Source: Olsenella uli DSM 7084 (GTDB lineage: Bacteria > Actinomycetota > Coriobacteriia > Coriobacteriales > Atopobiaceae). From it: a DNA stretch of 64,000 bases. The notes beneath the pieces are model-generated. The model ran no database searches and was not told the DNA's origin. It saw only the letters and a program-made list of their open reading frames with translations. Numbering within the stretch: position 1 is the stretch's first letter; the number at the start of each line of letters is the position of its first letter. The translations under genes were made by a program, and so were the position numbers. Below are positions 1 to 64,000 of this stretch, in pieces. The stretch spans positions 233,186 to 297,185 of the forward strand of contig NC_014363.1 in assembly GCF_000143845.1 (NCBI RefSeq). Direction: 5' to 3'.

Positions 1-678
1 GTCCCTGACCGGTACGGGCAGGTCGATCGTGACCCCACCCACGGCATCGACCACCTGGGCGAAGCCGTCCATGTCGACCTCGGCGTAGTGCGAGATGGGG
101 ACGCCTGCGAGCTTGGAGACGACCTTGGTCGCGTAGGCGGCCCCCCCGAAGGAGTAGGCGGAGTTGATCTTGCCCCTGCCATGCTCCTCCATGTCGACGT
201 AGGTGTCGCGTGGTATCGAGACGAGAGTGACCTTCTTGTTCTTGGGGTCGACGCGCGCAAGGATGATGGTGTCGGTGCGGTAGGCGCTGCTGTCCGATCC
301 GTACTCGCTGCCCTGGGCGCGCTCCTCGTCCTTGTCTATGCCCAGGAGCAGCGCGTAGAAGGGTTCGTTGTCCTGCGCATCGGTCAGGACGGAGAGGAGG
401 TCCGAGCTGACGTTGCCGTTTATCTTGGCGTTGATGTGCGCGACATAGGCCGCCAGTGCGATGCCAGAGACCAAAAAGACGCTGGCAACGGTGATGAGTG
501 CGGCGCGCAGGCCACGAGACAGCCTGGGGCGACGCCTGCGGCTGCCATAGTACGCGAGGGCGTTGCCGCGCGAGAGGTCACTGGCAGACGGTGCCCCGCG
601 ATCGAGGCCATGCCGTGCGGCCGAACGCGCGCGCTGCTCCTCGCGCGTCATGGACTCGTGCTTTCTGTGCAGTGCCAA
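1..678 (-). CDS. LCP (LytR-CpsA-Psr) family protein, C-terminus cut by window edge
   Basis: The reverse strand reads as one open frame of 226 codons to the window edge. An Arg-rich cytoplasmic N-terminus is followed by one membrane helix (AALITVASVFLVSGIALAAY) and then an extracellular LCP catalytic domain with the family landmarks LLLGIDK, SIPRDTYVD and KINSAYSFGG. LCP enzymes attach wall teichoic-acid-like or capsular glycopolymers to peptidoglycan at the outer membrane face. The start is uncertain. A TTG at 678 has AAGGAGG four bases upstream, whereas the ATG at 651 has no Shine-Dalgarno. The protein is clearly paralogous to the next gene (same VPISHYAEVDMDG block), so the pair is a tandem duplication. 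The C-terminus lies outside the window. Confidence 0.88.
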   Translation of the reverse strand, partial: MALHRKHESMTREEQRARSAARHGLDRGAPSASDLSRGNALAYYGSRRRRPRLSRGLRAALITVASVFLVSGIALAAYVAHINAKINGNVSSDLLSVLTDAQDNEPFYALLLGIDKDEERAQGSEYGSDSSAYRTDTIILARVDPKNKKVTLVSIPRDTYVDMEEHGRGKINSAYSFGGAAYATKVVSKLAGVPISHYAEVDMDGFAQVVDAVGGVTIDLPVPVRD

Positions 679-745
679 GATGCCTCCTTGCGGCAGCCGG
701 ACGGAGGGGGTCAGATGGCCTCGCCCCCCGTTCGGCTGCGTCAGG

Positions 746-2191
746 CTAGTTTGTGTCCGTGCCCAGAACCACGACCACGTCGGTGCCGGTAGGCTGGGTG
801 CCGTCGTTGGGCTCTGCCGTTACGCCCAGACCGAGGGTCTGGACGACGCCACGTGCGGCGGCCTTGCCGTCTCCGTTGTAGTACACGTGCGTGGTCTCGG
901 ACACCACGCCCGCGCTTTGCGCGCTTGCCGTGAATCCGACCCCCGAGAGTCTCGTTGCGGCGTCGCCGGCGACGCCATCCGTGGTCGAGGCGTTCACGAC
1001 CGTGACCGTCCCCTTGAGGACGGCCTTGTCGCCGTCCGCGGCTTCGCCGGTAGGTGACGCCGACGAATCGGACGTCGGGGCCTTCTCGGTCGAGGTCTGG
1101 TCGGCGGACTGGGCGGAGACGCCACTGGATAGGTCGGAGCTGGCGTCCTCGTAGGGGGAGAGACCCTGGTCGACACGCTCCATCATGGCCCTCCAGGCAT
1201 TGGTGTCACAGAGCTCGTACCAGGTGTCGTTCTGGTAGCGCGAGGTGGTGGGCGCCATGCCGGTCAAGATGTCGGTGTCGGCGTCCATGCCGCTGAACTG
1301 CGTCGCCAGCGAGAGGATCGAGCTGACGTTCATGTCGGTGTTGACCATGTCGGCCATGGCCGAGACGGTGGCGGTCATGGTCGCCAGGTCGCTGCCCAGG
1401 ACCTTCTTTACCACGGCGGCGATGACGCTGCGCTGGTTGGCGGCGCGGTACACGTCCCCGTCACCATAGCTGTCGTAGGCGTGGCGCGCACGGCAGAGGA
1501 GGGCTGCCGTCTGGCCGTCGAGCGTCTGCTCGCCGGCGGGCAGGTCTAGGCCGGTGTAGCCGGGGTCCCTGACCGGAACGGGCAGGTCGACCGTGACGCC
1601 TCCCACGGCGTTGACCACGGCGGCCATGCCGTCCATGTCGACCTCGGCGTAATGTGAGATGGGGACGCCCGCGAACTGGGATATGACCTCGGTCGCGTAG
1701 GCAGCGCCACCGATGGAGTAGGCGGCGTTGATCTTCTGCTTGCCATGCTCTCCCAGGTCGACGAGGGTGTCTCGGTGAATCGAGACGAGCGTGGCCTTCT
1801 TGTTCTTGGGGTCGACGCGCACCAGCATGATGGAGTCCGAGCGGTATGCGCTGTCGGACGAACCGTACTCGCTGCCCTCCGCGCGGCCCTCGTCTTTGTC
1901 TATGCCTAGGAGCAGCATGTAGAAGGGATCGCCAGGATCCTGCGCGGTGGCGGACTCAAGTGTCTGCCTGAGCTTTGGGTCTATGTTGCTGCCCAGGCGT
2001 TGGTTGATGTTGTTGATGTAGGCCCAGGCCGCCCCGCCTGCGCCGAGGAGGAGAGCCGCGAAGACACCAACGATGGCGCCGACGATGCGCCGCCGCCTGT
2101 GCCTGCGCTTCAGGTTGGCCTGCGCGTAATGCTTAGCAGCCCGTGCACGAGAGAGCCTCTCCGCATCCGAGGCGAGGTCCTCCCCGCTCAT
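746..2191 (-). CDS. LCP family glycopolymer transferase with C-terminal LytR_C domain
   Basis: 481 aa. Residues 1-40 are basic and cytoplasmic. A membrane helix (IVGAIVGVFAALLLGAGGAAWAY) is followed by the LCP domain (LLLGIDKDEG, DSIMLVRVDPKNKKATLVSI, HRDTLVDL, KINAAYSIGG). A Ser/Thr/Asp-rich linker follows, and the last ~95 residues form a LytR_C domain (VTVVNASTTDGVAGDAATRL, ending VVVVLGTDTN). One oddity is SIHRDT where the family usually has SIPRDT; the key Arg is kept. The ATG at 2191 is chosen because it starts a compact basic N-terminus. The best upstream AGGAGG (2256-2261) is too far away, so the start is provisional. It lies 67 bp upstream of, and in the same direction as, the first LCP gene, so they are probably co-transcribed. 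Confidence 0.9.
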   Translation of the reverse strand: MSGEDLASDAERLSRARAAKHYAQANLKRRHRRRRIVGAIVGVFAALLLGAGGAAWAYINNINQRLGSNIDPKLRQTLESATAQDPGDPFYMLLLGIDKDEGRAEGSEYGSSDSAYRSDSIMLVRVDPKNKKATLVSIHRDTLVDLGEHGKQKINAAYSIGGAAYATEVISQFAGVPISHYAEVDMDGMAAVVNAVGGVTVDLPVPVRDPGYTGLDLPAGEQTLDGQTAALLCRARHAYDSYGDGDVYRAANQRSVIAAVVKKVLGSDLATMTATVSAMADMVNTDMNVSSILSLATQFSGMDADTDILTGMAPTTSRYQNDTWYELCDTNAWRAMMERVDQGLSPYEDASSDLSSGVSAQSADQTSTEKAPTSDSSASPTGEAADGDKAVLKGTVTVVNASTTDGVAGDAATRLSGVGFTASAQSAGVVSETTHVYYNGDGKAAARGVVQTLGLGVTAEPNDGTQPTGTDVVVVLGTDTN

Positions 2192-2547
2192 GTGTTTACG
2201 CGCCAAAGCTGGATCCCATCGACGTGGCCGTAGCTGGCACAGCAGGTGGTGGCAGCCTCCTAACTCATAAATAGTAGCCGCAAGGCCCCGTTCTCGCATG
2301 AAGTTCACAAAAGGGCGCCGCGTCTGAAGGTGGGGAGCGCGTGAAAGTGCGAGAAGTGGCACGGGCGCATGTGAGTGCATCGAGGGCGGATGCATCGAGG
2401 GGCACGCAATGTCTGTTAATCTGCGATACGGTCCCAAGGCACTGCCGAAGCGTGGCATCATGGCAGCGTGAGACCCTTGGCCCGGCGCCTCTGACGTCGG
2501 GTCGGCCCAGACAGGCTTTGAACCAATCCCATGACGTGGAGGACCCC
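2192..2547. other. Divergent intergenic region between LCP gene and guaA
   Basis: 356 bp between two divergent genes, so it must hold both promoters and the guaA leader. I see no recognisable purine riboswitch core and no convincing -35/-10 pair. The guaA ribosome-binding site (TGGAGG at 2537-2542) sits at its right edge. Confidence 0.5.
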
Positions 2548-4137
2548 ATGCAGACTTCCCGGCCCCAGCAGTTCGTCGCTGTCTTCGACTTTGGCGCCCA
2601 GTATGGCCAACTCATCGCACGTCGTGTGCGCGATCTCAACGTCTACTCGGAGATGGTCCCCTGCGACATCTCTGCGGACGAGCTGGCCGCCATGGCACCC
2701 GCCGCAATCATCCTATCGGGTGGCCCCGCCTCCGTGTATGCCGACGATGCGCCGGACATGGACGGGCGCATTTTCGAGCTGGGCGTTCCTATCCTGGGCT
2801 TCTGCTACGGGCAGCAGATCATGGCCGTCAAGCTGGGCGGCAAGGTCGGCCATACCGAGAAGGGCGAGTACGGTCCCGCTGAGCTCTGCCGCTGCGGGGA
2901 GAGCCGCATCCTCGCTGGCACGCCCGGCAGCCAGACCGTGTGGATGAGCCATCGCGATGCCGTCAGCGACGTGCCTGCGGGCTTCTCGGTCACCTCGACC
3001 ACCGAGACCTGTCCCATCGCCTCCATGGAGGACGCGTCGCGTCGCTTCTATGCCACGCAGTTCCACCCCGAGGTGCGTCACACCGCCTGCGGCCAGGCCA
3101 TGCTCGAGAACTTCCTCTTTGGCATCTGCGGCCTGGGGCGCAGTTGGACCATGGACAACATCATCGATGAGAAGGTCGCGGAGATTCGCGAGCAGGTGGG
3201 CGGACGCAAGGTCATCTTGGCCCTTTCCGGCGGAGTGGACTCCTCTGTGGTGGCGGCACTTGTACACCGTGCTATCGGCGATCAGCTGACCTGCGTCTTT
3301 GTGAACCATGGCCTTCTGCGCAAGGGTGAGCCCGAGATGGTGGAGGAGGTCTTCCGCGAACAGTTCAACGTGCCACTGGTGCACGTGCATGCCGAGGAGC
3401 GCTACCTGCGGCTGCTTGCCGGCGTAAGCGACCCCGAGCAGAAGCGGCGCCTCATCGGAGGCGAGTTCTGGAAGGTCTTCTTCGAGGAGGCCCAGAAGAT
3501 CGGTGATGTGGAGATGCTCGCGCAGGGCACCATCTATCCCGACATCATCGAGAGCGGCGCGCGCAAGACGGGCGGCAAGGCCTCGACCATCAAGAGCCAC
3601 CACAACCTGATTCCGTTCCCCGAGGGGGTGCGCTTCGACCTCATCGAGCCGCTGGATCACTTCTTCAAGGACGAGGTCCGCGCGCTGGGCATTGCCTTGG
3701 GCCTTCCCGCCAAGATGGTCTGGCGCCAGCCCTTCCCCGGCCCCGGCCTCGCCATTCGCATCATTGGCGAGGTCACGTCCGAGAAGCTCGACATGCTGCG
3801 CGAGGCGGACGCCGTCGTTCGGGAGGAGCTCGACGCCTACAACGGGCGCCTCTTCGAGGAGACGGGAGACCGCAACAGCGAGCACAGCTGCTGGCAGTAC
3901 TTCGCCGTGCTGCCCGACATCCGCTCTGTGGGTGTGATGGGAGACGAGCGCACCTATGCGCGTCCGGTCATCGTGCGTGCCGTGGAGTCGAGCGACGCGA
4001 TGACCGCAGACTGGGCAAAGCTGCCGTACGAGGTGCTGGGCAAGATCAGCAGCCGCATCGTGGGCGAGGTGGATGGCGTGAACCGCGTGGTGTACGACGT
4101 GACGCCCAAGCCACCGGCGACGATCGAGTGGGAGTAG
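2548..4137 (+). CDS. guaA: GMP synthase (glutamine-hydrolysing)
   Basis: 529 aa, the usual length. It converts XMP, ATP and glutamine to GMP in the cytosol, the last step of guanine nucleotide synthesis. The N-terminal class I glutamine amidotransferase domain has the nucleophile motif GFCYGQQ and the catalytic His/Glu motif FHPEV. It is followed by an ATP-pyrophosphatase domain with the PP-loop LSGGVDSS, and a C-terminal dimerisation domain with QPFPGPGLAIRIIGE and the end YDVTPKPPATIEWE. The ATG at 2548 is preceded by TGGAGG. The gene is intact, and its last 18 bp (4120-4137) are the core repeated five more times downstream (one copy weak). This marks its 3' end as an integration site that is rebuilt, not broken, by each insertion. 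Confidence 0.98.
   Translation: MQTSRPQQFVAVFDFGAQYGQLIARRVRDLNVYSEMVPCDISADELAAMAPAAIILSGGPASVYADDAPDMDGRIFELGVPILGFCYGQQIMAVKLGGKVGHTEKGEYGPAELCRCGESRILAGTPGSQTVWMSHRDAVSDVPAGFSVTSTTETCPIASMEDASRRFYATQFHPEVRHTACGQAMLENFLFGICGLGRSWTMDNIIDEKVAEIREQVGGRKVILALSGGVDSSVVAALVHRAIGDQLTCVFVNHGLLRKGEPEMVEEVFREQFNVPLVHVHAEERYLRLLAGVSDPEQKRRLIGGEFWKVFFEEAQKIGDVEMLAQGTIYPDIIESGARKTGGKASTIKSHHNLIPFPEGVRFDLIEPLDHFFKDEVRALGIALGLPAKMVWRQPFPGPGLAIRIIGEVTSEKLDMLREADAVVREELDAYNGRLFEETGDRNSEHSCWQYFAVLPDIRSVGVMGDERTYARPVIVRAVESSDAMTADWAKLPYEVLGKISSRIVGEVDGVNRVVYDVTPKPPATIEWE
4120..4137 (+). repeat. guaA 3'-end attachment core, copy 1 (attL, in guaA)
   Basis: ACG-ATC-GAG-TGG-GAG-TAG, the last codons of guaA (T-I-E-W-E-stop). 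The same frame is found at 9044-9061, 14379-14396, 17077-17094, 18128-18145 and, degenerate, at 19268-19285. The copies differ at synonymous positions. Confidence 0.85.
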
Positions 4138-4251
4138 GCTGATAGGGTTCTGACCTGTATTTTTGAGTACCGCACTGTGCCGCCGAGTTTCGTTTCGTAC
4201 GAGAGTCATGGCAAAGCCGCCAGCGACGGCAGTGAGTAAAAACGATTTCCT

Positions 4252-4287
4252 AGCCTCCGTTCCCGAGTTGGGACGGAGGCTTTTTTC
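4252..4287 (+). terminator. Rho-independent terminator after guaA
   Basis: AGCCTCCGT (4252-4260) pairs with ACGGAGGCT (4273-4281) and is followed by TTTTTTC. It lies 115 bp beyond the guaA stop and past the attachment core, so it belongs to the inserted DNA rather than the original guaA context. Confidence 0.85.
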
Positions 4288-4381
4288 TTTGCCGTTTTAC
4301 TCCCTTTCACCTGCGATTATTTTCTTTTAGGAGCTTGCGTGCTATTCAGGAGTGAAAAGATCCGACAGTGGTCTGACATTA

Positions 4382-4405
4382 GAAGCCCCACGCCCTTAGT
4401 GTGGG
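4382..4405 (+). repeat. IS200/IS605-end-like hairpin (solo)
   Basis: GAAGCCCCACGCCCTTAGTGTGGG: CCCAC pairs with GTGGG behind GAAGC. This resembles the right-end hairpin of IS200/IS605 elements, which is also the 3' end of TnpB guide RNA. No tnpA or tnpB is nearby, so it would be a solo scar. Low confidence because the motif is short. Confidence 0.3.
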
Positions 4406-4516
4406 ACGAGCGCAGCCTTTGCCGACCCTTCCGATAATAGGGTGGCGGCCAAATACAGCTGTTTACCTCGGGGTTATAATCGCCTCAACCATTAATTTCC
4501 TCTAGATAGGTTGCCC

Positions 4517-5167
4517 ATGATGTTCAACACCGCCGAATCGGTTCTTATTGTCGAGGCCGGAAACACCGGCAAGTTCTCCAAGCTTCTCTACAACATGATT
4601 GGAAAGAACGATGACACAGAGGCTGGTCCGACCGGCCCCGTCGACGGCAGCGTCGATGCCTCCATCTTCAACGAGGACCAGTTCGCTCAGACCGCCATCT
4701 CGTCGAGCCAGAAGGTCGTCTTCATCGGCTGGCCGGAAGGCGCCGGAGACTACATCGACGCGATTCGGCTTGACAACCCCGAAGCCATCGACGAGGAAGG
4801 CGTCTACATCGGCGTGAGCGGGAACCACGCCTGCATCACGGTGAATACCGAGCCGCCTTCCAAGGAGGACTATTGGAAGTTTCTCGAAAGGGCAAGAGAG
4901 CACGGCATGGAGTTCGATGACCTTCTCGCAGCCCTGCGCCCCGAAGAGGAGGCGGCGGAACCCGAAGAAAGCAATGATTCCAATCCCGTGCTTGGTTTTG
5001 CCAAGATGGTAGGCAAGACTATCGGGAGGGCTGCCGCCGATGGCGCGAACGGCATCAACCAGGCCGTCGTCCTCCATCAGAAGGCGGGCGAGATCCGCGA
5101 ACAACGCTACCAGTACGCTGTGAAACGCTTCTACTACGAGAAGCTCAAGGGCTTCGTCGAGGCTTAG
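4517..5167 (+). CDS. Hypothetical protein, first gene of an unknown two-gene module
   Basis: 216 aa, soluble, acidic, with no recognised family. Residues ~1-115 look like a small alpha/beta domain (ESVLIVEAGNTGKFSKLLY, QKVVFIGWPEGAGDYIDAI, GVYIGVSGNHACITVN). A Glu-rich linker at ~140-155 and a helical C-terminal tail (REQRYQYAVKRFYYEKLKGF) follow. The start is ATG 4517, with an alternative ATG at 4520; the Shine-Dalgarno is weak (ATAGG). A TATAAT at 4475-4480 may be the -10 box. The gene ends just as the 510-aa gene begins, so the two are translationally coupled and probably work together. It is the first cargo gene after the guaA junction. Function cannot be assigned. Confidence 0.8.
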   Translation: MMFNTAESVLIVEAGNTGKFSKLLYNMIGKNDDTEAGPTGPVDGSVDASIFNEDQFAQTAISSSQKVVFIGWPEGAGDYIDAIRLDNPEAIDEEGVYIGVSGNHACITVNTEPPSKEDYWKFLERAREHGMEFDDLLAALRPEEEAAEPEESNDSNPVLGFAKMVGKTIGRAAADGANGINQAVVLHQKAGEIREQRYQYAVKRFYYEKLKGFVEA

Positions 5168-5169
5168 TG

Positions 5170-6702
5170 ATGAACGATTTCGACAAGGGGTTCGAGTTCT
5201 CCGCGCGCCATGCCGCTGCCGTGCCCGCCGGGATGGATGCCACGAGCTGGGTGAACAGCGTGGAGGCCGCCATCGAGGAGCTGTACTCCGCGATGGACTC
5301 CTACGACCACTACAAAAACAGCAAGGCGGCGCAGGACTCCCTCAAGGGATTCCTAGCAGAGGAATGGGCCTTTGGGACGGCGAACGTCGACGCTGCCGTT
5401 AAGAGGGTCGACGCCAAGGGTATCAGGCTCGACTCGCACGACCTCGGGTCTGCGGATGTGGCCTGGGGCGCTGACCAGTACCAGCTCAAGTTCCTGACCG
5501 ACCCGAAGAATATCGCGCGCAAGCTCGCGACGACGCTTCGCGATTCGTACAATGGCAGGCCGAAAAGATATGCGGATCTTTCTTTTGACGAGTGGGCCGT
5601 TGAGAAGGGCTTCGCGGGCAAGACCCCAGACGACTTGCTCTACGGCGACATGGGGGGCCTGATCCCGTCGGACAAGCTTGAAGCAGCCAAGCAGTACACG
5701 CTGATGCGCATCGAGTGCGCGAAAGGCCGCGGCTTGGACGAAGAGGTGCGGCGGTGGACGAAGGTGCGCGACAATCTGACGGACCGAATCAAGACCCCTG
5801 AGGGCGTCGAGGGCAGGCCCGCCACGAACGAGGAGATGCGCCGAAAGGCGGCCGACGTCTCGAGCAAGAAGAAGCTCGACCCTGCGGACGACGGCATGAC
5901 CACGTCCCAGCTAATCGCTGCGAGCGACATAGTGAAGCAATCGCTCAAGGCTGGCGGCACAGCCGCTGCCCTGAGCGCTGCTCTGAGCGTTGCCCCCGAG
6001 ATCTACCGTGCCATCGATTACCTGATTGCAGAAGGAGAAATCGACGACGAGCACTTGAAGTCCATCGGGACGGCGGCATGCGCCGGCGCCGCCAACGGGT
6101 TCGTGTCCGGATCGGCGACCGCGGCAATCACGGCCGCCGCAGCAAAGGGCACCTTCGGCGAGACGGTAAAGGCCGCCGCAATGGGATCGAGGGGCGCGAA
6201 CGTCATCGCGTCACTCGTCGTGCTAACCATGGAGACGTGCCGAAACTCCTATCTCGTGGCGTCGGGGCAGATCGAGCCCGTCGAGATGGCGAACAACATG
6301 GGCCAATCTGTGTTCTCAACCGTCATGATGCTCGGCGGAGCCGCTGTCGCGACCGCCCTGACAGGCGGGGCAACTTTCCCTGTGCTCATCGGGTCCTTCG
6401 TCGGCGGAGCGGCGGGAAGCATGGCGTTCAAGCCCGTCTCGTCTTGCGTCATGAAGGTGTGCGTCGATTCCGGCGTCACGTTCTTTGGCCTCGTCGAGCA
6501 AGACTACGAGGTTCCCAAGCACCTGCTCTCGATGCTCGGCATCAAAGGGGCAAACATCAAAACGGCGAACATAAAGATGGCCGGCGTTTCTACGGCGCCG
6601 CGGTTCTCTACACCCTCTGTGAAAACGGCGAGCCTGCACACCGCAAACGTCGCCTTCTTTGAACGAGGACTCGTCGGAGTCAACAAGGTCGCCTATTCGT
6701 AA
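5170..6702 (+). CDS. Large hypothetical protein: nuclease-like N-terminus plus Gly/Ala-rich hydrophobic region
   Basis: 510 aa, start ATG 5170 (GTG 5167 overlaps the previous stop). Residues ~55-110 contain FLAEEWAFG, then GSADVAWGADQYQLKF. The spacing Glu64/65, Asp96, Gln105-x-Lys107 is compatible with a PD-(D/E)xK-type nuclease core; this is inference from spacing only. Residues ~255-415 hold several Gly/Ala-rich hydrophobic stretches (AAALSAALSVAPEIY, ITAAAAKGTFGE, MMLGGAAVATALTGGATFP) like the glycine-zipper segments of pore-forming or membrane-inserting proteins. The C-terminus has short repeats (GANIKTANIKMAG). Coupled to the 216-aa gene upstream. The domain mix suggests an effector, possibly toxin or phage defence, but no family is recognised. 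Confidence 0.8.
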   Translation: MNDFDKGFEFSARHAAAVPAGMDATSWVNSVEAAIEELYSAMDSYDHYKNSKAAQDSLKGFLAEEWAFGTANVDAAVKRVDAKGIRLDSHDLGSADVAWGADQYQLKFLTDPKNIARKLATTLRDSYNGRPKRYADLSFDEWAVEKGFAGKTPDDLLYGDMGGLIPSDKLEAAKQYTLMRIECAKGRGLDEEVRRWTKVRDNLTDRIKTPEGVEGRPATNEEMRRKAADVSSKKKLDPADDGMTTSQLIAASDIVKQSLKAGGTAAALSAALSVAPEIYRAIDYLIAEGEIDDEHLKSIGTAACAGAANGFVSGSATAAITAAAAKGTFGETVKAAAMGSRGANVIASLVVLTMETCRNSYLVASGQIEPVEMANNMGQSVFSTVMMLGGAAVATALTGGATFPVLIGSFVGGAAGSMAFKPVSSCVMKVCVDSGVTFFGLVEQDYEVPKHLLSMLGIKGANIKTANIKMAGVSTAPRFSTPSVKTASLHTANVAFFERGLVGVNKVAYS

Positions 6703-7022
6703 GGCGAACCGGATGTGCAGTCTTTTATAACTCAGCGATCTCTGAAGAAGCGCTTCCATTGAGCAACTGGGGCTGTCTTACGGGTATTCGGAATAGGGCT
6801 AATAGCGTATTGCCGCTCATGCTCCACAGGCAATCTGCTGCTGCGCGCGAAACGGACCTGCTGTTTTGCAAATCAATTGAGTCGTTCCAAAATCGTGAAC
6901 CGAGGGGTTGATTCGTCCAAGTCGCGTACGAATCAACCCCTCGGCGTGGTGCGACACGCAACGGCAGCGCTCGTATTCAATTAGTCAAAGAGCGGGAACG
7001 TCGCGTTGGATTCGATAACGGG
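6703..7022. other. Non-coding stretch with a long perfect stem-loop
   Basis: No supported ORF. The only structure seen is the 17-bp inverted repeat at 6900-6944, annotated separately. Confidence 0.5.
6900..6944. repeat. 17-bp perfect inverted repeat
   Basis: CCGAGGGGTTGATTCGT (6900-6916) and its exact complement ACGAATCAACCCCTCGG (6928-6944) flank an 11-nt loop. There is no T-run on either side, so it is not a classical terminator. It could be a structured RNA, a terminator acting without a U-tract, or a protein-binding site. Confidence 0.8.
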
Positions 7023-7118
7023 CTAAAGTCTGATATGGATGACGCCGATACTGCTGGCGATCAGAACAAGAGCTATCAAGGCTACAACGGCTGCCAAAAC
7101 TACGTGCAAAGGCTTCAT
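7023..7118 (-). CDS. 31-residue hydrophobic single-helix peptide
   Basis: ATG at 7118 preceded by CAGGAG with a 6-nt spacer, ending TAG at 7023. The peptide starts MKPLHVVLAAVVALIALVLI and ends ...SSIGVIHIRL: a short basic start, a ~22-residue hydrophobic core and a basic tail. This is the profile of small single-pass membrane proteins and type I toxin peptides. It is alone on the minus strand in a gap between two plus-strand modules. Upstream, on the same strand, an 8-bp inverted repeat (CTGCTGAT ... ATCAGCAG) lies just after a TTGACT. I found no obvious antisense RNA gene, so a type I toxin role is only a hypothesis. Confidence 0.6.
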   Translation of the reverse strand: MKPLHVVLAAVVALIALVLIASSIGVIHIRL

Positions 7119-7215
7119 TTATGTCTCCTGCCAAACATGATAGAAACGAATAAAACAGCTGCTGATAAAATACCATCAGCAGTCAAACCACCCAACAGCA
7201 TGAACGAGGCTTGTT

Positions 7216-7944
7216 TTGGAACAGGACAAACACGAAGAGGGCGTTCGTCACAGATCCGCCTCCGAGCACGATGAGCGTCAAGGGCAATCTCTAGAAGAGG
7301 CGGCTCAGAAGGAAAAAGGGCGAGGAAAGAGCGTCTTCGGCTTTTTCGGAAAGCTCTCACTCAAAGCCAAGCTCGCCGTGTTTGCCGTAGCCGCAGTGAT
7401 CGCCATCGGCTTCTTCGGCTTCGCCCTCCCTTGGATGACAGACAACCACGAGACGCAGTACCTCGCGACATCGGACCTCAAATCGGCCGTCGACATCGAC
7501 AGCCTCTCCACGATCGACTACACGTACCACGGCATCGCCGAGAAGCACGGTAAGTTCCTCTGGCAGGATCGCGTGGACTATCGCGTTAAATACGAGGCTC
7601 ACATCCGCGCATCCTACACGCTGAGCGACATCCAGTTTGGGATCAACGAGGAGGATAAAGTCGTCACCGCGTATCTCCCCGAGGCGCAGATTGGCGACCC
7701 CCAGCTCGACAACAGCAAGTTCGGCTACCTCCCCGAGAGCGCAACAGCGGACATGAAGGACGTCATCGCGCTTTGCCGCGAAGACGCCGCGAACGACGTC
7801 GACAAGGAAGAGATAAAGGAGCAGGCGGAAGCGAGCCTGAAGGACACCGTCAAAGCGCTGACCCTGCCGCTTCTCGGCGATGAATACCAGCTCGAATTCA
7901 AGCCGATCGCCGAGTACAACGAGGGGGCCGATCTCAATGCGTAA
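7216..7944 (+). CDS. DUF4230 domain membrane-anchored protein
   Basis: 242 aa from TTG 7216 (CGAGG seven bases upstream; no better start). A charged cytoplasmic N-terminus (~1-45), one membrane helix (LAVFAVAAVIAIGFFGFALP) and an extracytoplasmic DUF4230 domain: YKVKYEAHI-type block (DYRVKYEAHIRASYTLSDI), VVTAYLPEAQIGDP and a helical C-terminus. The function of DUF4230 is unknown; proteins of this type are often found at surfaces. It overlaps by 8 bp the following lipoprotein, which carries the same domain, so they form one operon and perhaps a complex. Confidence 0.8.
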   Translation: MEQDKHEEGVRHRSASEHDERQGQSLEEAAQKEKGRGKSVFGFFGKLSLKAKLAVFAVAAVIAIGFFGFALPWMTDNHETQYLATSDLKSAVDIDSLSTIDYTYHGIAEKHGKFLWQDRVDYRVKYEAHIRASYTLSDIQFGINEEDKVVTAYLPEAQIGDPQLDNSKFGYLPESATADMKDVIALCREDAANDVDKEEIKEQAEASLKDTVKALTLPLLGDEYQLEFKPIAEYNEGADLNA

Positions 7945-8521
7945 ACCATGGCTTGCCTGCCTCGCCCTCGCAGCAGCGCTGTCGCTCTCCGCGCTTTCCG
8001 GTTGCGCCAAAAGCAGCGAAACGCCCGATTTCTCGGGCTATACCGAGATCGCGGAGCTCGCCACTGTCGAGTGCACGTTCCACAACGTCGCTGAAGTCTA
8101 CAACGACGGCACAAACATGCTATTCGGGATAAACGTGGGATACAAGAAGGCTTGGTTCGAGTACGACGGAACGGTCCAGCTGGGCGTCGATGTCTCCAAG
8201 GTTCGAATCGACGGGCCGGATGCGAACAACGTCGTCACCATCACGGTTCCCAACGCGCAGGTCATCGGCCAGCCACAGGCCGACGAGAGCACCTTCTCCG
8301 ATATCCACAGCGACACCGGGCTGCTGACCCCCATTACGACGGTCGACCAGTCTATCGCGCTGGAAGAAGCGCAAAAAGAGATGAAGGAGAGTGCCGAGGC
8401 CAATTCGACGCTGATGAACGGCGCCCGCGAAAGGGCGAAAACACTTCTGAGCCAATACGTCACAAAGATTGGCGATCTGCAAGGAGTGAAGTACGAGGTC
8501 CAGTTCAAGGATGCCGAATAG
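7937..8521 (+). CDS. DUF4230 domain lipoprotein
   Basis: 194 aa from ATG 7937 with GAGGGGG upstream. A lipoprotein signal peptide ends in the lipobox LSALSGC (Cys ~24). The mature part is a DUF4230 domain: WFEYDGTVQLGVDVSKVRI, VVTITVPNAQVIGQP and a C-terminal helix pair. It is a diverged paralogue of the preceding gene, one copy membrane-anchored and one lipid-anchored, and would sit on the outer membrane face. Role unknown. Confidence 0.8.
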   Translation: MRKPWLACLALAAALSLSALSGCAKSSETPDFSGYTEIAELATVECTFHNVAEVYNDGTNMLFGINVGYKKAWFEYDGTVQLGVDVSKVRIDGPDANNVVTITVPNAQVIGQPQADESTFSDIHSDTGLLTPITTVDQSIALEEAQKEMKESAEANSTLMNGARERAKTLLSQYVTKIGDLQGVKYEVQFKDAE

Positions 8522-8548
8522 GTTGGCTTTAGGGCTAAGTCGATCTTG

Positions 8549-8579
8549 AGAGGGACTGCGAAAGCGGCCCCTCTTTTTC
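8549..8579 (+). terminator. Rho-independent terminator of the DUF4230 operon
   Basis: AGAGGG (8549-8554) pairs with CCCTCT (8569-8574), with inner pairing around CTGCGAAAGCGG, followed by TTTTT. It lies 28 bp after the stop. Confidence 0.75.
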
Positions 8580-8692
8580 AGTTGCCAACTGATTTGCGGG
8601 CAGCTTGAAATAAAGCGGCAATAAGGCCTCCTAGCTCGGTTCTTTCGCTCGGTTTCTAAAGCGCTTTGAGGTCGTGCATAAGGTCGAAAAAG

Positions 8693-8793
8693 AAGCCGCC
8701 TGCTACGATTCTTTCAGTTATCGCTCTTACGCATCCCATCTGACCTGCGGAAATACAAGACAATAAAGCCGCTGGCTACGATTCACTTAGTTA
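8693..8793 (+). repeat. Imperfect 28-bp direct repeat pair
   Basis: 8693-8720 and 8766-8793 agree at 23 of 28 positions (AAGCCGC..GCTACGATTC..T.AGTTA), 73 bp apart, in the non-coding end of the first guaA cassette. They may be recombinase arm-type sites of this cassette, different from the GTCACTCTT family used further downstream. Confidence 0.5.
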
Positions 8794-9043
8794 AACAGGT
8801 GCCGATGAAGAAAATCAGCCATTTTGGCATCCATTTCAGGCTGTTCTGAACCTCAAAACCTGCCCGTTTTTGTCCCTGGACAAAAACGAAACTGCGGGCT
8901 CGCGGTTTCGAAATGGTTTGCGGATTTGTCCCAGGATTTGTCCCAAACGCCCACGCGAAGCCACGCGACGGGATTTGACGGCAAGACACCTAAAGCTGAC
9001 GACCCAACTGGAGTTGACTGGAATGGCACAACGGCAAACGAAC

Positions 9044-9061
9044 GTGAAAGAGTGGGAGTAG
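9044..9061 (+). repeat. guaA 3'-end attachment core, copy 2
   Basis: GTG-AAA-GAG-TGG-GAG-TAG. The last 12 bases are identical to the guaA end (E-W-E-stop), and the upstream codons read V-K instead of T-I. It marks the junction between the first and second cassettes. Confidence 0.7.
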
Positions 9062-9172
9062 GGAAATAGCCCATTTCATCTGGTCTCATCCTGTACGCCT
9101 GGTAGCGGTGGCTAGCAACCAGTGCCCTGTATTGGACGAAGCCACCGGGACTTTTGGGGAGTGACAGACGCG

Positions 9173-9210
9173 AATAAGCCCCGAGACCTTCGGATTTCGG
9201 GGCTTATTTC
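9173..9210 (+). terminator. Strong hairpin, probable (bidirectional) terminator
   Basis: AATAAGCCCCG (9173-9183) pairs perfectly with CGGGGCTTATT (9198-9208). The A/T-rich base of the stem could serve both strands. It insulates the abiE promoter from upstream transcription. Confidence 0.7.
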
Positions 9211-9280
9211 ATGGGTGTTAACCTGCGGAAATAATCTTCATACAGCGATTTGAGTGTGACTTACTACTCTTACCCACCAG

Positions 9281-9316
9281 TTGTACATTCATGCTTAATA
9301 TTAGATAATATTAAGC
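9281..9316 (+). promoter_or_regulatory. abiE promoter with overlapping palindromic operator
   Basis: TTGTAC (9281-9286), 17 bp, GATAAT (9304-9309). The -10 box is embedded in a perfect 24-bp palindrome GCTTAATATTA-GA-TAATATTAAGC (9293-9316). AbiEi antitoxins are known to autorepress by binding inverted repeats in their own promoter; this palindrome is the likely site. Confidence 0.75.
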
Positions 9317-9330
9317 GCGTTAGTACACAT

Positions 9331-9930
9331 GTGAGAGGAGAAAAGACGGACACTCTGTTGGACATAGCCACAAGCTGCAACGGCTACGTTACCTCTGCGC
9401 AGGCAACAGACGCCGGTATCCCCCGACGCAAGCTTACAGATGCCGTGAGCGCTGGCAAGCTCGTTCGGGTGGATCGCGGCCTCTACGCGCTTCCTGATGT
9501 ATGGGAGGACCCCCTCTACATCACCCAGCGCCGCTTCTCCCGCGGCGTCTTCTCAGACGACACGGCGCTCTTCCTCCACGGCATGACGGACCGTGCACCA
9601 TTCGCGCCGACGATGACCTTCCCCAGGAGCTACAACGCAACCGCAGCCAGGGCAGCTGGAATCATATGCCGCACCTGCGCCGATGATGTCCTCGATCTGG
9701 GGCTCTGCGATGTAAAGACTGAGTACGGTAACGCGGTCAGAGCCTATGACGTCGAGAGGACGCTCTGCGATCTTGTGCGCGGCCAGGGCACTCCTGATGC
9801 CCAATTGGTCACCCCAGCGATGAAATCCTACGTGCGAAGCAAGATCTGTGACCCCATGAAGCTCGTCGAGTACGCGCGTGCTCTCGGCGTTGAGGCAAAG
9901 ATCCGGAACTACCTGGAGGTGCTGCTGTGA
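9331..9930 (+). CDS. abiEi: AbiEi antitoxin / autorepressor
   Basis: About 195-199 aa. The N-terminal winged-helix (TLLDIATSCNGYVTSAQATD, AGIPRRKLTDAVSAGKLVRV, DRGLYAL) is the DNA-binding half, and the C-terminal half is the antitoxin domain (FSDDTALFLHGMTDRAPF, YDVERTLCDLVRGQG). It neutralises AbiEii and represses the operon. The start is odd. AGAGGAG (9334-9340) is correctly placed for codon 9346, which is ACG, not ATG. The nearest standard start is GTG 9331, used here, which has no Shine-Dalgarno and leaves a leader of ~15 nt. Either leaderless-like GTG initiation, or the ATG has mutated to ACG. Confidence 0.9.
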   Translation: MRGEKTDTLLDIATSCNGYVTSAQATDAGIPRRKLTDAVSAGKLVRVDRGLYALPDVWEDPLYITQRRFSRGVFSDDTALFLHGMTDRAPFAPTMTFPRSYNATAARAAGIICRTCADDVLDLGLCDVKTEYGNAVRAYDVERTLCDLVRGQGTPDAQLVTPAMKSYVRSKICDPMKLVEYARALGVEAKIRNYLEVLL

Positions 9931-10769
9931 GGACAAAGAACGCGATGCAGCTCAAAGCGCGCATCAACGCCCGAGCGAAGAATGTAGGCATTTCCGCGCA
10001 GTCCATGATGCAAAACTACCTTTTCGAGAGATTCCTCGAGCGCCTCTCGAAATCCAAATGGCGCAGCAACGTCGTCATCAAGGGCGGCATGCTCATCTCC
10101 TCTCTCGTGGGGGTGGCATCCAGGACGACGATGGACCTCGACACAACCATCACCGGCTTCACGCTGACGCATGAATCTGCCGAGAAGGTTTTTCGCGAGG
10201 TGGCCGCCGTGAGCGTGGATGATGACTGGAGCTTCGAGTTCGACCGCACCGAGGACATCAGGGAGGCCGACGACTACCCGGGCATACGCATACATCTCAA
10301 GGCGATATATCCACCGATGTCGGTACCACTCATGATTGATGTCACCACGGGCGACAGCATAATCCCGGGCCCCATCGCCTACAACTACCCGCTCCTGTTC
10401 GACGAGGGAAACGTTCGGCTGATGTCCTACCCGCTCGAGACGGTGCTCGCCGAGAAGCTCGAGACCGTCGTTTCGCGAGGCGTGACCAACACCCGCCCGC
10501 GCGACTTTTACGACATACACCTGCTATGGCGAACCAAGGGTGACAGTTGCGTTATCTCGACATTGTACGAAGCGCTCGAGGCCACGTGCGCTAAACGCGG
10601 CAGCGCCGAGCGGATGAAGCGTTGGCAGGTAGTCCTCGACGAAGTCTCAGCCGACCAGACGATGCTTGCGCTCTGGGGCAAATACATGAAGAAGAACCCC
10701 TACGCATCTGGCATAGAGTTGGCGCAGTGCTGCGAGACCGCGAGGAAGATACTAGGAGCGGCAATATGA
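9927..10769 (+). CDS. abiEii: AbiEii nucleotidyltransferase toxin
   Basis: 280 aa from GTG 9927, overlapping the antitoxin stop by 4 bp (GTGA), as is typical for abiE operons. Nucleotidyltransferase fold: KGGMLISSL (the GG/S motif), TTMDLDTTI (metal-binding D-x-D), and the C-terminal motif EKLETVVSRGVTNTRPRDFYD with the conserved Lys and Asp residues. AbiEii-type toxins arrest growth by nucleotide transfer (shown for relatives on tRNA) and give phage abortive infection. All key motifs look intact. Confidence 0.95.
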   Translation: MRTKNAMQLKARINARAKNVGISAQSMMQNYLFERFLERLSKSKWRSNVVIKGGMLISSLVGVASRTTMDLDTTITGFTLTHESAEKVFREVAAVSVDDDWSFEFDRTEDIREADDYPGIRIHLKAIYPPMSVPLMIDVTTGDSIIPGPIAYNYPLLFDEGNVRLMSYPLETVLAEKLETVVSRGVTNTRPRDFYDIHLLWRTKGDSCVISTLYEALEATCAKRGSAERMKRWQVVLDEVSADQTMLALWGKYMKKNPYASGIELAQCCETARKILGAAI

Positions 10770-11407
10770 GCGGGAGTGGCCAGATAGACTATCTTAATGA
10801 AGAGAGAAACAGGAATCCTCAGTTATGGCCGATAATTAAAGGGCTACTGGCCCTGCTTGTGATTGTGCTTATCGCTGCATGTGGAACTGCAGTCCTGATT
10901 AATCTTGCTGGCCCTGGAGTCGCGGCCTTCTTTGCATCTCTTTCGACTCTGGACTCTGCAATTGTAGTCGCGCTAATAACCGCAACGGTATCCGTGATTA
11001 CGTACGTTTCTGGTAACGTTGCGAGCAATATCATGAAACGCAACGAGTATTTGCGTATGCATCGTGAAAAGCCATACATGCAGCTCATTTCGATGTTCTA
11101 CGACTTTCAGTCCCAGACCAAAACGGGCAAGGAATTCACTCAAGAAGAGCTGATCAATCTATTCAACCAGTTTACGAAAGAGTTGACTCTTTGGGGCTCT
11201 TCCAAAGCGATTAAGGCTTGGGGGAATTGGCGGGTTGCCTCTTCTAGGGGTCATAATGACCCCAACGACTTGTTGTTCGGAATGGAAAAGGTCCTTATAC
11301 AACTCAGAAAAGACATGGGGCTGAAGCGAGGGATTGCAGAGGGGGATTTGCTTCGTTTGACCGTAAATGACATTGATGATTACATCGGCCAGAACAGGCG
11401 TGATTGA
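10766..11407 (+). CDS. Two-helix membrane protein coupled to abiE
   Basis: 213 aa from ATG 10766, overlapping the abiEii stop by 4 bp (ATGA). Two membrane segments near residues 21-46 (GLLALLVIVLIAACGTAVLI) and 62-84 (SAIVVALITATVSVITYVSG), then a ~125-residue soluble domain (YMQLISMFYDFQ, LTLWGSSKAIKAWGNWR, VLIQLRKDMGLKRG, LTVNDIDDYI). The soluble part resembles a common hypothetical family found near prophage and defence genes; function unknown. Standard AbiE operons have two genes, so translational coupling of a third membrane gene suggests an added anchoring or effector role. Confidence 0.75.
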   Translation: MSGSGQIDYLNEERNRNPQLWPIIKGLLALLVIVLIAACGTAVLINLAGPGVAAFFASLSTLDSAIVVALITATVSVITYVSGNVASNIMKRNEYLRMHREKPYMQLISMFYDFQSQTKTGKEFTQEELINLFNQFTKELTLWGSSKAIKAWGNWRVASSRGHNDPNDLLFGMEKVLIQLRKDMGLKRGIAEGDLLRLTVNDIDDYIGQNRRD

Positions 11408-12034
11408 TTGGCCAATAACAGTATCGCTTTTCAGTAGTCTTCCAATTCTTATGGTGGGGATCTTCTGTCGCTCGGTGGGCCTGTAGGCCGACGTCTTTGA
11501 CGCGCGCGGGTAGCCCGCGACCTGCGGCACGTTCATAGGCCGTCGGGCAGGTCGTTCGCTTCGGATGTCGAGGAGGCGGTAGGTCCCCGCATCCCCGCCC
11601 CGGCATTCTCGCGTCCTTCCGCATCATTATCCGATATTCCCTGATGAACCGGGAACGCTTCGCGTGGCATCTGGAGGATGTCGCCTTTCATGGAGTGGCT
11701 TACCGTCCTCTCGTCTTGCATCTGGTGCACTTAGGTCGCAAGTAGGCCCAAGGGGTCGCGTCCCCTGGACGGACAAGCAGAGAGATGCCTGTTGGGAGGC
11801 GCGTACGCAAAGACACGCGGGGCGTTAGGCCACGCTAAGGCTCGCTAGGTTGTGGATCGGTGAAAAGAACGAGTCTATGAAACTGCCGCTCGGCGCCATC
11901 TCCATGTTGCGATATATGAGCGGCGGTAAAATTTTGAATGTGAATACTGACAAACAATGGGGGCGTCTATATGCAGAGGAAATCTATGCTCGCAAAGCAG
12001 CATTCACAAGTTCCACCTCAAGGTGGTGTTCATA
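11408..12034. other. Non-coding interval around repeat copy 1
   Basis: Apart from the repeat, it contains a possible 52-codon ORF from ATG 11878 (MKLPLGAISMLRYMSGGKIL) that lacks a good ribosome-binding site and that I do not count as a gene. Confidence 0.4.
11519..11857. repeat. Long dispersed repeat, copy 1 (~340 bp)
   Basis: Homologous to 15194-15536. Both run from GACCTGCGGCAC to GCTAGGTTGTGGAT. The last ~86 bp (11772-11857) are nearly identical in the two copies (about two differences). Near the right edge are three tandem 10-bp words CGTTAGGCCA, CGCTAAGGCT, CGCTAGGTTG (11823-11852), like a small binding array. No conserved start/stop ORF is convincing. It lies between the abiE operon and the OLD-like gene, the same relative position as copy 2. 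Confidence 0.85.
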
Positions 12035-12416
12035 ATGCCGTTTCCCACGTTGGAGATTTTTTTGCTGGACACTGTACAAGATGCGGTCCACGATCGGCTG
12101 AACGATGAGGTCTTGGACGCGAGCAATAGGGTTTACGAGGAATGCCTATCTCGCCAAGATTGTTAACGCGCTTCGTGTGCATTGGGATCTTAATGAGGAA
12201 GAAGCCATCGATTGCCTAGGGTATGAAAAGACCGAGGGAAAGCCGAACCGAAATCAAGAGAGATACCTGCTGCTGGAAGTCGGTCTTAAGCGGGATGAAG
12301 CTTGCGAGATTGCATTAAGGAGTCGCGAAATTTTTGATGAGGATTTAAGCCTGAGCACGCTAAGTGCCGAGGAGCTGTATAGGCGCATTCAAGAAAGGGC
12401 TTGCTATGAAGATTAG
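12035..12416 (+). pseudogene. Small gene upstream of the OLD-like ATPase, apparently split by a 1-nt frameshift
   Basis: Frame 12035-12166 encodes MPFPTLEIFLLDTVQDAVHD ... NRVYEE and stops. The other frame continues AYLAKIVNALRVHWDLNEEE to a stop at 12416. Dropping one base near 12143 joins them into a single ~127-aa helical protein (C-terminus SAEELYRRIQERACYED). The 3' end overlaps the ATPase start by 11 bp, so it was an operon partner. Whether this is decay, a programmed shift or a sequencing error cannot be told. No family recognised. Confidence 0.5.
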
Positions 12417-13968
12417 AAGCGTCGAGATAACGAATTTTCGCGGATATGCAAGCGAAACCGAAGTTGCAATGGATGACCTCACTGTTTTCGTAGGGAAAAA
12501 CGATATTGGCAAATCATCTGTTCTGGAGGCGCTTGATATTTTCTTCAACGACGGTAAGGGCGCAGTGAAGTTCGACAAATCAGATATTAACGTCGAAAAC
12601 CAAAAGGGCGGCGACCAGGAGGCTTCCATTGCTGTCGTATTTGCAGATCTTCCAGACGAGATTGTTATTGATACGACAGCAAAAACAAACTTAAAGGATT
12701 CGTATCTGCTCAATGGCGAAGACAAGCTTGAGATTGTCAAAAAGTACAAGGGGACTGGTGCCCCAAAGGTCTACATAAAGGCATTGCACCCTACGAATTC
12801 CGGGTGCTGCGACTTGCTTCTAAAGAAAAATGCCGATCTAAAGAAGCTAGTAAAGCAATACAAGCTCGAGGAAGAGGTGGACACAAAGAGCAATGTCTCA
12901 ATGAGGGCTGCCCTTTGGAGTCACTTCTCAGACGACCTCAAACTGCAGGAAATCGAAATCGATATCTCAAAAGAAGATGCGAAAGCAATTTGGAGCAAGC
13001 TTTCAACTTATATGCCCGTTTATTCCCTATTCCAAGCTGATCGCGAAAACAGCGATAGCGATAGCGAGGTGCAAGATCCGCTTAAGGAGTCGGTCAAAGA
13101 AGTCCTGAACGACCTAGCCTTGAAAGAGGAGCTTGACGAAGTGGCGCAAAAAGTCCGAGAAAAGCTGCAAGAGGTAGCTAATCGTACCGTAGACAAGCTG
13201 AAGGAAGTTGATCCTGAAGTCGCGAGTAGCCTTGATCCGGTAATACCCGCAACGGAGAGCTTGAAATGGGCGGATGTCTTCAAAAATGTCTCTATCACTG
13301 GGGATGGAGACATTCCGATAAACAAGCGTGGCAGTGGCACTAAGCGTTTAATCCTGCTGAGCTTCTTCCGCGCTGAGGCGGAGAGAAGGCTTGCCGAATC
13401 TGAGACGAACGGAGTGATTTACGCGATTGAAGAACCAGAAACGGCCCAGCACACCGAAAATCAGAAGAAACTAATAGAGGCACTCCAAGAGCTGTCAAAA
13501 ATTGATGGCGTGCAAGTCATACTAACGACCCACAGCCCTTACATAGTCAAACACTTGGAGTTTGAAAACCTCAGGCTGATTGCGAAGGGCAACAATCCTG
13601 GTGATAGGAAAATTTCCAAGGTGCTACCTGGGCAGCTGAGGTATCCATCACTAAATGAGGTTAACTTCATTGCCTTCAACGAATCGACCGAGGAATATCA
13701 TGATGAGCTGTATGGAGCCATCGAAGAAAACGAATGGTTGGGGGAATATAAGAGCAACAAACAGCTGGTCCCTTACAAGAAAGTTTGGAAGGGTTCAGTA
13801 ATGCCTATGGAAATACCTTTAACGGAATACATCCGCCATCAGATTCATCATCCTGAAAACAAGGAGAACGAAAGATATACACTCGAACAGTTGCATGAAT
13901 CGATTTGTATGATGAGAGATTTCATTAAGCAAAAGCGAAGCGAGAGCGACGAGGAATCAGCAGAGTAA
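12406..13968 (+). CDS. OLD/AAA15-like ATPase with HEPN-like C-terminal motif, probable phage defence
   Basis: 520 aa from ATG 12406. The SMC/OLD-type ATPase has N-terminal ITNFRGY, Walker A GKNDIGKSS, a central helical insert (~100-300), then the signature GSGTKRLILLSFF, Walker B YAIEEPETAQH and the switch TTHSPYIVKHL. Classic OLD proteins end in a TOPRIM nuclease, which is absent. Instead the last ~70 residues contain YIRHQIHHPENKEN, an R-x4-H arrangement like HEPN RNases (inference). GC content is far below the neighbours, which suggests transfer. A terminator follows at 14005. The likely role is a single- or two-gene defence system acting in the cytosol. Confidence 0.82.
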   Translation: MKIRSVEITNFRGYASETEVAMDDLTVFVGKNDIGKSSVLEALDIFFNDGKGAVKFDKSDINVENQKGGDQEASIAVVFADLPDEIVIDTTAKTNLKDSYLLNGEDKLEIVKKYKGTGAPKVYIKALHPTNSGCCDLLLKKNADLKKLVKQYKLEEEVDTKSNVSMRAALWSHFSDDLKLQEIEIDISKEDAKAIWSKLSTYMPVYSLFQADRENSDSDSEVQDPLKESVKEVLNDLALKEELDEVAQKVREKLQEVANRTVDKLKEVDPEVASSLDPVIPATESLKWADVFKNVSITGDGDIPINKRGSGTKRLILLSFFRAEAERRLAESETNGVIYAIEEPETAQHTENQKKLIEALQELSKIDGVQVILTTHSPYIVKHLEFENLRLIAKGNNPGDRKISKVLPGQLRYPSLNEVNFIAFNESTEEYHDELYGAIEENEWLGEYKSNKQLVPYKKVWKGSVMPMEIPLTEYIRHQIHHPENKENERYTLEQLHESICMMRDFIKQKRSESDEESAE

Positions 13969-14004
13969 CTTAATCAAAATCGTTCTATGGACCTGTCGTT
14001 TATC

Positions 14005-14044
14005 ATGCCTGGACACTTACTTTGGTCGGTGTCCAGGCATTTTA
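14005..14044 (+). terminator. Rho-independent terminator after OLD-like gene
   Basis: ATGCCTGGACAC (14005-14016) pairs with GTGTCCAGGCAT (14029-14040), 12 bp perfect, followed by TTT. Confidence 0.85.
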
Positions 14045-14083
14045 AGAGAGCTGTCATATGTGTTCAATATTGTCTATGTAGTT

Positions 14084-14378
14084 ACCCCGGACGCGCAAAT
14101 TAGCGCCCCCCAGTTCAGGGCCGTCACTCTTCACTCAATACCCGTCACTCTTCGGTCGGCATGCGCCCCATCCCGCCGGTGCCGTTTCCACCCATGCAGT
14201 CAGTTGCACGCAATAAAATGCGTTTGAGCAGATCAAGCATGCCACTCTTAGTTCGGGCGAAAACATTCTCCCCAGGTGACTACGGAGCATGTAGCCACCG
14301 CCGACTACAGGGTGACCACACTGTTTTCACGATAGGCGAGTGGAGGAAACCCATCTCAACCAATCCGTCGGCTATATA
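14084..14378 (+). repeat. Attachment-proximal repeat region A
   Basis: Carries GTCACTCTTCACTCA (14123), GTCACTCTTCGGTCGG (14144) and GCCACTCTTAGTTCGG (14241), then TTCTCCCCAGGTGACTAC and a GTTTTCACGATAG word before the core at 14379. Homologous in order and spacing to regions B (16801-17076) and C (17994-18127). The repeats look like arm-type binding sites of a tyrosine recombinase; that function is inferred. Confidence 0.75.
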
Positions 14379-14396
14379 GCGATCGAGTGGGAATAG
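14379..14396 (+). repeat. guaA 3'-end attachment core, copy 3
   Basis: GCG-ATC-GAG-TGG-GAA-TAG (A-I-E-W-E-stop). The GAG to GAA change is synonymous. Confidence 0.8.
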
Positions 14397-14418
14397 ATTT
14401 TTTGTCCAAAAATCATCT

Positions 14419-14465
14419 GTTAAGGGGGTACTTTTTACGATTTTCTAAAAAAGTACCCCCTTAAA
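14419..14465. repeat. 17-bp perfect inverted repeat at the left end of the third cassette
   Basis: TTAAGGGGGTACTTTTT (14420-14436) and AAAAAGTACCCCCTTAA (14448-14464) with an 11-nt loop, 23 bp inside the junction at 14396. It could be a bidirectional terminator or a recombinase/repressor site. Confidence 0.75.
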
Positions 14466-14536
14466 AAGCCATTCAACTATCTTCCAGTGCGAGTCCGCGG
14501 ACTTTGCTTACAGGTCTCTGCTATCTGCATCTTCAA

Positions 14537-14565
14537 TTGATACTGACTCGAATACTATCTATAAT
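14537..14565 (+). promoter_or_regulatory. Sigma-A-type promoter of the phd-doc operon
   Basis: TTGATA (14537-14542), 17-bp spacer, consensus TATAAT (14560-14565); AGGAGG follows at 14581. Confidence 0.85.
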
Positions 14566-14592
14566 TCTGGCTAACAATATAGGAGGTCAGAA

Positions 14593-14805
14593 ATGACGGC
14601 ATTGACGATGGGGCTCTCAGAGGCCAAGAATAATTTCTCTCGTGTGACGGCAGAGGTGAACAGGACGGGCAAGTCAGTCACCATCTTGAAGAACAACAAG
14701 CCCTGGGTCGTAATCCAACCGGCTCGGGAGAATAGCAACGCCACGGACGTGGCAGTCGACTTTATGGACGAGTACGCAGATGTGTTCGAAGAGCTTGCCA
14801 AGTGA
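14593..14805 (+). CDS. Phd/YefM family antitoxin
   Basis: 70 aa from ATG 14593 with AGGAGG seven bases upstream. MGLSEAKNNFSRVTAEVNRT, SVTILKNNKPWVVIQPA are the Phd/YefM N-terminal DNA-binding and dimerisation motifs. The C-terminal DFMDEYADVFEELAK is the toxin-binding tail. It represses its own promoter and neutralises Doc. It overlaps the toxin start by 4 bp. It appears intact although its toxin partner is broken. Confidence 0.92.
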   Translation: MTALTMGLSEAKNNFSRVTAEVNRTGKSVTILKNNKPWVVIQPARENSNATDVAVDFMDEYADVFEELAK

Positions 14806-15184
14806 GCGTCCTAGCCTTCTCCAAAGAAGATGTCCTGGCTATCCACGCGTCTGCAATCGAGCGGTTTGGCGGGCTTGATGGCTTACGCGACGAGGGGCTC
14901 CTCGACTCGGCGTTAGCGCAACCGCTCCAAACCTTCGGTGGAGCAAACCTGTACCCAAGCGCTATCGACAGGGCGTGCAGATGCGCCTTCGGCATCATAT
15001 CCGACCCCCGTTTCTCGATGGCAACAAGAGAACAGGCGCCGCCCTGCTCGGCACATACCTCAGGATGTCTGGCATTGGCTTCAGGCCTGACCACGCAGCC
15101 TTCCTCAAGGTCATGCTAGGTGTTGCGGATGGGTCGGTAGGCTACGATGCGCTCGTCGATTGGGTTGAAAGCGTAGTGGCATAA
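14802..15184 (+). pseudogene. doc: Doc (death-on-curing, Fic-fold) toxin, frameshifted at the catalytic motif
   Basis: GTG 14802 begins VLAFSKEDVLAIHASAIERF and GLRDEGLLDSAL, standard Doc. The frame is lost at ~15003-15005 and the other frame continues PFLDGNKRTGAALLGTYL to a stop at 15184. Comparing with the family motif H-P-F-x-D-G-N-K-R, one base is missing where the His codon should be (GACCCCCGTTT instead of GAC-CAC-CCG-TTT). So the single-base deletion removes the catalytic His and shifts the frame. Doc phosphorylates EF-Tu; this copy should be dead unless the base is a sequencing error. Confidence 0.88.
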
Positions 15185-15193
15185 AGCGCTCCG

Positions 15194-15536
15194 TGACCTG
15201 CGGCACATCCATGAGGCCATTCGCCAGGTCGCTTGCTTCGGATGTCGAGGAGGCGGCAGATCTTTAGTTTCTCTGCCCCGGCATCCTCGCGGCCTTCCGC
15301 ATCATCATCCGATATTGCATGGGGTGCCGGGAACGCGCCGCGCGGCATCTGGGGGACGCCGCCTTTCGTGGGATGGCGAACCGTCCTCTCGTCTCGCATC
15401 CTTTGCCCTCGGGTCGCAACGAGGCCCAAGGAGTCGCGTCTTTTCGACGTGACAAGCAGAGAGATACCTGTTGGGAGGCGCGTGCGCAAAGACACGCGGG
15501 GCGTTAGGCCACGCTAAGGCTCGCTAGGTTGTGGAT
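15194..15536. repeat. Long dispersed repeat, copy 2 (~343 bp)
   Basis: Homologous to 11519-11857. The right 86 bp (15451-15536) are almost identical. The three 10-bp words are at 15502-15531. It lies 67 bp upstream of the 384-aa gene, between a toxin-antitoxin pair and a variable gene, as copy 1 does. Confidence 0.85.
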
Positions 15537-15602
15537 GAGCGGATATTCAGCTATCTACCGACGAGATAAAATTAGATTCGACGAATAAAAGAAGGGATTG
15601 TC

Positions 15603-16757
15603 TTGGCTAAGACTACGAACAAAACGAGCAGTCTCACAAGCGAGGAGATCCTTGGGCGCTTCGTTGTACGCGCGCGGAGAGTCGAGGATCATTCGCTAGT
15701 CAAAAATGGGGATATCGAGCGCTACGCCACTCCCAGGATGACGTTTAGCGTAACCGAGACTGGCAGCGCGAGTACTCAGCATCACGTATGCACCGATGAG
15801 AAGGCTATAGAATCACTTGCGACGAGGCTGCGTCCCTTCATCGTAAGGAGCGAGCCGATATATCTGCCAAAGATACTCGATGCCATTTGCGCTCAAGCGC
15901 CCGGCGAAGCACTCTCGGAAAACGAAGCCGAGGTTTTGGAAACCACGAAGAGCTGGTTCTCCCATCGTTACGAGAAAAAAGACAGCGAACGCTACGGGGT
16001 CCAGCTTATAGGGAGAGACGGTGAGCTCCTGACTAGCCTGCTCTCTGACGCGCTACTTGCAGAGGCCTGGATTTACACGGATGCAGTGCACGCCGACCCG
16101 AAGGGAGAAAAGGCAGAGGCGCAAAAGCTTAGCTACTCTGATCGCTATAGGGCAGCTTCCTCGTACTCCTGCGAATTTGCCAGTGTAATCGTAAATTTGC
16201 TCAACCTTGTTCGCTCGCTCTCGGAAAGGAGTCTGCTTCAAGTGCCGGATTCTGCCTGGACCGAACCCGCGTCTTATGCCGAAGCGGATAAAAACGACCA
16301 AGAGCAGATTGCCGCGGGTTCAGCGTATGTCTTTCCAATAGGGACCGAAATTCCCGCAGGAGCTAATCCCGAAGACATCCCAGGTGCGCGCAAGGCGACT
16401 CCTGCAGTGATGCTCAGACTGCAGCATCCTGAGAGCTCTGCGACCGTAATATCGTTCGATATTAGCCAGAAGCACGCAAGCTGTTACGAGGCGATTTACA
16501 GCAGTAAAGACGGGTTTCTGGTGTTTTGCATCGATGAAATCGGCAAGCTGATGATTTCAAAGGAGGCTATGGCTCAAGGAGGCGGGCCAGTTGGTTCAAT
16601 TTCTTTTGCAGCAAGCGAGTCGCACCAATCTGAGGCTCACGATTTCCTCGCATCAATAGCTCCACCAAACATCTTCGGCCTTAAATTTATATTTGAGGGA
16701 AAGCCGATATTTGCGCTTTTGCAGCCGTCGAAACGTATTGCGGCAACAACAAAATAG
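15603..16757 (+). CDS. Hypothetical 384-aa protein, cargo of the third guaA cassette
   Basis: Start TTG 15603, with AGAAGGGA five bases upstream. Soluble, no signal peptide. Visible blocks are LGRFVVRARRVEDHS, a central IYLPKILDAICAQAPGEA, ETTKSWFSHRYEKKDSERYG, LLAEAWIYTDAVHADPKGEK (similar in feel to a W-x-Y-x-D-x-V-H-x-D block of uncharacterised actinobacterial proteins), and a beta-rich C-terminus. No known catalytic motif is certain. Its position between the dispersed repeat and attachment region B mirrors that of the OLD-like gene, so a defence role is a reasonable guess, no more. Confidence 0.75.
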   Translation: MAKTTNKTSSLTSEEILGRFVVRARRVEDHSLVKNGDIERYATPRMTFSVTETGSASTQHHVCTDEKAIESLATRLRPFIVRSEPIYLPKILDAICAQAPGEALSENEAEVLETTKSWFSHRYEKKDSERYGVQLIGRDGELLTSLLSDALLAEAWIYTDAVHADPKGEKAEAQKLSYSDRYRAASSYSCEFASVIVNLLNLVRSLSERSLLQVPDSAWTEPASYAEADKNDQEQIAAGSAYVFPIGTEIPAGANPEDIPGARKATPAVMLRLQHPESSATVISFDISQKHASCYEAIYSSKDGFLVFCIDEIGKLMISKEAMAQGGGPVGSISFAASESHQSEAHDFLASIAPPNIFGLKFIFEGKPIFALLQPSKRIAATTK

Positions 16758-16800
16758 GATTTATTCGAACCGTGATATAGCTTGAACAATTGGTGTAGTC

Positions 16801-17076
16801 ACTTCGATGTCGCCAAATTGCATTCCCCAGCCCAGAGGCGTCGCTCTTCAGTCGGAAATCGTCACTCTTGGGTCGGGGAGCGCCCCACCCTGTCGGCGCC
16901 GTTTCAGCCCATATAGCCAGTTGCACGCAATCTAACTGCGTTTTCGCAGGTCAGGGCTGTCACTCTTCGGTCGAGCAAAAATACTCTCCCCAAGTGACTG
17001 CACGGTTTTCGCGACAGCAGAGCGACAATAACCGCAGGTCAGACGATGTGCTGACTACACGGAAATGGCTGATGTA
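16801..17076 (+). repeat. Attachment-proximal repeat region B
   Basis: GTCGCTCTTCAGTCGG (16840), GTCACTCTTGGGTCGG (16861) and GTCACTCTTCGGTCGA (16959). The first two are 21 bp apart and the third 98 bp further, matching region A (21 and 97). Then TACTCTCCCCAAGTGACTGC, GTTTTCGCGACAGCAGAG and ACCGCAGGTCAGACGATG before the core. Confidence 0.78.
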
Positions 17077-17094
17077 ACCATCGAGTGGGAGTAA
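17077..17094 (+). repeat. guaA 3'-end attachment core, copy 4
   Basis: ACC-ATC-GAG-TGG-GAG-TAA (T-I-E-W-E-stop), with a synonymous Thr codon and TAA in place of TAG. Confidence 0.8.
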
Positions 17095-17489
17095 ACCGTT
17101 TACTATATTCCTTTAGCTTAGCAACTAGTCGCATCTTTTAGCATCTATTCGATTCGGCAGTCTCGTCTCGGGGCTGCCATTTCTCATTCAAGCACATTTC
17201 GATTTTGCGAGCTTGCGGCGCGAGGCGCTAGATCGCGGCGAGCCTACTGTAAGCCACCTTTGGCCAAAATAATTAACATGGCGTTCCAGAACTGGGAGGG
17301 CTTTGTTCTTTCACTTCGCCTTCGAGCGATATAATGAACGTGTCATATTTGCCTTGTCGAAGCATGTCGACATTAACGGTTGCTGGCCATGAAGCATGGA
17401 CATATCGATTCGCTTGATCGCTTCGTCTGGTTTAGACTGGCTTTCGATTCTACCAACAATGACAAAATTCAAATTTATGGGAGTAAATA
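17095..17489. other. Non-coding, AT-richer left part of the flavodoxin cassette
   Basis: 395 bp with no supported gene. GC content falls towards the right, and the leader of the flavodoxin gene carries GGGAG at 17479-17483. Confidence 0.45.
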
Positions 17490-17954
17490 GTGTTGAAGGC
17501 ATTAGTTGTATATTATTCATATTCAGGAATAACAAGAAGATTAGCTGAAGATATTGCGTTGATTACAGACGGAGAATTGAGAGAACTGAAACCACAAAAA
17601 CCTTATTCATTTTCATACAATACAGCTGTAAAAGAAGCGAGAGAAGAAATTGAAAAAGGGTATTGCCCGCCGCTTGCAGAAGGGGTGGAACCAGTTGAGG
17701 GTGCAGAAGTAATTTTTATAGGCTCACCGAACTGGCTCAAAACTTTTGCGCCACCTGTTTTGACATTTTTGAAGACGGTTGATTTGAGCGGAAGAACAAT
17801 AATTCCATTTTGCACTCATGGTGGTGGAGGTTTTGGGAGGATGATTGAGGACTATAAAAAAGAATGTAGAAATTCAATCATAAAAGAAGGGATAGCCTTA
17901 AAGGGAGACTACAGTTTTGATGAGCTTCAAAGCTGGTTAAATAATAATTTGTAA
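17490..17954 (+). CDS. Flavodoxin-like protein, low-GC, horizontally acquired
   Basis: 154 aa from GTG 17490 (GGGAG, 6-nt spacer). Starts LKALVVYYSYSGITRRLAED: the flavodoxin beta-1/phosphate loop (YYSYSGITRR) that binds the FMN phosphate. Later blocks are VIFIGSPNWLKTFAPPVLTF and IIPFCTHGGGGFGRMIEDY, typical of the Flavodoxin_4-type single-domain proteins. An FMN electron carrier or quinone/nitro reductase role is likely; the partner is unknown. Base composition and A-ending codons differ sharply from all flanking genes and look like a Firmicutes source. It is the only gene in its guaA cassette. Confidence 0.9.
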   Translation: MLKALVVYYSYSGITRRLAEDIALITDGELRELKPQKPYSFSYNTAVKEAREEIEKGYCPPLAEGVEPVEGAEVIFIGSPNWLKTFAPPVLTFLKTVDLSGRTIIPFCTHGGGGFGRMIEDYKKECRNSIIKEGIALKGDYSFDELQSWLNNNL

Positions 17955-17993
17955 ATCTCAGTTTGCCTCACATGTCACGTAGTCGTTCATGGC

Positions 17994-18127
17994 GGAGACA
18001 ATCCGTGCTGCAACTCTTCTGCCGGGCGAAACCACTCTTCGCAAGTGACTACATGGTTTTCGCGATAGTAGAGTGACAATAACTGCAGGTCAGATGATAT
18101 GCTTGCTACATGGAAACGGGCCATGCA
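17994..18127 (+). repeat. Attachment-proximal repeat region C (shorter)
   Basis: GCAACTCTTCTGCCGG (18010) matches the third repeat of regions A and B. It is followed by CTCTTCGCAAGTGACTAC, GGTTTTCGCGATAGTAGAGT, GACAATAACTGCAGGTCAGA and TGGAAACGGGCCATGCA, aligned with region B up to the core. The two upstream repeats are missing, so the region is truncated at its left side. Confidence 0.75.
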
Positions 18128-18145
18128 ACCATTGAGTGGGAGTAG
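18128..18145 (+). repeat. guaA 3'-end attachment core, copy 5
   Basis: ACC-ATT-GAG-TGG-GAG-TAG (T-I-E-W-E-stop), synonymous in the Thr and Ile codons. Confidence 0.78.
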
Positions 18146-18148
18146 CGG

Positions 18149-18173
18149 AATATGGGAATTCAATTCCCATATT
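18149..18173. promoter_or_regulatory. 25-nt palindrome upstream of a DUF4143 ATPase remnant
   Basis: AATATGGGAATT-C-AATTCCCATATT, perfect, three bases after the fifth attachment core. An operator for the degenerate gene that follows, or a boundary structure of the cassette. Confidence 0.6.
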
Positions 18174-18227
18174 TGACAGTACTGGATACCGATGGGCAAT
18201 GGCCTCCCGTTGCCGGGAGGCCATCTT

Positions 18228-18708
18228 ATGTACAAGACCCTCCCGCCCATCATCGACGAGGTGCAGCGCGCACCGGAGCTCTTCTCCCCGGTGAAATGGG
18301 TCGTTGACCAATCGGAGGAAAGGGACCGCATCGTCCTCACCGGTTCGCAAACATACCACCTCATGAAGGGCGTGAGCGAGTCTCTAGCAGGAAGGATGCG
18401 GATTCTGGAGATGCCCAGTTTGAGCCTGAGGGGGCTCTCCGGCAATTCCTCCAACCCCCATCCCTACTCGCCGACTACCTTGAGTCAGCGGAAATCAAGG
18501 ATGGAGGAACCGAGACGGTGGCCGTCCGATGCGAATGCCCTCTCAAGCTGGATCTGAGGCTGCAGAAGTCGTTCAGGACGGACGGCGAGGAGGCCGTCGA
18601 TGTGGAAGAGGGAAGCGATTGGATGGAAGGTATGGGATATGAAGACCTTGATCAAGGGAGCGTTCGATTCGACATTAACGAGAAGGCCCCCTCGCGAGAA
18701 TCGCCGCA
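18228..18708 (+). pseudogene. Remnant of a DUF4143/AAA_14 ATPase
   Basis: Residues KTLPPIIDEVQRAPELF (Walker B region), RIVLTGSQTYHLMKGVSESL and AGRMRILEMPSLSLR are diagnostic of the AAA_14/DUF4143 family. The Walker A part is absent upstream and the frame is lost near 18440; the other frame continues for a while (LLADYLESAEIK). The 3' part to ~18708 is unrecognised degenerate sequence. A gene of ~400 codons has been reduced to an internal piece. Confidence 0.75.
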
Positions 18709-19140
18709 TCAACCCGTGTAGGCCTCGTCTGCTCGATTGGCGAAATCCTGGGAAGCGAGCCATGACTCTTCTTCAGGGGTCTCCGGAACGTCGATCCTCT
18801 CGATCTTGAATATCACCGGCCTCGTGCCGTCGTTGCAGCAGGCGATCATCATGCGCTCGTCGTTTGTCCAGCGATGCATGATAGACCCACCTTGGAGCGC
18901 GGTGTAGACGTAGCGGCTGATCGCATCCCATGCCTCGCCGCACGGAAAGTCCCCACCGCCTGCGAGCGTCCCTTTTCCCAGACGGTAGAAGCTATCGTTC
19001 TCCGGCGTCCGCTCGAAGGTGAAGACCTGCCCCGCTTCGAAGCAGGGGCATGGGCCGCTTTGCGGATTCGCCAGGTACTTCTCCTGCAAGTCGGGAAACA
19101 CCTTGGTCTTCAGGACCGTCACCTTGCATTTGTACTGCAT
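18709..19140 (-). CDS. TIGR04076 family protein
   Basis: 143 aa from ATG 19140, Shine-Dalgarno GAGGGG. Family hallmarks are YKCKVTVLKT at the start, CPCFEAGQVFTF and PCGEAWDAISRYVYTALQGG, with paired Cys residues. Function unknown; members are small cytosolic proteins, often near redox or metal genes. The C-terminus (ESWLASQDFANRADEAYTG) abuts the remnant above. Complete. Confidence 0.85.
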   Translation of the reverse strand: MQYKCKVTVLKTKVFPDLQEKYLANPQSGPCPCFEAGQVFTFERTPENDSFYRLGKGTLAGGGDFPCGEAWDAISRYVYTALQGGSIMHRWTNDERMMIACCNDGTRPVIFKIERIDVPETPEEESWLASQDFANRADEAYTG

Positions 19141-19436
19141 CGATAGACCCCTCGTCAGTCAGTTTGCGCTACTCTTAAATGAAGCTTGCAGGGCCGTAAA
19201 TGGGTTTCTTCAAGACCTCTTTACCCGTCATCGTGACTCGAAAAAGCGCATTAGGGGGGCGCGGTCCCTGGAGTGGGAAGGGTAAATTGGACACCAAGTC
19301 ATCTTAACCTCTCCGACCTCCCCGGACCTTCGCGGTCCAAGTTTCCGTCCGCATCCCATTTGTTAGATTTTTATATCATATTGACTGTTGAAAAGCTTTC
19401 TTTGCTTTGACACTGTAACCCCTGAAAGGATGTCTT
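19141..19436. other. Intergenic region with a possible degenerate attachment core
   Basis: Promoter side of the TIGR04076 gene and the upstream part of a lipoprotein pseudogene. Contains CTG-GAG-TGG-GAA-GGG-TAA at 19268-19285. Confidence 0.4.
19268..19285 (+). repeat. Candidate sixth guaA attachment core (weak)
   Basis: CTG-GAG-TGG-GAA-GGG-TAA keeps E-W-E but not the flanking codons. It is not preceded by a clear GTCACTCTT array. It may be the outer end of the island or chance. Confidence 0.3.
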
Positions 19437-19890
19437 ACGAAACGGCGTCAAATGCTGTTGGCGTGCGCACCTACTCTGGTGATTTCCGTAACAGCAGCAC
19501 TCACCGCATGTTCCTCGGAAAACAAGGAAACCACCGCTGAGAGCAACAGTTCAGCCGAACAAGTCGTAGGCGTTTGGGAGGCATATGATATTTATGATCC
19601 CAAGCAAGGCACTATGACCGAGGCAGGATACTCTAAGATCAGCGAATAGTTCCAGGCAATATATGCCTTTAATTTCGCTGAAGACGGCACCGGTTCGTTC
19701 ATTCGCTTCGGTGTACGGAAACCATTTACTTGGACTGTTGACGGTGACGGCAAGATCACCGTTACCCTTGAAGGAACCGCAGGCGCTTTCACAGGTCAGA
19801 TCGATGCAAGCACAGGTAGGCTAAGACTTAAGGGCCCGGATGAGACGGATGCCGAGCTTAAGCAAGTTTCAAAAACTCCAGGGCCTCTTG
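19437..19890 (+). pseudogene. Decayed lipoprotein gene
   Basis: Frame reads KRRQMLLACAPTLVISV, lipobox LTAC, a Ser/Glu linker and VVGVWEAYDIYDPKQGT, then an in-frame TAG at 19647-19649 (probably CAG to TAG), continuing FQAIYAFNFAEDGTGSF and WTVDGDGKITVTL to ~19880, where it runs into the araC gene end. The codon best placed after AAAGGA is ACG (19437), as if an ATG start had mutated; ATG 19452 remains. Lipocalin-like small lipoprotein, non-functional as read. Confidence 0.65.
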
Positions 19891-19897
19891 TGAGCCC

Positions 19898-20857
19898 TCA
19901 GGGCCGGAGCGTTTTGCGATACTCGCTGGGGAGCATACCGACCTCACGCCTGAACAGCTCCGAGAAACGGCTTGTGCACGTGTAACCTACAGAGCGCGCG
20001 ATCTGCTCGATGGTGAGATCAGGCTGTCTGAGCAGAAGTTCGGCCTGCGACATCCTCCGTTCCTGGACATAGCCCGTCACAGTCTTGCCATTCGCCTTCT
20101 TGAACGTCTCCTTGAATTTGGTGGGGCTCATGCAGGCTATGGCCGACAGGTCGGCAATGCGCAGGACAGACGAGCAGTGGTCGTCGATATAGCGCACGAC
20201 ATCCTGGATCCTCGCCCAGTCAGATGAGCTGACGGGCTTGCGGGTGCTTGCGCGCGGCTGCCTCGTGCCTTCCACGATAAGCCCCATCGCCTCGAGGACC
20301 TTACCCTCGTAGTACAGCGCGCTGTGGCTCTGACCACCGGGCACAGGCCATAGCTTGGCGAGGAGAGCCTTCAATTCCAGATGCTCCCCATCGTTTCCGA
20401 GCGAGACGAACGCTTCCTCGACGCTCGCGAACCCGCCGGGATACTCTTTTTCGAGGAACCGCCTGGAAAACTCATGCGACACCTCGATTGAGATGCTTTG
20501 AACGGGTATGCCGGCATGCGCAATGCCCTTCCATGGCTCTCCCTTGAAGCTCTGGCCCCAGAGGCTGTTCGGCCTGAGCTTGCGGTAGGGGTTGAACTCC
20601 TCTCCTGAAATCGACTTGAAGCATGTGATCGTGAGATAGTCAGAGGTCTCGGAACTCATGACGAAGTCGTCGTCCATGACGAAGTCGTGGATGCTGATGC
20701 TCCAATCGGCTTCTTGAGGCGACAGGAAATGAAACCATCCTCGACATGCGCCCTGCCCAGACCGGTACGATCTCCACAGCTCTTCGAAGCCATCGGGCGA
20801 CGGCACGGGCGAGAAGCCGGTATCTCCCAACATCTTCTCCTGAAACGCCTTCTCCAT
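19898..20857 (-). CDS. AraC family transcriptional regulator of the adjacent ECF/ABC operon
   Basis: 319 aa from ATG 20857 (GAAGGGA, 6-nt spacer; ATG 20875 is also possible). The N-terminal ~210 residues are a ligand domain without a clear family. The C-terminal AraC double helix-turn-helix is intact: VLRIADLSAIACMSPTKFKE, TVTGYVQERRMSQAELLL, TIEQIARSVGYTCTSRFSEL. Divergent from the S-T-A-ABC-ABC operon with 144 bp between starts, so it very likely controls it. The arrangement is like ybtA beside ybtPQ in yersiniabactin loci, where the AraC protein senses the siderophore (analogy, inferred). Confidence 0.88.
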   Translation of the reverse strand: MEKAFQEKMLGDTGFSPVPSPDGFEELWRSYRSGQGACRGWFHFLSPQEADWSISIHDFVMDDDFVMSSETSDYLTITCFKSISGEEFNPYRKLRPNSLWGQSFKGEPWKGIAHAGIPVQSISIEVSHEFSRRFLEKEYPGGFASVEEAFVSLGNDGEHLELKALLAKLWPVPGGQSHSALYYEGKVLEAMGLIVEGTRQPRASTRKPVSSSDWARIQDVVRYIDDHCSSVLRIADLSAIACMSPTKFKETFKKANGKTVTGYVQERRMSQAELLLRQPDLTIEQIARSVGYTCTSRFSELFRREVGMLPSEYRKTLRP

Positions 20858-21001
20858 TTTCCGTCCCTTCGTCATGTGGCGTTGAGACAGGACTTCACGT
20901 CGATCAGACGGAAAATCAGCCTAAATACCCGATAGACCATGCTCAAACATATACTCGCAAGATAAAGATAGCCAAAGCTAATATTTTTTGAAAGGACAGA
21001 G

Positions 21002-21619
21002 ATGGGCCAGCAAGAAACAGCGGGGAAGGGCACGGGAAGGCTTGCGGCACGGGACCTTGTCACGGTGGGCATATTCACGGCGCTCTACCTGGTGTTCATG
21101 ATGGTGGGCGGCGCGTTCTTCGCCCCCAACCCCGTGCTCACATTCTGGATGCCGGCTGCGGTGGCCTTGCTCACCGGACCGATCTACCTTCTGCTCATTG
21201 CCAAGGTGCCCAAGCACGGGCCGCTCATCGTCGTGGGCGTCGTCGAGGGGCTGCTCCTTTTTGCGACGGGCATGTACTGGGGCTGGGCGGTGGCCTGCGT
21301 CGTCCTGGGCATAGCTGCCGATATCATAGCCGGCATCGGCCGGTTCAGGAGCAAGGCGCTCAACTTCACGGCGTTCGTCGTCTACTCGCTTTCCCCCATG
21401 GGATCCTATCTTATGCTCTGGGCCAACCCGACGGGCTATGCTTCATACCTGGTGGGCAAAGGAGCCGAGCAAGCCTATATGGACACGATGATGTCCACGG
21501 CGACCGACTGGATGCTGCCTGCGATGGTGCTTGCCACCGTGGCCTGCGCCATCATAAGCGGGCTTCTGGGTATGCGCCTGCTGCACCGCCAGTTTGAAAA
21601 AGCCGGAATCACAGCCTAG
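21002..21619 (+). CDS. ECF transporter S component, MptD/TIGR02185 family
   Basis: 205 aa, AAAGGA five bases before ATG 21002. Five to six membrane helices: VTVGIFTALYLVFMMVGGAF, LTFWMPAAVALLTGPIYLLL, PLIVVGVVEGLLLFATG, AVACVVLGIAADIIAGI, MLPAMVLATVACAIISGLLG. MptD-type S components bind the substrate for a group of ECF transporters whose ligand is not established. The GRFRSKALNF loop is typical. First gene of a five-gene plus-strand operon. Confidence 0.88.
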   Translation: MGQQETAGKGTGRLAARDLVTVGIFTALYLVFMMVGGAFFAPNPVLTFWMPAAVALLTGPIYLLLIAKVPKHGPLIVVGVVEGLLLFATGMYWGWAVACVVLGIAADIIAGIGRFRSKALNFTAFVVYSLSPMGSYLMLWANPTGYASYLVGKGAEQAYMDTMMSTATDWMLPAMVLATVACAIISGLLGMRLLHRQFEKAGITA

Positions 21620-21629
21620 GCGCACGCGT

Positions 21630-22385
21630 ATGCCCAAAACGCGGAAGATTCCTGGAGCATCCCTGAGAAGAGATGGGACGCCGGGGAGGGGCGTGCGCCT
21701 CGATCCACGCGCCAAGCTCGCGTCAATCGCCGCCATGGCCGTCGCGGTGGCGCTGGCACCGAATATGCTTTGCGACTTCGCGCTCATGGGATTTGCCTTC
21801 GCCTTTGGAAGCATGTTGGGGCAGCTCCGGGTCTCTGCGGCCATGCTCGTTCTATATGCGCTGTTCATAACGCTCGCGCAGTTCGTCCCATACTTGGATG
21901 ACGTGGGCCTGCGCACCATGTTCTCCTCGTTTCTTCTCCTGATGCGCAAGGTGTTCGCCTGCGGGCTCATGGCGTACGCCACGGTGAAGACCACGCACAT
22001 AGACGAATTCATGAGCGCGCTGACGCGGATGAGAGTGCCCCGTGCGGTGACGATTCCTCTGGCCGTCGCCCTTCGCTACGTGCCGACCGTGCGCGAAGAC
22101 TGGGGGTTCATCAAAGACGCCATGCGCATGCGCGGCATATCGCCAAGCCCGCTGGGGTTCATCCAGGCGCCGATGCGCACCATCGACTGCATCTACGTCC
22201 CCCTGCTCATGAGCGCGAGCCGCGCCGCCGACGAGCTTTCCATGGCCGCCGTGGCACGTGGCATTGAAAACCCCGTGGCGCGCACCTGCTATCTGCATAT
22301 AGAGCTGCGGCGCGCGGATCTCCTGACGTTCGCGGCATCCCTCGCCGTCGTTGCGAGCATGCTCGTGATCAGGGCGGGCGCATGA
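21630..22385 (+). CDS. ecfT: ECF transporter T component
   Basis: 251 aa from ATG 21630; TTG 21594, overlapping the S gene, is an alternative. Membrane scaffold linking S and ATPase subunits. The coupling-helix signature is AMRMRGIS at ~170, with FDPRAKL-like LDPRAKLASIAAMAVAVALA at the start. About five hydrophobic segments. It overlaps the ATPase gene by 4 bp (ATGA). Confidence 0.88.
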   Translation: MPKTRKIPGASLRRDGTPGRGVRLDPRAKLASIAAMAVAVALAPNMLCDFALMGFAFAFGSMLGQLRVSAAMLVLYALFITLAQFVPYLDDVGLRTMFSSFLLLMRKVFACGLMAYATVKTTHIDEFMSALTRMRVPRAVTIPLAVALRYVPTVREDWGFIKDAMRMRGISPSPLGFIQAPMRTIDCIYVPLLMSASRAADELSMAAVARGIENPVARTCYLHIELRRADLLTFAASLAVVASMLVIRAGA

Positions 22386-23878
22386 TCTCCTTCAGGCATG
22401 TCTCCTTCTCCTACGGCACGTCCCCCGCGGCCGATAACGCGGGGGTCAGGGACGTGTCGCTGTCCGTTGCTCCCGGCGAAGTCGTCGTGCTCTGCGGACG
22501 GTCGGGCTGCGGCAAGTCGACCCTGCTCAGACTCGCAAACGGCCTCGTGCCTCGCTTCTTTCCAGGAGAGAAGACCGGCCACGTCATGCTCGACGGCACC
22601 GACGTGGACGACCTTGCCACCTGGGAGATAGCGCAGCGGACGGGCTCGCTCTTCCAGAACCCACACACCCAGTTCTTCAACGTGGAGACCACGGGCGAAG
22701 TTGCGTTTGGGCTGGAGAGCGCGGGGTGGCCCGAAGGGAAGATCCGCCCCCGCGTGAGCGAGACCTTCGAGGAGCTTGGCCTTTCCACGCTGGCAGACCG
22801 CAGCATCTTCGAGCTTTCGGGCGGCGAACGCCAGAAGATCGCCTACGCGAGCATCTGGGCCCAACATCCCGCGAACCTACTGCTGGACGAGCCCACGAGC
22901 AATCTCGATCTGACCTCGATAGACGCCATGACGGCATTCGTGGGACACGCCAAGGAAAGAGGCTGCGCGATTCTCGTTGCCGAACACCGGCTCTCCTGGC
23001 TCGCCAACATCGCCGACAGGTACGTGTACCTGGAGAAAGGGAGCGTGGGGCGCGTCATGGAAGCGGCGGAGTTCGCGTCGCTCGACGCCCGGGAGGTCGA
23101 ACGGATGGGGCTGCGCGCCCGCAGCACAGGCGAGATAGCCCCGCGCGCGAACCCTTCCGTGAACACGGATTCCCCTCGCGCGGGCGACGCGCTGCTCGCG
23201 ACGCGGGCTCTCTCGGTCTCCTATGGTGCGGCCCCCGTCCTGCGCGGCGCGGCACTGGAGCTGCGCGCGGGCGAAATCGCGGCGCTGGTCGGCCGCAACG
23301 GAGCGGGCAAGACCACGCTGTGCCGGGTATTGTGCGGGTTCGAGCGTCGGACGCGGGGAGAGATCCTGCTCAATGGCACGACCGCCGCGCGCAGGGAACG
23401 CGTGCGCGTCTCGTCGATGGTGTTCCAGGATGTCAACTACCAGCTGTTCGCCGAGAGCGCGACCGAAGAGGTGACCTTCGGCCTGCCTCGGCGCAAGGCC
23501 GAGAGCGTGGACGTTGCGCGCGTCCTGTCCGAGCTCGACCTCGTCGCCTTGGGCGATCGGCACCCGGCCACCCTCTCGGGCGGGCAGAAGCAGCGTCTGG
23601 CCGTCGCGGCGTGCGTCGCCGCAGGAAAGCGCGTGCTCGTGTTCGACGAGCCCACGAGTGGCCTCGACCTCGACGGCATGCGACGTATAGCCCGGCTGCT
23701 CAGACGGCTCGCGGATCAGAGCCGTGCGCTCCTGGTGGTAACGCACGACCTGGAGCTCGTCGCGTGCGCCTGCGACCGGGTGCTGTGTGTGGAAGACGGC
23801 GCGCTACGCGCTCCGCTCGCGACCGCCGAGCAGTTCGATGCCGTGAAAGCTCTGATGGGTTCGGTCGTTTCCCGGTAA
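22382..23878 (+). CDS. ecfA: ECF transporter ATPase, two fused ABC domains
   Basis: 498 aa. Domain 1 (~1-235): Walker A GRSGCGKST, Q-loop SLFQNP, signature LSGGERQ, Walker B NLLLDEPTSNLD, switch VAEHRLSWL. Domain 2 (~265-498): GRNGAGKTT, VFQDVNYQLF, LSGGQKQR, VLVFDEPTSGLD, VVTHDLEL. A1 and A2 are usually separate genes; here they are one chain. It energises uptake with the S and T subunits. Confidence 0.92.
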   Translation: MISFRHVSFSYGTSPAADNAGVRDVSLSVAPGEVVVLCGRSGCGKSTLLRLANGLVPRFFPGEKTGHVMLDGTDVDDLATWEIAQRTGSLFQNPHTQFFNVETTGEVAFGLESAGWPEGKIRPRVSETFEELGLSTLADRSIFELSGGERQKIAYASIWAQHPANLLLDEPTSNLDLTSIDAMTAFVGHAKERGCAILVAEHRLSWLANIADRYVYLEKGSVGRVMEAAEFASLDAREVERMGLRARSTGEIAPRANPSVNTDSPRAGDALLATRALSVSYGAAPVLRGAALELRAGEIAALVGRNGAGKTTLCRVLCGFERRTRGEILLNGTTAARRERVRVSSMVFQDVNYQLFAESATEEVTFGLPRRKAESVDVARVLSELDLVALGDRHPATLSGGQKQRLAVAACVAAGKRVLVFDEPTSGLDLDGMRRIARLLRRLADQSRALLVVTHDLELVACACDRVLCVEDGALRAPLATAEQFDAVKALMGSVVSR

Positions 23879-23889
23879 GGAGGATCTTC

Positions 23890-25665
23890 GTGGAAATCAG
23901 GAGGGGGGCAGACCCCGTCGCCCTCGTGTTCGCGTGGGCGGGGCGGCACCGGAGGTACCTGGTCGCCTCGGTTGTGTGCGCCACGCTGTCGGGCCTCTTG
24001 GTCGCAGTGCCCTATCTCGCCGTGTTCGATGTCATGAGCGCCGTCTACGGAGGCACGGCCACGGCCGACGCGATAGCGGTAGACGTCGCCATTCTCGCCG
24101 TGGGAATAGCCCTGCGCTTCGTCCTCTTCGCCTTCGCGGGCACGCTTTCGCACAAGGGCGCCTATGGGACGCTCTTCGACGTGCGCTGCCGCATCCTCGA
24201 ACGTCTCTCGAAGGCCCCGCTCGGCGAGATGGACGAGCGCAGCACGGGCAAGATCAAGACGGTGCTCTCCGACGACGTGGAGAACCTCGAGCTCCTGCTC
24301 GCGCACAACCTGCCCGAGGCCTTGATGTACGGCGCAGGGCCCGTCGCGACCTTCGCCTTCCTGCTCTTCGCGAACGTGCCGCTCGCCTTGGCCACGCTCA
24401 TCCCCGCCATTGCGGCGCTGGCGGTGCTCGTGTCGCTTTTCAAGGTCATGAGCTCGATCATGGGCCGTGCGACGAAGTCGCTCGAGGACATGAACTCCGT
24501 CATGGCGGAATACGTGAGCGGCATGCGCACCGTCAGGGCGCTCGACATGGGCACGCGTTCATTCGGGCGTTTCAGGAAGGCGGTGGACGAGGAAAACGCC
24601 GTGTGGTGCGAGATATCGCGTAAGACCGGCCCGGGATTCGCCTCCTACGTCATCATCATCGAAGCCGGGTTGCTCATCATGGTGCCGGCAGGGGCGTTCA
24701 TGTTGACGAACGGCGCCATCGATGTCTCCACCTATCTTCTGTTCGCGTTCGTCGGATCGCTCTACCTCACCGAGATAAGGCTCCTGCAGAGCTTCGCCAA
24801 CAAGCTCTCCCAAGTCTCCGCCAGCGCCGAGCGCGTTCAGGAGCTTTTGGATATCCCTGTGTTCGGCGGAGGCGTTCCGTTTCCTGACGACGCCTCCATC
24901 CGCCTCGACGGAGTGTCGTTCTCCTATGCCGATGACGCGCCCGAGGTGCTGCACGATGTCTCGCTCGACGTGGCGGTGGGCGAGCGGATCGCCATCGTGG
25001 GCGCGTCCGGCTCGGGCAAGTCGACCCTCATCCAGCTGATAGGGCGTTTCTACGACGTGACGTCGGGCAGCGTCTCCATCGGCGGTATCGACGTGCGACG
25101 CATCGACTACGACGACCTGCTGGCCCACGTGTCGGCGGTGTTCCAGAAGACCTTCCTTGCCAGCGGAACCATCCTGGAAAACATCCGTATGGGATCGGAT
25201 GCCACGCTCGACGAGGTGCGTGCGGCCGCGCGGCGCGCGCAGGCCGACGACTTCATCCAGGCGCTGCCGCAAGGCTACGACACGCGCATGGGCACGTTGG
25301 GAGGTCGCCTTTCCGGCGGAGAGCGCCAGCGCATCGCTATCGCCCGCGCCATCTTGAAAGACGCCCCCATCCTGATCCTCGATGAAGCCACAAGCGCCGC
25401 CGACCCGGAAAACCAGGTGCTCATCGACCGGGCGATCGACAACCTGTGCGAAGGCAAGACGGTGCTCGTCGTGGCGCATCGACTCGACGTGGTTGACGGC
25501 TGCGACGCCGTCGCCGTGATGGAAGACGGGCGCATCACCTGCATGGGTCCGCACGACGCCGTGCTCGAGACAAGCTCCTATTACCGCAGCGCATGGGCCG
25601 CCTGGACGCGCTCGCGCTCCATGAGCTACCGCATCGGCGAAAAGGAGGGGCGCCATGTCCGATAA
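23890..25665 (+). CDS. ABC transporter, half 1 (membrane + ATPase), YbtP/IrtA-like
   Basis: 591 aa from GTG 23890, with AAGGAGG six bases upstream. An N-terminal six-helix exporter-type membrane domain (residues ~1-310) and a C-terminal ATPase: Walker A GASGSGKST, Q-loop VFQKTFL, signature LSGGERQR, Walker B ILILDEATSAAD, switch VVAHRLDVV. Overlaps the next half-transporter by 11 bp. Exporter-fold pairs beside AraC and ECF genes occur in yersiniabactin/equibactin-type loci, where they import the ferric siderophore. I infer that role here; drug or peptide export is the alternative. Confidence 0.88.
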   Translation: MEIRRGADPVALVFAWAGRHRRYLVASVVCATLSGLLVAVPYLAVFDVMSAVYGGTATADAIAVDVAILAVGIALRFVLFAFAGTLSHKGAYGTLFDVRCRILERLSKAPLGEMDERSTGKIKTVLSDDVENLELLLAHNLPEALMYGAGPVATFAFLLFANVPLALATLIPAIAALAVLVSLFKVMSSIMGRATKSLEDMNSVMAEYVSGMRTVRALDMGTRSFGRFRKAVDEENAVWCEISRKTGPGFASYVIIIEAGLLIMVPAGAFMLTNGAIDVSTYLLFAFVGSLYLTEIRLLQSFANKLSQVSASAERVQELLDIPVFGGGVPFPDDASIRLDGVSFSYADDAPEVLHDVSLDVAVGERIAIVGASGSGKSTLIQLIGRFYDVTSGSVSIGGIDVRRIDYDDLLAHVSAVFQKTFLASGTILENIRMGSDATLDEVRAAARRAQADDFIQALPQGYDTRMGTLGGRLSGGERQRIAIARAILKDAPILILDEATSAADPENQVLIDRAIDNLCEGKTVLVVAHRLDVVDGCDAVAVMEDGRITCMGPHDAVLETSSYYRSAWAAWTRSRSMSYRIGEKEGRHVR

Positions 25666-27376
25666 GGCTCGGGATGCTGCACGCAACCCGTTCGCGAAGA
25701 ACCGGGATTTCTACCTCTCGTGCATCTGCACAATCGCAGAGGGCCTGCTCGGCGGTGCGAACTTCGTGCTCATCTGGATGGTGATGCACCAGGTGTTCGC
25801 AGGCGCCGTCGAGCTCGCTGCCCTTCTGCAGATCACCGGGATGCTCGTCGTCGTCTTCGCCGCGCGTCTTGCAATCTACCGCTTTGGATACGTACGCGGG
25901 CAGGTGGGCGGCGCCCACGTGAGTCACGACCTGCGCATCGCCTTGGGCGACGCCATCAAGCACATCCCGTTGTCGCATTTCGCGAAGCGCTCGAGCGGGC
26001 AATACCTGCAGGCGCTCACAGTCAACGTGAACGATTACGAGCAGATTCTCACCCACCGCACGGGTGACATCGTGAGAGGGGCGGTGCTGGCGACGACGGT
26101 CTGCGCGTTCACATTCTGGCTCTATGCGCCGGCTGGCATCGTGATCGCATGCTCGTTCCTATCGCTCGTCCCCGCTGTCGCGCTCTCGTGGCGCCAAGTC
26201 AGGGCCTTCGGACCCCGCAAGGACGAGGTGCGCGCGAGCAGTTCGAGCGCCATCATGGAACACGTCGATGGCATGCAGACCTTGCGCGCCTACGGGGTCG
26301 CGGGCGTGCACAACCGCTCCATCGTGGAGAGCATGCGTGCGTTCTCGCACGTGAGCTACGTATACGAACGAGCGATCATCCCGGTCGGGGCCGTATGGTC
26401 CATCTTCGCGGGCCTTGCCCAGCCCCTCCTCGTGTGGATGTGCTATAGCGCATGGACGGCAGGGACGCTGCCCGTCGAATCTTTTTTGCTCATCGCCATG
26501 TTGCCCCTGTTCACCCTCAAGCTCGGAAGCGCCCTGTTCATCGACCTGACCGCCTACCGCAACCTCGAGATCGCCAGACGCAACATCGCGTCCGTGCTTG
26601 AAGAGCCTGAGGAGACTGGCAGTTTCGACGACATGCCTATGCAAGGTACGGGCATCGAGCTTGCGCACGTGGGGTTCTCCTATGGGGATGGCCCGGCCGT
26701 GCTCGAGGACTTTGATCTGACCATCCCCGAAGGAAGGCTGACGGCGCTTGTGGGCGATTCGGGCTGCGGCAAGTCAACGGTGCTCAACCTGGTAGCCCAG
26801 CTGTACCGACCCCAGAGCGGGACAGTGAGCTTCGGGGGCGTGGATGCGAGCGGCTTTGCGCCCGAGAGCGTGCTGCGCAACGTGGCGCTCGTCGACCAGG
26901 ACGTCTTCCTCTTCGACGACTCGGTGATGGACAACGTGCGCTACGCCCGCCCCTCTGCAAGCGACGAGGACGTGCACGAGGCGTGCCGCCTGGCAAACGC
27001 CGACGCGTTCGTGCAAGCGCTGCCGCAAGGCTACGACACGCGGATAGGCGAGAGGGGCGGCAAGCTCTCCGGCGGCGAGCGCCAGCGGCTTTCGATTGCC
27101 CGCGCCATCCTGCGCGATGCGCCCATCGTGCTTTTGGACGAGGCCACATCGAACCTCGACATAGAAAACGAGCTCGCCGTGCGCGAGGCCGTCGCAAACT
27201 TGCTCGCCCACCGCAAGACCGTGGTGATGGTGGCTCACACGCTGCCCATTGTGCGCACGGCCGACCAGATCGCCGTCATCGACGGCGGACGAGTCGCTGA
27301 GCTGGGATGCCACGACGAGCTCATGGTGCTCGGCGGCAAGTACGCCCGCATGTGGGCGGCATCGAGCAACGGGTAG
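25655..27376 (+). CDS. ABC transporter, half 2 (membrane + ATPase), YbtQ/IrtB-like
   Basis: 573 aa from ATG 25655. Membrane domain ~20-305, ATPase ~330-573 with GDSGCGKST, LVDQDVFLFDDSV, LSGGERQRLSI, IVLLDEATSNLD and VMVAHTLPIV. The switch His is retained, so both sites may hydrolyse ATP. Forms a heterodimer with the preceding product. The stop codon (27374-27376) directly abuts the stop codon of the convergent ECF ATPase gene. Confidence 0.88.
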   Translation: MSDKARDAARNPFAKNRDFYLSCICTIAEGLLGGANFVLIWMVMHQVFAGAVELAALLQITGMLVVVFAARLAIYRFGYVRGQVGGAHVSHDLRIALGDAIKHIPLSHFAKRSSGQYLQALTVNVNDYEQILTHRTGDIVRGAVLATTVCAFTFWLYAPAGIVIACSFLSLVPAVALSWRQVRAFGPRKDEVRASSSSAIMEHVDGMQTLRAYGVAGVHNRSIVESMRAFSHVSYVYERAIIPVGAVWSIFAGLAQPLLVWMCYSAWTAGTLPVESFLLIAMLPLFTLKLGSALFIDLTAYRNLEIARRNIASVLEEPEETGSFDDMPMQGTGIELAHVGFSYGDGPAVLEDFDLTIPEGRLTALVGDSGCGKSTVLNLVAQLYRPQSGTVSFGGVDASGFAPESVLRNVALVDQDVFLFDDSVMDNVRYARPSASDEDVHEACRLANADAFVQALPQGYDTRIGERGGKLSGGERQRLSIARAILRDAPIVLLDEATSNLDIENELAVREAVANLLAHRKTVVMVAHTLPIVRTADQIAVIDGGRVAELGCHDELMVLGGKYARMWAASSNG

Positions 27377-28894
27377 CTAGATGCCGCCCTCGCGTCGGCA
27401 AGAAAACGGCGACCCGATCCCGAAGAACGTGCGCAGGCGCAAGACGCCTTCCTCGTCGAGATCGTATTGGCCGGCGACCCCGCCCCCTCTCATCTCGGTC
27501 ACCCGGTCTCCGATGATCCGCGCAAGTTCGTAGTCGTGCGTCACGACGAGAACGAATATCCCGGTGCCGGCCAGTTCCCTCAGCAACTCCGCCGTCTGCG
27601 CCATGTGGGCGTAATCAAGCCCGCTCGTCGGCTCATCGAACGCGATCACCCTCTTTCCGCAGAACACGGCGGCTGCTATGGCGCAGCGCTGCTTCTGCCC
27701 GCCCGACAACGTCAGAGGATGGCGGTCCCTCACATCCCGAAGATCCATCCGGTCAAGCACCGACTCCAGAGCGGAAGCATCGGGCCGAGCCGCCCCGAGG
27801 ACGACCTCGTCCTCGACGCTGTCGCAGAACAGCTGATGGTTGACTTCCTGCATCACCTCGTAGCTGATCGGCAGCCGCTTTCTCGCTTTGGTCGACGCAC
27901 CGCCAATCGCTATGGTTCCGCGCCTCTCCTTGGCAAGTCCGCATATCACCGAGGCGAGGGTCGACTTTCCCGCCCCGTTGTCTCCCACGATCATCTCGAT
28001 GTGGCCCGCGCCGAACCGTGCGTCGCCGACGGAAAGGGAGCACTCAGAGCGCCGGGAGTACGAGAACGCGAGATCGCGAAGATGAATCTCGCAGGAACAC
28101 GGGGGCTCTGTCGGCGCGCTTGTCCTCGGGATGTCGAACGCATCCAGCCTCACAGGTCGTATGCCCGTCTCAAGGCGCTGCTCGCGGGTAAGGCCGGCAA
28201 GCTCCTCCATGGCGTAGCTGCCGGCGACCCTCCCGCCGTCAAGGTAGACCGCACGATCGGCGATGCCTTCGAGGTACCAGGTGCGATGCTCGGCAACGAG
28301 GATCGTCTTTCCCTTCGCCTTCAGCAGGCTCAGGATGCGCTGCAACTCACGAATCGCAGGAAAGTCGAGGTTCGCCGACGGCTCGTCCAGAAGGAACACA
28401 TCAGGGTCCGAGGCATAGACGCTCGCGACGGCAAGACGCTGCTTCTCACCGCCCGAGAGCTGGAAGATGCTGCGATTCATGAGGCTTTCTATTCCCAGTT
28501 CTTCTGCCGCGTTGCCGACTCTTCGAACAATCTCTGCGCGCTCCAGTCCTTGATTCTCGCAACCGAAGGCCACCTCGCTCGTGGTATTAAGGGTATAGAA
28601 CTGCGTGCGCGGGTTCTGGAAAACGGTTCCCACGCTGCGGGCGATCTCGTACTGCGGGCACGATGCGGGGTCCATGCCGGCGACTTCCACCTTCCCGCTC
28701 GCCTCGCCATCGTAGAACTCGGGAATCATGCCGTTCAGCAGGCGAAGGACGGTGGATTTTCCACAGCCGCTCTTGCCGCACAGAAGAACGCATTCGCCTG
28801 CTGCCACATCGAGCGACAGAGACGAGAGGCTCGGGACGCCGGCGCCTCTATACGAGAACGTGACATCGGCTAACGAGACCGCAGACTCCTCCAT
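27377..28894 (-). CDS. ecfA: ECF transporter ATPase, two fused ABC domains (second set)
   Basis: 505 aa from ATG 28894. Domain 1: GKSGCGKSTVLRLLNG, TVFQNPRTQFY, LSGGEKQR, VFLLDEPSANLD, VAEHRTWYL. Domain 2: GDNGAGKST, EVMQEVNHQLF, LSGGQKQR, VIAFDEPTSGLD, VVTHDYELA. Clearly paralogous to the product of 22382-23878. It is five bases downstream of the T gene. It ends against the convergent ABC gene with no room for a terminator. Confidence 0.92.
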   Translation of the reverse strand: MEESAVSLADVTFSYRGAGVPSLSSLSLDVAAGECVLLCGKSGCGKSTVLRLLNGMIPEFYDGEASGKVEVAGMDPASCPQYEIARSVGTVFQNPRTQFYTLNTTSEVAFGCENQGLERAEIVRRVGNAAEELGIESLMNRSIFQLSGGEKQRLAVASVYASDPDVFLLDEPSANLDFPAIRELQRILSLLKAKGKTILVAEHRTWYLEGIADRAVYLDGGRVAGSYAMEELAGLTREQRLETGIRPVRLDAFDIPRTSAPTEPPCSCEIHLRDLAFSYSRRSECSLSVGDARFGAGHIEMIVGDNGAGKSTLASVICGLAKERRGTIAIGGASTKARKRLPISYEVMQEVNHQLFCDSVEDEVVLGAARPDASALESVLDRMDLRDVRDRHPLTLSGGQKQRCAIAAAVFCGKRVIAFDEPTSGLDYAHMAQTAELLRELAGTGIFVLVVTHDYELARIIGDRVTEMRGGGVAGQYDLDEEGVLRLRTFFGIGSPFSCRREGGI

Positions 28895-28899
28895 CGGAC

Positions 28900-29652
28900 T
28901 CAAAACCCCTTTCCGGCGAGGGCGAATGCCGTCACGACCAGCACGCCTGCGGCCACGAGCGCAAGGACGATCCGGTCCTGGGCATGAAAGCCTATCTCGG
29001 ACAGGCTGGTGTGCGGTCCCGGGTCGTCCAGGCCGCGGCACAGGGCCGCAGCCGCAAGCTCGTCGCTTATCGTCGCCACCGAGGCGAAGAGCGGCACATA
29101 GAGGCAGACCAACGTACGGACGGGATGAACGATCCAGGCGGACGGCCCCGTCCCGATACCCCTCATCTTCATGGCCGACCGTATCGCACGCCACTCCTCG
29201 CCGATCGTCGGAAAGCAGCGGAATATCACCGATGTCGTGACGATGGCGTTCCGCGGCACCCTGCTCTTCCACAGCGCCGCCGAGAATTCGCCGACACCGG
29301 TCGTCTCCACGACCCAATACGCGACAAGGACGCACGGCAGGACTTTGCGAACCGCCACCGCTAGAAACTGCGCAAGGGACAGCGCCAAGCTCTGGCCCAT
29401 CACGGGCCCGATCACGTGCTGCAAGGCCACGAGCAGGGCGAATGCCACGCAGGAGCGAAACGAGACGCCGGCCATGCCGCCGACGGCCACGAGCAGGGCG
29501 CATATGAGAAAGACCGCGCATTCGTACGGCAGCGATCGCCCGAGGAACACGGCTATGTCGAGCAGCACGAGCAGGGCCAGCTTCGTTCGCGGGTCGAACC
29601 TGAGCCCTTGATGCTCGCGCCGCTTGCCGTAAATCCTGTCAAGAACGCTCAC
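28900..29652 (-). CDS. ecfT: ECF transporter T component (second set)
   Basis: 250 aa from GTG 29652, overlapping the S gene stop by 4 bp (GTGA). FDPRTKLALLVLLDIAVFLG at the start, AMKMRGIG coupling signature, five hydrophobic segments. Paralogue of the T gene at 21630. Confidence 0.88.
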   Translation of the reverse strand: MSVLDRIYGKRREHQGLRFDPRTKLALLVLLDIAVFLGRSLPYECAVFLICALLVAVGGMAGVSFRSCVAFALLVALQHVIGPVMGQSLALSLAQFLAVAVRKVLPCVLVAYWVVETTGVGEFSAALWKSRVPRNAIVTTSVIFRCFPTIGEEWRAIRSAMKMRGIGTGPSAWIVHPVRTLVCLYVPLFASVATISDELAAAALCRGLDDPGPHTSLSEIGFHAQDRIVLALVAAGVLVVTAFALAGKGF

Positions 29653-30245
29653 AGGATCCCGGCGCTCTCGAGCCTGCCCGCCAGCAGCTTGCGCGCGATC
29701 AGCGACCCTGCCAGCGAGAAGACGACGATGGCAAGCATCATCGCAAGAAACATCCAATCGGGAGTGAGCGCATAGAGAGTATCGCAGAAGTCAGCGCTCA
29801 TACCACGCTCGAACGTATCCTGGAAGAAGTAGTCGCGCATGAACCAGATGGGCACGAAGCCGCCAAGCAGGTTCCACGAAAAGACGGCATGGCTTGCAGC
29901 GTTCCATCTGAAGCTCTTGTACTGCCCCTTGCGGGCGATGAGCACGGCCGCGATGCCGACGGGAACCGAGACGAGGGGTGCGATGGGGATGTGGCCCGAG
30001 GCGATGAGAATGAGGCTCGGCAGGATGGCGGCGATGAAGATGGGCGTGCCCGAAGGCGACTTGGAGAGCATCGTATGGTAGACGGGCGCCGCGACCAGCG
30101 CGACGAGCTCCGGCATGAGCAGGAACAGGATCGGAACCGGCATGCATGCGACGCCGATGATGACGTAGACCGCCAGGTAGAGGGCAATGAACACGCCGGC
30201 CGATATAGCTCCCCTCGATGAGCTGTGCTTCTTCTGAGAATCCAT
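29649..30245 (-). CDS. ECF transporter S component, MptD-like (second set)
   Basis: 198 aa from ATG 30245, with AAAGGA upstream. Membrane segments AISAGVFIALYLAVYVIIGV, ILFLLMPELVALVAAPVYHT, IFIAAILPSLILIASG, MFLAMMLAIVVFSLAGSLIA; the loop KGQYKSFRWNA corresponds to GRFRSKALNF of the first set. The substrate is unknown; with the metal box upstream, a metal chelate is the best guess. Confidence 0.85.
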   Translation of the reverse strand: MDSQKKHSSSRGAISAGVFIALYLAVYVIIGVACMPVPILFLLMPELVALVAAPVYHTMLSKSPSGTPIFIAAILPSLILIASGHIPIAPLVSVPVGIAAVLIARKGQYKSFRWNAASHAVFSWNLLGGFVPIWFMRDYFFQDTFERGMSADFCDTLYALTPDWMFLAMMLAIVVFSLAGSLIARKLLAGRLESAGIL

Positions 30246-30360
30246 GTCGATTTCCTTTCTCTAGGCTGTCAAATCAAGATGCTGCAGTCGATTGGCCTGT
30301 GGAATCCGTCATCGTTGCACCGCGTATACGCGTCACTCGTAAGCTCCTTCCTACCGTCCA

Positions 30361-30374
30361 GAACGAATTCGTTC
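30361..30374. promoter_or_regulatory. Palindrome, candidate TetR operator
   Basis: GAACGAATTCGTTC, perfect 14-bp palindrome between the tetR stop and the S gene start, ~115 bp upstream of that start. It suits a TetR dimer site for the second ECF operon. Confidence 0.5.
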
Positions 30375-30394
30375 CGATTTCCCGTTAAACGCAC

Positions 30395-30426
30395 CGGCGG
30401 GAGCGTCCTCTCGGATGCTCCCGCCG
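30395..30426 (-). terminator. Hairpin after tetR
   Basis: CGGCGGGAGC (30395-30404) pairs with GCTCCCGCCG (30417-30426), 10 bp. On the minus strand it is downstream of tetR and is followed by a weak T-rich stretch (GTGCGTTTAAC). Imperfect as a terminator. Confidence 0.45.
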
Positions 30427-30480
30427 TGGAATGATCGGCCTCACTCGCCGCTCGCGACGTCTGCTTTCCGCTCACCTCCG

Positions 30481-31083
30481 TCAATGAAACAGCTCCTGCG
30501 CTATCTCGAAGGCCTCTTCGGGGGAATGCTGCCCGCACTCCGGAGCGAAGCGCCCGTTATACATGACGCCCCAAAGCCCATAGAGCACGAACAGCGCACA
30601 CGCCTCGGCGCTCTCCTCGTTCACGCCGAGACGGTTCTTTATCTTTTCGGTTCGCACGCCCTCGAGCATGAGCTTGGCGTAAGGGCCTGCCATGCGATCG
30701 AGCATCTGGACCATGTCCCAAAGCTTGTACGAGGCATCGGGAACCGATTCCCCCGGCTCAGGGTCGAATGACCTGACATACTCGTCGACATCATCCTCGA
30801 CAAGGCTGCGCAGCACGGAGATTCTCTCGTCGAACGACCGCTCGTCGTCCTCCATGATCTCGCACTTGCGGCTCATGCGCTCGGAGATGAAATCCTCCAT
30901 GACGGCGACGTAGATATCCTGCTTCGACTTGAAGTAGTAGTAGAACATGCCCGGCGCGCCCCCGACGGCATCCAAGATGTCGCGGACCGACGCGTTCTCA
31001 TAGCCCTTCTCCGCGAAGAGATGTGCGGCCGCGTCCACAAGCTCCTTGCGCCGTTCGGCCGGTTTCTTGCTGTTCCTCTTCAC
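30481..31083 (-). CDS. TetR family regulator of the second ECF operon
   Basis: 200 aa from ATG 31083. N-terminal TetR helix-turn-helix: RRKELVDAAAHLFAEKGYEN, SVRDILDAVGGAPGMFYYYF, KSKQDIYVAVME. The C-terminal ligand domain is unassigned. In the same direction as, and 235 bp upstream of, the S-T-A genes. A DtxR/MntR-like box lies 69-87 bp upstream of the start. Confidence 0.9.
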   Translation of the reverse strand: MKRNSKKPAERRKELVDAAAHLFAEKGYENASVRDILDAVGGAPGMFYYYFKSKQDIYVAVMEDFISERMSRKCEIMEDDERSFDERISVLRSLVEDDVDEYVRSFDPEPGESVPDASYKLWDMVQMLDRMAGPYAKLMLEGVRTEKIKNRLGVNEESAEACALFVLYGLWGVMYNGRFAPECGQHSPEEAFEIAQELFH

Positions 31084-31151
31084 GCGTAACCCTTCCGATC
31101 CTTCGCTCGATGCGGATAGCTGTACATTAAAGAGCAGAACGAATGTCGGTC

Positions 31152-31170
31152 TAAGGTTATCCTAGACTAA
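31152..31170. promoter_or_regulatory. DtxR/IdeR/MntR-type metal box
   Basis: Reverse strand TTAGTCTAGGATAACCTTA agrees with the DtxR/IdeR consensus TTAGGTTAGSCTAACCTAA at 16 of 19 positions by eye. It sits between tetR and fic. The Mn/Fe/Zn ABC operon has a closely similar site at 51670-51688, so one metal-sensing repressor may control both. Confidence 0.6.
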
Positions 31171-31240
31171 CTATTGCTGTCAAATTGCTGCCAACGACGG
31201 CGCATGCTGCATGGATGCAAGATCGGACGAACGCCTGATT

Positions 31241-31269
31241 ACCGCCATTGTCGGTATAATAATGGCGGT
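31241..31269. promoter_or_regulatory. Inverted repeat around a TATAAT box upstream of fic
   Basis: ACCGCCATT (31241-31249) and AATGGCGGT (31261-31269) flank GTCGGTATAAT; TATAAT is at 31255-31260. Likely an autoregulatory operator bound by the C-terminal winged helix of the Fic protein. Confidence 0.55.
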
Positions 31270-31285
31270 AATGAAAGGACGGGGT

Positions 31286-32242
31286 ATGCCATACGAACCG
31301 CCATTCGAACGCAACGACGCAATAGATACGCTCTGCATGGAGATCGCAGAGCTCGTGGGCATGCTCTCCCCGCAAGCGCCCCTGGCGAAAAGCCCCACCC
31401 TGCACCGAGAGCTCAGGATCAAGACGATCCGCTCCTCCCTCATGATCGAGGGAAACAAGCTCGATGAGAAGACCGTGACCGCGATCATCGACGGGAAGCG
31501 CGTCCTCGGCGACATCCACGACATCCTAGAGGTCGAGAACGCCAAACGCGCCTACGACCTCATCCCCGAACTGAATCCGCACTCCATCGACGACCTGCTG
31601 AGAGCGCACCGCACCATGATGGACGGCCTGGTTTCCGAGGCGGGCCGTTTCCGCGGAGGCAATGTCGGCGTGTTCGACGGCGACGCTCTTATCCACGCAG
31701 GCACTCCTGCGGCCTACGTCCCCGAAGTGATGGCCGATATCTTCGGTTGGCTGGAAGAGACGAGCATGCACCCTTTGCTTGCCTCCTGTGTCTTTCACTT
31801 CGAGTTCGAGTTCTGCCACCCCTTCTCCGACGGAAATGGAAGGACGGGAAGGCTATGGCACACGCTGCTCCTGTCGAAATGGAGACCTGCGCTCGCATGG
31901 CTTCCCATAGAAAGCACGATCAGGCGGCGGCAGGCGGGCTATTACGAGGCTTTGGCGAAATCCGACGCCATCGGGTCGAGCGAACGATTCGTCGAGTTCA
32001 TGCTGGAGGTGATCAGGGATTCGATCCTGCCGTTCTCCAAGCCTGCAAACGAGAGGGAGCTGACACGGGCAAGGGTGCTCGACTTCTTCAGGGAGCATGG
32101 CGGCGGAAACATCTCCCAGCTTGCGGAGAACCTCGGATGTTCGAAGCGAAGCGCCGAGCGCATTGTTGCCGAACTGAAAGAAGAAGGCGTTCTCTCAAGA
32201 CAAGGAAGTCCCAGATCGGGCATCTGGGTTGTTGGGGAATAG
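31286..32242 (+). CDS. Fic family protein (AMP transferase) with C-terminal HTH
   Basis: 318 aa from ATG 31286 (AAAGGA, 6-nt spacer); upstream ATGs lack a site. Order: an N-terminal inhibitory helix with SSLMIEGN (the S/T-x3-E-G/N motif of class II Fic), the Fic core with HPFSDGNGRTGRLW (complete catalytic motif, His intact), a beta-hairpin flap, and a C-terminal winged helix (NISQLAENLGCSKRSAERIV). Fic enzymes transfer AMP to hydroxyl groups of target proteins. The tethered inhibitory helix means it is self-restrained and needs no separate antitoxin. Targets unknown. Confidence 0.92.
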   Translation: MPYEPPFERNDAIDTLCMEIAELVGMLSPQAPLAKSPTLHRELRIKTIRSSLMIEGNKLDEKTVTAIIDGKRVLGDIHDILEVENAKRAYDLIPELNPHSIDDLLRAHRTMMDGLVSEAGRFRGGNVGVFDGDALIHAGTPAAYVPEVMADIFGWLEETSMHPLLASCVFHFEFEFCHPFSDGNGRTGRLWHTLLLSKWRPALAWLPIESTIRRRQAGYYEALAKSDAIGSSERFVEFMLEVIRDSILPFSKPANERELTRARVLDFFREHGGGNISQLAENLGCSKRSAERIVAELKEEGVLSRQGSPRSGIWVVGE

Positions 32243-32284
32243 GGAATGGATTGCGTGCCGTTATGGACAGGCAGGAATTGGCAT

Positions 32285-32646
32285 ATGGACTATCGCATCA
32301 GGCGCATCGCGCAATGCGAATGCGCGTTGCTCGAAGACTTCCCCTATGAGGCGATATCCATCCCCGAGGGTTTTGAGGGAGAAATCCCGCGCGGCATCAT
32401 CCACGACGACCCCAAGTGCCGAGCGGCTTTCGAAGAGCTTGGAGCCCTGCCAGGCGACCGCGCGCTTGTGGCCGAAGTCGACGGAGAAATCATCGGTGCA
32501 TGCTGGGTGCGCACGACCACCGGATACGGTCACATCGACTCGAACACCCCATCCCTCTCGACCCGTAAACCGACTGTAGCGCCAGCGCTGTCAGCTCCAT
32601 TAAAAGCGTGTCTAGAATCGGTCAGCCACAGCAAGTCTGTCACTAT
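32285..32646 (+). pseudogene. Truncated GNAT acetyltransferase
   Basis: MDYRIRRIAQCECALLEDFP, GIIHDDPKCRAAFEELG, RALVAEVDGEIIGACWVRT and GYGHIDSNTPSLS match the N-terminal half of a GNAT family. The acetyl-CoA-binding V/I-x-x-x-x-R-G-x-G-x-G/A loop that should follow is missing, and the remaining sequence (ACLESVSHSKSV) is degenerate up to the end of the convergent adhesin gene. Confidence 0.65.
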
Positions 32647-35600
32647 TTATTCTCGCGGCGAGCAACGGCGAGCAACAACGATGATTACGAGTGCAGCGAC
32701 TGCAACAAGCGCTATGGCCGTAACCGGAGTCGCATCACCTGTATCCGCTATACGCCGTGCAACCTGATCGACTGCAGCCGCAGGGGCCTGGGCGTGCCAC
32801 GCCGCTGTGAACGTATGGTCGCCTTCAACCTGGTATTCATCTCCTGGCTGGTAGCTGGAACCGTGCCATTCGACAAACCTGTAACCGTCGCGAACGGGGG
32901 CTTCAGGCAGCTTGATCACTTGGCCTTCGCGCACCCGCCAAACAATCGGACCTTCGCTGCCGTTAAGCGTGCCGCCACCAAGGTCGAAGGTGATGGTGCG
33001 CATCGGCAGAGCATCATTCGTGATGGTCAACGTCCCAGGCACGTAGACCACGTTGTAGACGCCCTGAACGCTATCGCCTGTGACGGTGATCCGATAGACG
33101 CCCTCGACCTCGCCTTCCTCACGGGAGAATTCGTATTCAACGGTATCGGAACCCAGCGTGCCGACTACCTGAGCGGTGAACTCCGGGTCTTTCGCGCCGA
33201 CAGGCTTGACCAGGTTGTCGGCGGCCACCACCACAGTCACGGGTTCGTCAGGCGCCGTCACGACAAGCTTGCCCTCGGCGGTCTTGGCGTTGTAGCCGAA
33301 TGCGGAGGCGCGAACGGTATAGTCCACCTCGCCGACGTCTTTGATGGAGGGAGTGGTAGTGCTCCACGTGGCTCCGCCATCCACGCTGTACTCGAACGTG
33401 GCGCCGTCCACGTTGGCGGTGCATTCGGCCGCGTGGGTCTGGCCGTCATAGACGGCCGAGTAGTTGCCGGCCGTGACCGCAAGTGCGTCGGATGCCTCAA
33501 CCGTCAGCGTGCCGACCTTGTCGCGTATGCGGTAGTTCTGCTCTTTGGCGGTCCCGTCCCACGTCAACGTATAGGTATCAGGAGTCGAGCCCGGATCGGT
33601 CAGGGTGCCCGTGGCCGTAAGGGTCGCGGTCTCGGAGCCTATCAGGCCGTCCATGGACGCCGAGCCCACCAGCGGACTTCCGTCGTACGCTTTGGCTGCC
33701 GAGGTGGTCTCGATCAGCAAACGAGCCGGCTTGATCTCGTACGTCGCAGAAACCTCGCCCGTATACGCACCCGCGCCCGTAGCCGTCACCGTCACGCTGC
33801 CTGCGTTGGTGGTGTCGCCGTCGTAGGAAAGCGTGTAGTCGGTGCCTGCAACAAGCTTACGGCCGTCCTCGCCCGTCACGGTCATGGTCTGCTTGTGCGA
33901 CCGGCCGTCATACGTCACGTCATCCGGGGCGCTTACGCTGAAGCCCGAGATGTCGTTCCCCAAGACCGTGAGCGTGCCCACATCCACGTTCGCGCGGTAA
34001 TTCATGCGGTTGGCGGTGCCGTCCCACGTCAGCTCGTAGCTGTTGGGAGACGATCCCGCCTCGGTCTGGGTGCCTGTAGTCTTGAACGTAGCCGTCTCGC
34101 CCGCCACAAGGCCGCTCATGCTGCCTTCGGCAGTGAGCGCAGACCCGTCGTACAGCTTGGTCGCACTGGGCGTCTTGATGGCAAGCTCCGCCGGCAGGAT
34201 CTCGAGCCTGCGCACCACGGACCCCGTATAGTTGCCTGTGCCCGTCACCACCGCGAGAGCGGTGCCGGCATTCGTCGCATCTCCCGCAACCGCCACGTCG
34301 TAGTCGGATTCGGATAAGGGCGAAGCGGAGCTTGCGCCCGCTTTCGTATCAGTTACCTGGATGTCGGATTTGGCGACGGTATGTGCGCGGCCGTCGTAGA
34401 CCACCGGGTCGACCTGGCCCACGGACACGCGCGATGCATCGCGAAGCGAAGCCGGCGTGACCGTCAGCGTACCAGGGGCGAACGTCACGTTGTAGTTGGC
34501 GGATTCGCCGCCGGCAGCCGCAATTTTGCCCTCGTACGTGCCTGCATCAAGATCCGCGAACCCATCCGGGCCCGAAACCGCGGGAGCGGTGGTGAACATG
34601 CTGGTCACGGTATCAAACGAAGCCATTCCCGCATCCGCTTGCCGGTTGGCGGGCAAGCCGGCGTCATACGTGAGCGAATATGCGGGTTCCACCCCGCCGT
34701 ATACGCCCGTCGCGTCGGCTGCCGAAATCACGACGCTGCGCTTGGCAACCTGCACGTGGGCCTGCGTCAGCGTAAGCCGGTAGTCCGCCAGGTCATACGT
34801 TGCGCTTGTGCCACCTCCGCCGCCTGCGCCGGCCGTGCGCCTGGCGATCTTGACGACAGCCGTGCCCGCAGGCGTCGCCGCATCCAAAGGCTGCGCTGCA
34901 AGTGCGTCGCGTATGCGAGCAGCTTCAGCGTCCGTGGCGTTACCGATTGAAAGCACGTAGCGGGAAGGGTCAGTCGGGATGGAACCGTACACGACGCTTG
35001 CCTGAGGCGTGCTTCCCGCTTCATCCATCAGCTGAGACGCAACGGTGATCGCCTTTTTGGCAACGCTGATCTCGACGATCGCCTCGGCCGGTTCATACAG
35101 ACCGTCCGTGCCGTCCGTCAGCGTGACCTTCACAAGGGCGTGGCCGGCATGCTTGATCGAAACGTTGCCCTCGTCGTCGACGGCAACGACCGCCTCCTTT
35201 CCATCATCGACGACCTCGTACGTCCAAACGTCATGATCGGTAGCGGGGACGGCCTGGGCGGAAAGCTTGAAGTCGGCATCGCCATACGTCTTGCCGTACG
35301 GTGAATCCACGTCTAACGTGCGAACGCTCTTCTCCTTGTCAAAGGTGCGCTCGGTCTGAGACGTCACGTAATTGGGAGAAGCGAACGTAGCGCTTATCTT
35401 GTACGTTCCCGCAGGCACGTTCTCGACTGTGAATTGAGCCGTATACGTATTGTCGGGCCCCGCCGCGACATCGACCACGCGCGTTTCGCTCGAACCCTCG
35501 ACGGTAAACGTCACGCTGCCGGCAGCCTCATGCAGCCCTGAAACCGTGGCTGTCACGGCGGAGGCGGCGCCGGACTCGTGCGCCGTCAAGACGACAGCGG

Positions 35601-38600
35601 TCGGCGCAGGCGAAATCACGAAGTCCTCACTTATGCTCGCTTCGGAATAGCAGCCTGACGCAGCCACCTTTGCCGTCACGGTGTAGTCTCCCGCTTCGGT
35701 CGGAGGCACGACCGCGTTGTACGTCTTGCCGGATGCCGTGTGCCCTTTATATCTCAAACTCACATCACCAGGACTGTTCGTATAGACCTCAGGATGTGCC
35801 GCCGGCTGTCCGTCATACGTTTTCGAGGGCGAATTCATGAAGCTGATGAACGTATCGATGGCCTCTACGTTGCCGGTATAGGTTGCCTTATGGTTCCAAT
35901 AACGCTCATCATCCTGATCAGCGGTCGTGCTCTCGGCGGTAACCGTATACGGACCTGCCGCCGTAGCGGTCATATCGACGCTCGCGCCAGGAGATGCGGT
36001 CGATGCCGCACCCGCAACGCTTGCGGCGCCCGTGGACGTGAACGTCCAGCCCGTATCGCCCAGCGATGCATCGTCGAGGCTGAGCGTGAAGGGATTGCCC
36101 ACGGTGATCTTCTTCGAAGGCGGAATGAACTCGGCCGTGCCGCCCGTCTTCAGCCAGCCGGAGCCGTCCGTCTTGGTGGTGCCCCAGAAGTACTCGCTTT
36201 CCGGGATGCCGTCACCGAAGCGCGAGTAGTACAGGGTGACGTGTTGCGCACCTACGTCGGATGCAGGCAGATACGGCCATACGCGCGAACTGTCGAAGTG
36301 CGAGTACATATCGTTCGTTCCGTAACGCGCAACGGTCGCGATGCCATCCGGATCAACGGGTACGTTGGGTGCGATCGCCTTCAGCGTGGTTTGATACACG
36401 CGTTCGTCAGCGGAGTTCTTGGCGCCCGTCAGCTGAGCGCTGATGCTTCCGCCATCGATGATCGGCGTATCGACGTTCCATGTATCGGCAAGAATGGTGC
36501 CACCCGTTACGTTCCAGACACCGGTACCCTTGTTTTCAGTACCGACGCCGCAACCGATATCGTCAGCGCCGGAGCCGCCTGCAACTGCTTCGACATAGCC
36601 GCCGATCACCGTGAATCCGTTGATCCTGTCGCTATGCGACTTACCCGAACGTGCGGCGCCCACGCCGATGCCGGGGCCTGCTCCCGCAGCACCGGCTCCG
36701 CTCCCACCACCCTTGGCGTATACGTATCCACCTGAAACGGCAACCGACACGCCTTCGGAGCCGGGCTGTACAGCCCCCTCGGTCGCTGCGCCCGAACCGA
36801 TGCCGGCGGCACCTTTGCCGCCCGTTGCCTTAACGAAATTGGTGAACCCATGGTTGCTGGGAACTTCCGGGTCCTGGATCGTGGCGAGGGAGATGTCTAT
36901 CGCTCTGACCGCCGCGCCGAAGGATCCGCCGATGCCCGCACTGCGATCGCCGCCCGTTGCCGTCACTTGGCTTGCACCCGAAATGGCAATCGTATGATCC
37001 ATGTAGAGGGAACCCGTGACAGCGGTCTCTCGGCGACTCGCGCCGATGCCGGCGCCATCCCCTCCGCCCTTGGCGTCGACCACGCTGTCCGCGATCGTGA
37101 TGTCTCCGTCGACCGAGCCGTTGCGGGCGCCGCCGATGCCTGCGCCGCCATAGCTTCCGCCATGAGCCGTCACGTTGGAATCGGCGATCGAGATGGTGCT
37201 CGTCTTGATTCCAGCCGTCTTGATGATGTTGGCGATGCCCTCGCTAACGTCATACACCTCAAGCATACGAGTATCGATGCCGCCCGAGCCGATGCCCGCG
37301 CCCGTATGCTTGCCCGTTGCGACAACCGTGGAATCGGAAATCTCTATAGGCCCGCAGTTCGCAAACGAACCCGCGCCGATGCCTGCGGCGCCCTTGTATT
37401 TGTCGCTGCCTGCAGTCGATGTGACGGTGCTGCCCTTGATAGCGATCTTGTCCACATGCGAATTCCCGCCGCACCCGATGCCGGGAGACGCGGCAATGTA
37501 GTAAACCCAGATGCCTTCATTAGGGGGCGGTGCCTGCACCTTGCTTTCGCCGCCAACGGAACCGGTGGCCGTCACCGTTGAATCGTCGATGACAATGGAG
37601 CCTGTGCTGCCATTGTGTATGGCCGTGATATCGGTGGCCGCCTCATTGAGCGCACCGCCGTTGCCAATGCCCGGACCTCCGCTGATGCCGTTCGCCACAA
37701 CGGTGGAACCGGTAATGCTGATGCTGCCGGCGCTACCTTCAAGGCCGGCACCGATGCCGGTTGCGGCTTCGCCCTCGTCGTTTTTAGCCAAAACGGGCTG
37801 GACGGGGGTGGCCGTGATGTTGCTGTCCGTAATGGTGATGGTCCGCACGTCGCCATGGTAGCCCACGCCGATGCAGGTTCCCACGTAATCCGTGTCGGAA
37901 ATGACAATGGATCCGACATCGCTCCTTTGTCCGGTGGCGCCGATACCCACTTGCCGACCCTTGCCGTTGGTTATGGCATATCCGTCCTTGTCGCGCTCTT
38001 GAGTCTTGATGTCGCAGTTATCGATCGTGATCGTGCCGATATCGCCATGTTCGGCGGTTCCGATTGCTGCCGCATGCGTGGATGGCGTAGCTGTGATGGT
38101 TGCGTTTTTCAGGGTGATGTCACCGACATCTCCGCTGCCACCGCCGATTGCCGCGCAGCAATCCGGATGGTCGTTGCCGCTGTTTCTGTAGGACGTTGCG
38201 TTTACGATCAGCTTGCGGCCGCCGGCAGCGCCTTCTATGGTAATCGCACCGGCGGATTCCGCATCGGCAGACCCGATGCCGGACGCATAGTCGTCACCTT
38301 CGGCGTTTATCGTGCCCGTTCCGGAGATGGAGATCGCTCCGGACTCGTCGTTGCCCGATCCGATGCCTGCACCGTCGTTCGTGCCCTTTGCGTTGATGGT
38401 GCCGCCGTCCATGGCGATCTCGATTTCGCCCGATTCGCCATTGCCCGAACCGATGCCCGCGCCGTTTTCTCCACCTTGTGCGTTGATGGTGGCCGAATCT
38501 GCGGTCGAGATCTTGATGGGGCTCTTGCCCGTTGGATAATTGCCCGCAGCGCCGCCGATGCCCGCGCCGGACTCTCCGCCATATGCGGAGATGGTGCTTT

Positions 38601-39675
38601 CGCCCTTGGCGGAAACGGTAATGGTTCCGAGCTCTGCGCCGACGGTCAAGCCGATGCCGGCTGCCTCTTCGTGCGCACGAGCCGTCACGCTGGCCGTGCC
38701 GGATGTCGTGATGGAAATGGAACCGACGCGCCCATCATCCTTGGGCGAGCCGTCCGAGGTGCCGATGCCCGCAGAGTCGTCGCCCTCGGCCGTGGCGGTG
38801 ATCGAGCCGCCTGTGATGTCTATCTCGATCGAACCTACCGAACCCTTGTACGCGGCGCCGATAGCCGCTGCGTCCTCATGCGTGGTCTTGGCCGTCACAA
38901 TGGGGGCACCCGTGATCTTGATAGAGCCAAGGTCGGAGTCGCGGCCGGTGCCGATGGCGGCGCCGTCTTTTTCAGGAACGTCCGCGTCCACGGTGCCACC
39001 CGTTATGGCGATGCAGTCGTTTTCGTCCCAATGGGCGTCGTCATTGCCGGACTTGTAGTCGTCGCCCGTGCCGATGGCCGCGGCTTGGCCCGACCCGTGA
39101 GCGTTAATGGTCGGAGCGCCATCGACGTCGGAAATCGCAAGCGTGCCGCAGCCCTCGTTATGCGAGCCGCCGATGCCCGCACCGCCATCGGAACCGGACG
39201 TCCCGCTCTTCGAATCGTCGCGACCATGGGCATTCAGCGTTCCCGGACCTGTGATGGTCACGTGAGACCCCGCCGTGCGCAATGCCGCGCGGCCGTAGTC
39301 ATCAATCGCAAAGCCATGTTTGGCACCGCCCTTAAGCGTGGCGGTGCAGCCATCGTCCAGCATGATCTTCGCGTACGAGCCGCTCTCGACGTTGACGGCG
39401 GACTTGTCTTCGTCCGACATGTCAAGCAGTAGGTTCTGCAGGTGCACTACGATCGGGTCGTCCTCGGTACCGCCCTTTACCGTCAGGTTGTGGTCGTGGC
39501 TTTCGCCCTTGACGTAATACACGTCAGACGGATTGTCCGCGGTGTAGTCCTTATCGGTATCGTCGAAATCGATCGTAACGTCTGACGCCAACGCCATGTT
39601 CGGCGAGACGGCCACCATGAAAAGACTCAGCAGTGCCGCGAAAACCACTGCTCTGCCCATCTTGATGAGCTGCAT
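32647..39675 (-). CDS. Giant surface adhesin: beta-helix, MBG/YDG repeats, sortase-type anchor
   Basis: 2,342 aa from ATG 39675 (GGGGG upstream; TTG 39690 possible). Signal peptide MQLIKMGRAVVFAALLSLFM to A-L-A. Residues ~90-1150 are a long array of ~30-45-residue units built on GGTINAxG...GAGIGSG, typical of a right-handed parallel beta-helix. Then Ig-like, MBG and YDG modules (SKTYDGQPA, TKLYDGSALTAEGSM, AVYDGQTHAAE), one InlB/Flg_new repeat (TITFDLGGGTLNG ... GYRFVEWHG) and a C-terminal sorting signal IADTGD, hydrophobic stretch (VTAIALVAVAALVIIVVA), RRCSPRE. A wall-anchored protein for adhesion, probably to host glycans or other cells. The sorting motif lacks the Leu-Pro of LPxTG. Confidence 0.93.
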   Translation of the reverse strand: MQLIKMGRAVVFAALLSLFMVAVSPNMALASDVTIDFDDTDKDYTADNPSDVYYVKGESHDHNLTVKGGTEDDPIVVHLQNLLLDMSDEDKSAVNVESGSYAKIMLDDGCTATLKGGAKHGFAIDDYGRAALRTAGSHVTITGPGTLNAHGRDDSKSGTSGSDGGAGIGGSHNEGCGTLAISDVDGAPTINAHGSGQAAAIGTGDDYKSGNDDAHWDENDCIAITGGTVDADVPEKDGAAIGTGRDSDLGSIKITGAPIVTAKTTHEDAAAIGAAYKGSVGSIEIDITGGSITATAEGDDSAGIGTSDGSPKDDGRVGSISITTSGTASVTARAHEEAAGIGLTVGAELGTITVSAKGESTISAYGGESGAGIGGAAGNYPTGKSPIKISTADSATINAQGGENGAGIGSGNGESGEIEIAMDGGTINAKGTNDGAGIGSGNDESGAISISGTGTINAEGDDYASGIGSADAESAGAITIEGAAGGRKLIVNATSYRNSGNDHPDCCAAIGGGSGDVGDITLKNATITATPSTHAAAIGTAEHGDIGTITIDNCDIKTQERDKDGYAITNGKGRQVGIGATGQRSDVGSIVISDTDYVGTCIGVGYHGDVRTITITDSNITATPVQPVLAKNDEGEAATGIGAGLEGSAGSISITGSTVVANGISGGPGIGNGGALNEAATDITAIHNGSTGSIVIDDSTVTATGSVGGESKVQAPPPNEGIWVYYIAASPGIGCGGNSHVDKIAIKGSTVTSTAGSDKYKGAAGIGAGSFANCGPIEISDSTVVATGKHTGAGIGSGGIDTRMLEVYDVSEGIANIIKTAGIKTSTISIADSNVTAHGGSYGGAGIGGARNGSVDGDITIADSVVDAKGGGDGAGIGASRRETAVTGSLYMDHTIAISGASQVTATGGDRSAGIGGSFGAAVRAIDISLATIQDPEVPSNHGFTNFVKATGGKGAAGIGSGAATEGAVQPGSEGVSVAVSGGYVYAKGGGSGAGAAGAGPGIGVGAARSGKSHSDRINGFTVIGGYVEAVAGGSGADDIGCGVGTENKGTGVWNVTGGTILADTWNVDTPIIDGGSISAQLTGAKNSADERVYQTTLKAIAPNVPVDPDGIATVARYGTNDMYSHFDSSRVWPYLPASDVGAQHVTLYYSRFGDGIPESEYFWGTTKTDGSGWLKTGGTAEFIPPSKKITVGNPFTLSLDDASLGDTGWTFTSTGAASVAGAASTASPGASVDMTATAAGPYTVTAESTTADQDDERYWNHKATYTGNVEAIDTFISFMNSPSKTYDGQPAAHPEVYTNSPGDVSLRYKGHTASGKTYNAVVPPTEAGDYTVTAKVAASGCYSEASISEDFVISPAPTAVVLTAHESGAASAVTATVSGLHEAAGSVTFTVEGSSETRVVDVAAGPDNTYTAQFTVENVPAGTYKISATFASPNYVTSQTERTFDKEKSVRTLDVDSPYGKTYGDADFKLSAQAVPATDHDVWTYEVVDDGKEAVVAVDDEGNVSIKHAGHALVKVTLTDGTDGLYEPAEAIVEISVAKKAITVASQLMDEAGSTPQASVVYGSIPTDPSRYVLSIGNATDAEAARIRDALAAQPLDAATPAGTAVVKIARRTAGAGGGGGTSATYDLADYRLTLTQAHVQVAKRSVVISAADATGVYGGVEPAYSLTYDAGLPANRQADAGMASFDTVTSMFTTAPAVSGPDGFADLDAGTYEGKIAAAGGESANYNVTFAPGTLTVTPASLRDASRVSVGQVDPVVYDGRAHTVAKSDIQVTDTKAGASSASPLSESDYDVAVAGDATNAGTALAVVTGTGNYTGSVVRRLEILPAELAIKTPSATKLYDGSALTAEGSMSGLVAGETATFKTTGTQTEAGSSPNSYELTWDGTANRMNYRANVDVGTLTVLGNDISGFSVSAPDDVTYDGRSHKQTMTVTGEDGRKLVAGTDYTLSYDGDTTNAGSVTVTATGAGAYTGEVSATYEIKPARLLIETTSAAKAYDGSPLVGSASMDGLIGSETATLTATGTLTDPGSTPDTYTLTWDGTAKEQNYRIRDKVGTLTVEASDALAVTAGNYSAVYDGQTHAAECTANVDGATFEYSVDGGATWSTTTPSIKDVGEVDYTVRASAFGYNAKTAEGKLVVTAPDEPVTVVVAADNLVKPVGAKDPEFTAQVVGTLGSDTVEYEFSREEGEVEGVYRITVTGDSVQGVYNVVYVPGTLTITNDALPMRTITFDLGGGTLNGSEGPIVWRVREGQVIKLPEAPVRDGYRFVEWHGSSYQPGDEYQVEGDHTFTAAWHAQAPAAAVDQVARRIADTGDATPVTAIALVAVAALVIIVVARRCSPRE

Positions 39676-39690
39676 GAAATCTACCCCCAA

Positions 39691-39997
39691 AAAGGCATCT
39701 CTGTCAGAGAATGATTTTACAATGTAAAGGCAGGTTTAAGTTCGAAAGGCTCGGATGCCGGCATGCCTGGGAACTCGATCAATTTGATCCCCACACTTTG
39801 CAGATAGTCGGCGGGGCTGAAGTAGCCCAATCGCCTCCCAGGAGCCTCGCTGCATGCCTTTTCGAAACTGCGAAGGCCGCGACTCGGCAGAGCCTAGGGG
39901 ACGCAAGGCATATCGACAAAGGGAAATGCACTTGACGATAGGGGGCCTAGCTACGCTCGGCTGACGAAACTATCTGCATATCCGTCTCGTGGCAGTC
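39691..39997. other. Intergenic region with a possible transposase scrap
   Basis: No intact gene. On the minus strand ~39760-39860 reads RRLGYFSPADYLQSVGIK, similar to the C-terminal end of IS3-type transposase integrase cores (R-R-x-L-x-x-x-S-P-x-x-Y). Too short to be sure. Confidence 0.35.
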
Positions 39998-40669
39998 ATG
40001 GCCCGGCGGGATCGAGGAGGCATGGGCGGGCGAGCGCACATATCATCGAGGCGGACGGCGAGTGCCGGCTGCCGCTGGAACCACAACTCCGCGTACTACT
40101 CCGAGCTGGTCTCGGACGCCGCACTGAGGGGCGGAGTTGCCCTCGACGTGGGTTGCGGGGATGGGGCGCTCCTGGAGCTTCTGGCCGGAGTCTGCAGGCA
40201 CGTCGTGGGGGTGGAGGCGGACCCCGCCACCGCGCGGACGGCCGCCGGCAGGGTCGCAGGCAGCGGCACCGTCATCTGCGGCGATTTCATGGCTGCCCAG
40301 GATTTTGCCCCGGAGGAATTCGATACCATAACCTGCGTCGCGTGCCTGCACCACATGCCGCTCGAGACGGCGCTCGTTCGGATGGCGGAGCTGCTGCGGC
40401 CCGGCGGCAGGCTGCTCGTCGTCGGACTGTCAGCGAACAAGACCATTGCAGACTGGCTGCTCTCCGCTCTCATGGTCGTCTCCGCGAGGGTGTCCGGATG
40501 GCTCCACCGCGAGGGTACCTACCGGGGGATGAGGGTTGCCCGGCCCTGTGAGTCCCTGGACGAGATTCGCGCCGTTGCGGGCGAGCGACTCCCCGGCGCA
40601 CTTGTCAGGAGGCGTCTTTACTGGCGCTACTCCCTCGAGTGGACGAAGCCCCTTGCCGTGCAACCCTAG
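39998..40669 (+). CDS. Class I SAM-dependent methyltransferase
   Basis: 223 aa from ATG 39998 (GTG 39989 possible; neither has a good ribosome site). NHNSAYYSELV, motif I VALDVGCGDGALLELL, acidic residue in VVGVEADP, motif II FDTITCVACLHHM, motif III LLRPGGRLLVVGLS. UbiE/Methyltransf_11-like small-molecule enzyme; substrate unknown. The C-terminal block RRRLYWRYSLEWTKP is common in this subgroup. Confidence 0.87.
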   Translation: MARRDRGGMGGRAHISSRRTASAGCRWNHNSAYYSELVSDAALRGGVALDVGCGDGALLELLAGVCRHVVGVEADPATARTAAGRVAGSGTVICGDFMAAQDFAPEEFDTITCVACLHHMPLETALVRMAELLRPGGRLLVVGLSANKTIADWLLSALMVVSARVSGWLHREGTYRGMRVARPCESLDEIRAVAGERLPGALVRRRLYWRYSLEWTKPLAVQP

Positions 40670-41081
40670 GGCCTGCGTCCTGTTTCGGGCTCCGTTCCGT
40701 GGCCTAGCTTTCCTCTCGGGAGCACAGCCCGAGCTCCTCGATGGTCAGCCTGGCTCACAGGAGGGAGCCGGCCGATCCCGCAGCGACGACGCGCTGGCCC
40801 GCGACGGTCGCACGCGATCACCCCGAGGGAGAGTGTCGCCCATCTCGAGAACAGCGCGCTCTTCGAGGCGTTAGGAGGGTCGAGGCCTCCGGGATGTCCG
40901 ACGGGAGCTGACGGACCGTGCCGATCCAGAAGAGGGTCATGGTCCTCTGCAGGAAGCTGGGCTTCGACCCGGCGGACTCTCTGTTCGACGGGTCGTCCGA
41001 TATGCTAACCTGACTTCTAAGCGCTACAGCTCAATTGATTGAACGGCGTGCGTCGCGCACATCCGATGCCGGGGAGAGGCC
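40670..41081. other. Degenerate or non-coding stretch
   Basis: No supported gene. A short open piece (40918-41013, IQKRVMVLCRKLGFDPADSL) looks like the tail of a decayed GNAT-type enzyme. Confidence 0.4.
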
Positions 41082-41473
41082 ATGGCCGATGTGGGTTCGA
41101 TAGTCTCGAACGTTGCGCAGACCCTTGCCGACGCAGTGGGCTTGGAGACCAGCGTTGGCTCGTACGGTGACGCCAAGTTCTCGAGTTGTGCGGAGGACTC
41201 CGACGGCACGCCGCCGGCGCAATGCGACAGCGCATGGCTGCGGGCGCGATAGAGGCGGCAGACGCTGCCGCGTTTCCGGAGGGCAACACGCTGATTCGGC
41301 AGATGTCCGATGAGATTTTGCAGGGATTCCAGCGTCTTGGCCATGCAGAGGAAGAGACGCAGGAGAGCTTGGAGCATGAGCTGCGCTCAGTCAGAAGTCG
41401 CATGGATGCGGAGGAGGAGTCCTACATGCGCGCCGTGCGCAAGGCGGATGAGGAAAGCGGTGAGTGGCGATGA
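41082..41473 (+). pseudogene. Small helical partner of the LXG/DUF4474-like protein, frameshifted
   Basis: ATG 41082 encodes MADVGSIVSNVAQTLADAVG and runs to a stop at ~41252. The other frame carries MRQRMAAGAIEAADAA ... SDEILQGFQRLGHAEEETQE to a stop at 41473. One base missing near 41220 would join them into a ~130-aa coiled protein. Size, composition and position directly before a large secreted-type protein fit a type VII secretion WXG100-like partner or chaperone. The 3' end overlaps the next start (ATGA). Confidence 0.55.
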
Positions 41474-43095
41474 GGTCAAACGTGGGCGCTCTCATGATTG
41501 ACCTGAGAAACAACTCACTGGCGGCAAACGGTGCCTGTGATGAGGCGAGCCTTCAGACGTCGGCCCTGCAGGAGGTCATAGACGACACCTCCGCAGGCGA
41601 GTCTGCCGCCTACCGGAGCATGCGTGACTACCTAACTCAGGTGAGGATGCCCGCCATAGTCCTGCAGGACGACTTCCTGCTTGCCTTCGTGAAGGACGTA
41701 TACGCTGACATGGGGCAGGTGGGCGAGAAGCTCCTGCCGCTTGGTCCCGTGGTCGACACCGATGCGCTTGCGGATTCGGTGGCCCAGCGAAGGTTCTGGG
41801 CGAACACCCTGTACGGGCAGGCGGATAGCCTACCGGCCGCCGTGCCGCTACTCGCCGACGGGCTCAGGGGGTTTGCGGACATGGTCATGGGCCAGGCCGA
41901 CGAGCTGCAGAGACGCCTCGACCTTGCGCTGGAGTACCTGGGTGACGGCAGCATCTATGCCGCGAGCTCGGCATACGCAGGCTCCCTCCAACGCCAGCAG
42001 GACGCCCTGGCGTCCGTGGGCCGCGACCCTGTGACGGGTGCGTTTGACATATCGGGGCTCGACCTGTCGTGGGTGCCTCAGCTCGATGAGGGGTGGCAGC
42101 GTCGTCATAACCGTGCGGTGCTCGAACGCTACTTCACGCTGGACGATGACGGCAACATCACGGGCGTGCGCCCTGGCATGGAAGCACGCCTCGGTGAGCT
42201 TCTAGACATCGTCAGGCAGAGCCTCCTTGGGGATGGCGCGCCCGCGGAGATCGGGCGTCTCACCGCCGACGAGCGCTATGTCCTGCTCTACCTGGCCATA
42301 AAGGATGGTCCGCAGATGCTGTCGAGGGAGAGCTCTGCCATGCAGAGCGCAATAGGCGCTTTGGCTGGACAGTTTAGCGTGCAGGACATCATCTCGCACA
42401 TCGAGGACTTCTCAAATATGGTTGATGGCAACGATGAGAACCCGCTGACCCAATACCTTGCGTTTACGACCGACGACGGCATCTTCTATGGCAAGGACAT
42501 GCGGACGAGCATCCAGCACAAGAGCGGCTTCGGGGACTGGATCGAGTTCTTTGGGCCGTTTCTGGGAATGGACCTCGACACCGACATCACGACGTTCGCC
42601 TATGGCGGCAAGGAGTATCGCATCCAGACCTGGGACGGCACGTACGGCGCGGGCGTTGCCTATGGCGGGGAGGTCGCCGTCTACACGCGTGATGCCCCGA
42701 CGTCCCCCAGTGACGAGTACCTGGCCATGACGTCGCAGGAGATCAGGGACAACCTGGACGTACTCAGCGCGCGGCAGACCAAGAGCATCTTCACGACGTA
42801 TGAGTCGGCGGAGGGGAGCGATGTGCCGAACATCCATATCACGGTGAACACAGGTGGAGCAGATCATGTTGATCGAGAGGCTGGAAAGGGGAACTGGACT
42901 TTCGATAGCAAGATTGTTCCAAGATATGATGATGGTAGCATAAAGCCTGGTTATAAGAAGCAAGATACCTCGGTAGAAGCGTCACTAGTCTTCGAGGACG
43001 AGGGTCTGCAAGAGGCAGCAATGAATGCTCTCATGGAAGATGGCGTTAATGTTACAGAGAAAGGTGACAAGCTTGTTGTCACCTGGTCGAAGTGA
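41470..43095 (+). CDS. Type VII-secretion-like large protein with DUF4474 domain and variable C-terminus
   Basis: 541 aa from ATG 41470. The N-terminal ~250 residues are helical without a signal peptide (LXG-like organisation). Residues ~315-460 match a DUF4474-type domain (YGKDMRTSIQHKSGFGDWIE, YGGKEYRIQTWDGTYGAG, GGEVAVYTRDA). The last ~70 residues (FDSKIVPRYDDGSIKPGYKK ... EKGDKLVVTWSK) have clearly lower GC and A/T-rich codons, as if swapped in. A homologous free-standing copy of this tail exists at 45994-46182. Polymorphic secreted toxins have this construction; toxicity of the tail is an inference. Confidence 0.75.
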   Translation: MRSNVGALMIDLRNNSLAANGACDEASLQTSALQEVIDDTSAGESAAYRSMRDYLTQVRMPAIVLQDDFLLAFVKDVYADMGQVGEKLLPLGPVVDTDALADSVAQRRFWANTLYGQADSLPAAVPLLADGLRGFADMVMGQADELQRRLDLALEYLGDGSIYAASSAYAGSLQRQQDALASVGRDPVTGAFDISGLDLSWVPQLDEGWQRRHNRAVLERYFTLDDDGNITGVRPGMEARLGELLDIVRQSLLGDGAPAEIGRLTADERYVLLYLAIKDGPQMLSRESSAMQSAIGALAGQFSVQDIISHIEDFSNMVDGNDENPLTQYLAFTTDDGIFYGKDMRTSIQHKSGFGDWIEFFGPFLGMDLDTDITTFAYGGKEYRIQTWDGTYGAGVAYGGEVAVYTRDAPTSPSDEYLAMTSQEIRDNLDVLSARQTKSIFTTYESAEGSDVPNIHITVNTGGADHVDREAGKGNWTFDSKIVPRYDDGSIKPGYKKQDTSVEASLVFEDEGLQEAAMNALMEDGVNVTEKGDKLVVTWSK

Positions 43096-43103
43096 GGTTG
43101 CCG

Positions 43104-44096
43104 ATGATGACGAGGAGGGGCCTGCTCGCCGCGTCCCTGGCGCTCGCCGGGGGAGCCCTCGGCCTCGCGGGCTGCGGCCTGCTCAGGAGGGAGGAAGAGG
43201 TGCCCGACGTCACGGTATCGAGCGGGGAGGACGCGCTCGCCTACGCGCTCCAGGCGCTCGGTGAGCGCTACGGGGAGGGGTTCTCGCAGGCGGAGGGGAC
43301 GGAGGTGACCTCCTACGAGCCGGACTACACGGGGAGGCTCATGTACGAGCTCTGTGCCAGGCCGGACTCCGATCCGGGGAAGGTCTTCGGCTGCGGGGTC
43401 TCGACCGAGAAGGAAACTGGGAAGCTGGCGTACGCCCTCATGGAGGACTACACCCAGTACCTCTTCAAGGGCCAGATGGAGGGGCCGTTCCTGGAGGTCG
43501 TGCGGGGGCTCTCCGGCCTCGCGGGCTACAGCGTGCAGATGGCGGAGCCCTACGTGGGCGACCGCGACTGGCGGCCCGACGAGCTGGACGCCTACGTGAA
43601 CAACGGCTTCACCCACCCGCGCGTGGACGTGACGCTCATGATGCCCGCGGACGGCACGGAGGGCGAATGGGCGGGTACGATCCACGAGTGCCTCGAGGGG
43701 ATATGGGGGCTCGGCCAGCGCATGTACGTGTACGCGGGGCTGGAGGGCTACGACCCGTACTCCGCGCAACTCTACATCCTCGACTCGACGCAGAACGAGG
43801 TCCGGGGCCGCGACCCCGAGCCCCCGTCCGTCGACCGCATCCTCGAGCTGATGTGGCCGGACGTGGTCTACAGGGACGGCTCCGAGACCTGGGACGGCAC
43901 GGGGGACGCCGGGGGACCCGGGCTACGTCAAGCACCCGCAGATTACCTGGTACGACGGGCACCCCGTGATGCCGTGAGCACCGCCTGGGGCGGCCCCACG
44001 GACCCGTCGATTGTGACTACGCTCCATCCCTTCGGATTTATAGCGCTCTGGCAGGAGAGCGCTGCTTGCTGTGTAGGCCATCCCCAATTTATATGA
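43104..44096 (+). CDS. Lipoprotein partner (copy 1), C-terminus altered by a G-run frameshift
   Basis: ATG 43104, GAGG six bases upstream, nine bases after the previous stop. Twin-Arg-like lipoprotein signal MTRRGLLAASLALAGGALGL with lipobox LAGC. The mature part (DVTVSSGEDALAYALQALGE, YVGDRDWRPDELDAYVNNGF, YSAQLYILDSTQNEVRGRD) is nearly identical to copy 2. At ~43912 this copy has GGGGG where copy 2 has GGGG. This shifts the frame, so the last ~20 native residues (ending ITWYDGHPVMP) are replaced by a 60-residue nonsense tail to 44096; the native stop would be 43977. Possibly an immunity protein for the upstream secreted protein (position-based). Confidence 0.75.
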   Translation: MMTRRGLLAASLALAGGALGLAGCGLLRREEEVPDVTVSSGEDALAYALQALGERYGEGFSQAEGTEVTSYEPDYTGRLMYELCARPDSDPGKVFGCGVSTEKETGKLAYALMEDYTQYLFKGQMEGPFLEVVRGLSGLAGYSVQMAEPYVGDRDWRPDELDAYVNNGFTHPRVDVTLMMPADGTEGEWAGTIHECLEGIWGLGQRMYVYAGLEGYDPYSAQLYILDSTQNEVRGRDPEPPSVDRILELMWPDVVYRDGSETWDGTGDAGGPGLRQAPADYLVRRAPRDAVSTAWGGPTDPSIVTTLHPFGFIALWQESAACCVGHPQFI

Positions 44097-44190
44097 ATAG
44101 GCTGGGGGAGGGGAAGGTTTGACGCGGAGCGATCGCGAGGCCGTGGCGACAGGTTGCGTCAGAGGCGTGGCTCGCCTCATGCTCCAGCCC

Positions 44191-44759
44191 CTATGTTCTC
44201 TCGATGGGCGCCCACAGCTCCATCTCGTAGCCGTCTGCATGCATGTCTCCGGGGCCATATGCCTCGAAGTCCGGTGCACACCAGGTAGTTGATTTGTCTC
44301 CGGGCACTCCGAGCTCTCGATGGCCTCCCGTATGAGACCCGCCACCGTGAAGGTGGGCTTTCTCTGGATGCTGACCTTCATCTCTTCTCCTCCCCTGACG
44401 CTGAGCGCCAGCCGCAGTTTGGACATGGCCCGAAAGGGCCTCCCGTCCCTCACCTCGGAGGGGGTGCGGCCATGGAACTCCTTGGATGCCGCAGCGAACG
44501 AGTCCGGCGAACCGAAGCCGTGGCGCAGTGCCACGTCGATGACCCGCTTGCCGGACGAGCGCAGGTCGAATGCGGCTTCCGCCAGCCTGCGTCCGCAGAT
44601 GTACTCCGACAGCGTCATCCCCGTAAAGATGGAGAGGACCCTGCTGAACATCGCGCGGGAGTATCCCGATAGGCGACGTATCTCCCTATCATCCGCGCTC
44701 TCGCCCAAGCTCGCATCTATGTGGTCCACCGTCCGGTTGAAGTCCTCCATGATGTCCAT
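44191..44759 (-). pseudogene. AraC regulator with GyrI-like domain, internally deleted and frameshifted
   Basis: ATG 44759: MEDFNRTVDHIDASLGE, HTH motifs RRLSGYSRAMFSRVLSIFTG and VIDVALRHGFGSPDSFAAAS, then the start of a GyrI/effector-binding domain (MKVSIQRKPTFTVAGLI). The sequence then jumps frame near 44290 and ends with FEAYGPGDMHADGYEMELWA to a stop at 44191, the usual GyrI end. About 80 residues of the domain are missing. The HTH part may still be made. The minus frame stays open past the native stop. Confidence 0.7.
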
Positions 44760-44976
44760 CTCCCACCTCCTCGATAAGGACTGTACGCGCGTCGGCCTCC
44801 GCTGTCCCGAGCCGTTCCGTACGAATCGCAGGGGGGGTAGAGGTGATATCGCGGGCAATGGGTTCGATCTCCATCACCCTTCCCCGGAGCAGCCTTGAAA
44901 CGCCGCTTCGTATCCAATTTTTATCGGAACCCGCGGGCCCTTGAGTTTTGCACAATATTTTATAAAGGTACAGCAC

Positions 44977-45008
44977 TTGATAAAAGTACCCACTATGGGT
45001 ACATTATG
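44977..45008 (+). promoter_or_regulatory. Promoter/operator of the relB-pemK operon
   Basis: TTGATA (44977-44982), ~17 bp, TACATT. Between and over them is the palindrome GTACCC-(5)-GGGTAC (44986-45002) and a second ATGGGTA word (45006), like RelB/DinJ-type autoregulation sites. AGGAGG follows at ~45023. Confidence 0.65.
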
Positions 45009-45032
45009 GGTATATTAATTTAGGAGGAAATC

Positions 45033-45311
45033 ATGACGACAGCGACCATGCCGCGCAAGGCGGAGATAAAGACCAGGACGACCGATCAGGTGAAGAAAGA
45101 CGCTATGAACGTCTACTCACGCTGGGGCCTGAGCCTTTCCGATGCCATAAACATGTTCCTCATCAAGTCCATCGAAGTGGGTGGCCTGCCGTTCGATCTC
45201 CGTGTCGAGAAGCCGTCCTACGAGGCGCTTTCCGCCAAGGCGTACCATGCTGAGCTGAACCCTGACGGCATCGCCGTCCTGCCAGCCGAGTGGGACGACG
45301 ATGACGAGTAG
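45033..45311 (+). CDS. RelB/DinJ family antitoxin
   Basis: 92 aa from ATG 45033 with AGGAGG upstream. Ribbon-helix-helix N-terminus (AEIKTRTTDQVKKDAMNVYS, WGLSLSDAINMFLIKSIEVG, GLPFDLRVEKP) as in DinJ. Acidic tail ending WDDDDE for toxin binding. It overlaps the toxin gene by 11 bp. Confidence 0.9.
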   Translation: MTTATMPRKAEIKTRTTDQVKKDAMNVYSRWGLSLSDAINMFLIKSIEVGGLPFDLRVEKPSYEALSAKAYHAELNPDGIAVLPAEWDDDDE

Positions 45312-45645
45312 CGGAGTTCCCCGGCCTTGGGAGATATGGCACGCACGGTTCGATTTCTCCGAGGGCAAGGGCTACAAGTACAGGCCAGTGATCGTCGTGG
45401 ACGTTGCGGAGGACGGCTCCATCGTCATGATGGTCACGTCCGCCACGAACAGGCTGCATCTGGAGCACGACCATTTCATCAGCGGATGGCAGGCTGCAGG
45501 GCTCGAGAAGCCCTCCATCGCTAGAGCGGACAGGATCGCCCAGATTCCTGCTGACTACCTGGGTACCGCAGGGCGCATCGGTCGTCTCGACGGCGCCGAC
45601 ATCCAGGCGATAACCAGGATCCTTGCCGAAATCGCCGAGGGCTGA
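45301..45645 (+). CDS. PemK/MazF-like toxin
   Basis: 114 aa from ATG 45301. WEIWHARFDFSEGKGYKYRP (the PemK-like start with a conserved basic residue), VIVVDVAEDGSIVMMVTSAT, KPSIARADRIAQIPADYL and the C-terminal IGRLDGADIQAIT are shared with PemK-like endoribonucleases. Pairing with a RelB-type rather than a MazE-type antitoxin is known for this subgroup. Looks intact. Confidence 0.8.
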   Translation: MTSSGVPRPWEIWHARFDFSEGKGYKYRPVIVVDVAEDGSIVMMVTSATNRLHLEHDHFISGWQAAGLEKPSIARADRIAQIPADYLGTAGRIGRLDGADIQAITRILAEIAEG

Positions 45646-45772
45646 ATAATCGCCGGCGGTGGCGACGGTGAATCTCCGATGGAGGCGACGCTTCGAGAGA
45701 CGAGAGGGGGGCCCAACGTTGTACTCGAAAGCACAGTGCGACTTCCCTCGACGGAGAGAGAAAGGTCGAGGC

Positions 45773-46075
45773 ATGGAAAAAGAGCTGTCCAAGATGACGC
45801 TGGAGGAGCTCTGGGAGCTGTTTCCCACATTCCTCGTCGAGCATAAGGACGCATGGGACTCGCGCTACGACGAGATGGAGGCCCGGCTGCGGCATGTTCT
45901 GTCCGAGTGCCCCGTGAAGGTGATCAGCCACGTGGGAAGCACGGCGATTCCCGGGATATGGGCGAAGGACATCGTTGACATCCTCGTCGAAATAGCAAGA
46001 TTGTTCCGAGGCGTCATGACGGTAGGCCGAAGCCCGGCTACAAGAAGGGTGATTTGTCTGTTGCAGCAACTTTAA
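45773..46075 (+). pseudogene. GrpB-like nucleotidyltransferase family gene, 3' half replaced
   Basis: ATG 45773 (GAAAGG upstream). VKVISHVGSTAIPGIWAKDIVDI is the GrpB/UPF0157 signature. After ILVE (45990) the frame runs out of the family into sequence belonging, in another frame, to the orphan C-terminal module, and stops at 46075. A normal member is ~170-190 aa, so the 3' part was lost when the orphan module was joined. Confidence 0.75.
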
Positions 46076-46182
46076 ACTTTGAAGACGAAGGCCTGCGGGA
46101 TGCGGTGAGAAACGCCCTCGCGGGGGACGGCATTAGCGTTGAGGAAGATGGCGACGGGCTCACCGTCACCTGGTCGAAGTGA
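45994..46182 (+). pseudogene. Orphan C-terminal module of the DUF4474-like secreted protein
   Basis: Frame ending at 46182 reads SKIVPRRHDGRPKPGYKKGD, LNFEDEGLRDAVRNALAGDG, DGLTVTWSK. It is homologous to the last ~63 residues of the protein ending at 43095 (SKIVPRYDDG...PGYKK...FEDEGL...VTWSK), but diverged in codons. It has no start codon or N-terminal domain of its own and begins inside the grpB-like gene. The same 8-bp gap and lipoprotein gene follow as in the full-length locus. Orphan tails with their partner gene are a hallmark of recombining polymorphic toxin loci. Confidence 0.8.
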
Positions 46183-46190
46183 GGTTGCCG

Positions 46191-47063
46191 ATGATGACGA
46201 GGAGGGGCCTGCTCGCCGCGTCCCTGGCGCTCGCCGGGGGAGCCCTCGGCCTCGCGGGCTGCGGCCTGCTGAGAGGGAGGGAGGAAGAGGTGCCCGACGT
46301 CACGATATCGAGCGGGGAGGACGCGCTCGCCTACGCGCTCCAGGCGCTCGGTGAGCGCTACGGGGAGGGGTTCTCGCAGGCGGAGGGGACGGAAATAACA
46401 TCTTACATGCCCGACGACACGGACCTGACCTACGAGCTCTGCGCCAGGCCGGACTCCGATCCGGGGAAGGTCTTCGGCTGCGACGTCTCGACGGACCGGG
46501 AGACCGGCAGGCTGTTGGACGTCCTCGAGGACGACTACACCCAATACCTCTTCAAGGACCAGATGGAGGGGCCGTTCCTGGAGGTCGTGCGGGGGCTCTC
46601 CGGCCTCGCGGGCTACAGCGTGCAGATGGCGGAGCCCTACGTGGGCGACCGCGACTGGCGGCCCGACGAGCTGGACGCCTACGTGAACAACGGCTTCACC
46701 CACCCGCGCGTGGACGTGACGCTCATGATGCCCGCGGACGGCACGGAGGGCGAATGGGCGGGTACGATCCACGAGTGCCTCGAGGGGATATGGGGGCTCG
46801 GCCAGCGCATGTACGTGTACGCGGGGCTGGAGGGCTACGACCCGTACTCCGCGCAACTCTACATCCTCGACTCGACGCAGAACGAGGTCCGGGGCCGCGA
46901 CCCCGAGCCCCCGTCCGTCGACCGCATCCTCGAGCTGATGTGGCCGGACGTGGTCTACAGGGACGGCTCCGAGACCTGGGACGGCACGGGGGACGCCGGG
47001 GACCCGGGCTACGTCAAGCACCCGCAGATTACCTGGTACGACGGGCACCCCGTGATGCCGTGA
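46191..47063 (+). CDS. Lipoprotein partner (copy 2), intact
   Basis: 290 aa, ATG 46191 with the same GAGG site and spacing as copy 1. Signal MTRRGLLAASLALAGGALGL, lipobox LAGC. The two copies are almost identical from ~46590 to the end, but differ in the block around residues 70-115 (EGTEITSYMPDDTDLTYELC here against EGTEVTSYEPDYTGRLMYEL). Patchy divergence suggests gene conversion or selection on that segment. Native end ITWYDGHPVMP. Surface lipoprotein; immunity or adaptor role inferred from its position. Confidence 0.8.
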   Translation: MMTRRGLLAASLALAGGALGLAGCGLLRGREEEVPDVTISSGEDALAYALQALGERYGEGFSQAEGTEITSYMPDDTDLTYELCARPDSDPGKVFGCDVSTDRETGRLLDVLEDDYTQYLFKDQMEGPFLEVVRGLSGLAGYSVQMAEPYVGDRDWRPDELDAYVNNGFTHPRVDVTLMMPADGTEGEWAGTIHECLEGIWGLGQRMYVYAGLEGYDPYSAQLYILDSTQNEVRGRDPEPPSVDRILELMWPDVVYRDGSETWDGTGDAGDPGYVKHPQITWYDGHPVMP

Positions 47064-47463
47064 GCACCGCCTGGGGCGGCCCCACGGACCCGTCGATCGC
47101 GGCCCCGCTCCAGCCCGCCCGGGCCCATGGCGCCCTGGCAGGAGATCCTCGGTCGTCTGGATGCCAAGATCGCGCGCTATGGCGAGCTCGTCGCAGAGCG
47201 TGGGGGTGGAAGCCGGGGTTGACCATCGCGATGATGCGACGGGAGCGCGTGGCGGAAGACGGGTTCTGCGCACGGGGGATGTGAAAGAGGCTGAAAAAAA
47301 GAATTCTCTCACATGCATCATAGGAGCCACCAGGGCCTGCTGGAGGACTCGGGAGCCCTTGGAGAGGAAAGGAGCGCATGAGGTACCGAAGCGCGGGGGC
47401 GCTCGACCTGGCGGTCAAAGTCGCTGCTTACACATCTGCCTTCTTACGAAAATAGCCTTCCGT
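47064..47463. other. Non-coding 3' region of the duplicated segment
   Basis: Shares ~35 bp after the stop with copy 1 (to CCCGTCGAT), then becomes unique. A small ORF 47129-47222 (WQEILGRLDAKIARYGELVA) is not supported by a ribosome site. Confidence 0.4.
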
Positions 47464-48738
47464 TTAGTCGATCGCCGTGATGACCGGCGCGGTCCAGGTC
47501 TTGATCGCATCCATATCCGGCGTATAGATGCGCATATACAGATGGAAGCCGCCGTCGCCGATCGGGAGCCAGTTCGTCGCATCCGCCGGCGCGTCCTTCG
47601 AAAGGATCACATCCACAGAGCCATCGGCACTCACCCTCAGGCCGGAACGGTCATTGATGCAGTAGCGGTCGATTGGATTGTCGATCAGGAAATCATCGTC
47701 GCCGTATGCGGTGATCGACCAGAAGCCGCCGTCAAGGACCTGAGGATAGCCTTCGAAGTGGAGCATATAGGACTTCTCTCCTGTCAGGACGTTCCCGTCA
47801 GCATCCTTCTCCGTCCTGGGATACAGCGCGACCTCCACGGTATTTGCCCCAAGCCCCGCGATCGCCACCAGCGCACGGTAGGCGTATTCCGTACCGAAAT
47901 CTCCGATCGGCGCGCCGAAATAACTCCACTGCCCCAGCTGGTTCGAAAACCTCATGCCCTCTGCCGCGAGCTTCGGCCGGAGGCCCTTCAACATCTTCCG
48001 CCAGCTTGCCTGAATGTCTCCGGTCAGAACAGATGCGTCGAATTCCATACCGGGACCCACATGGACTGCTGCGAGCTTTTCCAGCATTTCCGCGTCGGTG
48101 GCGAACGGCGGATTCTTCTCCATCAGCGCATTCGCCTTTTTGAAGAACGTGACGGGATCCAGAGAAAGGACCTTGTCTATGGGAACGTAGTCGTTCTCTT
48201 CCCGATAGCTCCCCTTCGGGGGCCGATATGCCCCTCCTCCCAGGTAGGCGGAAAGCGGCCTGAGGAGCATCTTCGCCTGAACGGCATGCACGTTCGGGAG
48301 GTCCGCCTCGCCGGAAAGCACCGTCCTGGTGATGGACCATGCCATGGCGGTGGGGACGTCGATGCGGGTCACATCATCCGGTAGGTCGCCGCTCCAGGTA
48401 GAGAGCGTGATGGCATAGGTTCCGGCCCGATCAAGGACGGCAGCGGTGTTCGTCCATGCGTCAAGCACCTGCACCTTGCAGAAGCGGTCTGTTTCCGGAA
48501 GCACATAGACGATTGGCTCTTCGCTCAGGTCGTACCACACCTGTGAATAGACGGTATCCACATTGGGGCTTACTACATTTTTGAACTGCGCGTTGGCCAG
48601 CGCTGCACCGTGCATGAACTGATTCACGGGCGCTTTGCCGGGTACGGCTCCCTCCGTATTCGTTGCGGAAGCGCGTGTCGCGTCCATCAGCACCAGGGGA
48701 AATGCATAGATGTAAGCCGCTTCGATGGTTTCCCACAC
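47464..48738 (-). CDS. DUF1254/DUF1214 domain protein
   Basis: 424 aa from GTG 48738, AAAGGAG six bases upstream. N-terminal DUF1254 (AYIYAFPLVLMDATRASATN, NVVSPNVDTVYSQVWYDLSE) and C-terminal DUF1214 (GGFWSITAYGDDDFLIDNPI, RYCINDRSGLRVSADGSVDV, NWLPIGDGGFHLYMRIYTPD). No signal peptide seen, although many relatives are exported. Function of the family is not established. Single-gene unit. Codon use is somewhat less GC-extreme than the flanks. Confidence 0.88.
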   Translation of the reverse strand: MWETIEAAYIYAFPLVLMDATRASATNTEGAVPGKAPVNQFMHGAALANAQFKNVVSPNVDTVYSQVWYDLSEEPIVYVLPETDRFCKVQVLDAWTNTAAVLDRAGTYAITLSTWSGDLPDDVTRIDVPTAMAWSITRTVLSGEADLPNVHAVQAKMLLRPLSAYLGGGAYRPPKGSYREENDYVPIDKVLSLDPVTFFKKANALMEKNPPFATDAEMLEKLAAVHVGPGMEFDASVLTGDIQASWRKMLKGLRPKLAAEGMRFSNQLGQWSYFGAPIGDFGTEYAYRALVAIAGLGANTVEVALYPRTEKDADGNVLTGEKSYMLHFEGYPQVLDGGFWSITAYGDDDFLIDNPIDRYCINDRSGLRVSADGSVDVILSKDAPADATNWLPIGDGGFHLYMRIYTPDMDAIKTWTAPVITAID

Positions 48739-48894
48739 GTTCTTCTCCTTTCCCTGTATGGAACATCTTGATCGGCAGCTTCAACTGTGATGAGCTTGTC
48801 GGTATTTTCCTGATTTCTGCTCGTCATGGCAAATGCCCATGTAATGTTCGGGCATCACTTGGCTCGTACAGGCGGGCATCGCAACCCGTGCGCC

Positions 48895-49794
48895 TCAGCC
48901 TGTCGAGCTGTCGTGGGCGGGGGTGGATGAGGAGCGTGCCCCCTTTTGCGATAGCCCGGTACCACCCTGAGCCTGCCATGCCGCTCCATGTGGCCCGAAC
49001 AGGTAGACGATGCCGAACGCAACCCCGAGCACCAGGCCGATCATCCCGCCGGATGACGCATCGAAAAGGTAGCTCAAGACGATGCCCGCCAATACGCTGA
49101 TCATTGCCACCAGCGGCGATATCCAGAGCATGTGCTTCATGTCGTCGCTTATCAGACGGGCGGTCGCGCCGGGCACGATCAGCAGCGACACCGAGAGGAT
49201 GACACCGACGGCCTGCAGCGAGATGATGATGGCCAGGGCAAGCGCCACGAGGAGGAGCCCCGAAAGGAAGCGCACGGGAATGCCCATCGCCTGGGCATGC
49301 GACGAATCGAACGCGATAAGCGTCAGGTCGCGCCGCTTCAGCAGGAGTATGGCAAGGATCGGCATCCCGACGAAGAGCACCTGCTGCATATCAGCCACCG
49401 TCACGCCCAGAAGGTTGCCGAACAGGATGTGGGAGAGATTGATCTGGCTAGGCACCTTGGAGATGAGCACGGTTCCCAGCGCAAAGAATGCGGTGAACAC
49501 GATGCCGATGGCAGTATCGGGTTTGATGACACGGCTTTTCTTCACCTGCCCCACTAACGCTACGGTGACAAGCGCGAACGCAAGCGCCCCGACCACGTAT
49601 GGAATGCCCACGATGTGCGCTAGGACGACGCCGGGGAGTATGGCGTGCGAGATGGCATCGCCCATGAGCGACCAGCCCATATGCGTTATCCAACAGCTAA
49701 TGACCCCGCACACGAGTGCCGTGACGACGCCGGTGGCCAGCGCACGCTGCATGAACGCGTACTGGAGTATCTCGAACTCGATACCGCCCATCAC
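48895..49794 (-). CDS. Metal ABC transporter permease (ABC-3 family)
   Basis: 299 aa from GTG 49794 (ATG 49791 next), overlapping the ATPase stop by 4 bp. Eight or so membrane helices; GDAISHAILPGVVLAHIVGI is the family signature, then TAIGIVFTAFFALGTVLISK, LLGVTVADMQQVLFVG, VGVILSVSLLIVPGATARLI. The C-terminus has a Ser/Thr/Gln-rich tail. Forms the membrane channel for Mn, Fe or Zn. Confidence 0.92.
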   Translation of the reverse strand: MMGGIEFEILQYAFMQRALATGVVTALVCGVISCWITHMGWSLMGDAISHAILPGVVLAHIVGIPYVVGALAFALVTVALVGQVKKSRVIKPDTAIGIVFTAFFALGTVLISKVPSQINLSHILFGNLLGVTVADMQQVLFVGMPILAILLLKRRDLTLIAFDSSHAQAMGIPVRFLSGLLLVALALAIIISLQAVGVILSVSLLIVPGATARLISDDMKHMLWISPLVAMISVLAGIVLSYLFDASSGGMIGLVLGVAFGIVYLFGPHGAAWQAQGGTGLSQKGARSSSTPAHDSSTG

Positions 49795-50588
49795 GCAGCT
49801 CCCGTCTCTATTGGAACCATGTGTGCCGCGGTGCCGATGCCGGCCTCCGATAGGCCGAAGGATTCAAGCAGGTTGCGGTCGCCGAGGACCTCCTTTGCGG
49901 ATCCCTGCGCGATGATGGTGCCGTCAATCGCCAGGCAGCGATCGAAGAACTCGCGTGCCATGCGCAGGTCGTGGATGGCGACCAGGATGATCGCGCCCTC
50001 GGAGGCCAAGCTGGCGAGTAGGTCGCAGATGATGCCCTCCGAGCGCTTGTCCACGCCGGCGAACGGTTCGTCGAGCAGCATGAGCCTGGCCTGCTGGGCG
50101 ATGCCCCGTGCGACGAACACCCGTTTGCGCTGTCCACCAGAAAGCTGGGAGAGGGGACGGTCGGCGAGATCGGAGAGCCCTACACGCCCGAGCGCGTCCT
50201 CTACGGTGTCCCGATCATGCTTCGAGGGGCGGCGCGTGAAGCCAAGGTGGCAATAGCGTCCCATCATGACGACGTCGCGGACGCGCAGCGGGAACATCAC
50301 GTCGATGTCCTCCGACTGGGGAACGTAGCCCACGAGTCCCGCCTTGCGCGCAACAGGCAGGCCCTCGCCCGCAAACGAGCAGATGCCCTGGGAGTGCACC
50401 ATGCCCATGATGGCCTTGAACAGGGTCGACTTCCCCGCTCCGTTGACGCCGACAAGCGCGCACAGATCTCCGCGCGAAAGGGTGAAGGACACGTCGTGGA
50501 GCACCTGGGAGCTTCCGTACCACGCCGAGAGGCCACTTACCGAGAGGCCGGCGGAGATATCAGGGCATGCGACGTCGCTGACGCTCAT
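49791..50588 (-). CDS. Metal ABC transporter ATPase
   Basis: 265 aa from ATG 50588, overlapping the binding-protein stop by 4 bp (ATGA). Walker A GVNGAGKST, Q-loop YVPQSEDID, signature LSGGQRKR, Walker B LMLLDEPFAGVD, switch VAIHDLRMA. Middle gene of the three-gene metal uptake operon. Confidence 0.93.
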   Translation of the reverse strand: MSVSDVACPDISAGLSVSGLSAWYGSSQVLHDVSFTLSRGDLCALVGVNGAGKSTLFKAIMGMVHSQGICSFAGEGLPVARKAGLVGYVPQSEDIDVMFPLRVRDVVMMGRYCHLGFTRRPSKHDRDTVEDALGRVGLSDLADRPLSQLSGGQRKRVFVARGIAQQARLMLLDEPFAGVDKRSEGIICDLLASLASEGAIILVAIHDLRMAREFFDRCLAIDGTIIAQGSAKEVLGDRNLLESFGLSEAGIGTAAHMVPIETGAA

Positions 50589-51640
50589 TTCGACTCCTTT
50601 CCCGTCAGGCCCTCGACGATGACCTTGGCATCGTGAGAGAGCAGCTCGAGATAGGTGGGTACTGGGCCGTCCCCATCGGAAAGCGAGTCGACGTAGAGCA
50701 TGTGCTCGGCATCCGCTCTCAAAGAGGCGCCAGTCTCGTCGGCTACCTGCCGCATCGCCTTGGGGCTGACAGTCGACTCGCAAAAGACGGCCGGGATGCT
50801 CTTGTCTCTGACCGCCTGCACCACCTTCGCGATCTGCTGTGGCGTCCCCTCTTCCGCGGAGTTGACGGGCCACAGGTAGATCTCGTCCAGGTTTGCGTCA
50901 CGGCAGAGATAGGAAAAAGCCCCCTCGCAGGTCACAAGCGTACGCTGGTCCGTGGGAAGCTCATCGAGGCGCTGGATGAGCTCGGAGGAAATCTTCTCGA
51001 GACTCTCCTTGTAGGACTTGCCGTTGCTCTCGTAGTCGGAGGCGTGGTCTGGGTCGAGCCTGCTGAATGCGGCAACCATGTTGTCGACGTAGATCTGCCC
51101 GTTTTTCGGGGACATCCACGCATGCGGGTTCGCCTCCCCAGCGAAGTCGCCCTCTGAGATGGAGATGGGATCGACCCCTTTGCTCAGATCGACGCGCTCG
51201 GCATGCGAATCGGTGGCGAAGCGCTCGAACCAGCGTTCAAGCCCCAGGCCGTTGTTCAGGATGAGCGCTGCCCCCTCGGCCTGCTTGATGTCCTCGGGAG
51301 TCGGCTCGTAATCATGGATCTCGGCACCGGCCTTGGTGATGGAACGGACGTCGAGGAAATCGCCGGCCACATTTGCCGCGATATCGCGGGTGACGGTGAA
51401 GGTGGTCAGAACAAACGGCTTCGAGTCCGCATCGGAGGAGGCCCCCTCATCCATGGAGCCCGTCTTCGCTCCCATTTTCGAGCAGGCACCGAGCCCGACG
51501 AGTGCAGCCCCTGCGAACAGACCGAGGGCACTGCGGCGCGTGTAGAGGGCAGGCGGGGTAAGGCCAGATCGACCGGAGGTGATCGGGGACGTGTGCTTGG
51601 AGATCATAGGCATGCCAGGACCTTTCTGTCCGATATCCAT
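50585..51640 (-). CDS. Metal-binding lipoprotein of the ABC transporter (MntC/SitA/PsaA-like)
   Basis: 351 aa from ATG 51640 (TAGGGA, 6-nt spacer); ATG 51646 and 51613 are alternatives. The long N-terminal extension ends in RRSALGLFAGAALVGLGAC, a twin-Arg-containing lipoprotein signal. Cluster A-I receptor fold: EIHDYEPTPEDIKQAEGA (first His), NPHAWMSPKNGQIYVDNMV (second His), VFCESTVSPKAMRQVA (Glu) and a C-terminal Asp in LYVDSLSD. Two His with Glu and Asp point to Mn or Fe rather than Zn, and there is no His-rich loop. First gene of the operon, with a metal box just upstream. Confidence 0.92.
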   Translation of the reverse strand: MDIGQKGPGMPMISKHTSPITSGRSGLTPPALYTRRSALGLFAGAALVGLGACSKMGAKTGSMDEGASSDADSKPFVLTTFTVTRDIAANVAGDFLDVRSITKAGAEIHDYEPTPEDIKQAEGAALILNNGLGLERWFERFATDSHAERVDLSKGVDPISISEGDFAGEANPHAWMSPKNGQIYVDNMVAAFSRLDPDHASDYESNGKSYKESLEKISSELIQRLDELPTDQRTLVTCEGAFSYLCRDANLDEIYLWPVNSAEEGTPQQIAKVVQAVRDKSIPAVFCESTVSPKAMRQVADETGASLRADAEHMLYVDSLSDGDGPVPTYLELLSHDAKVIVEGLTGKESK

Positions 51641-51669
51641 CTTCATTCCCTACCATCTTATCCCATAAG

Positions 51670-51688
51670 TTAGTCTAGGTAAACTTTT
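51670..51688. promoter_or_regulatory. DtxR/MntR-type metal box of the ABC operon
   Basis: TTAGTCTAGGTAAACTTTT, 30-48 bp before the binding-protein start. The first ten bases and several later ones equal the site at 31152-31170 read on the reverse strand. Confidence 0.65.
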
Positions 51689-51871
51689 AGTTAGATAAAG
51701 TGAGCCCGTCCATACCTGGCATCGGCAACCTCTCCCATGACTCCTGCTCCGGTTGAAGCAACTGGCAGAGAGTGTGGCCACATACTAATATGTAGAGAGC
51801 CACCCACACATAGTTCGGTGGGCGGCGAGGCGACGCGGTGTCGCGCGGACTCCTAGAGAAGGGATACCCTC

Positions 51872-52636
51872 ATGGCAGAAGACAAGTACATGCACCTTGT
51901 TATCGTGCGTCACGGCGAGTCCGAATGGAACAAGCTCAACCTCTTCACCGGCTGGACCGACGTTGACCTCACCGAGACCGGCCACGAGGAGGCAATTGCC
52001 GGCGGCAAGGCCCTCCATGAGGCCGGCTACGATTTCGACGTGTGCTACACGTCCCTCCTGAAGCGTGCGATCCACACGCTCAACCATGTGCTCGATGAGC
52101 TCGATCGCAACTGGCTGCCCGTTCACAAGACCTGGCGTCTGAACGAGCGTCACTACGGCGCTCTTCAGGGCCTCAACAAGGCTGACGCAGCGGCGGAGCA
52201 TGGCGAAGCCCAGGTCAAGATCTGGCGTCGCTCCTTTGACGTCCAGCCGCCAGCCCTCGAACCCGGCGACGAGCGTGACCCTCACGTGCAGGAGATGTTC
52301 CGCGATGTTCCCAAGGGGGACCTGCCCTACACCGAGTGCCTGAAAGACACCATCGCTCGCGCATGGCCCTACTTCGAGTCCGAGATCAAGCCTCAGATGG
52401 AAGCCGGCAAGCGCGTTCTCATTGCGGCCCACGGCAACAGCCTCCGCGCCCTCGTCATGCAGTTCGAGCACCTCACTCCGGAAGAGATCCTTGAGGTCAA
52501 CATCCCGACCGGCATCCCGTGCTCCTACACCTTTGATAAGGACTGGAACGTTGTCGACAAGCACTACATCGGCGATCCGGCCACCATCGAGGCAAAGATC
52601 AACGCCGTTGCCAACCAAGGAAAAGTCAAGAAGTAG
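51872..52636 (+). CDS. gpmA: 2,3-bisphosphoglycerate-dependent phosphoglycerate mutase
   Basis: 254 aa from ATG 51872 (GAAGGGA upstream). Interconverts 3- and 2-phosphoglycerate in glycolysis. VIVRHGESEWNKLNLFTGW holds the phospho-accepting His; TSLLKRAIHTLN, WRLNERHYGALQGLNKADAA and IAAHGNSLRAL complete the active site. Full length, housekeeping, independent unit with a terminator at 52777. Confidence 0.97.
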   Translation: MAEDKYMHLVIVRHGESEWNKLNLFTGWTDVDLTETGHEEAIAGGKALHEAGYDFDVCYTSLLKRAIHTLNHVLDELDRNWLPVHKTWRLNERHYGALQGLNKADAAAEHGEAQVKIWRRSFDVQPPALEPGDERDPHVQEMFRDVPKGDLPYTECLKDTIARAWPYFESEIKPQMEAGKRVLIAAHGNSLRALVMQFEHLTPEEILEVNIPTGIPCSYTFDKDWNVVDKHYIGDPATIEAKINAVANQGKVKK

Positions 52637-52776
52637 CCGTTTTTCTCGAAACGCCGCTCCTCTCGACGTCGTTTTGGGGCAGTGCCGTCTTGACGGCGAC
52701 CATGCTGGCGCATTCATGGAGCTGCACGTCGAGGACGTCGAGGACGTCCTCATGGCTGCTCGATAGCCATCGAGTT

Positions 52777-52815
52777 CTGCGGGGCCTGTCATTCGAACGA
52801 CAGGCCCCGCAGTTC
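52777..52815 (+). terminator. Strong hairpin, terminator downstream of gpmA
   Basis: CTGCGGGGCCTGTC (52777-52790) pairs perfectly with GACAGGCCCCGCAG (52799-52812), 14 bp, followed only by TTCC. Confidence 0.75.
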
Positions 52816-53012
52816 CTGCGACAGGTGTCGCTCACGGGTAGCATCCCCTTCAGGGTCGCGCTACCAGAGGTCCGACGGTCGGTCGATGCGGGCGCGATGA
52901 CCGACGAGCAGCTCCGCGGGGTGCTTCTGGGGGTTCTGCGCGAAGCCGGGGAGGATGAGGGAACCGAAGCCTCGGCCGCATTCTCCCAAATGAGGAATGA
53001 GCATCCTCGATG
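52803..53012 (+). pseudogene. RelB/DinJ antitoxin remnant
   Basis: PQFLRQVSLTGSIPFRVALP is the DinJ C-terminal helix and the conserved PF block, followed by a linker (MTDEQLRGVLLGVLREAGED) and SAAFSQMRNEHP. The ribbon-helix-helix N-terminus is missing, and the open frame starts inside the terminator hairpin. So this is a 3' fragment of an antitoxin gene. Confidence 0.5.
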
Positions 53013-53294
53013 CATGAGCACGAGGTGCGCATCGTGCCTACGGCCATGGCGCAGATCTCGGACGCAGTCATGCTCCTGTACGAGCTTGCCTGGGTCCGCT
53101 ACTTCAGGGGAGGGGAGAAGCTCGCCGGTATGTACGCGTCCCTCGGCCCCATTCCCGTGCCCCTGGCGTCTCTGCCTGTGGCCGCGTTTGGCCTCCTGGG
53201 CGTCTGGTGCCAATCACCGGTGGCGGTCATCTCTGCCGTCATCCTTGGCATCGGCCACATCGGCATCGACCTCGGACACCTGCCAGTACACTAG
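53010..53294 (+). CDS. Chimeric small membrane protein with a RelE-like start
   Basis: 94 aa from ATG 53010. The first ~22 residues (HEVRIVPTAMAQISDAV) look like the start of a RelE/ParE toxin. From YELAWVRYFRGGEKL onward it matches the end of a family of small integral membrane proteins (PVPLASLPVAAFGLLGVW, SAVILGIGHIGIDLGHL). Most likely a deletion fused a relE start to the 3' part of a membrane-protein gene in frame. It may be expressed, but function is doubtful. Confidence 0.45.
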   Translation: MHEHEVRIVPTAMAQISDAVMLLYELAWVRYFRGGEKLAGMYASLGPIPVPLASLPVAAFGLLGVWCQSPVAVISAVILGIGHIGIDLGHLPVH

Positions 53295-53340
53295 ACCGTG
53301 CCTACGTGCGCCGTGGACATGCAGGGAATCTTCGGCTTCA

Positions 53341-53378
53341 ATCTGAAATTTCCGCAACAGTGTTCATAAATTTCAGAT
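53341..53378. promoter_or_regulatory. Inverted repeat just upstream of the DUF4143 gene
   Basis: ATCTGAAATTT (53341-53351) and AAATTTCAGAT (53368-53378), 11 bp perfect, ending nine bases before the start codon. Candidate operator. Confidence 0.6.
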
Positions 53379-53387
53379 GAGGTTGTC

Positions 53388-54422
53388 ATGATCATAAGTC
53401 GTCCCAGCTACATGCAGAAGCTCATCTCTGGAATGGGGTCGGATCAGGTCAAGGTCGTTACGGGCATCAGGCGCTGCGGCAAGTCGTTTCTGGTATTCAA
53501 CCTGTTCAAGGATTACCTGCTCAAGCGGGGTATCCCCAAGACCAACATCATCGAGATGGCGTTCGATCGGTTCAGCAACAGAAGATATCGAGACACCGAG
53601 ACCTTCTATTCCCATGTGACGGGGGAGCTCGGTAAGACAAGCGGGAAACGTTACGTGCTTCTGGATGAGGTGCAGCTGCTCGACAGCTTCCCTGAGGTTC
53701 TTATGGACCTCATTGCCATGCCTGACGTTGACGTGTACGTGACGGGTAGCAACGCGCGGCTGCTGTCCAAGGACGTGGTGACCGAGTTTAGGGGACGTGG
53801 CCAGGAGATAGCGATGGCACCATTGAGCTTCTCGGAATTCATGAGTGCATATGGTGGCGACAAACACGACGGCTACGCCGAATATGCCACGTATGGCGGG
53901 CTTCCTGCGGTGCTTTCCAAGAAGATGACCCAAGAGAAGGCCGATTATCTGTCCTCTCTCTATGACGTGCTCTACATTCGCGATATTGTCGAGCGCAATG
54001 GCATTCGCGACACGGGAAACCTTGAGGAGCTTATAGAACTGTCCTCGGCAATCGGGTCGCTCGTGAACCCCTCCAAGATTTCGGCGACTTTCAGGAGCGA
54101 AAAGAACACGACGATTGCCCCCGAGACCGTTGATCGCTACCTATCGCATTTAGAGGACGCGTTTCTTGTGAGCCGTGCGAAGCGCTACGACCTGAAGGGC
54201 CGGAGGTATATCGGCACCCCATTCAAACTCTACTTCTCGGACCTGGGGCTGCGCAACGCGCGCATGAACTTCCGACAGATGGAGGGCTTCCATATCATGG
54301 AGAACGTCATCTACAACGAGTTGAGGGGTCGAGGCTTTGGTGTCGATGTCGGAGTTGTGCCCACGGGCGTCAGGGGCAAGGATGGCAAGGTGTGCCGTAC
54401 CCAGCTTGAGGTTGACTTCTAG
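53388..54422 (+). pseudogene. DUF4143/AAA_14 ATPase, C-terminally truncated
   Basis: 344 codons from ATG 53388 (GAGG upstream). AAA_14 domain: GIRRCGKSFLVFNLF (Walker A variant), YVLLDEVQLLDSFPEVLMDL (Walker B), VYVTGSNARLLSKDVVTEFR (sensor), then DUF4143 (LSSLYDVLYIRDIVERNGI, YFSDLGLRNARMNF). It stops after TQLEVDF, where the family continues ~80-100 residues through a nuclease-like region. The frame ends at a TAG just where the next operon's promoter begins. Family members are widespread; their role is unproved, perhaps defence or mobile-element related. Confidence 0.8.
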
Positions 54423-54426
54423 GTTT

Positions 54427-54460
54427 TTGTTCTATCTATACTAGTACAGATATGATAGAA
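54427..54460 (+). promoter_or_regulatory. Promoter/operator of the ABC-GntR operon
   Basis: TTGTTC (54427-54432), 18-bp spacer, TATGAT (54451-54456). The spacer holds ACTAGT flanked by TCTATC and GATAGA half-sites, suited to repression by the operon's own YtrA-type GntR protein. Confidence 0.55.
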
Positions 54461-54501
54461 TCAGGCCGTCCGGCGGGGACAACTCCAGAGGAGGCCATGC
54501 A

Positions 54502-55257
54502 ATGGTCGCAGGCGGCATGCGCCAGTCGATCAGCCCGATTCTCGCCGTCGAGGGCTACTCCAAGAGCTACGGGAAAAAGAGGGTCGTGGAAGATGTAGCG
54601 CTCTCGGTCCTCCCGGGGAGCATCTTCGGCTTTGTGGGGCACAACGGTGCGGGCAAGACGACGCTCATCCGCTCCATCGTGGGTGCCCTCTCCTTCGATG
54701 AGGGCGACATCCGGATCTGCGGGAAATCGGTCCGCACGGATCCCGTCGCCTGCAAGCGGGTGTGCGCCTACGTGCCCGACAACCCGGACGTCTATGGCTT
54801 TCTCACAGGCATGCAATACCTCGACTACGTGGCGGACCTGTTCTGCGTTGGTTCCGATGAGCGGGTACGGCGCATAGACGGCTTCGCCAAGCACTTGGGG
54901 ATGGAAGACAGGCTTGGCGAGATGGTCTCCGCGTATTCGCACGGCATGAGGCAGAAGCTCGTTTTGATTGGAGCCTTCCTTCACAAGCCACGGCTGCTCG
55001 TGCTCGACGAGCCCTTCGTCGGGCTCGACCCCGAGGCGGCATACGAGCTGCGCGCCATGATGTACGAACTCACGTCGCGCGGCAGCGCCATCTTCCTCTC
55101 GAGCCACGTGCTCGACACCGTGGAGAGGCTCTGCGACACGATCGCGATCATTCGCCAGGGCAATATCATCCGTTTGGGAACGACCGATGAGGTCCGTGGG
55201 GACGAGAGCCTCGAGCAGGTGTTCCTCGAGCTCGCGAGGGAGGCGCGCAATGGCTAG
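54502..55257 (+). CDS. ABC transporter ATPase
   Basis: 251 aa from ATG 54502, AGAGGAGG seven bases upstream. Walker A GHNGAGKTT, Q-loop YVPDNPDVYG, signature YSHGMRQK, Walker B LLVLDEPFVGLD, switch LSSHVLDTV. The family is typical of efflux or bacitracin/lantibiotic-type systems. First gene of a four-gene operon (ATPase, permease, GntR, DUF1648 protein). It overlaps the permease by 8 bp. Confidence 0.92.
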   Translation: MVAGGMRQSISPILAVEGYSKSYGKKRVVEDVALSVLPGSIFGFVGHNGAGKTTLIRSIVGALSFDEGDIRICGKSVRTDPVACKRVCAYVPDNPDVYGFLTGMQYLDYVADLFCVGSDERVRRIDGFAKHLGMEDRLGEMVSAYSHGMRQKLVLIGAFLHKPRLLVLDEPFVGLDPEAAYELRAMMYELTSRGSAIFLSSHVLDTVERLCDTIAIIRQGNIIRLGTTDEVRGDESLEQVFLELAREARNG

Positions 55258-56866
55258 CTTCGCGCCTCTGCTCAGGGTCCAGGCGCTCGGTGCGTTCGGT
55301 GTGGGCCGTCTGATGAACGAGCGCGATCCCAAGGCACGGAGGAGGCTCGTGCTCGCCGCCGTGGGCATCGGCCTGCTCGTCGTGTATACCGTGGTATACA
55401 TGTGGATGGTCGGGCAGACGCTCGTCTTGATTGGTGCTGCGGGGGCGCTGCCCTGCCTCGCCGTTACGACGGTAGGTGTGGGTTGCGTGTTCTCCACGTT
55501 CGTCAAGGCGAACGGGCTCCTGTTCAGGTTCAGGGACTTCGACCTTGTCGTCTCTATGCCCACGCCCCTGTGGGCCGTGGTCGTCTCGCGTGTCGCCCCG
55601 CTCTACAGCATGGGCCTTGCGTGCTCTCTCGTCCTGGGTGCGCCGCTCGTGTCTGCGTACCTGCTTGCGGTTGGCGTCACACCTGCAGGCCTCGTCGTCT
55701 CCGTCCTGGCCCTGCTATTGGCTCCGGCAGTCCCCATGGCGCTCGCCCTCGTCGTCTCGTTCTGTGTGGCCTGGGCGGCGTCGCGCACGCCCTTTGCCGA
55801 CCGTGCGCTCGGCATCGTCGGTGTGCTTGCCATGGTCGCCATCGTGGTGGGGGTCATGCTCGTCACGGGAGGCGCGGGCACGTCCGGCCAAGGGGGCCTC
55901 GATGCCCTTGCCGTGATGGGCGGGCAGATGAGAGGGGCCGTGTCGGCGTTGTGGCCACCCTCCGCATGGGCGGCGGACGCGATAGGGGGGAGCATGCCCG
56001 CGCTCGCGCTGTACGTGGGCGTCTCGACGGCGTCCGGCGTTGCCGTGGTCGCGGTGCTTTCGCGCTTTCTGGTACCCATGAACTCCTTGCTCTGTGCCGG
56101 GGGCCTGCGTAAGGCGGGGAGTGCGCCCACGAGGGCGGGCGCCCCCCGAGGCCCCCTGGTCGCGCTGGTCCGCAAGGAGTTCAGGCTGTGGCTTGGGACT
56201 CCGATATACCTCATGAACACCGCACCCGGTCCCATTCTCGCCCTTGTCATCGCCATCGCGACGACCGCGGTCGGACCCGATGCCATCGCGTCTGCGATGA
56301 ACATTCCGGGGGCGGGCCGAGACACGGTCGCCACCCTGATGGCGGAGGTGCTCTCCTGGGCTCTGGCGTTCTGCATGGCGATGACGTCGCTCACCGCCGC
56401 ATCGACCTCGCTCGAGGGGAGCGCACGTTGGATCGCGCAGACCGCGCCGGTGCCCTCCTCCACGATAGTCGGTGCCAAGCTGGCACTGAGCCTGCTCGTC
56501 ACGGGACCTGTTTCCGTGATTGCCGGGGCGATTGCCGCCGTGGGGGTCGCGAGGACACCGCTCGATGCCATCCTGTGCGTCATCGCCCCGCTGGCGATGG
56601 GGGCCCTGTCCTCGTGCCTGGGCGCCCTCCTGGACGCGCGGCGTCCCAACTACGACTGGACGAGCGAATACGAGCCGGTCAAGCGCTCGGCGAGCGTTGG
56701 CATCTGCGTCGGCGTGGGCTTCCTTGCGACGTTCGCCGGGTTTGCGGCGACGTCGCTCACAGGTGGTGTAGGCACTGCGGCGGGCGTGGCCGTCGCACTG
56801 GTGGTCCTCACGGCGTCCGCGCTTGTCGCGAGGGCCGCGGTGCACATCCCGCTCCAGGACCGGTGA
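55250..56866 (+). CDS. ABC transporter permease
   Basis: 538 aa from ATG 55250. About twelve hydrophobic segments (VLAAVGIGLLVVYTVVYMWM, AGLVVSVLALLLAPAVPMAL, VSVIAGAIAAVGVARTPLDA and others) in two halves. Partner of the preceding ATPase; the long ABC-2-like permease form. Substrate unknown, probably an exported hydrophobic or peptide compound. Confidence 0.85.
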   Translation: MASFAPLLRVQALGAFGVGRLMNERDPKARRRLVLAAVGIGLLVVYTVVYMWMVGQTLVLIGAAGALPCLAVTTVGVGCVFSTFVKANGLLFRFRDFDLVVSMPTPLWAVVVSRVAPLYSMGLACSLVLGAPLVSAYLLAVGVTPAGLVVSVLALLLAPAVPMALALVVSFCVAWAASRTPFADRALGIVGVLAMVAIVVGVMLVTGGAGTSGQGGLDALAVMGGQMRGAVSALWPPSAWAADAIGGSMPALALYVGVSTASGVAVVAVLSRFLVPMNSLLCAGGLRKAGSAPTRAGAPRGPLVALVRKEFRLWLGTPIYLMNTAPGPILALVIAIATTAVGPDAIASAMNIPGAGRDTVATLMAEVLSWALAFCMAMTSLTAASTSLEGSARWIAQTAPVPSSTIVGAKLALSLLVTGPVSVIAGAIAAVGVARTPLDAILCVIAPLAMGALSSCLGALLDARRPNYDWTSEYEPVKRSASVGICVGVGFLATFAGFAATSLTGGVGTAAGVAVALVVLTASALVARAAVHIPLQDR

Positions 56867-56930
56867 GGGGCGGGCGCGAGCGGTATAGTCATGCCAGGGC
56901 AGGTGGGACCTAACACGTAGGGGGCCAGCG

Positions 56931-57353
56931 GTGATCCTCCGCATTGACCAGACGGACCAGACACCCGTCTACCAGCAGATCCGCGACCAGATCGTGGCGG
57001 CCATCGCACGGGGGGAGCTCTCTGTCGCCGATCGGCTCCCCAGCGTGCGTACGCTCGCGGGCGACCTCGGCGTGAACCTCCATACCGTGAACAAGGCGTA
57101 TGCCGTGCTGAGGGACGAGGGGTACCTCCTCATGCGCGGCCGCTCAGGGGCGGTCGTGGCGGACTTCGGACAGACCGCGACGCCCGAACGCATGGCGGCA
57201 AACTCGGAGCGGCTCGCGACAGGTCTCCGCCAGCTTGCCTTGGAGCACCGTGCCCAGGGCGGGGCCGAGGAGACGTTCCTGGAGGCCGCGCGCACCCAGG
57301 CCAGTCGCGTGTTCGCAGAGTTTGCCACAGAGTCTTCGCCTGAGGAGGCATGA
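56931..57353 (+). CDS. GntR family regulator, YtrA subfamily
   Basis: 140 aa from GTG 56931. Winged helix: TPVYQQIRDQIVAAIARGEL, LPSVRTLAGDLGVNLHTVNK, AYAVLRDEGYLLMRGRSGA. The short helical C-terminus lacks a ligand domain, as in YtrA. YtrA regulators usually repress the ABC operon they sit in. Overlaps the next gene by 4 bp (ATGA). Confidence 0.92.
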   Translation: MILRIDQTDQTPVYQQIRDQIVAAIARGELSVADRLPSVRTLAGDLGVNLHTVNKAYAVLRDEGYLLMRGRSGAVVADFGQTATPERMAANSERLATGLRQLALEHRAQGGAEETFLEAARTQASRVFAEFATESSPEEA

Positions 57354-58480
57354 TCGTGATCGCTGTCGCCACTATTGGCATGCTGGCGTTGCTGACGCTC
57401 GTCGTCGGCCTCCTGCTCGCCTTCACCCCGTATCTCATGCGCCGCAACGAGTGCTTTGCCGTGACGGTGCCCGCCTCCGCCCAGAGGGACCCACGCCTCG
57501 TCGCCCTCAAGAGGCGCTATGCCATGGTGATGCTCGCCCTGGCGGCGGCGGCGACCGTCGCTTCCCTGGCGGCCGGTGTGCTGATGGTCTCTGGCCAGGA
57601 TGTGATCGGTACGGTGCTCATGTGTGCCGCCCTGTTCGTCCCTGTGGTCATGTCGTTCGTGCTCATGCTGCGTAACCGTTGCAAGGTGAGCGCGCTCAAG
57701 CTCTCCGAGGGCTGGGGGGTGAGGAGCCATCAGGCGGTCGCCAGCGTCGCCGAGAAGGATTTGCCGGGTGCGATTCCCCTCGCATGGGATCTCGTCTACG
57801 TCCCTGTCATCCTGGGGACGGCCTGCCTGGGGCTCGTGCTCTATCCCGGCATGCCCGAGCAGTTGCCGATGCATGCCGACTTCGCGGGGAACGTCAGTCG
57901 CTACGTGCCGAAGACGCTCGGCAGCGCCATCGGGTTTCCCATCGCCTTCGAGGCGTTCATGGCGGCGTGCCTCGTCTTTGCCCACTGGACGATCCTGCGT
58001 TCGAAGCGTCCGGCCGACCCTGGCGCGCCCGCCACGTCCGCCCTGGCATACGGGCTCTTCGCCCGCGCGCAGAGCGCGCTCCTGCTTGTCACGGGGGTGC
58101 TCCTGAGTGGGGGCTCCGGACTCCTGTTCCTGCTCTCATCGGCGGGGCTCATCGGGCTTGGGCAGGCGGGGCTTGTCATCATGATGCTCTGCGTCCCCCT
58201 TGTCATAGGTGGCGTGGTGCTCTCGGTCGTCTATGGCCAGGCGGGCTCGCGCGTGTTCGGGAGGATGCGGGACGACGACGGGCTCCTGGCAGATGACGAC
58301 GAGCACTGGAAGCTCGGCGTGCTCTACTTCAACCCAGGGGACGCGAGCGTCTTCCTGCCCAAGCGCTTCGGCGTCGGCTGGACCCTGAACCTCGCACGAC
58401 CGAGTGCCTGGGCGATTGTCGTGGGAGCTGTCGTCCTCACCGTGGCCTTCGTCGTGCTCGTGGCCAACCTGGCAGGGTAA
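57350..58480 (+). CDS. DUF1648/DUF5808 membrane protein
   Basis: 376 aa from ATG 57350. N-terminal helices, then the DUF1648 block (YPGMPEQLPMHADFAGNVSR, the P-x-H-x-x-x-G motif), more helices, and the C-terminal DUF5808 block (HWKLGVLYFNPGDASVFLPK, RFGVGWTLNLARP). Such proteins are regularly next to YtrA-type GntR genes. Function unknown. Last gene of the operon. Confidence 0.9.
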   Translation: MIVIAVATIGMLALLTLVVGLLLAFTPYLMRRNECFAVTVPASAQRDPRLVALKRRYAMVMLALAAAATVASLAAGVLMVSGQDVIGTVLMCAALFVPVVMSFVLMLRNRCKVSALKLSEGWGVRSHQAVASVAEKDLPGAIPLAWDLVYVPVILGTACLGLVLYPGMPEQLPMHADFAGNVSRYVPKTLGSAIGFPIAFEAFMAACLVFAHWTILRSKRPADPGAPATSALAYGLFARAQSALLLVTGVLLSGGSGLLFLLSSAGLIGLGQAGLVIMMLCVPLVIGGVVLSVVYGQAGSRVFGRMRDDDGLLADDDEHWKLGVLYFNPGDASVFLPKRFGVGWTLNLARPSAWAIVVGAVVLTVAFVVLVANLAG

Positions 58481-58580
58481 CCAAAGGGAACCATGGCTGG
58501 TCTTCGTAGGGCAAGCTCCCACTCCGGGCGTAACGATCGTGCTCCAGCCATCCATCGCCAGCTGGCTCCCTCGTCCTTGT

Positions 58581-59384
58581 CTATGTAAGCAGCTTTCGAT
58601 AGGCGGTCTCGTCCACGTCGGTGAATACGTTGAAGACGACGGCCATTTCGGCACCATGCCTGTCGAGCCATGCTTGCACGGTTTGCACGGCGATCTCGGC
58701 GGCCCCTTGCTGCGGGAAGGCGAACTCGCCGGTGCTGATGCAGCAGAGGGCGATGGACCTCAGGCCATGCCCGGCGGCAAGGTCGAGGCAGCTGCGATAG
58801 CACGAGGCGAGCTGCCTGCGCTGCAGATCGCTAGGGTGGCCGTTCGCGATGGGACCGACGGTGTGGATGACGCGTGCGGCCGGTAGGTTGTAGGCGCCCG
58901 TGAGCTTCGCCTGGCCGGTGGGCTCCTCATGGCCCTGCTCTGCCATGATGCGTGCGCACTCCAGGCGCAGCTGCACGCCCGCGAAGGTGTGGATGGCGTT
59001 GTCGATGCAGTGGTGGCCCGGGATCCAGCAGCCGAGCATCTGGCTGTTGGCAGCGTTGACGATGGCATCGGCGGCAAGCGTGGTGATGTCGCCGCGCCAC
59101 AGCCGCATGCGAGGATCGACGGAGCTCGTCCTGGCGTCATCGATCGAGGCTATGCCTGTCTCGGATATCAGCCCTTCGAGCAGCTCGTCCTGCAGGGCAA
59201 GCCACCCGTCCCCGGCGGGAATGGGAGGCCTGGTGTTCACCAGCGCGCGAAACTCGTTCCAGAGCTCCTCGGACGTCTGCAGGCTCGTGACCCTTCTCCT
59301 GGCGGAGGCAGGTTCGGTGCCACCCTCGGCGTACAGGCCGAAGACCAGCTCTTTCAGCAGATGGCGCTTGTGTTCCCGCTCCAT
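58581..59384 (-). CDS. Zinc-dependent macro domain ADP-ribose hydrolase
   Basis: 267 aa from ATG 59384, AAGGAGG upstream, one base after the sirtuin stop. A helical N-terminus (~1-85), then a macro domain: DAIVNAANSQMLGCWIPGHH with the Zn-macro Cys/His ligands in GCWIPGHHCIDNAIH, and CCISTGEFAFPQQGAAEIAV. Zn-macro enzymes remove ADP-ribose placed by the partner SirTM. In known SirTM operons the substrate is lipoylated GcvH-L; no gcvH or lipoate ligase gene is present here. Confidence 0.93.
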   Translation of the reverse strand: MEREHKRHLLKELVFGLYAEGGTEPASARRRVTSLQTSEELWNEFRALVNTRPPIPAGDGWLALQDELLEGLISETGIASIDDARTSSVDPRMRLWRGDITTLAADAIVNAANSQMLGCWIPGHHCIDNAIHTFAGVQLRLECARIMAEQGHEEPTGQAKLTGAYNLPAARVIHTVGPIANGHPSDLQRRQLASCYRSCLDLAAGHGLRSIALCCISTGEFAFPQQGAAEIAVQTVQAWLDRHGAEMAVVFNVFTDVDETAYRKLLT

Positions 59385-59385
59385 G

Positions 59386-60255
59386 TCAAACCTCCTTGCC
59401 GCGTTGTGCCTCAAGGGCTGCGCTCAATGTGGCATCGATGTCCGCGTCTAGCAGTATAGAGCGGCCGCGGATTTCATCAGGGGCGTACGTCTCCCCGTAG
59501 TTTGCGCAGACGTACGTCGCATCCGGGTTTGCGTACGTACGCCTCCAGAACGGGTATTTGACGATGACAGGCGTGTTCATCCCCACACCGAGCTCGAGAT
59601 AGACCACCCTGCCCCGTTCGTGGGCGTGCAGGAACTCCCGGTATCGTGTGGCGGCGGCATGCCAGCCGGTATCTTCCACGAACGTGGAGTCGGCGCGCAG
59701 GTTCATGGCCATGGGCCTGCCGCACACGGGGCAGTGGGGCACGAGTTCGCTCGGTACCCTCATGCCCTGCTGTTCGACGACCATGCGCCTGACCGTCCCG
59801 AAGTTGTCATAGGTCTTGTCGTGGCAGGGCACGCTGCACTGCCAGAGGCCAAAGTCGCCCTGCGTGTAGAACAGGCGCTCCTTGGGGATGCCGGCGAGCT
59901 GGAACTGGTGGTCGACGTTGGTGGTGAGCACGAAGAGGTCCTTGCCCCCGAGCAGGCGCAGGAGCTTGCCGTATGTGTCCTTGGGTGCGGCCTCGTAGCG
60001 GTTGCACCAGACGTAGCGGCTCCAGTACGCCCAGTGCTCCTCGGGTGTGGGGTAGGGATAGAAGCCCGCCGAGTACATGTCGGCGAAACCGTACCTTTCG
60101 ATGAAATCAGGGAAGAGTCGCTCGAAGCGCTCGCCGGAGTACGTGAGGCCTGCGGCGGTCGACATCCCCGCTCCCGCTCCCACTACGACCGCATCGGCGC
60201 TCGCGATGGCCTCGACGAGTCGGGTGACGTTCCTTGAAGGCGTCTTTTCTGTCAT
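59386..60255 (-). CDS. SirTM-type sirtuin (protein ADP-ribosyltransferase)
   Basis: 289 aa from ATG 60255 (AAGGAGG four bases upstream). NAD-binding AVVVGAGAGMSTAAGLTYSG, FVLTTNVDHQFQLAG, then YTQGDFGLWQC where class M sirtuins have Gln in place of the catalytic His of deacylase sirtuins, and the zinc Cys pair CPVCGRPM with an earlier CSVPC. SirTM enzymes ADP-ribosylate lipoylated carrier proteins in an oxidative-stress pathway (established for staphylococci and streptococci). Operon with the macro gene. The target carrier must be encoded elsewhere. Confidence 0.92.
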   Translation of the reverse strand: MTEKTPSRNVTRLVEAIASADAVVVGAGAGMSTAAGLTYSGERFERLFPDFIERYGFADMYSAGFYPYPTPEEHWAYWSRYVWCNRYEAAPKDTYGKLLRLLGGKDLFVLTTNVDHQFQLAGIPKERLFYTQGDFGLWQCSVPCHDKTYDNFGTVRRMVVEQQGMRVPSELVPHCPVCGRPMAMNLRADSTFVEDTGWHAAATRYREFLHAHERGRVVYLELGVGMNTPVIVKYPFWRRTYANPDATYVCANYGETYAPDEIRGRSILLDADIDATLSAALEAQRGKEV

Positions 60256-60432
60256 AGGGTCCTCCTTAGGGGAGCGAGATGCCGTCGCGTGCAGGCAGAC
60301 GTGGCCCCGCAGTTGGCCTCGACAATCCCAGACCCCTTGGATGCTGCGGTTTCCTCCACCGCTGTGGTGGATTCCGGCACTTGTGTGTTGACGGGACATA
60401 CGATAAGCTGACTGATGTTTTTAGGAAAGTAG

Positions 60433-60460
60433 GCACTACGAAGTGCAGTAGGTACCTTAC
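60433..60460. promoter_or_regulatory. Divergent operator between sirTM and hxlR
   Basis: GCACT-ACGA-AGTGC (60433-60446) next to the near-palindrome GTAGGTACCTTAC (60448-60460). HxlR/YodB-type regulators bind palindromes in divergent promoters; this is the best candidate in the 248-bp gap. Confidence 0.45.
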
Positions 60461-60503
60461 GGAAACTAATGTGTTCAACTGCGATTCATGATTTGGATGC
60501 CTC

Positions 60504-60842
60504 ATGGGAACAAGACTCGAGGACCTGCCAGCATGCCCGGTGGAAACCACCCTCACCCTCATCGGGAGCAAGTGGCAAGTCCTGATCCTGCGCGACCTCA
60601 CCGTGAACGGCACCATGCGCTTCAAGGAGCTACAACGCTCCATCGGCAGGATCTCGCAGAAGGTCCTCACCTCGAACCTCCGCGCGATGGAAGGATCGGG
60701 CCTCGTTCATCGGGAGGTCTTTGCGGAGGTGCCACCGCGCGTGGAGTATTCCCTCACCGAACTTGGTCAGACGCTCGCGCCCGTGCTTGACGCCCTGAGG
60801 CAATGGGGCGAAAGCTACAGGGAGCGGCTGCGGAAAGAGTAG
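60504..60842 (+). CDS. HxlR family (redox-type) regulator
   Basis: 112 aa from ATG 60504. CPVETTLTLIGSKWQVLILR with the conserved Cys-11 region, MRFKELQRSIGRISQKVLTS (recognition helix) and VEYSLTELGQTLAPVLDAL. Many HxlR proteins sense electrophiles or oxidants by the N-terminal Cys. Divergent from the SirTM operon, so probably its regulator. Confidence 0.9.
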   Translation: MGTRLEDLPACPVETTLTLIGSKWQVLILRDLTVNGTMRFKELQRSIGRISQKVLTSNLRAMEGSGLVHREVFAEVPPRVEYSLTELGQTLAPVLDALRQWGESYRERLRKE

Positions 60843-60888
60843 CTGTTGCAACGTAGGGCTGGGCTTTAGGCAGCAGGAGGAGACGCAC

Positions 60889-61224
60889 CTCATGGAGAAC
60901 GTCATCTACAACGAGCTCGTGACGCGTGGCTAGGCGGTCGACGTCGGCGTCTCCGAGAAGGACGGTGACGGGAAGGCCCGCCGGAAGAGGGCGGAGATAG
61001 ACTTCGTCGCCACGAGGGCGCCGGACCAGATCTACGTTCAGTCGGCCCTCTCGATGGAAAGCCCCGAGAAGGCTGTCGCCGAGCTGCGCCCGCTTCTGGC
61101 CGTGCGTGATTTCTTCCGCATGGCGGTCATCAGCGAGACCACCATGCCACCCTGGATTAACGAATCCGGGGTGATCAGCATGGGGATATACGACTTCCTG
61201 CTGGACGAGACTCTGCTCTCATAG
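60889..61224 (+). pseudogene. C-terminal remnant of another DUF4143 ATPase
   Basis: LMENVIYNELVTRG, then an in-frame TAG at ~60934 (a Tyr codon in relatives), then AVDVGVSEKDGDGKARRKRA, EIDFVATRAPDQIYVQSALS and INESGVISMGIYDFLLDETL to a stop at 61224. This is the part missing from the gene at 53388, but the two overlap at MENVIYNEL, so they come from different copies. No N-terminal half nearby. Confidence 0.75.
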
Positions 61225-61725
61225 GATGCCGATTGCACGGCGTGCCCGTTTCCCGGAACCCGAGCGCCGACGCCTACGGACCTCGCGGCTACCGTCAATG
61301 CTTCTCGACCGCAACTCGACTTACAATTCGTTCGAGTTGCGGCTGCCCAGATACCTTTGGCGAGCCCAGCTCGCGTCGTCCACGAAGGGACGGCGCGTGA
61401 AGCTCGCCGCGTCGCCGGCCTTCGCGATCGTAGGCGTCGCCGGGGGCATCGGGGCCATCGAGACCTTCAACCAGGCCGGCAAAACGGCTGCGTCGCGGAG
61501 CGCGGCACGCATGCGGAGCTCGTCTCGCACGACGGCCCCTACCGGAATTTCGTCGAAACCCGGTCGCGCATCGAGGGTTGGCGGATTGCGAAGTGGCGAG
61601 GGAGGGGAGAGCTGTACGGGCCTGCCCTGCGCGCATGGTTGACCCCCCTTGTGCGCGCCGTTGTCTTTCCCGTGAACTTAAAATAAAATGAAAAACTGCT
61701 TTGGTAAAAGACGGGGAGGGGTCTC
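61225..61725. pseudogene. Decayed region with an ABC exporter C-terminal scrap
   Basis: Around 61500-61595 one plus frame reads ERGTHAELVSHDGPYRNFVE followed by TRSRIEGWRIA, the end of an ABC exporter ATPase (E-x-G-x-H-x-E-L). No other part of such a gene is recognisable. The rest carries no supported gene. Confidence 0.5.
61309..61342. repeat. 11-bp inverted repeat
   Basis: CCGCAACTCGA (61309-61319) and TCGAGTTGCGG (61332-61342), perfect, no T-run. Possibly an operator or relic hairpin in a decayed region. Confidence 0.5.
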
Positions 61726-63369
61726 ATGCCACAACGCTCAAGGTGCAGTTCACATGATTGTCGTGCGTCGCACGGCGCACGGCTGGGCACCCGCGCACTC
61801 GCAAGCGCCGTCGCCGCGCTCGTACTTGCGCTCTCGTCGATTGCCGCTGTGCCGGCGCAGGCCGAGGAGCCCATTCCAGATGAGTACAAGGCCCAGGTCG
61901 AGGGTAACTACTGGTCGGAGCTCTGCTGGTATACCGATGAGTCCGGACTGCATCGCGTCATGCCCACCTACCTTGTCGACTACTTCCAGAACAGCAGGCT
62001 CAAGTGGTCGGATGACGTTGCGCATGAGTATTACGTACCCGGCTTCCCCGACGCGGGCATCATCGCGGACAAGACGGCGGAAGATGAGCTTAGGGAGCTT
62101 GTAACGCAATACTGGGCGGTCTATTCGATGGACCTCCCCCATGCGGAGCCGAGCGATCCGGCGCTCAACCACTGGCAGGGCGGCAAGCAGTGGAATCCCT
62201 ATGACTTCAACTACGAGACGGACGTGCTGACCGTCGATTCAACGGACTACAACGTCCGCGGCGACATCCAAGAGCGTGGGGAATCGAGCACCGCCGTCGT
62301 GAAGCACGAGGTGGGCGATACCGTGAACCTCGACCTTCAGCTCGACCTCGACGTGTTCAAGCGGGTGCGCAACACCGCGCTTCTGGCGGTCATCAACTCG
62401 GAGTTCCCGGCATATTACACGATGCTCAACGACCTGCCCGAGAACGGCCTTGCGAGCTCGGACGGCGCGTTTGCCTTCGTGCTCGACCTGCCCGAGGGCC
62501 TCGAGGCCACCGATTCGACCACCTACAAGCTTACGGGCATCGACGGTTTCGATTTGAGCGTCTCGAAAGAGAAGGGCGGCAAGAGGCTCGTGGTGAAGGC
62601 GCGCCTCAAGCCTCACGGGGAATACGAGCCCCTGAAGGACCTATACGCACGCATCCAGGGCGTGCGGTCCGCGACCCTGAGCATCGATGGCCTCAAGGTG
62701 ACCGACCAGGTGGCGCGCAATCAGGACAGCACGGTGGTCGCCTACGCGTACGGCGCGCACGAGGTCGTGAGCTCCTCGAGCAACGATGCGATCATCAACA
62801 AGGATACGTCCGCGCAATACGATAACAAGCATTGGTACGCCCGCATCCCCATGCTCTTCGCCGCGAAGCAGAACGATGCCGGGCGCGACGTGGCCGCTCC
62901 GGCCGACAAGCCCAATCTCATGACCTACAGCTTCAGGGTGGATGCTCCCGGAACCTGCACCGTGACCTTCGTGAACGATGGCGATACCTACGCCTCCGTC
63001 AAGGCCGAGCGAGGCAAGACGATCGACGGCGATGCCCTGACGGACGAATCCATGCCCGCGAACCCCTCCAAGGACGGATGCGTCTTCAAAGGTTGGAACA
63101 CCGCGCAGGACGGCACGGGCGATGCGTTCGACGGCTCGACCGTGGTCAACGGTGACATGACGGTCTATGCCGACTACGTCAAGAAGCCGGTGCCGCAGCC
63201 GGGACCTCCGTCGCAGCCGAAGGCACCGGCAGCTACGCCAAAGGCGAAGGTGCGCCGTGCTCTGCCGCAGACCGGAGATCCCGCTCTTCCCGTTGCTCCC
63301 GTCGCCGTGGGAGTCGCAGCTGTTGGCACTCTGCTTGTCGGTGCAGCGCTGCGGTGTCGCGCACATTAG
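61726..63369 (+). CDS. LPQTGD-anchored surface protein with InlB-type repeat
   Basis: 547 aa from ATG 61726 (GAGGGG upstream). Signal peptide with hydrophobic core ALASAVAALVLALSSIAAVP and A-Q-A cleavage. A large unassigned ectodomain (~50-410), one InlB B/Flg_new repeat (CTVTFVNDGDTYASVKAERG ... GCVFKGWNTAQDGTGDAF, ~415-485), a Pro-rich wall-spanning stretch, then the sorting signal LPQTGD, hydrophobic helix and short basic tail RCRAH. Sortase substrate; adhesion or binding role likely, ligand unknown. Confidence 0.92.
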   Translation: MPQRSRCSSHDCRASHGARLGTRALASAVAALVLALSSIAAVPAQAEEPIPDEYKAQVEGNYWSELCWYTDESGLHRVMPTYLVDYFQNSRLKWSDDVAHEYYVPGFPDAGIIADKTAEDELRELVTQYWAVYSMDLPHAEPSDPALNHWQGGKQWNPYDFNYETDVLTVDSTDYNVRGDIQERGESSTAVVKHEVGDTVNLDLQLDLDVFKRVRNTALLAVINSEFPAYYTMLNDLPENGLASSDGAFAFVLDLPEGLEATDSTTYKLTGIDGFDLSVSKEKGGKRLVVKARLKPHGEYEPLKDLYARIQGVRSATLSIDGLKVTDQVARNQDSTVVAYAYGAHEVVSSSSNDAIINKDTSAQYDNKHWYARIPMLFAAKQNDAGRDVAAPADKPNLMTYSFRVDAPGTCTVTFVNDGDTYASVKAERGKTIDGDALTDESMPANPSKDGCVFKGWNTAQDGTGDAFDGSTVVNGDMTVYADYVKKPVPQPGPPSQPKAPAATPKAKVRRALPQTGDPALPVAPVAVGVAAVGTLLVGAALRCRAH

Positions 63370-63409
63370 CGTGCGGCGTCTCGCGGCGCCCTCGCACAGA
63401 CCCAAGTCG

Positions 63410-63442
63410 GGTGCGGCTGGCAGGATGCCAGCCGCACCTTTT
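63410..63442 (+). terminator. Rho-independent terminator
   Basis: GGTGCGGCTGGC (63410-63421) pairs with GCCAGCCGCACC (63427-63438), 12 bp perfect, followed by TTTT. It sits between convergent genes. Confidence 0.88.
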
Positions 63443-63468
63443 GCATGTCATGAGACGACATGCCTGCG

Positions 63469-64000
63469 TCAGCGCTTCAGCGTCTTGAGGTAGGCCTTCT
63501 GCTCGTCGGTGACCCTACGGCTTTCGCGCGCCTTCTGGATCGTCTTGTTGTGGACCCAGGGTGCGAGGCTGCCACGCTGCAGGTAGGGGACAGTCGCGTC
63601 CCACTGCTTCGCGAGCGCCGTCGCGAAGAACCAGGCGATCATCATGTTGACGTAGTACTCCTCCGAGTGGACGGATGCGGGAACCTCCAGGAGATCGGCC
63701 TCGAAGTTGTCGTCCAGGAAGTGCGTCATCAGCATCTCCAGGCCAAAGCGACAGGTGTAGGTCTCCCTCGAGGAGGACCAGCCCCGTATCTTGTCGAGAA
63801 GGTCCGCCTTGTGCCCCTTGAATGCCTTCGGGGACATGACATCGCAGACGGCCCAGTTGTCCACGTGGGGAAGGAACAAGTCCACTGCGGCAATGCAGGT
63901 CTCGTAGTCCCTCATCTCGGAGACCAGCAGGGCATGAAGGACGTCCTCGTCGTAGTAGTCGTGCGGCAGCCTGGTCAGGAACTCGGTCGCCTCCAAACCA
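63469..64000 (-). CDS. AlkD-like DNA alkylation repair protein, N-terminus outside window
   Basis: The frame is open to the window edge, ~177 codons. FLTRLPHDYYDEDVLHALLV, PHVDNWAVCDVMSPKAFKG (the catalytic-site Trp/Asp block of the HEAT-repeat glycosylase AlkD) and YVNMMIAWFFATALAKQWDA. The family excises alkylated bases without base flipping. A full member has ~225-240 residues, so ~50 N-terminal residues are missing. Confidence 0.87.
   Translation of the reverse strand, partial: GLEATEFLTRLPHDYYDEDVLHALLVSEMRDYETCIAAVDLFLPHVDNWAVCDVMSPKAFKGHKADLLDKIRGWSSSRETYTCRFGLEMLMTHFLDDNFEADLLEVPASVHSEEYYVNMMIAWFFATALAKQWDATVPYLQRGSLAPWVHNKTIQKARESRRVTDEQKAYLKTLKR

Follow-up and report, generated by a model that had tools for sequence, protein, structure and literature searches.

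Next to a broken small gene, the Olsenella uli DSM 7084 genome carries a gene of low GC content for an ATPase whose head is of the OLD type and whose C-terminal end is not the TOPRIM domain of the OLD nucleases. What kind of effector is this end, and does the protein need the small gene as a partner? The gene lies in the stretch of 64,000 nucleotides of contig NC_014363.1 that was analysed here, referred to as the window.

The ATPase gene, its head and its relatives

The gene runs from an ATG at 12406 to a stop codon ending at 13968 on the forward strand and encodes an intact protein of 520 aa; a 534-aa ORF starting at GTG 12364 was discarded as a mechanical extension of it. The complete 2.05-Mb genome contains one copy. 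The earlier note had placed its GC content far below the surroundings, in line with the 45.6% found for the gene vs 60.5% for the window, and GC3 is 0.52 vs 0.78-0.83 in abiEii and guaA.

12406..13968, + strand: OLD-type ABC ATPase with a HEPN-like tail, 520 aa, intact; relatives 49-62% identical over the full length
12406..13614, + strand: ABC/OLD ATPase head (Pfam AAA_15, residues 1-381); AAA_15 E 4e-98, PADLOC AriA 3e-81, VIA-align
12493..12516, + strand: Walker A, GKNDIGKS, residues 30-37; G30, N32, D33, G35, K36 and S37 invariant in 45 sequences
13414..13440, + strand: Walker B and D-loop, VIYAIEEPE, residues 337-345; E342-E345 invariant

An OLD-like ATPase with all ABC/OLD motifs had been recognised before, and the head is indeed intact. 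Pfam AAA_15 covers residues 1-381 (E 4e-98), the best PADLOC model is AriA, and the modelled head resembles those of SMC, Rad50, OLD and GajA, with VIA-align Z scores of 17-20 against the heads of SMC, TsOLD (6p74) and GajA. G30, K36 and S37 of Walker A, S310-G311 of the signature, E342-E345 of Walker B and H376 of the H-loop are all in place and invariant in the 45 aligned sequences. No Pfam domain other than AAA_15 was found by a Pfam scan of the protein, with no significant match past residue 381, and the acidic motifs of TOPRIM are absent.

In a single scan of 84,980 species genomes, 64 loci were found. About 50 relatives are 49-62% identical to the protein across its whole length, tail included, and the complete ones together with the window's own protein make up the alignment of 45 sequences. 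They come from many phyla (Actinomycetota, Bacillota, Bacteroidota, Campylobacterota, Pseudomonadota, Chloroflexota and others) and include proteins of Bifidobacterium and Lachnospiraceae; full-length copies also occur on viral contigs (L152-L154). Within the actinobacterial phylum matches were confined to 2 of 296 genomes, that of Olsenella uli and one with a distant head bearing the same tail. The ATPase family has a wide horizontal spread.

The C-terminal tail

13615..13965, + strand: HEPN-like tail, residues 404-520; AlphaFold2 models of the whole protein and of the tail alone, alignment of 45 sequences
13834..13851, + strand: R477-x4-H482 motif, RHQIHH; neither residue varies among 45 sequences or among 14 far-diverged tails

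The protein ends in a conserved domain, some 105 aa long, whose invariant R-x4-H is located in YIRHQIHHPENKEN at residues 475-488, and among the invariant R and H residues the sole R-x4-6-H pair sits inside this stretch. Invariant tail residues in the 45 sequences include P414, S415, N417, E418, Y431, H432, E434, R477, I480, H481, H482, N485, N488, S499 and R504, and only E418, H432, R477, H482, S499 and I500 are invariant in 14 tails on diverged heads. The most diverged tails have D instead of H481 in two of the 14 and Q, H or L instead of E434, with R477 and H482 kept, and the residue after R477 is H, N or D only, also when the diverged tails are added. R477 and H482 are unchanged even in seven proteins with only distantly related ATPase heads; such distant heads with an R-x4-H tail are L002, L076 and L077, plasmid proteins of Klebsiella, Weissella and Latilactobacillus, and a protein of a Lactobacillus helveticus plasmid. 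Judged from the alignment, the invariance of R-x4-H in the 45 and seven more distant sequences is well beyond chance, the pattern R[NHD]x[ILVM]xH arising in 1.2% of shuffles of the ATPase protein. Searches of Pfam, NCBIfam, PADLOC and PHROGs returned no significant match to the tail. The ATPase relative on the Latilactobacillus plasmid (L157, 4910-6378) is apparently broken into three annotated ORFs; its tail keeps R-x4-H.

The tail modelled alone by AlphaFold2 has a pLDDT of 91, with values above 90 across most of its length. Its elements are helices at 416-424, 429-441 and 445-449, a beta hairpin at 454-471, and helices at 472-481 and 493-519. Of the four main helices the third has the R-x4-H at its end, and an insert separates it from the second. 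HEPN domains have four core helices and carry R-x4-6-H with mostly N, D or H as the next residue; the motif closes helix 3, which an insert sets apart from helix 2 (PMC3710099). The tail agrees with the motif rule (polar N, D or H after R, Rx4-6H) in the 45 and the 14 diverged sequences, and the order of its predicted secondary-structure elements agrees with the layout rule, the comparison being one of order and not of 3D packing. In SO_3166 the RNIAVH motif also lies at a helix end, and toxicity needs both its R and its H (PMC4621449). HepT/HEPN-MNT proteins such as SO_3166 share with the tail an R-[N/H/D]-x-h-x-H that terminates a helix and precedes the last one, but they are toxins that stand alone, with MNT antitoxins as partners, and have no detectable sequence homology to it.

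Structure searches with the tail model were of little power: Foldseek gave best E values of 0.34 (PDB) and 0.11 (viral) and VIA-align a best Z of 3.0, neither listed a meaningful match, and the lack of a HEPN among those listed was not counted as evidence. The hhalign comparisons of the tail with PF05168 and HepT (P 0.018 and 0.04) were not significant, a result of little weight because in the control the same test could not link HEPN with HepT, two accepted HEPN families. Against a HEPN assignment, the first helices are shorter than usual in a HEPN, the beta hairpin is an addition, and invariant E418, H432 and H481 (the last in close relatives) would suit a metal site too. We describe the tail as HEPN-like by motif and predicted topology, which is not proven membership. 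Of the earlier proposal of a HEPN-like tail, the R-x4-H, the polar next residue, the cross-phylum conservation and, in the suggested structure prediction, the helix layout have held, and the structure and profile searches listed no significant HEPN match.

Closely related ATPase heads bear two different C-termini. A sister branch (L055-L062 and the plasmid proteins L079 and L080) consists of proteins of about 610 aa that are 40-48% identical in the head, over about residues 1-394, and have in place of the R-x4-H tail a TOPRIM-like C-terminus with CVEGPxD and a DxD acidic motif. In the head tree a branch with SH-aLRT 98 separates the TOPRIM proteins from the rest, and weakly supported forks nest them among the tail-bearing ones; the AU test does not reject a topology that groups the tail-bearing proteins (p = 0.60). 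The note had spoken of a TOPRIM domain replaced by the tail. This ATPase lacks TOPRIM and the sister branch carries it, but a replacement of one by the other is not shown, since on the head tree either C-terminus may be the ancestral one.

The metal-dependent TOPRIM nuclease of the sister branch, the dense set of invariant E and H residues and the failure of fold and profile searches to return a HEPN would all fit a tail that has nothing to do with HEPN and is a novel nuclease or hydrolase domain, in which E418, H432, E434, H481 and H482 bind metal and DNA is cut as by other OLD proteins. The variation pattern is harder to reconcile with such a site, as the most diverged tails vary H481 and E434 yet keep R477 and H482, and R-x4-H catalysis fits this better; the restriction to N, H or D after R also speaks against such a site. 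We regard a domain unrelated to HEPN as unlikely and prefer the HEPN-like reading.

The small upstream gene and the genomic surroundings

12035..12166, + strand: small upstream gene, N-terminal piece, 43 aa, first frame; no relative found
12105..12416, + strand: small upstream gene, C-terminal piece, second frame, probably a passenger pseudogene; 32% identity over 84 aa to L068
11515..11857, + strand: left copy of a long direct repeat around the segment with the ATPase gene; 84% identical to 15191-15536
15191..15536, + strand: right copy of the long direct repeat

As reported earlier, the small gene overlaps the ATPase gene by 11 bp (12406-12416) and is broken between two frames, and the split is real in assembly GCF_000143845.1. 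The earlier note had also made it the partner of the ATPase, a role that we reject. The two pieces were searched for with the frames unjoined in 396 genomes of the phylum, in plasmids, in viral contigs and in all fetched loci, and the sole relative found, a distant one, was an intact single-frame ORF of 144 aa (L068), which matches the C-terminal piece (E 8e-7). The suggested search for intact partner homologues thus yielded one such frame, and none at ATPase loci. That the small gene is a real partner, for instance an antitoxin, in a system of two genes that a frameshift or a fault in the assembly has disrupted, would agree with the overlap and with an intact relative of its C-terminal part elsewhere; it appears highly improbable to us, as no relative of the small gene turned up at any of 55 homologous loci, the genome with L068 has no such ATPase, and the N-terminal piece does not match the L068 ORF. 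The frameshifted gene appears to be an unrelated passenger that is not needed.

The small gene, the ATPase gene and a Phd/Doc pair are bracketed by the two copies of the direct repeat, which is about 345 bp long and nearly identical over its last ~70 bp. These copies are the only two genome-wide, and no copy was found in plasmids or viral contigs. No RNA family in the repeat-flanked segment reached its gathering score. A second repeat pair (14092-14281 and 16811-16999, 76% identical) makes up, with the first, two units of left repeat, cargo and right repeat with unrelated cargo, the ATPase in one and a 384-aa protein in the other, a layout that looks as if cargo had been swapped between conserved ends. 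A third pair (16956-17093 and 18007-18144, 80%) brackets a flavodoxin-like gene at 17490-17954.

The neighbours of the ATPase gene in the window are AbiEi/AbiEii, Phd and a split Doc. The AbiEi/AbiEii pair (9250-10769) is apparently intact and lies beside the low-GC island. At 14593-15184 a Phd antitoxin gene is followed by a Doc/Fic toxin gene split in two frames (14802-15119 and 14975-15184), so that two split genes, this one and the small gene, lie no more than 3 kb apart. The 384-aa protein (15603-16757), also in the low-GC island, had no significant match in Pfam, PADLOC or NCBIfam. No restriction-modification (R-M) gene adjoins this copy of the ATPase gene, and the one N6-methylase family gene of the genome is ~1.67 Mb away.

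At 27 of the 55 tail-type loci, which are mainly full-length and in some cases partial, a same-strand gene lies within 100 bp. The commonest Pfam families among the 97 neighbour genes of the relatives were those of R-M, namely Methylase_S (6), ResIII (6), HSDR_N (4), N6_N4_Mtase (4), RE_NgoBV (3), RE_Eco47II (2), HaeIII, TdeIII and AlwI; Fic (2) and RhuM (1) were also present. The relatives most often adjoin R-M genes of types I, II and III or stand alone, for example as single genes on plasmids.

In PtuA/PtuB the ATPase works with a separate nuclease. Reliance on a separate nuclease, as there and in AriA/AriB, and the frequent R-M neighbours of unrelated types would be compatible with a tail that is a non-enzymatic docking or dimerisation domain recruiting a nuclease such as the adjacent R-M enzyme. 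This we hold to be quite improbable, since many relatives are solo and since an interface for many unrelated R-M enzymes is not expected to fix the same polar residues across phyla.

Known systems and the proposed function

PrrC, RloC and APECO1_4465 have long coiled-coil heads of the AAA_13 type. They resemble the present protein in that an ABC-type ATPase is followed by a C-terminal HEPN RNase domain, HEPN-like here, and in having R-M, Fic and RhuM neighbours. PrrC/RloC differ in the AAA_13-type head, the head being AAA_15 here, and no AAA_13 match was found in the ATPase protein or in the Olsenella uli genome. APECO1_4465 was taken to be WP_000423308.1 (L163), an identity inferred from the order of gene numbers in the P2-like prophage of APEC O1, and was rejected as a member of the same family as it has no real similarity to the head or tail and no RHxxHH-type tail motif. 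R-M, Fic/Doc and RhuM genes are described as neighbours of PrrC/RloC, and PrrC is described as an R-M guard (PMC3710099).

The OLD nucleases (P2 Old, T. scotoductus OLD and GajA) have the ABC head fold in common with the protein but end in TOPRIM, which is absent here, and where Gabija has an adjacent UvrD-like helicase gene, gajB, no helicase-sized gene adjoins the ATPase gene in the window. PARIS is close in its AAA_15 head, as reflected in the match to the AriA model (3e-81). It differs in that AriA works with AriB (DUF4435), whereas the ATPase here bears a C-terminal effector-like domain of its own; DUF4435/AriB is absent from the protein and the scanned window neighbours and is not among the 25 commonest neighbour families of the relatives. 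The ERFG_01251-type ABC-HEPN is an ABC ATPase with HEPN/TOPRIM-NTD1 and a classical HEPN. Fusions of ABC and HEPN are already known, and the R-x4-H tail is without a model in the four libraries searched. Since none of them covers this tail, current defence models give the protein no label beyond 'AriA'-like ATPase.

We propose, with a probability of roughly 60%, that the gene is a one-gene abortive-infection effector in which an OLD-type ABC ATPase sensor is joined to a HEPN-like RNase tail and acts as a PrrC-like guard. The motifs of the ATPase, the conservation of the tail motif and the R-M genes around the relatives are observations; RNase activity, trigger, substrate and suicidal outcome we infer by analogy with PrrC and AriA, as follows. 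As an ATP-dependent dimer, the head would detect a sign of infection, as do PrrC, beside type I R-M, and the AriA of PARIS, which senses anti-restriction proteins (PMC12839542); the most plausible signals are the disturbance of restriction by a phage or a DNA structure. A conformational change of the head would free or pair the tails. Like HEPN RNases, these may then cut RNA, with tRNA as the first candidate substrate and no metal required, and translation and phage growth would stop. Since the relatives adjoin R-M genes of types I, II and III or stand alone, the gene may be seen as a portable second line behind restriction.

We put at about even odds the wider reading that the tail represents a portable, unnamed HEPN family, or a new R-x4-H RNase fold, which is exchanged with TOPRIM on OLD-type heads and occurs also on at least one distant ABC head group, and that it would constitute a widespread single-gene suicide system tied to R-M. 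If true, OLD-type ATPase sensors would have a modular build in which nearly the same head can take either a TOPRIM effector that cuts DNA or a HEPN-like one that cuts RNA, and the trigger of the head would therefore be testable by comparing or swapping tails. A compact and easily cloned single-gene member would then be added to the suicide systems linked to R-M.
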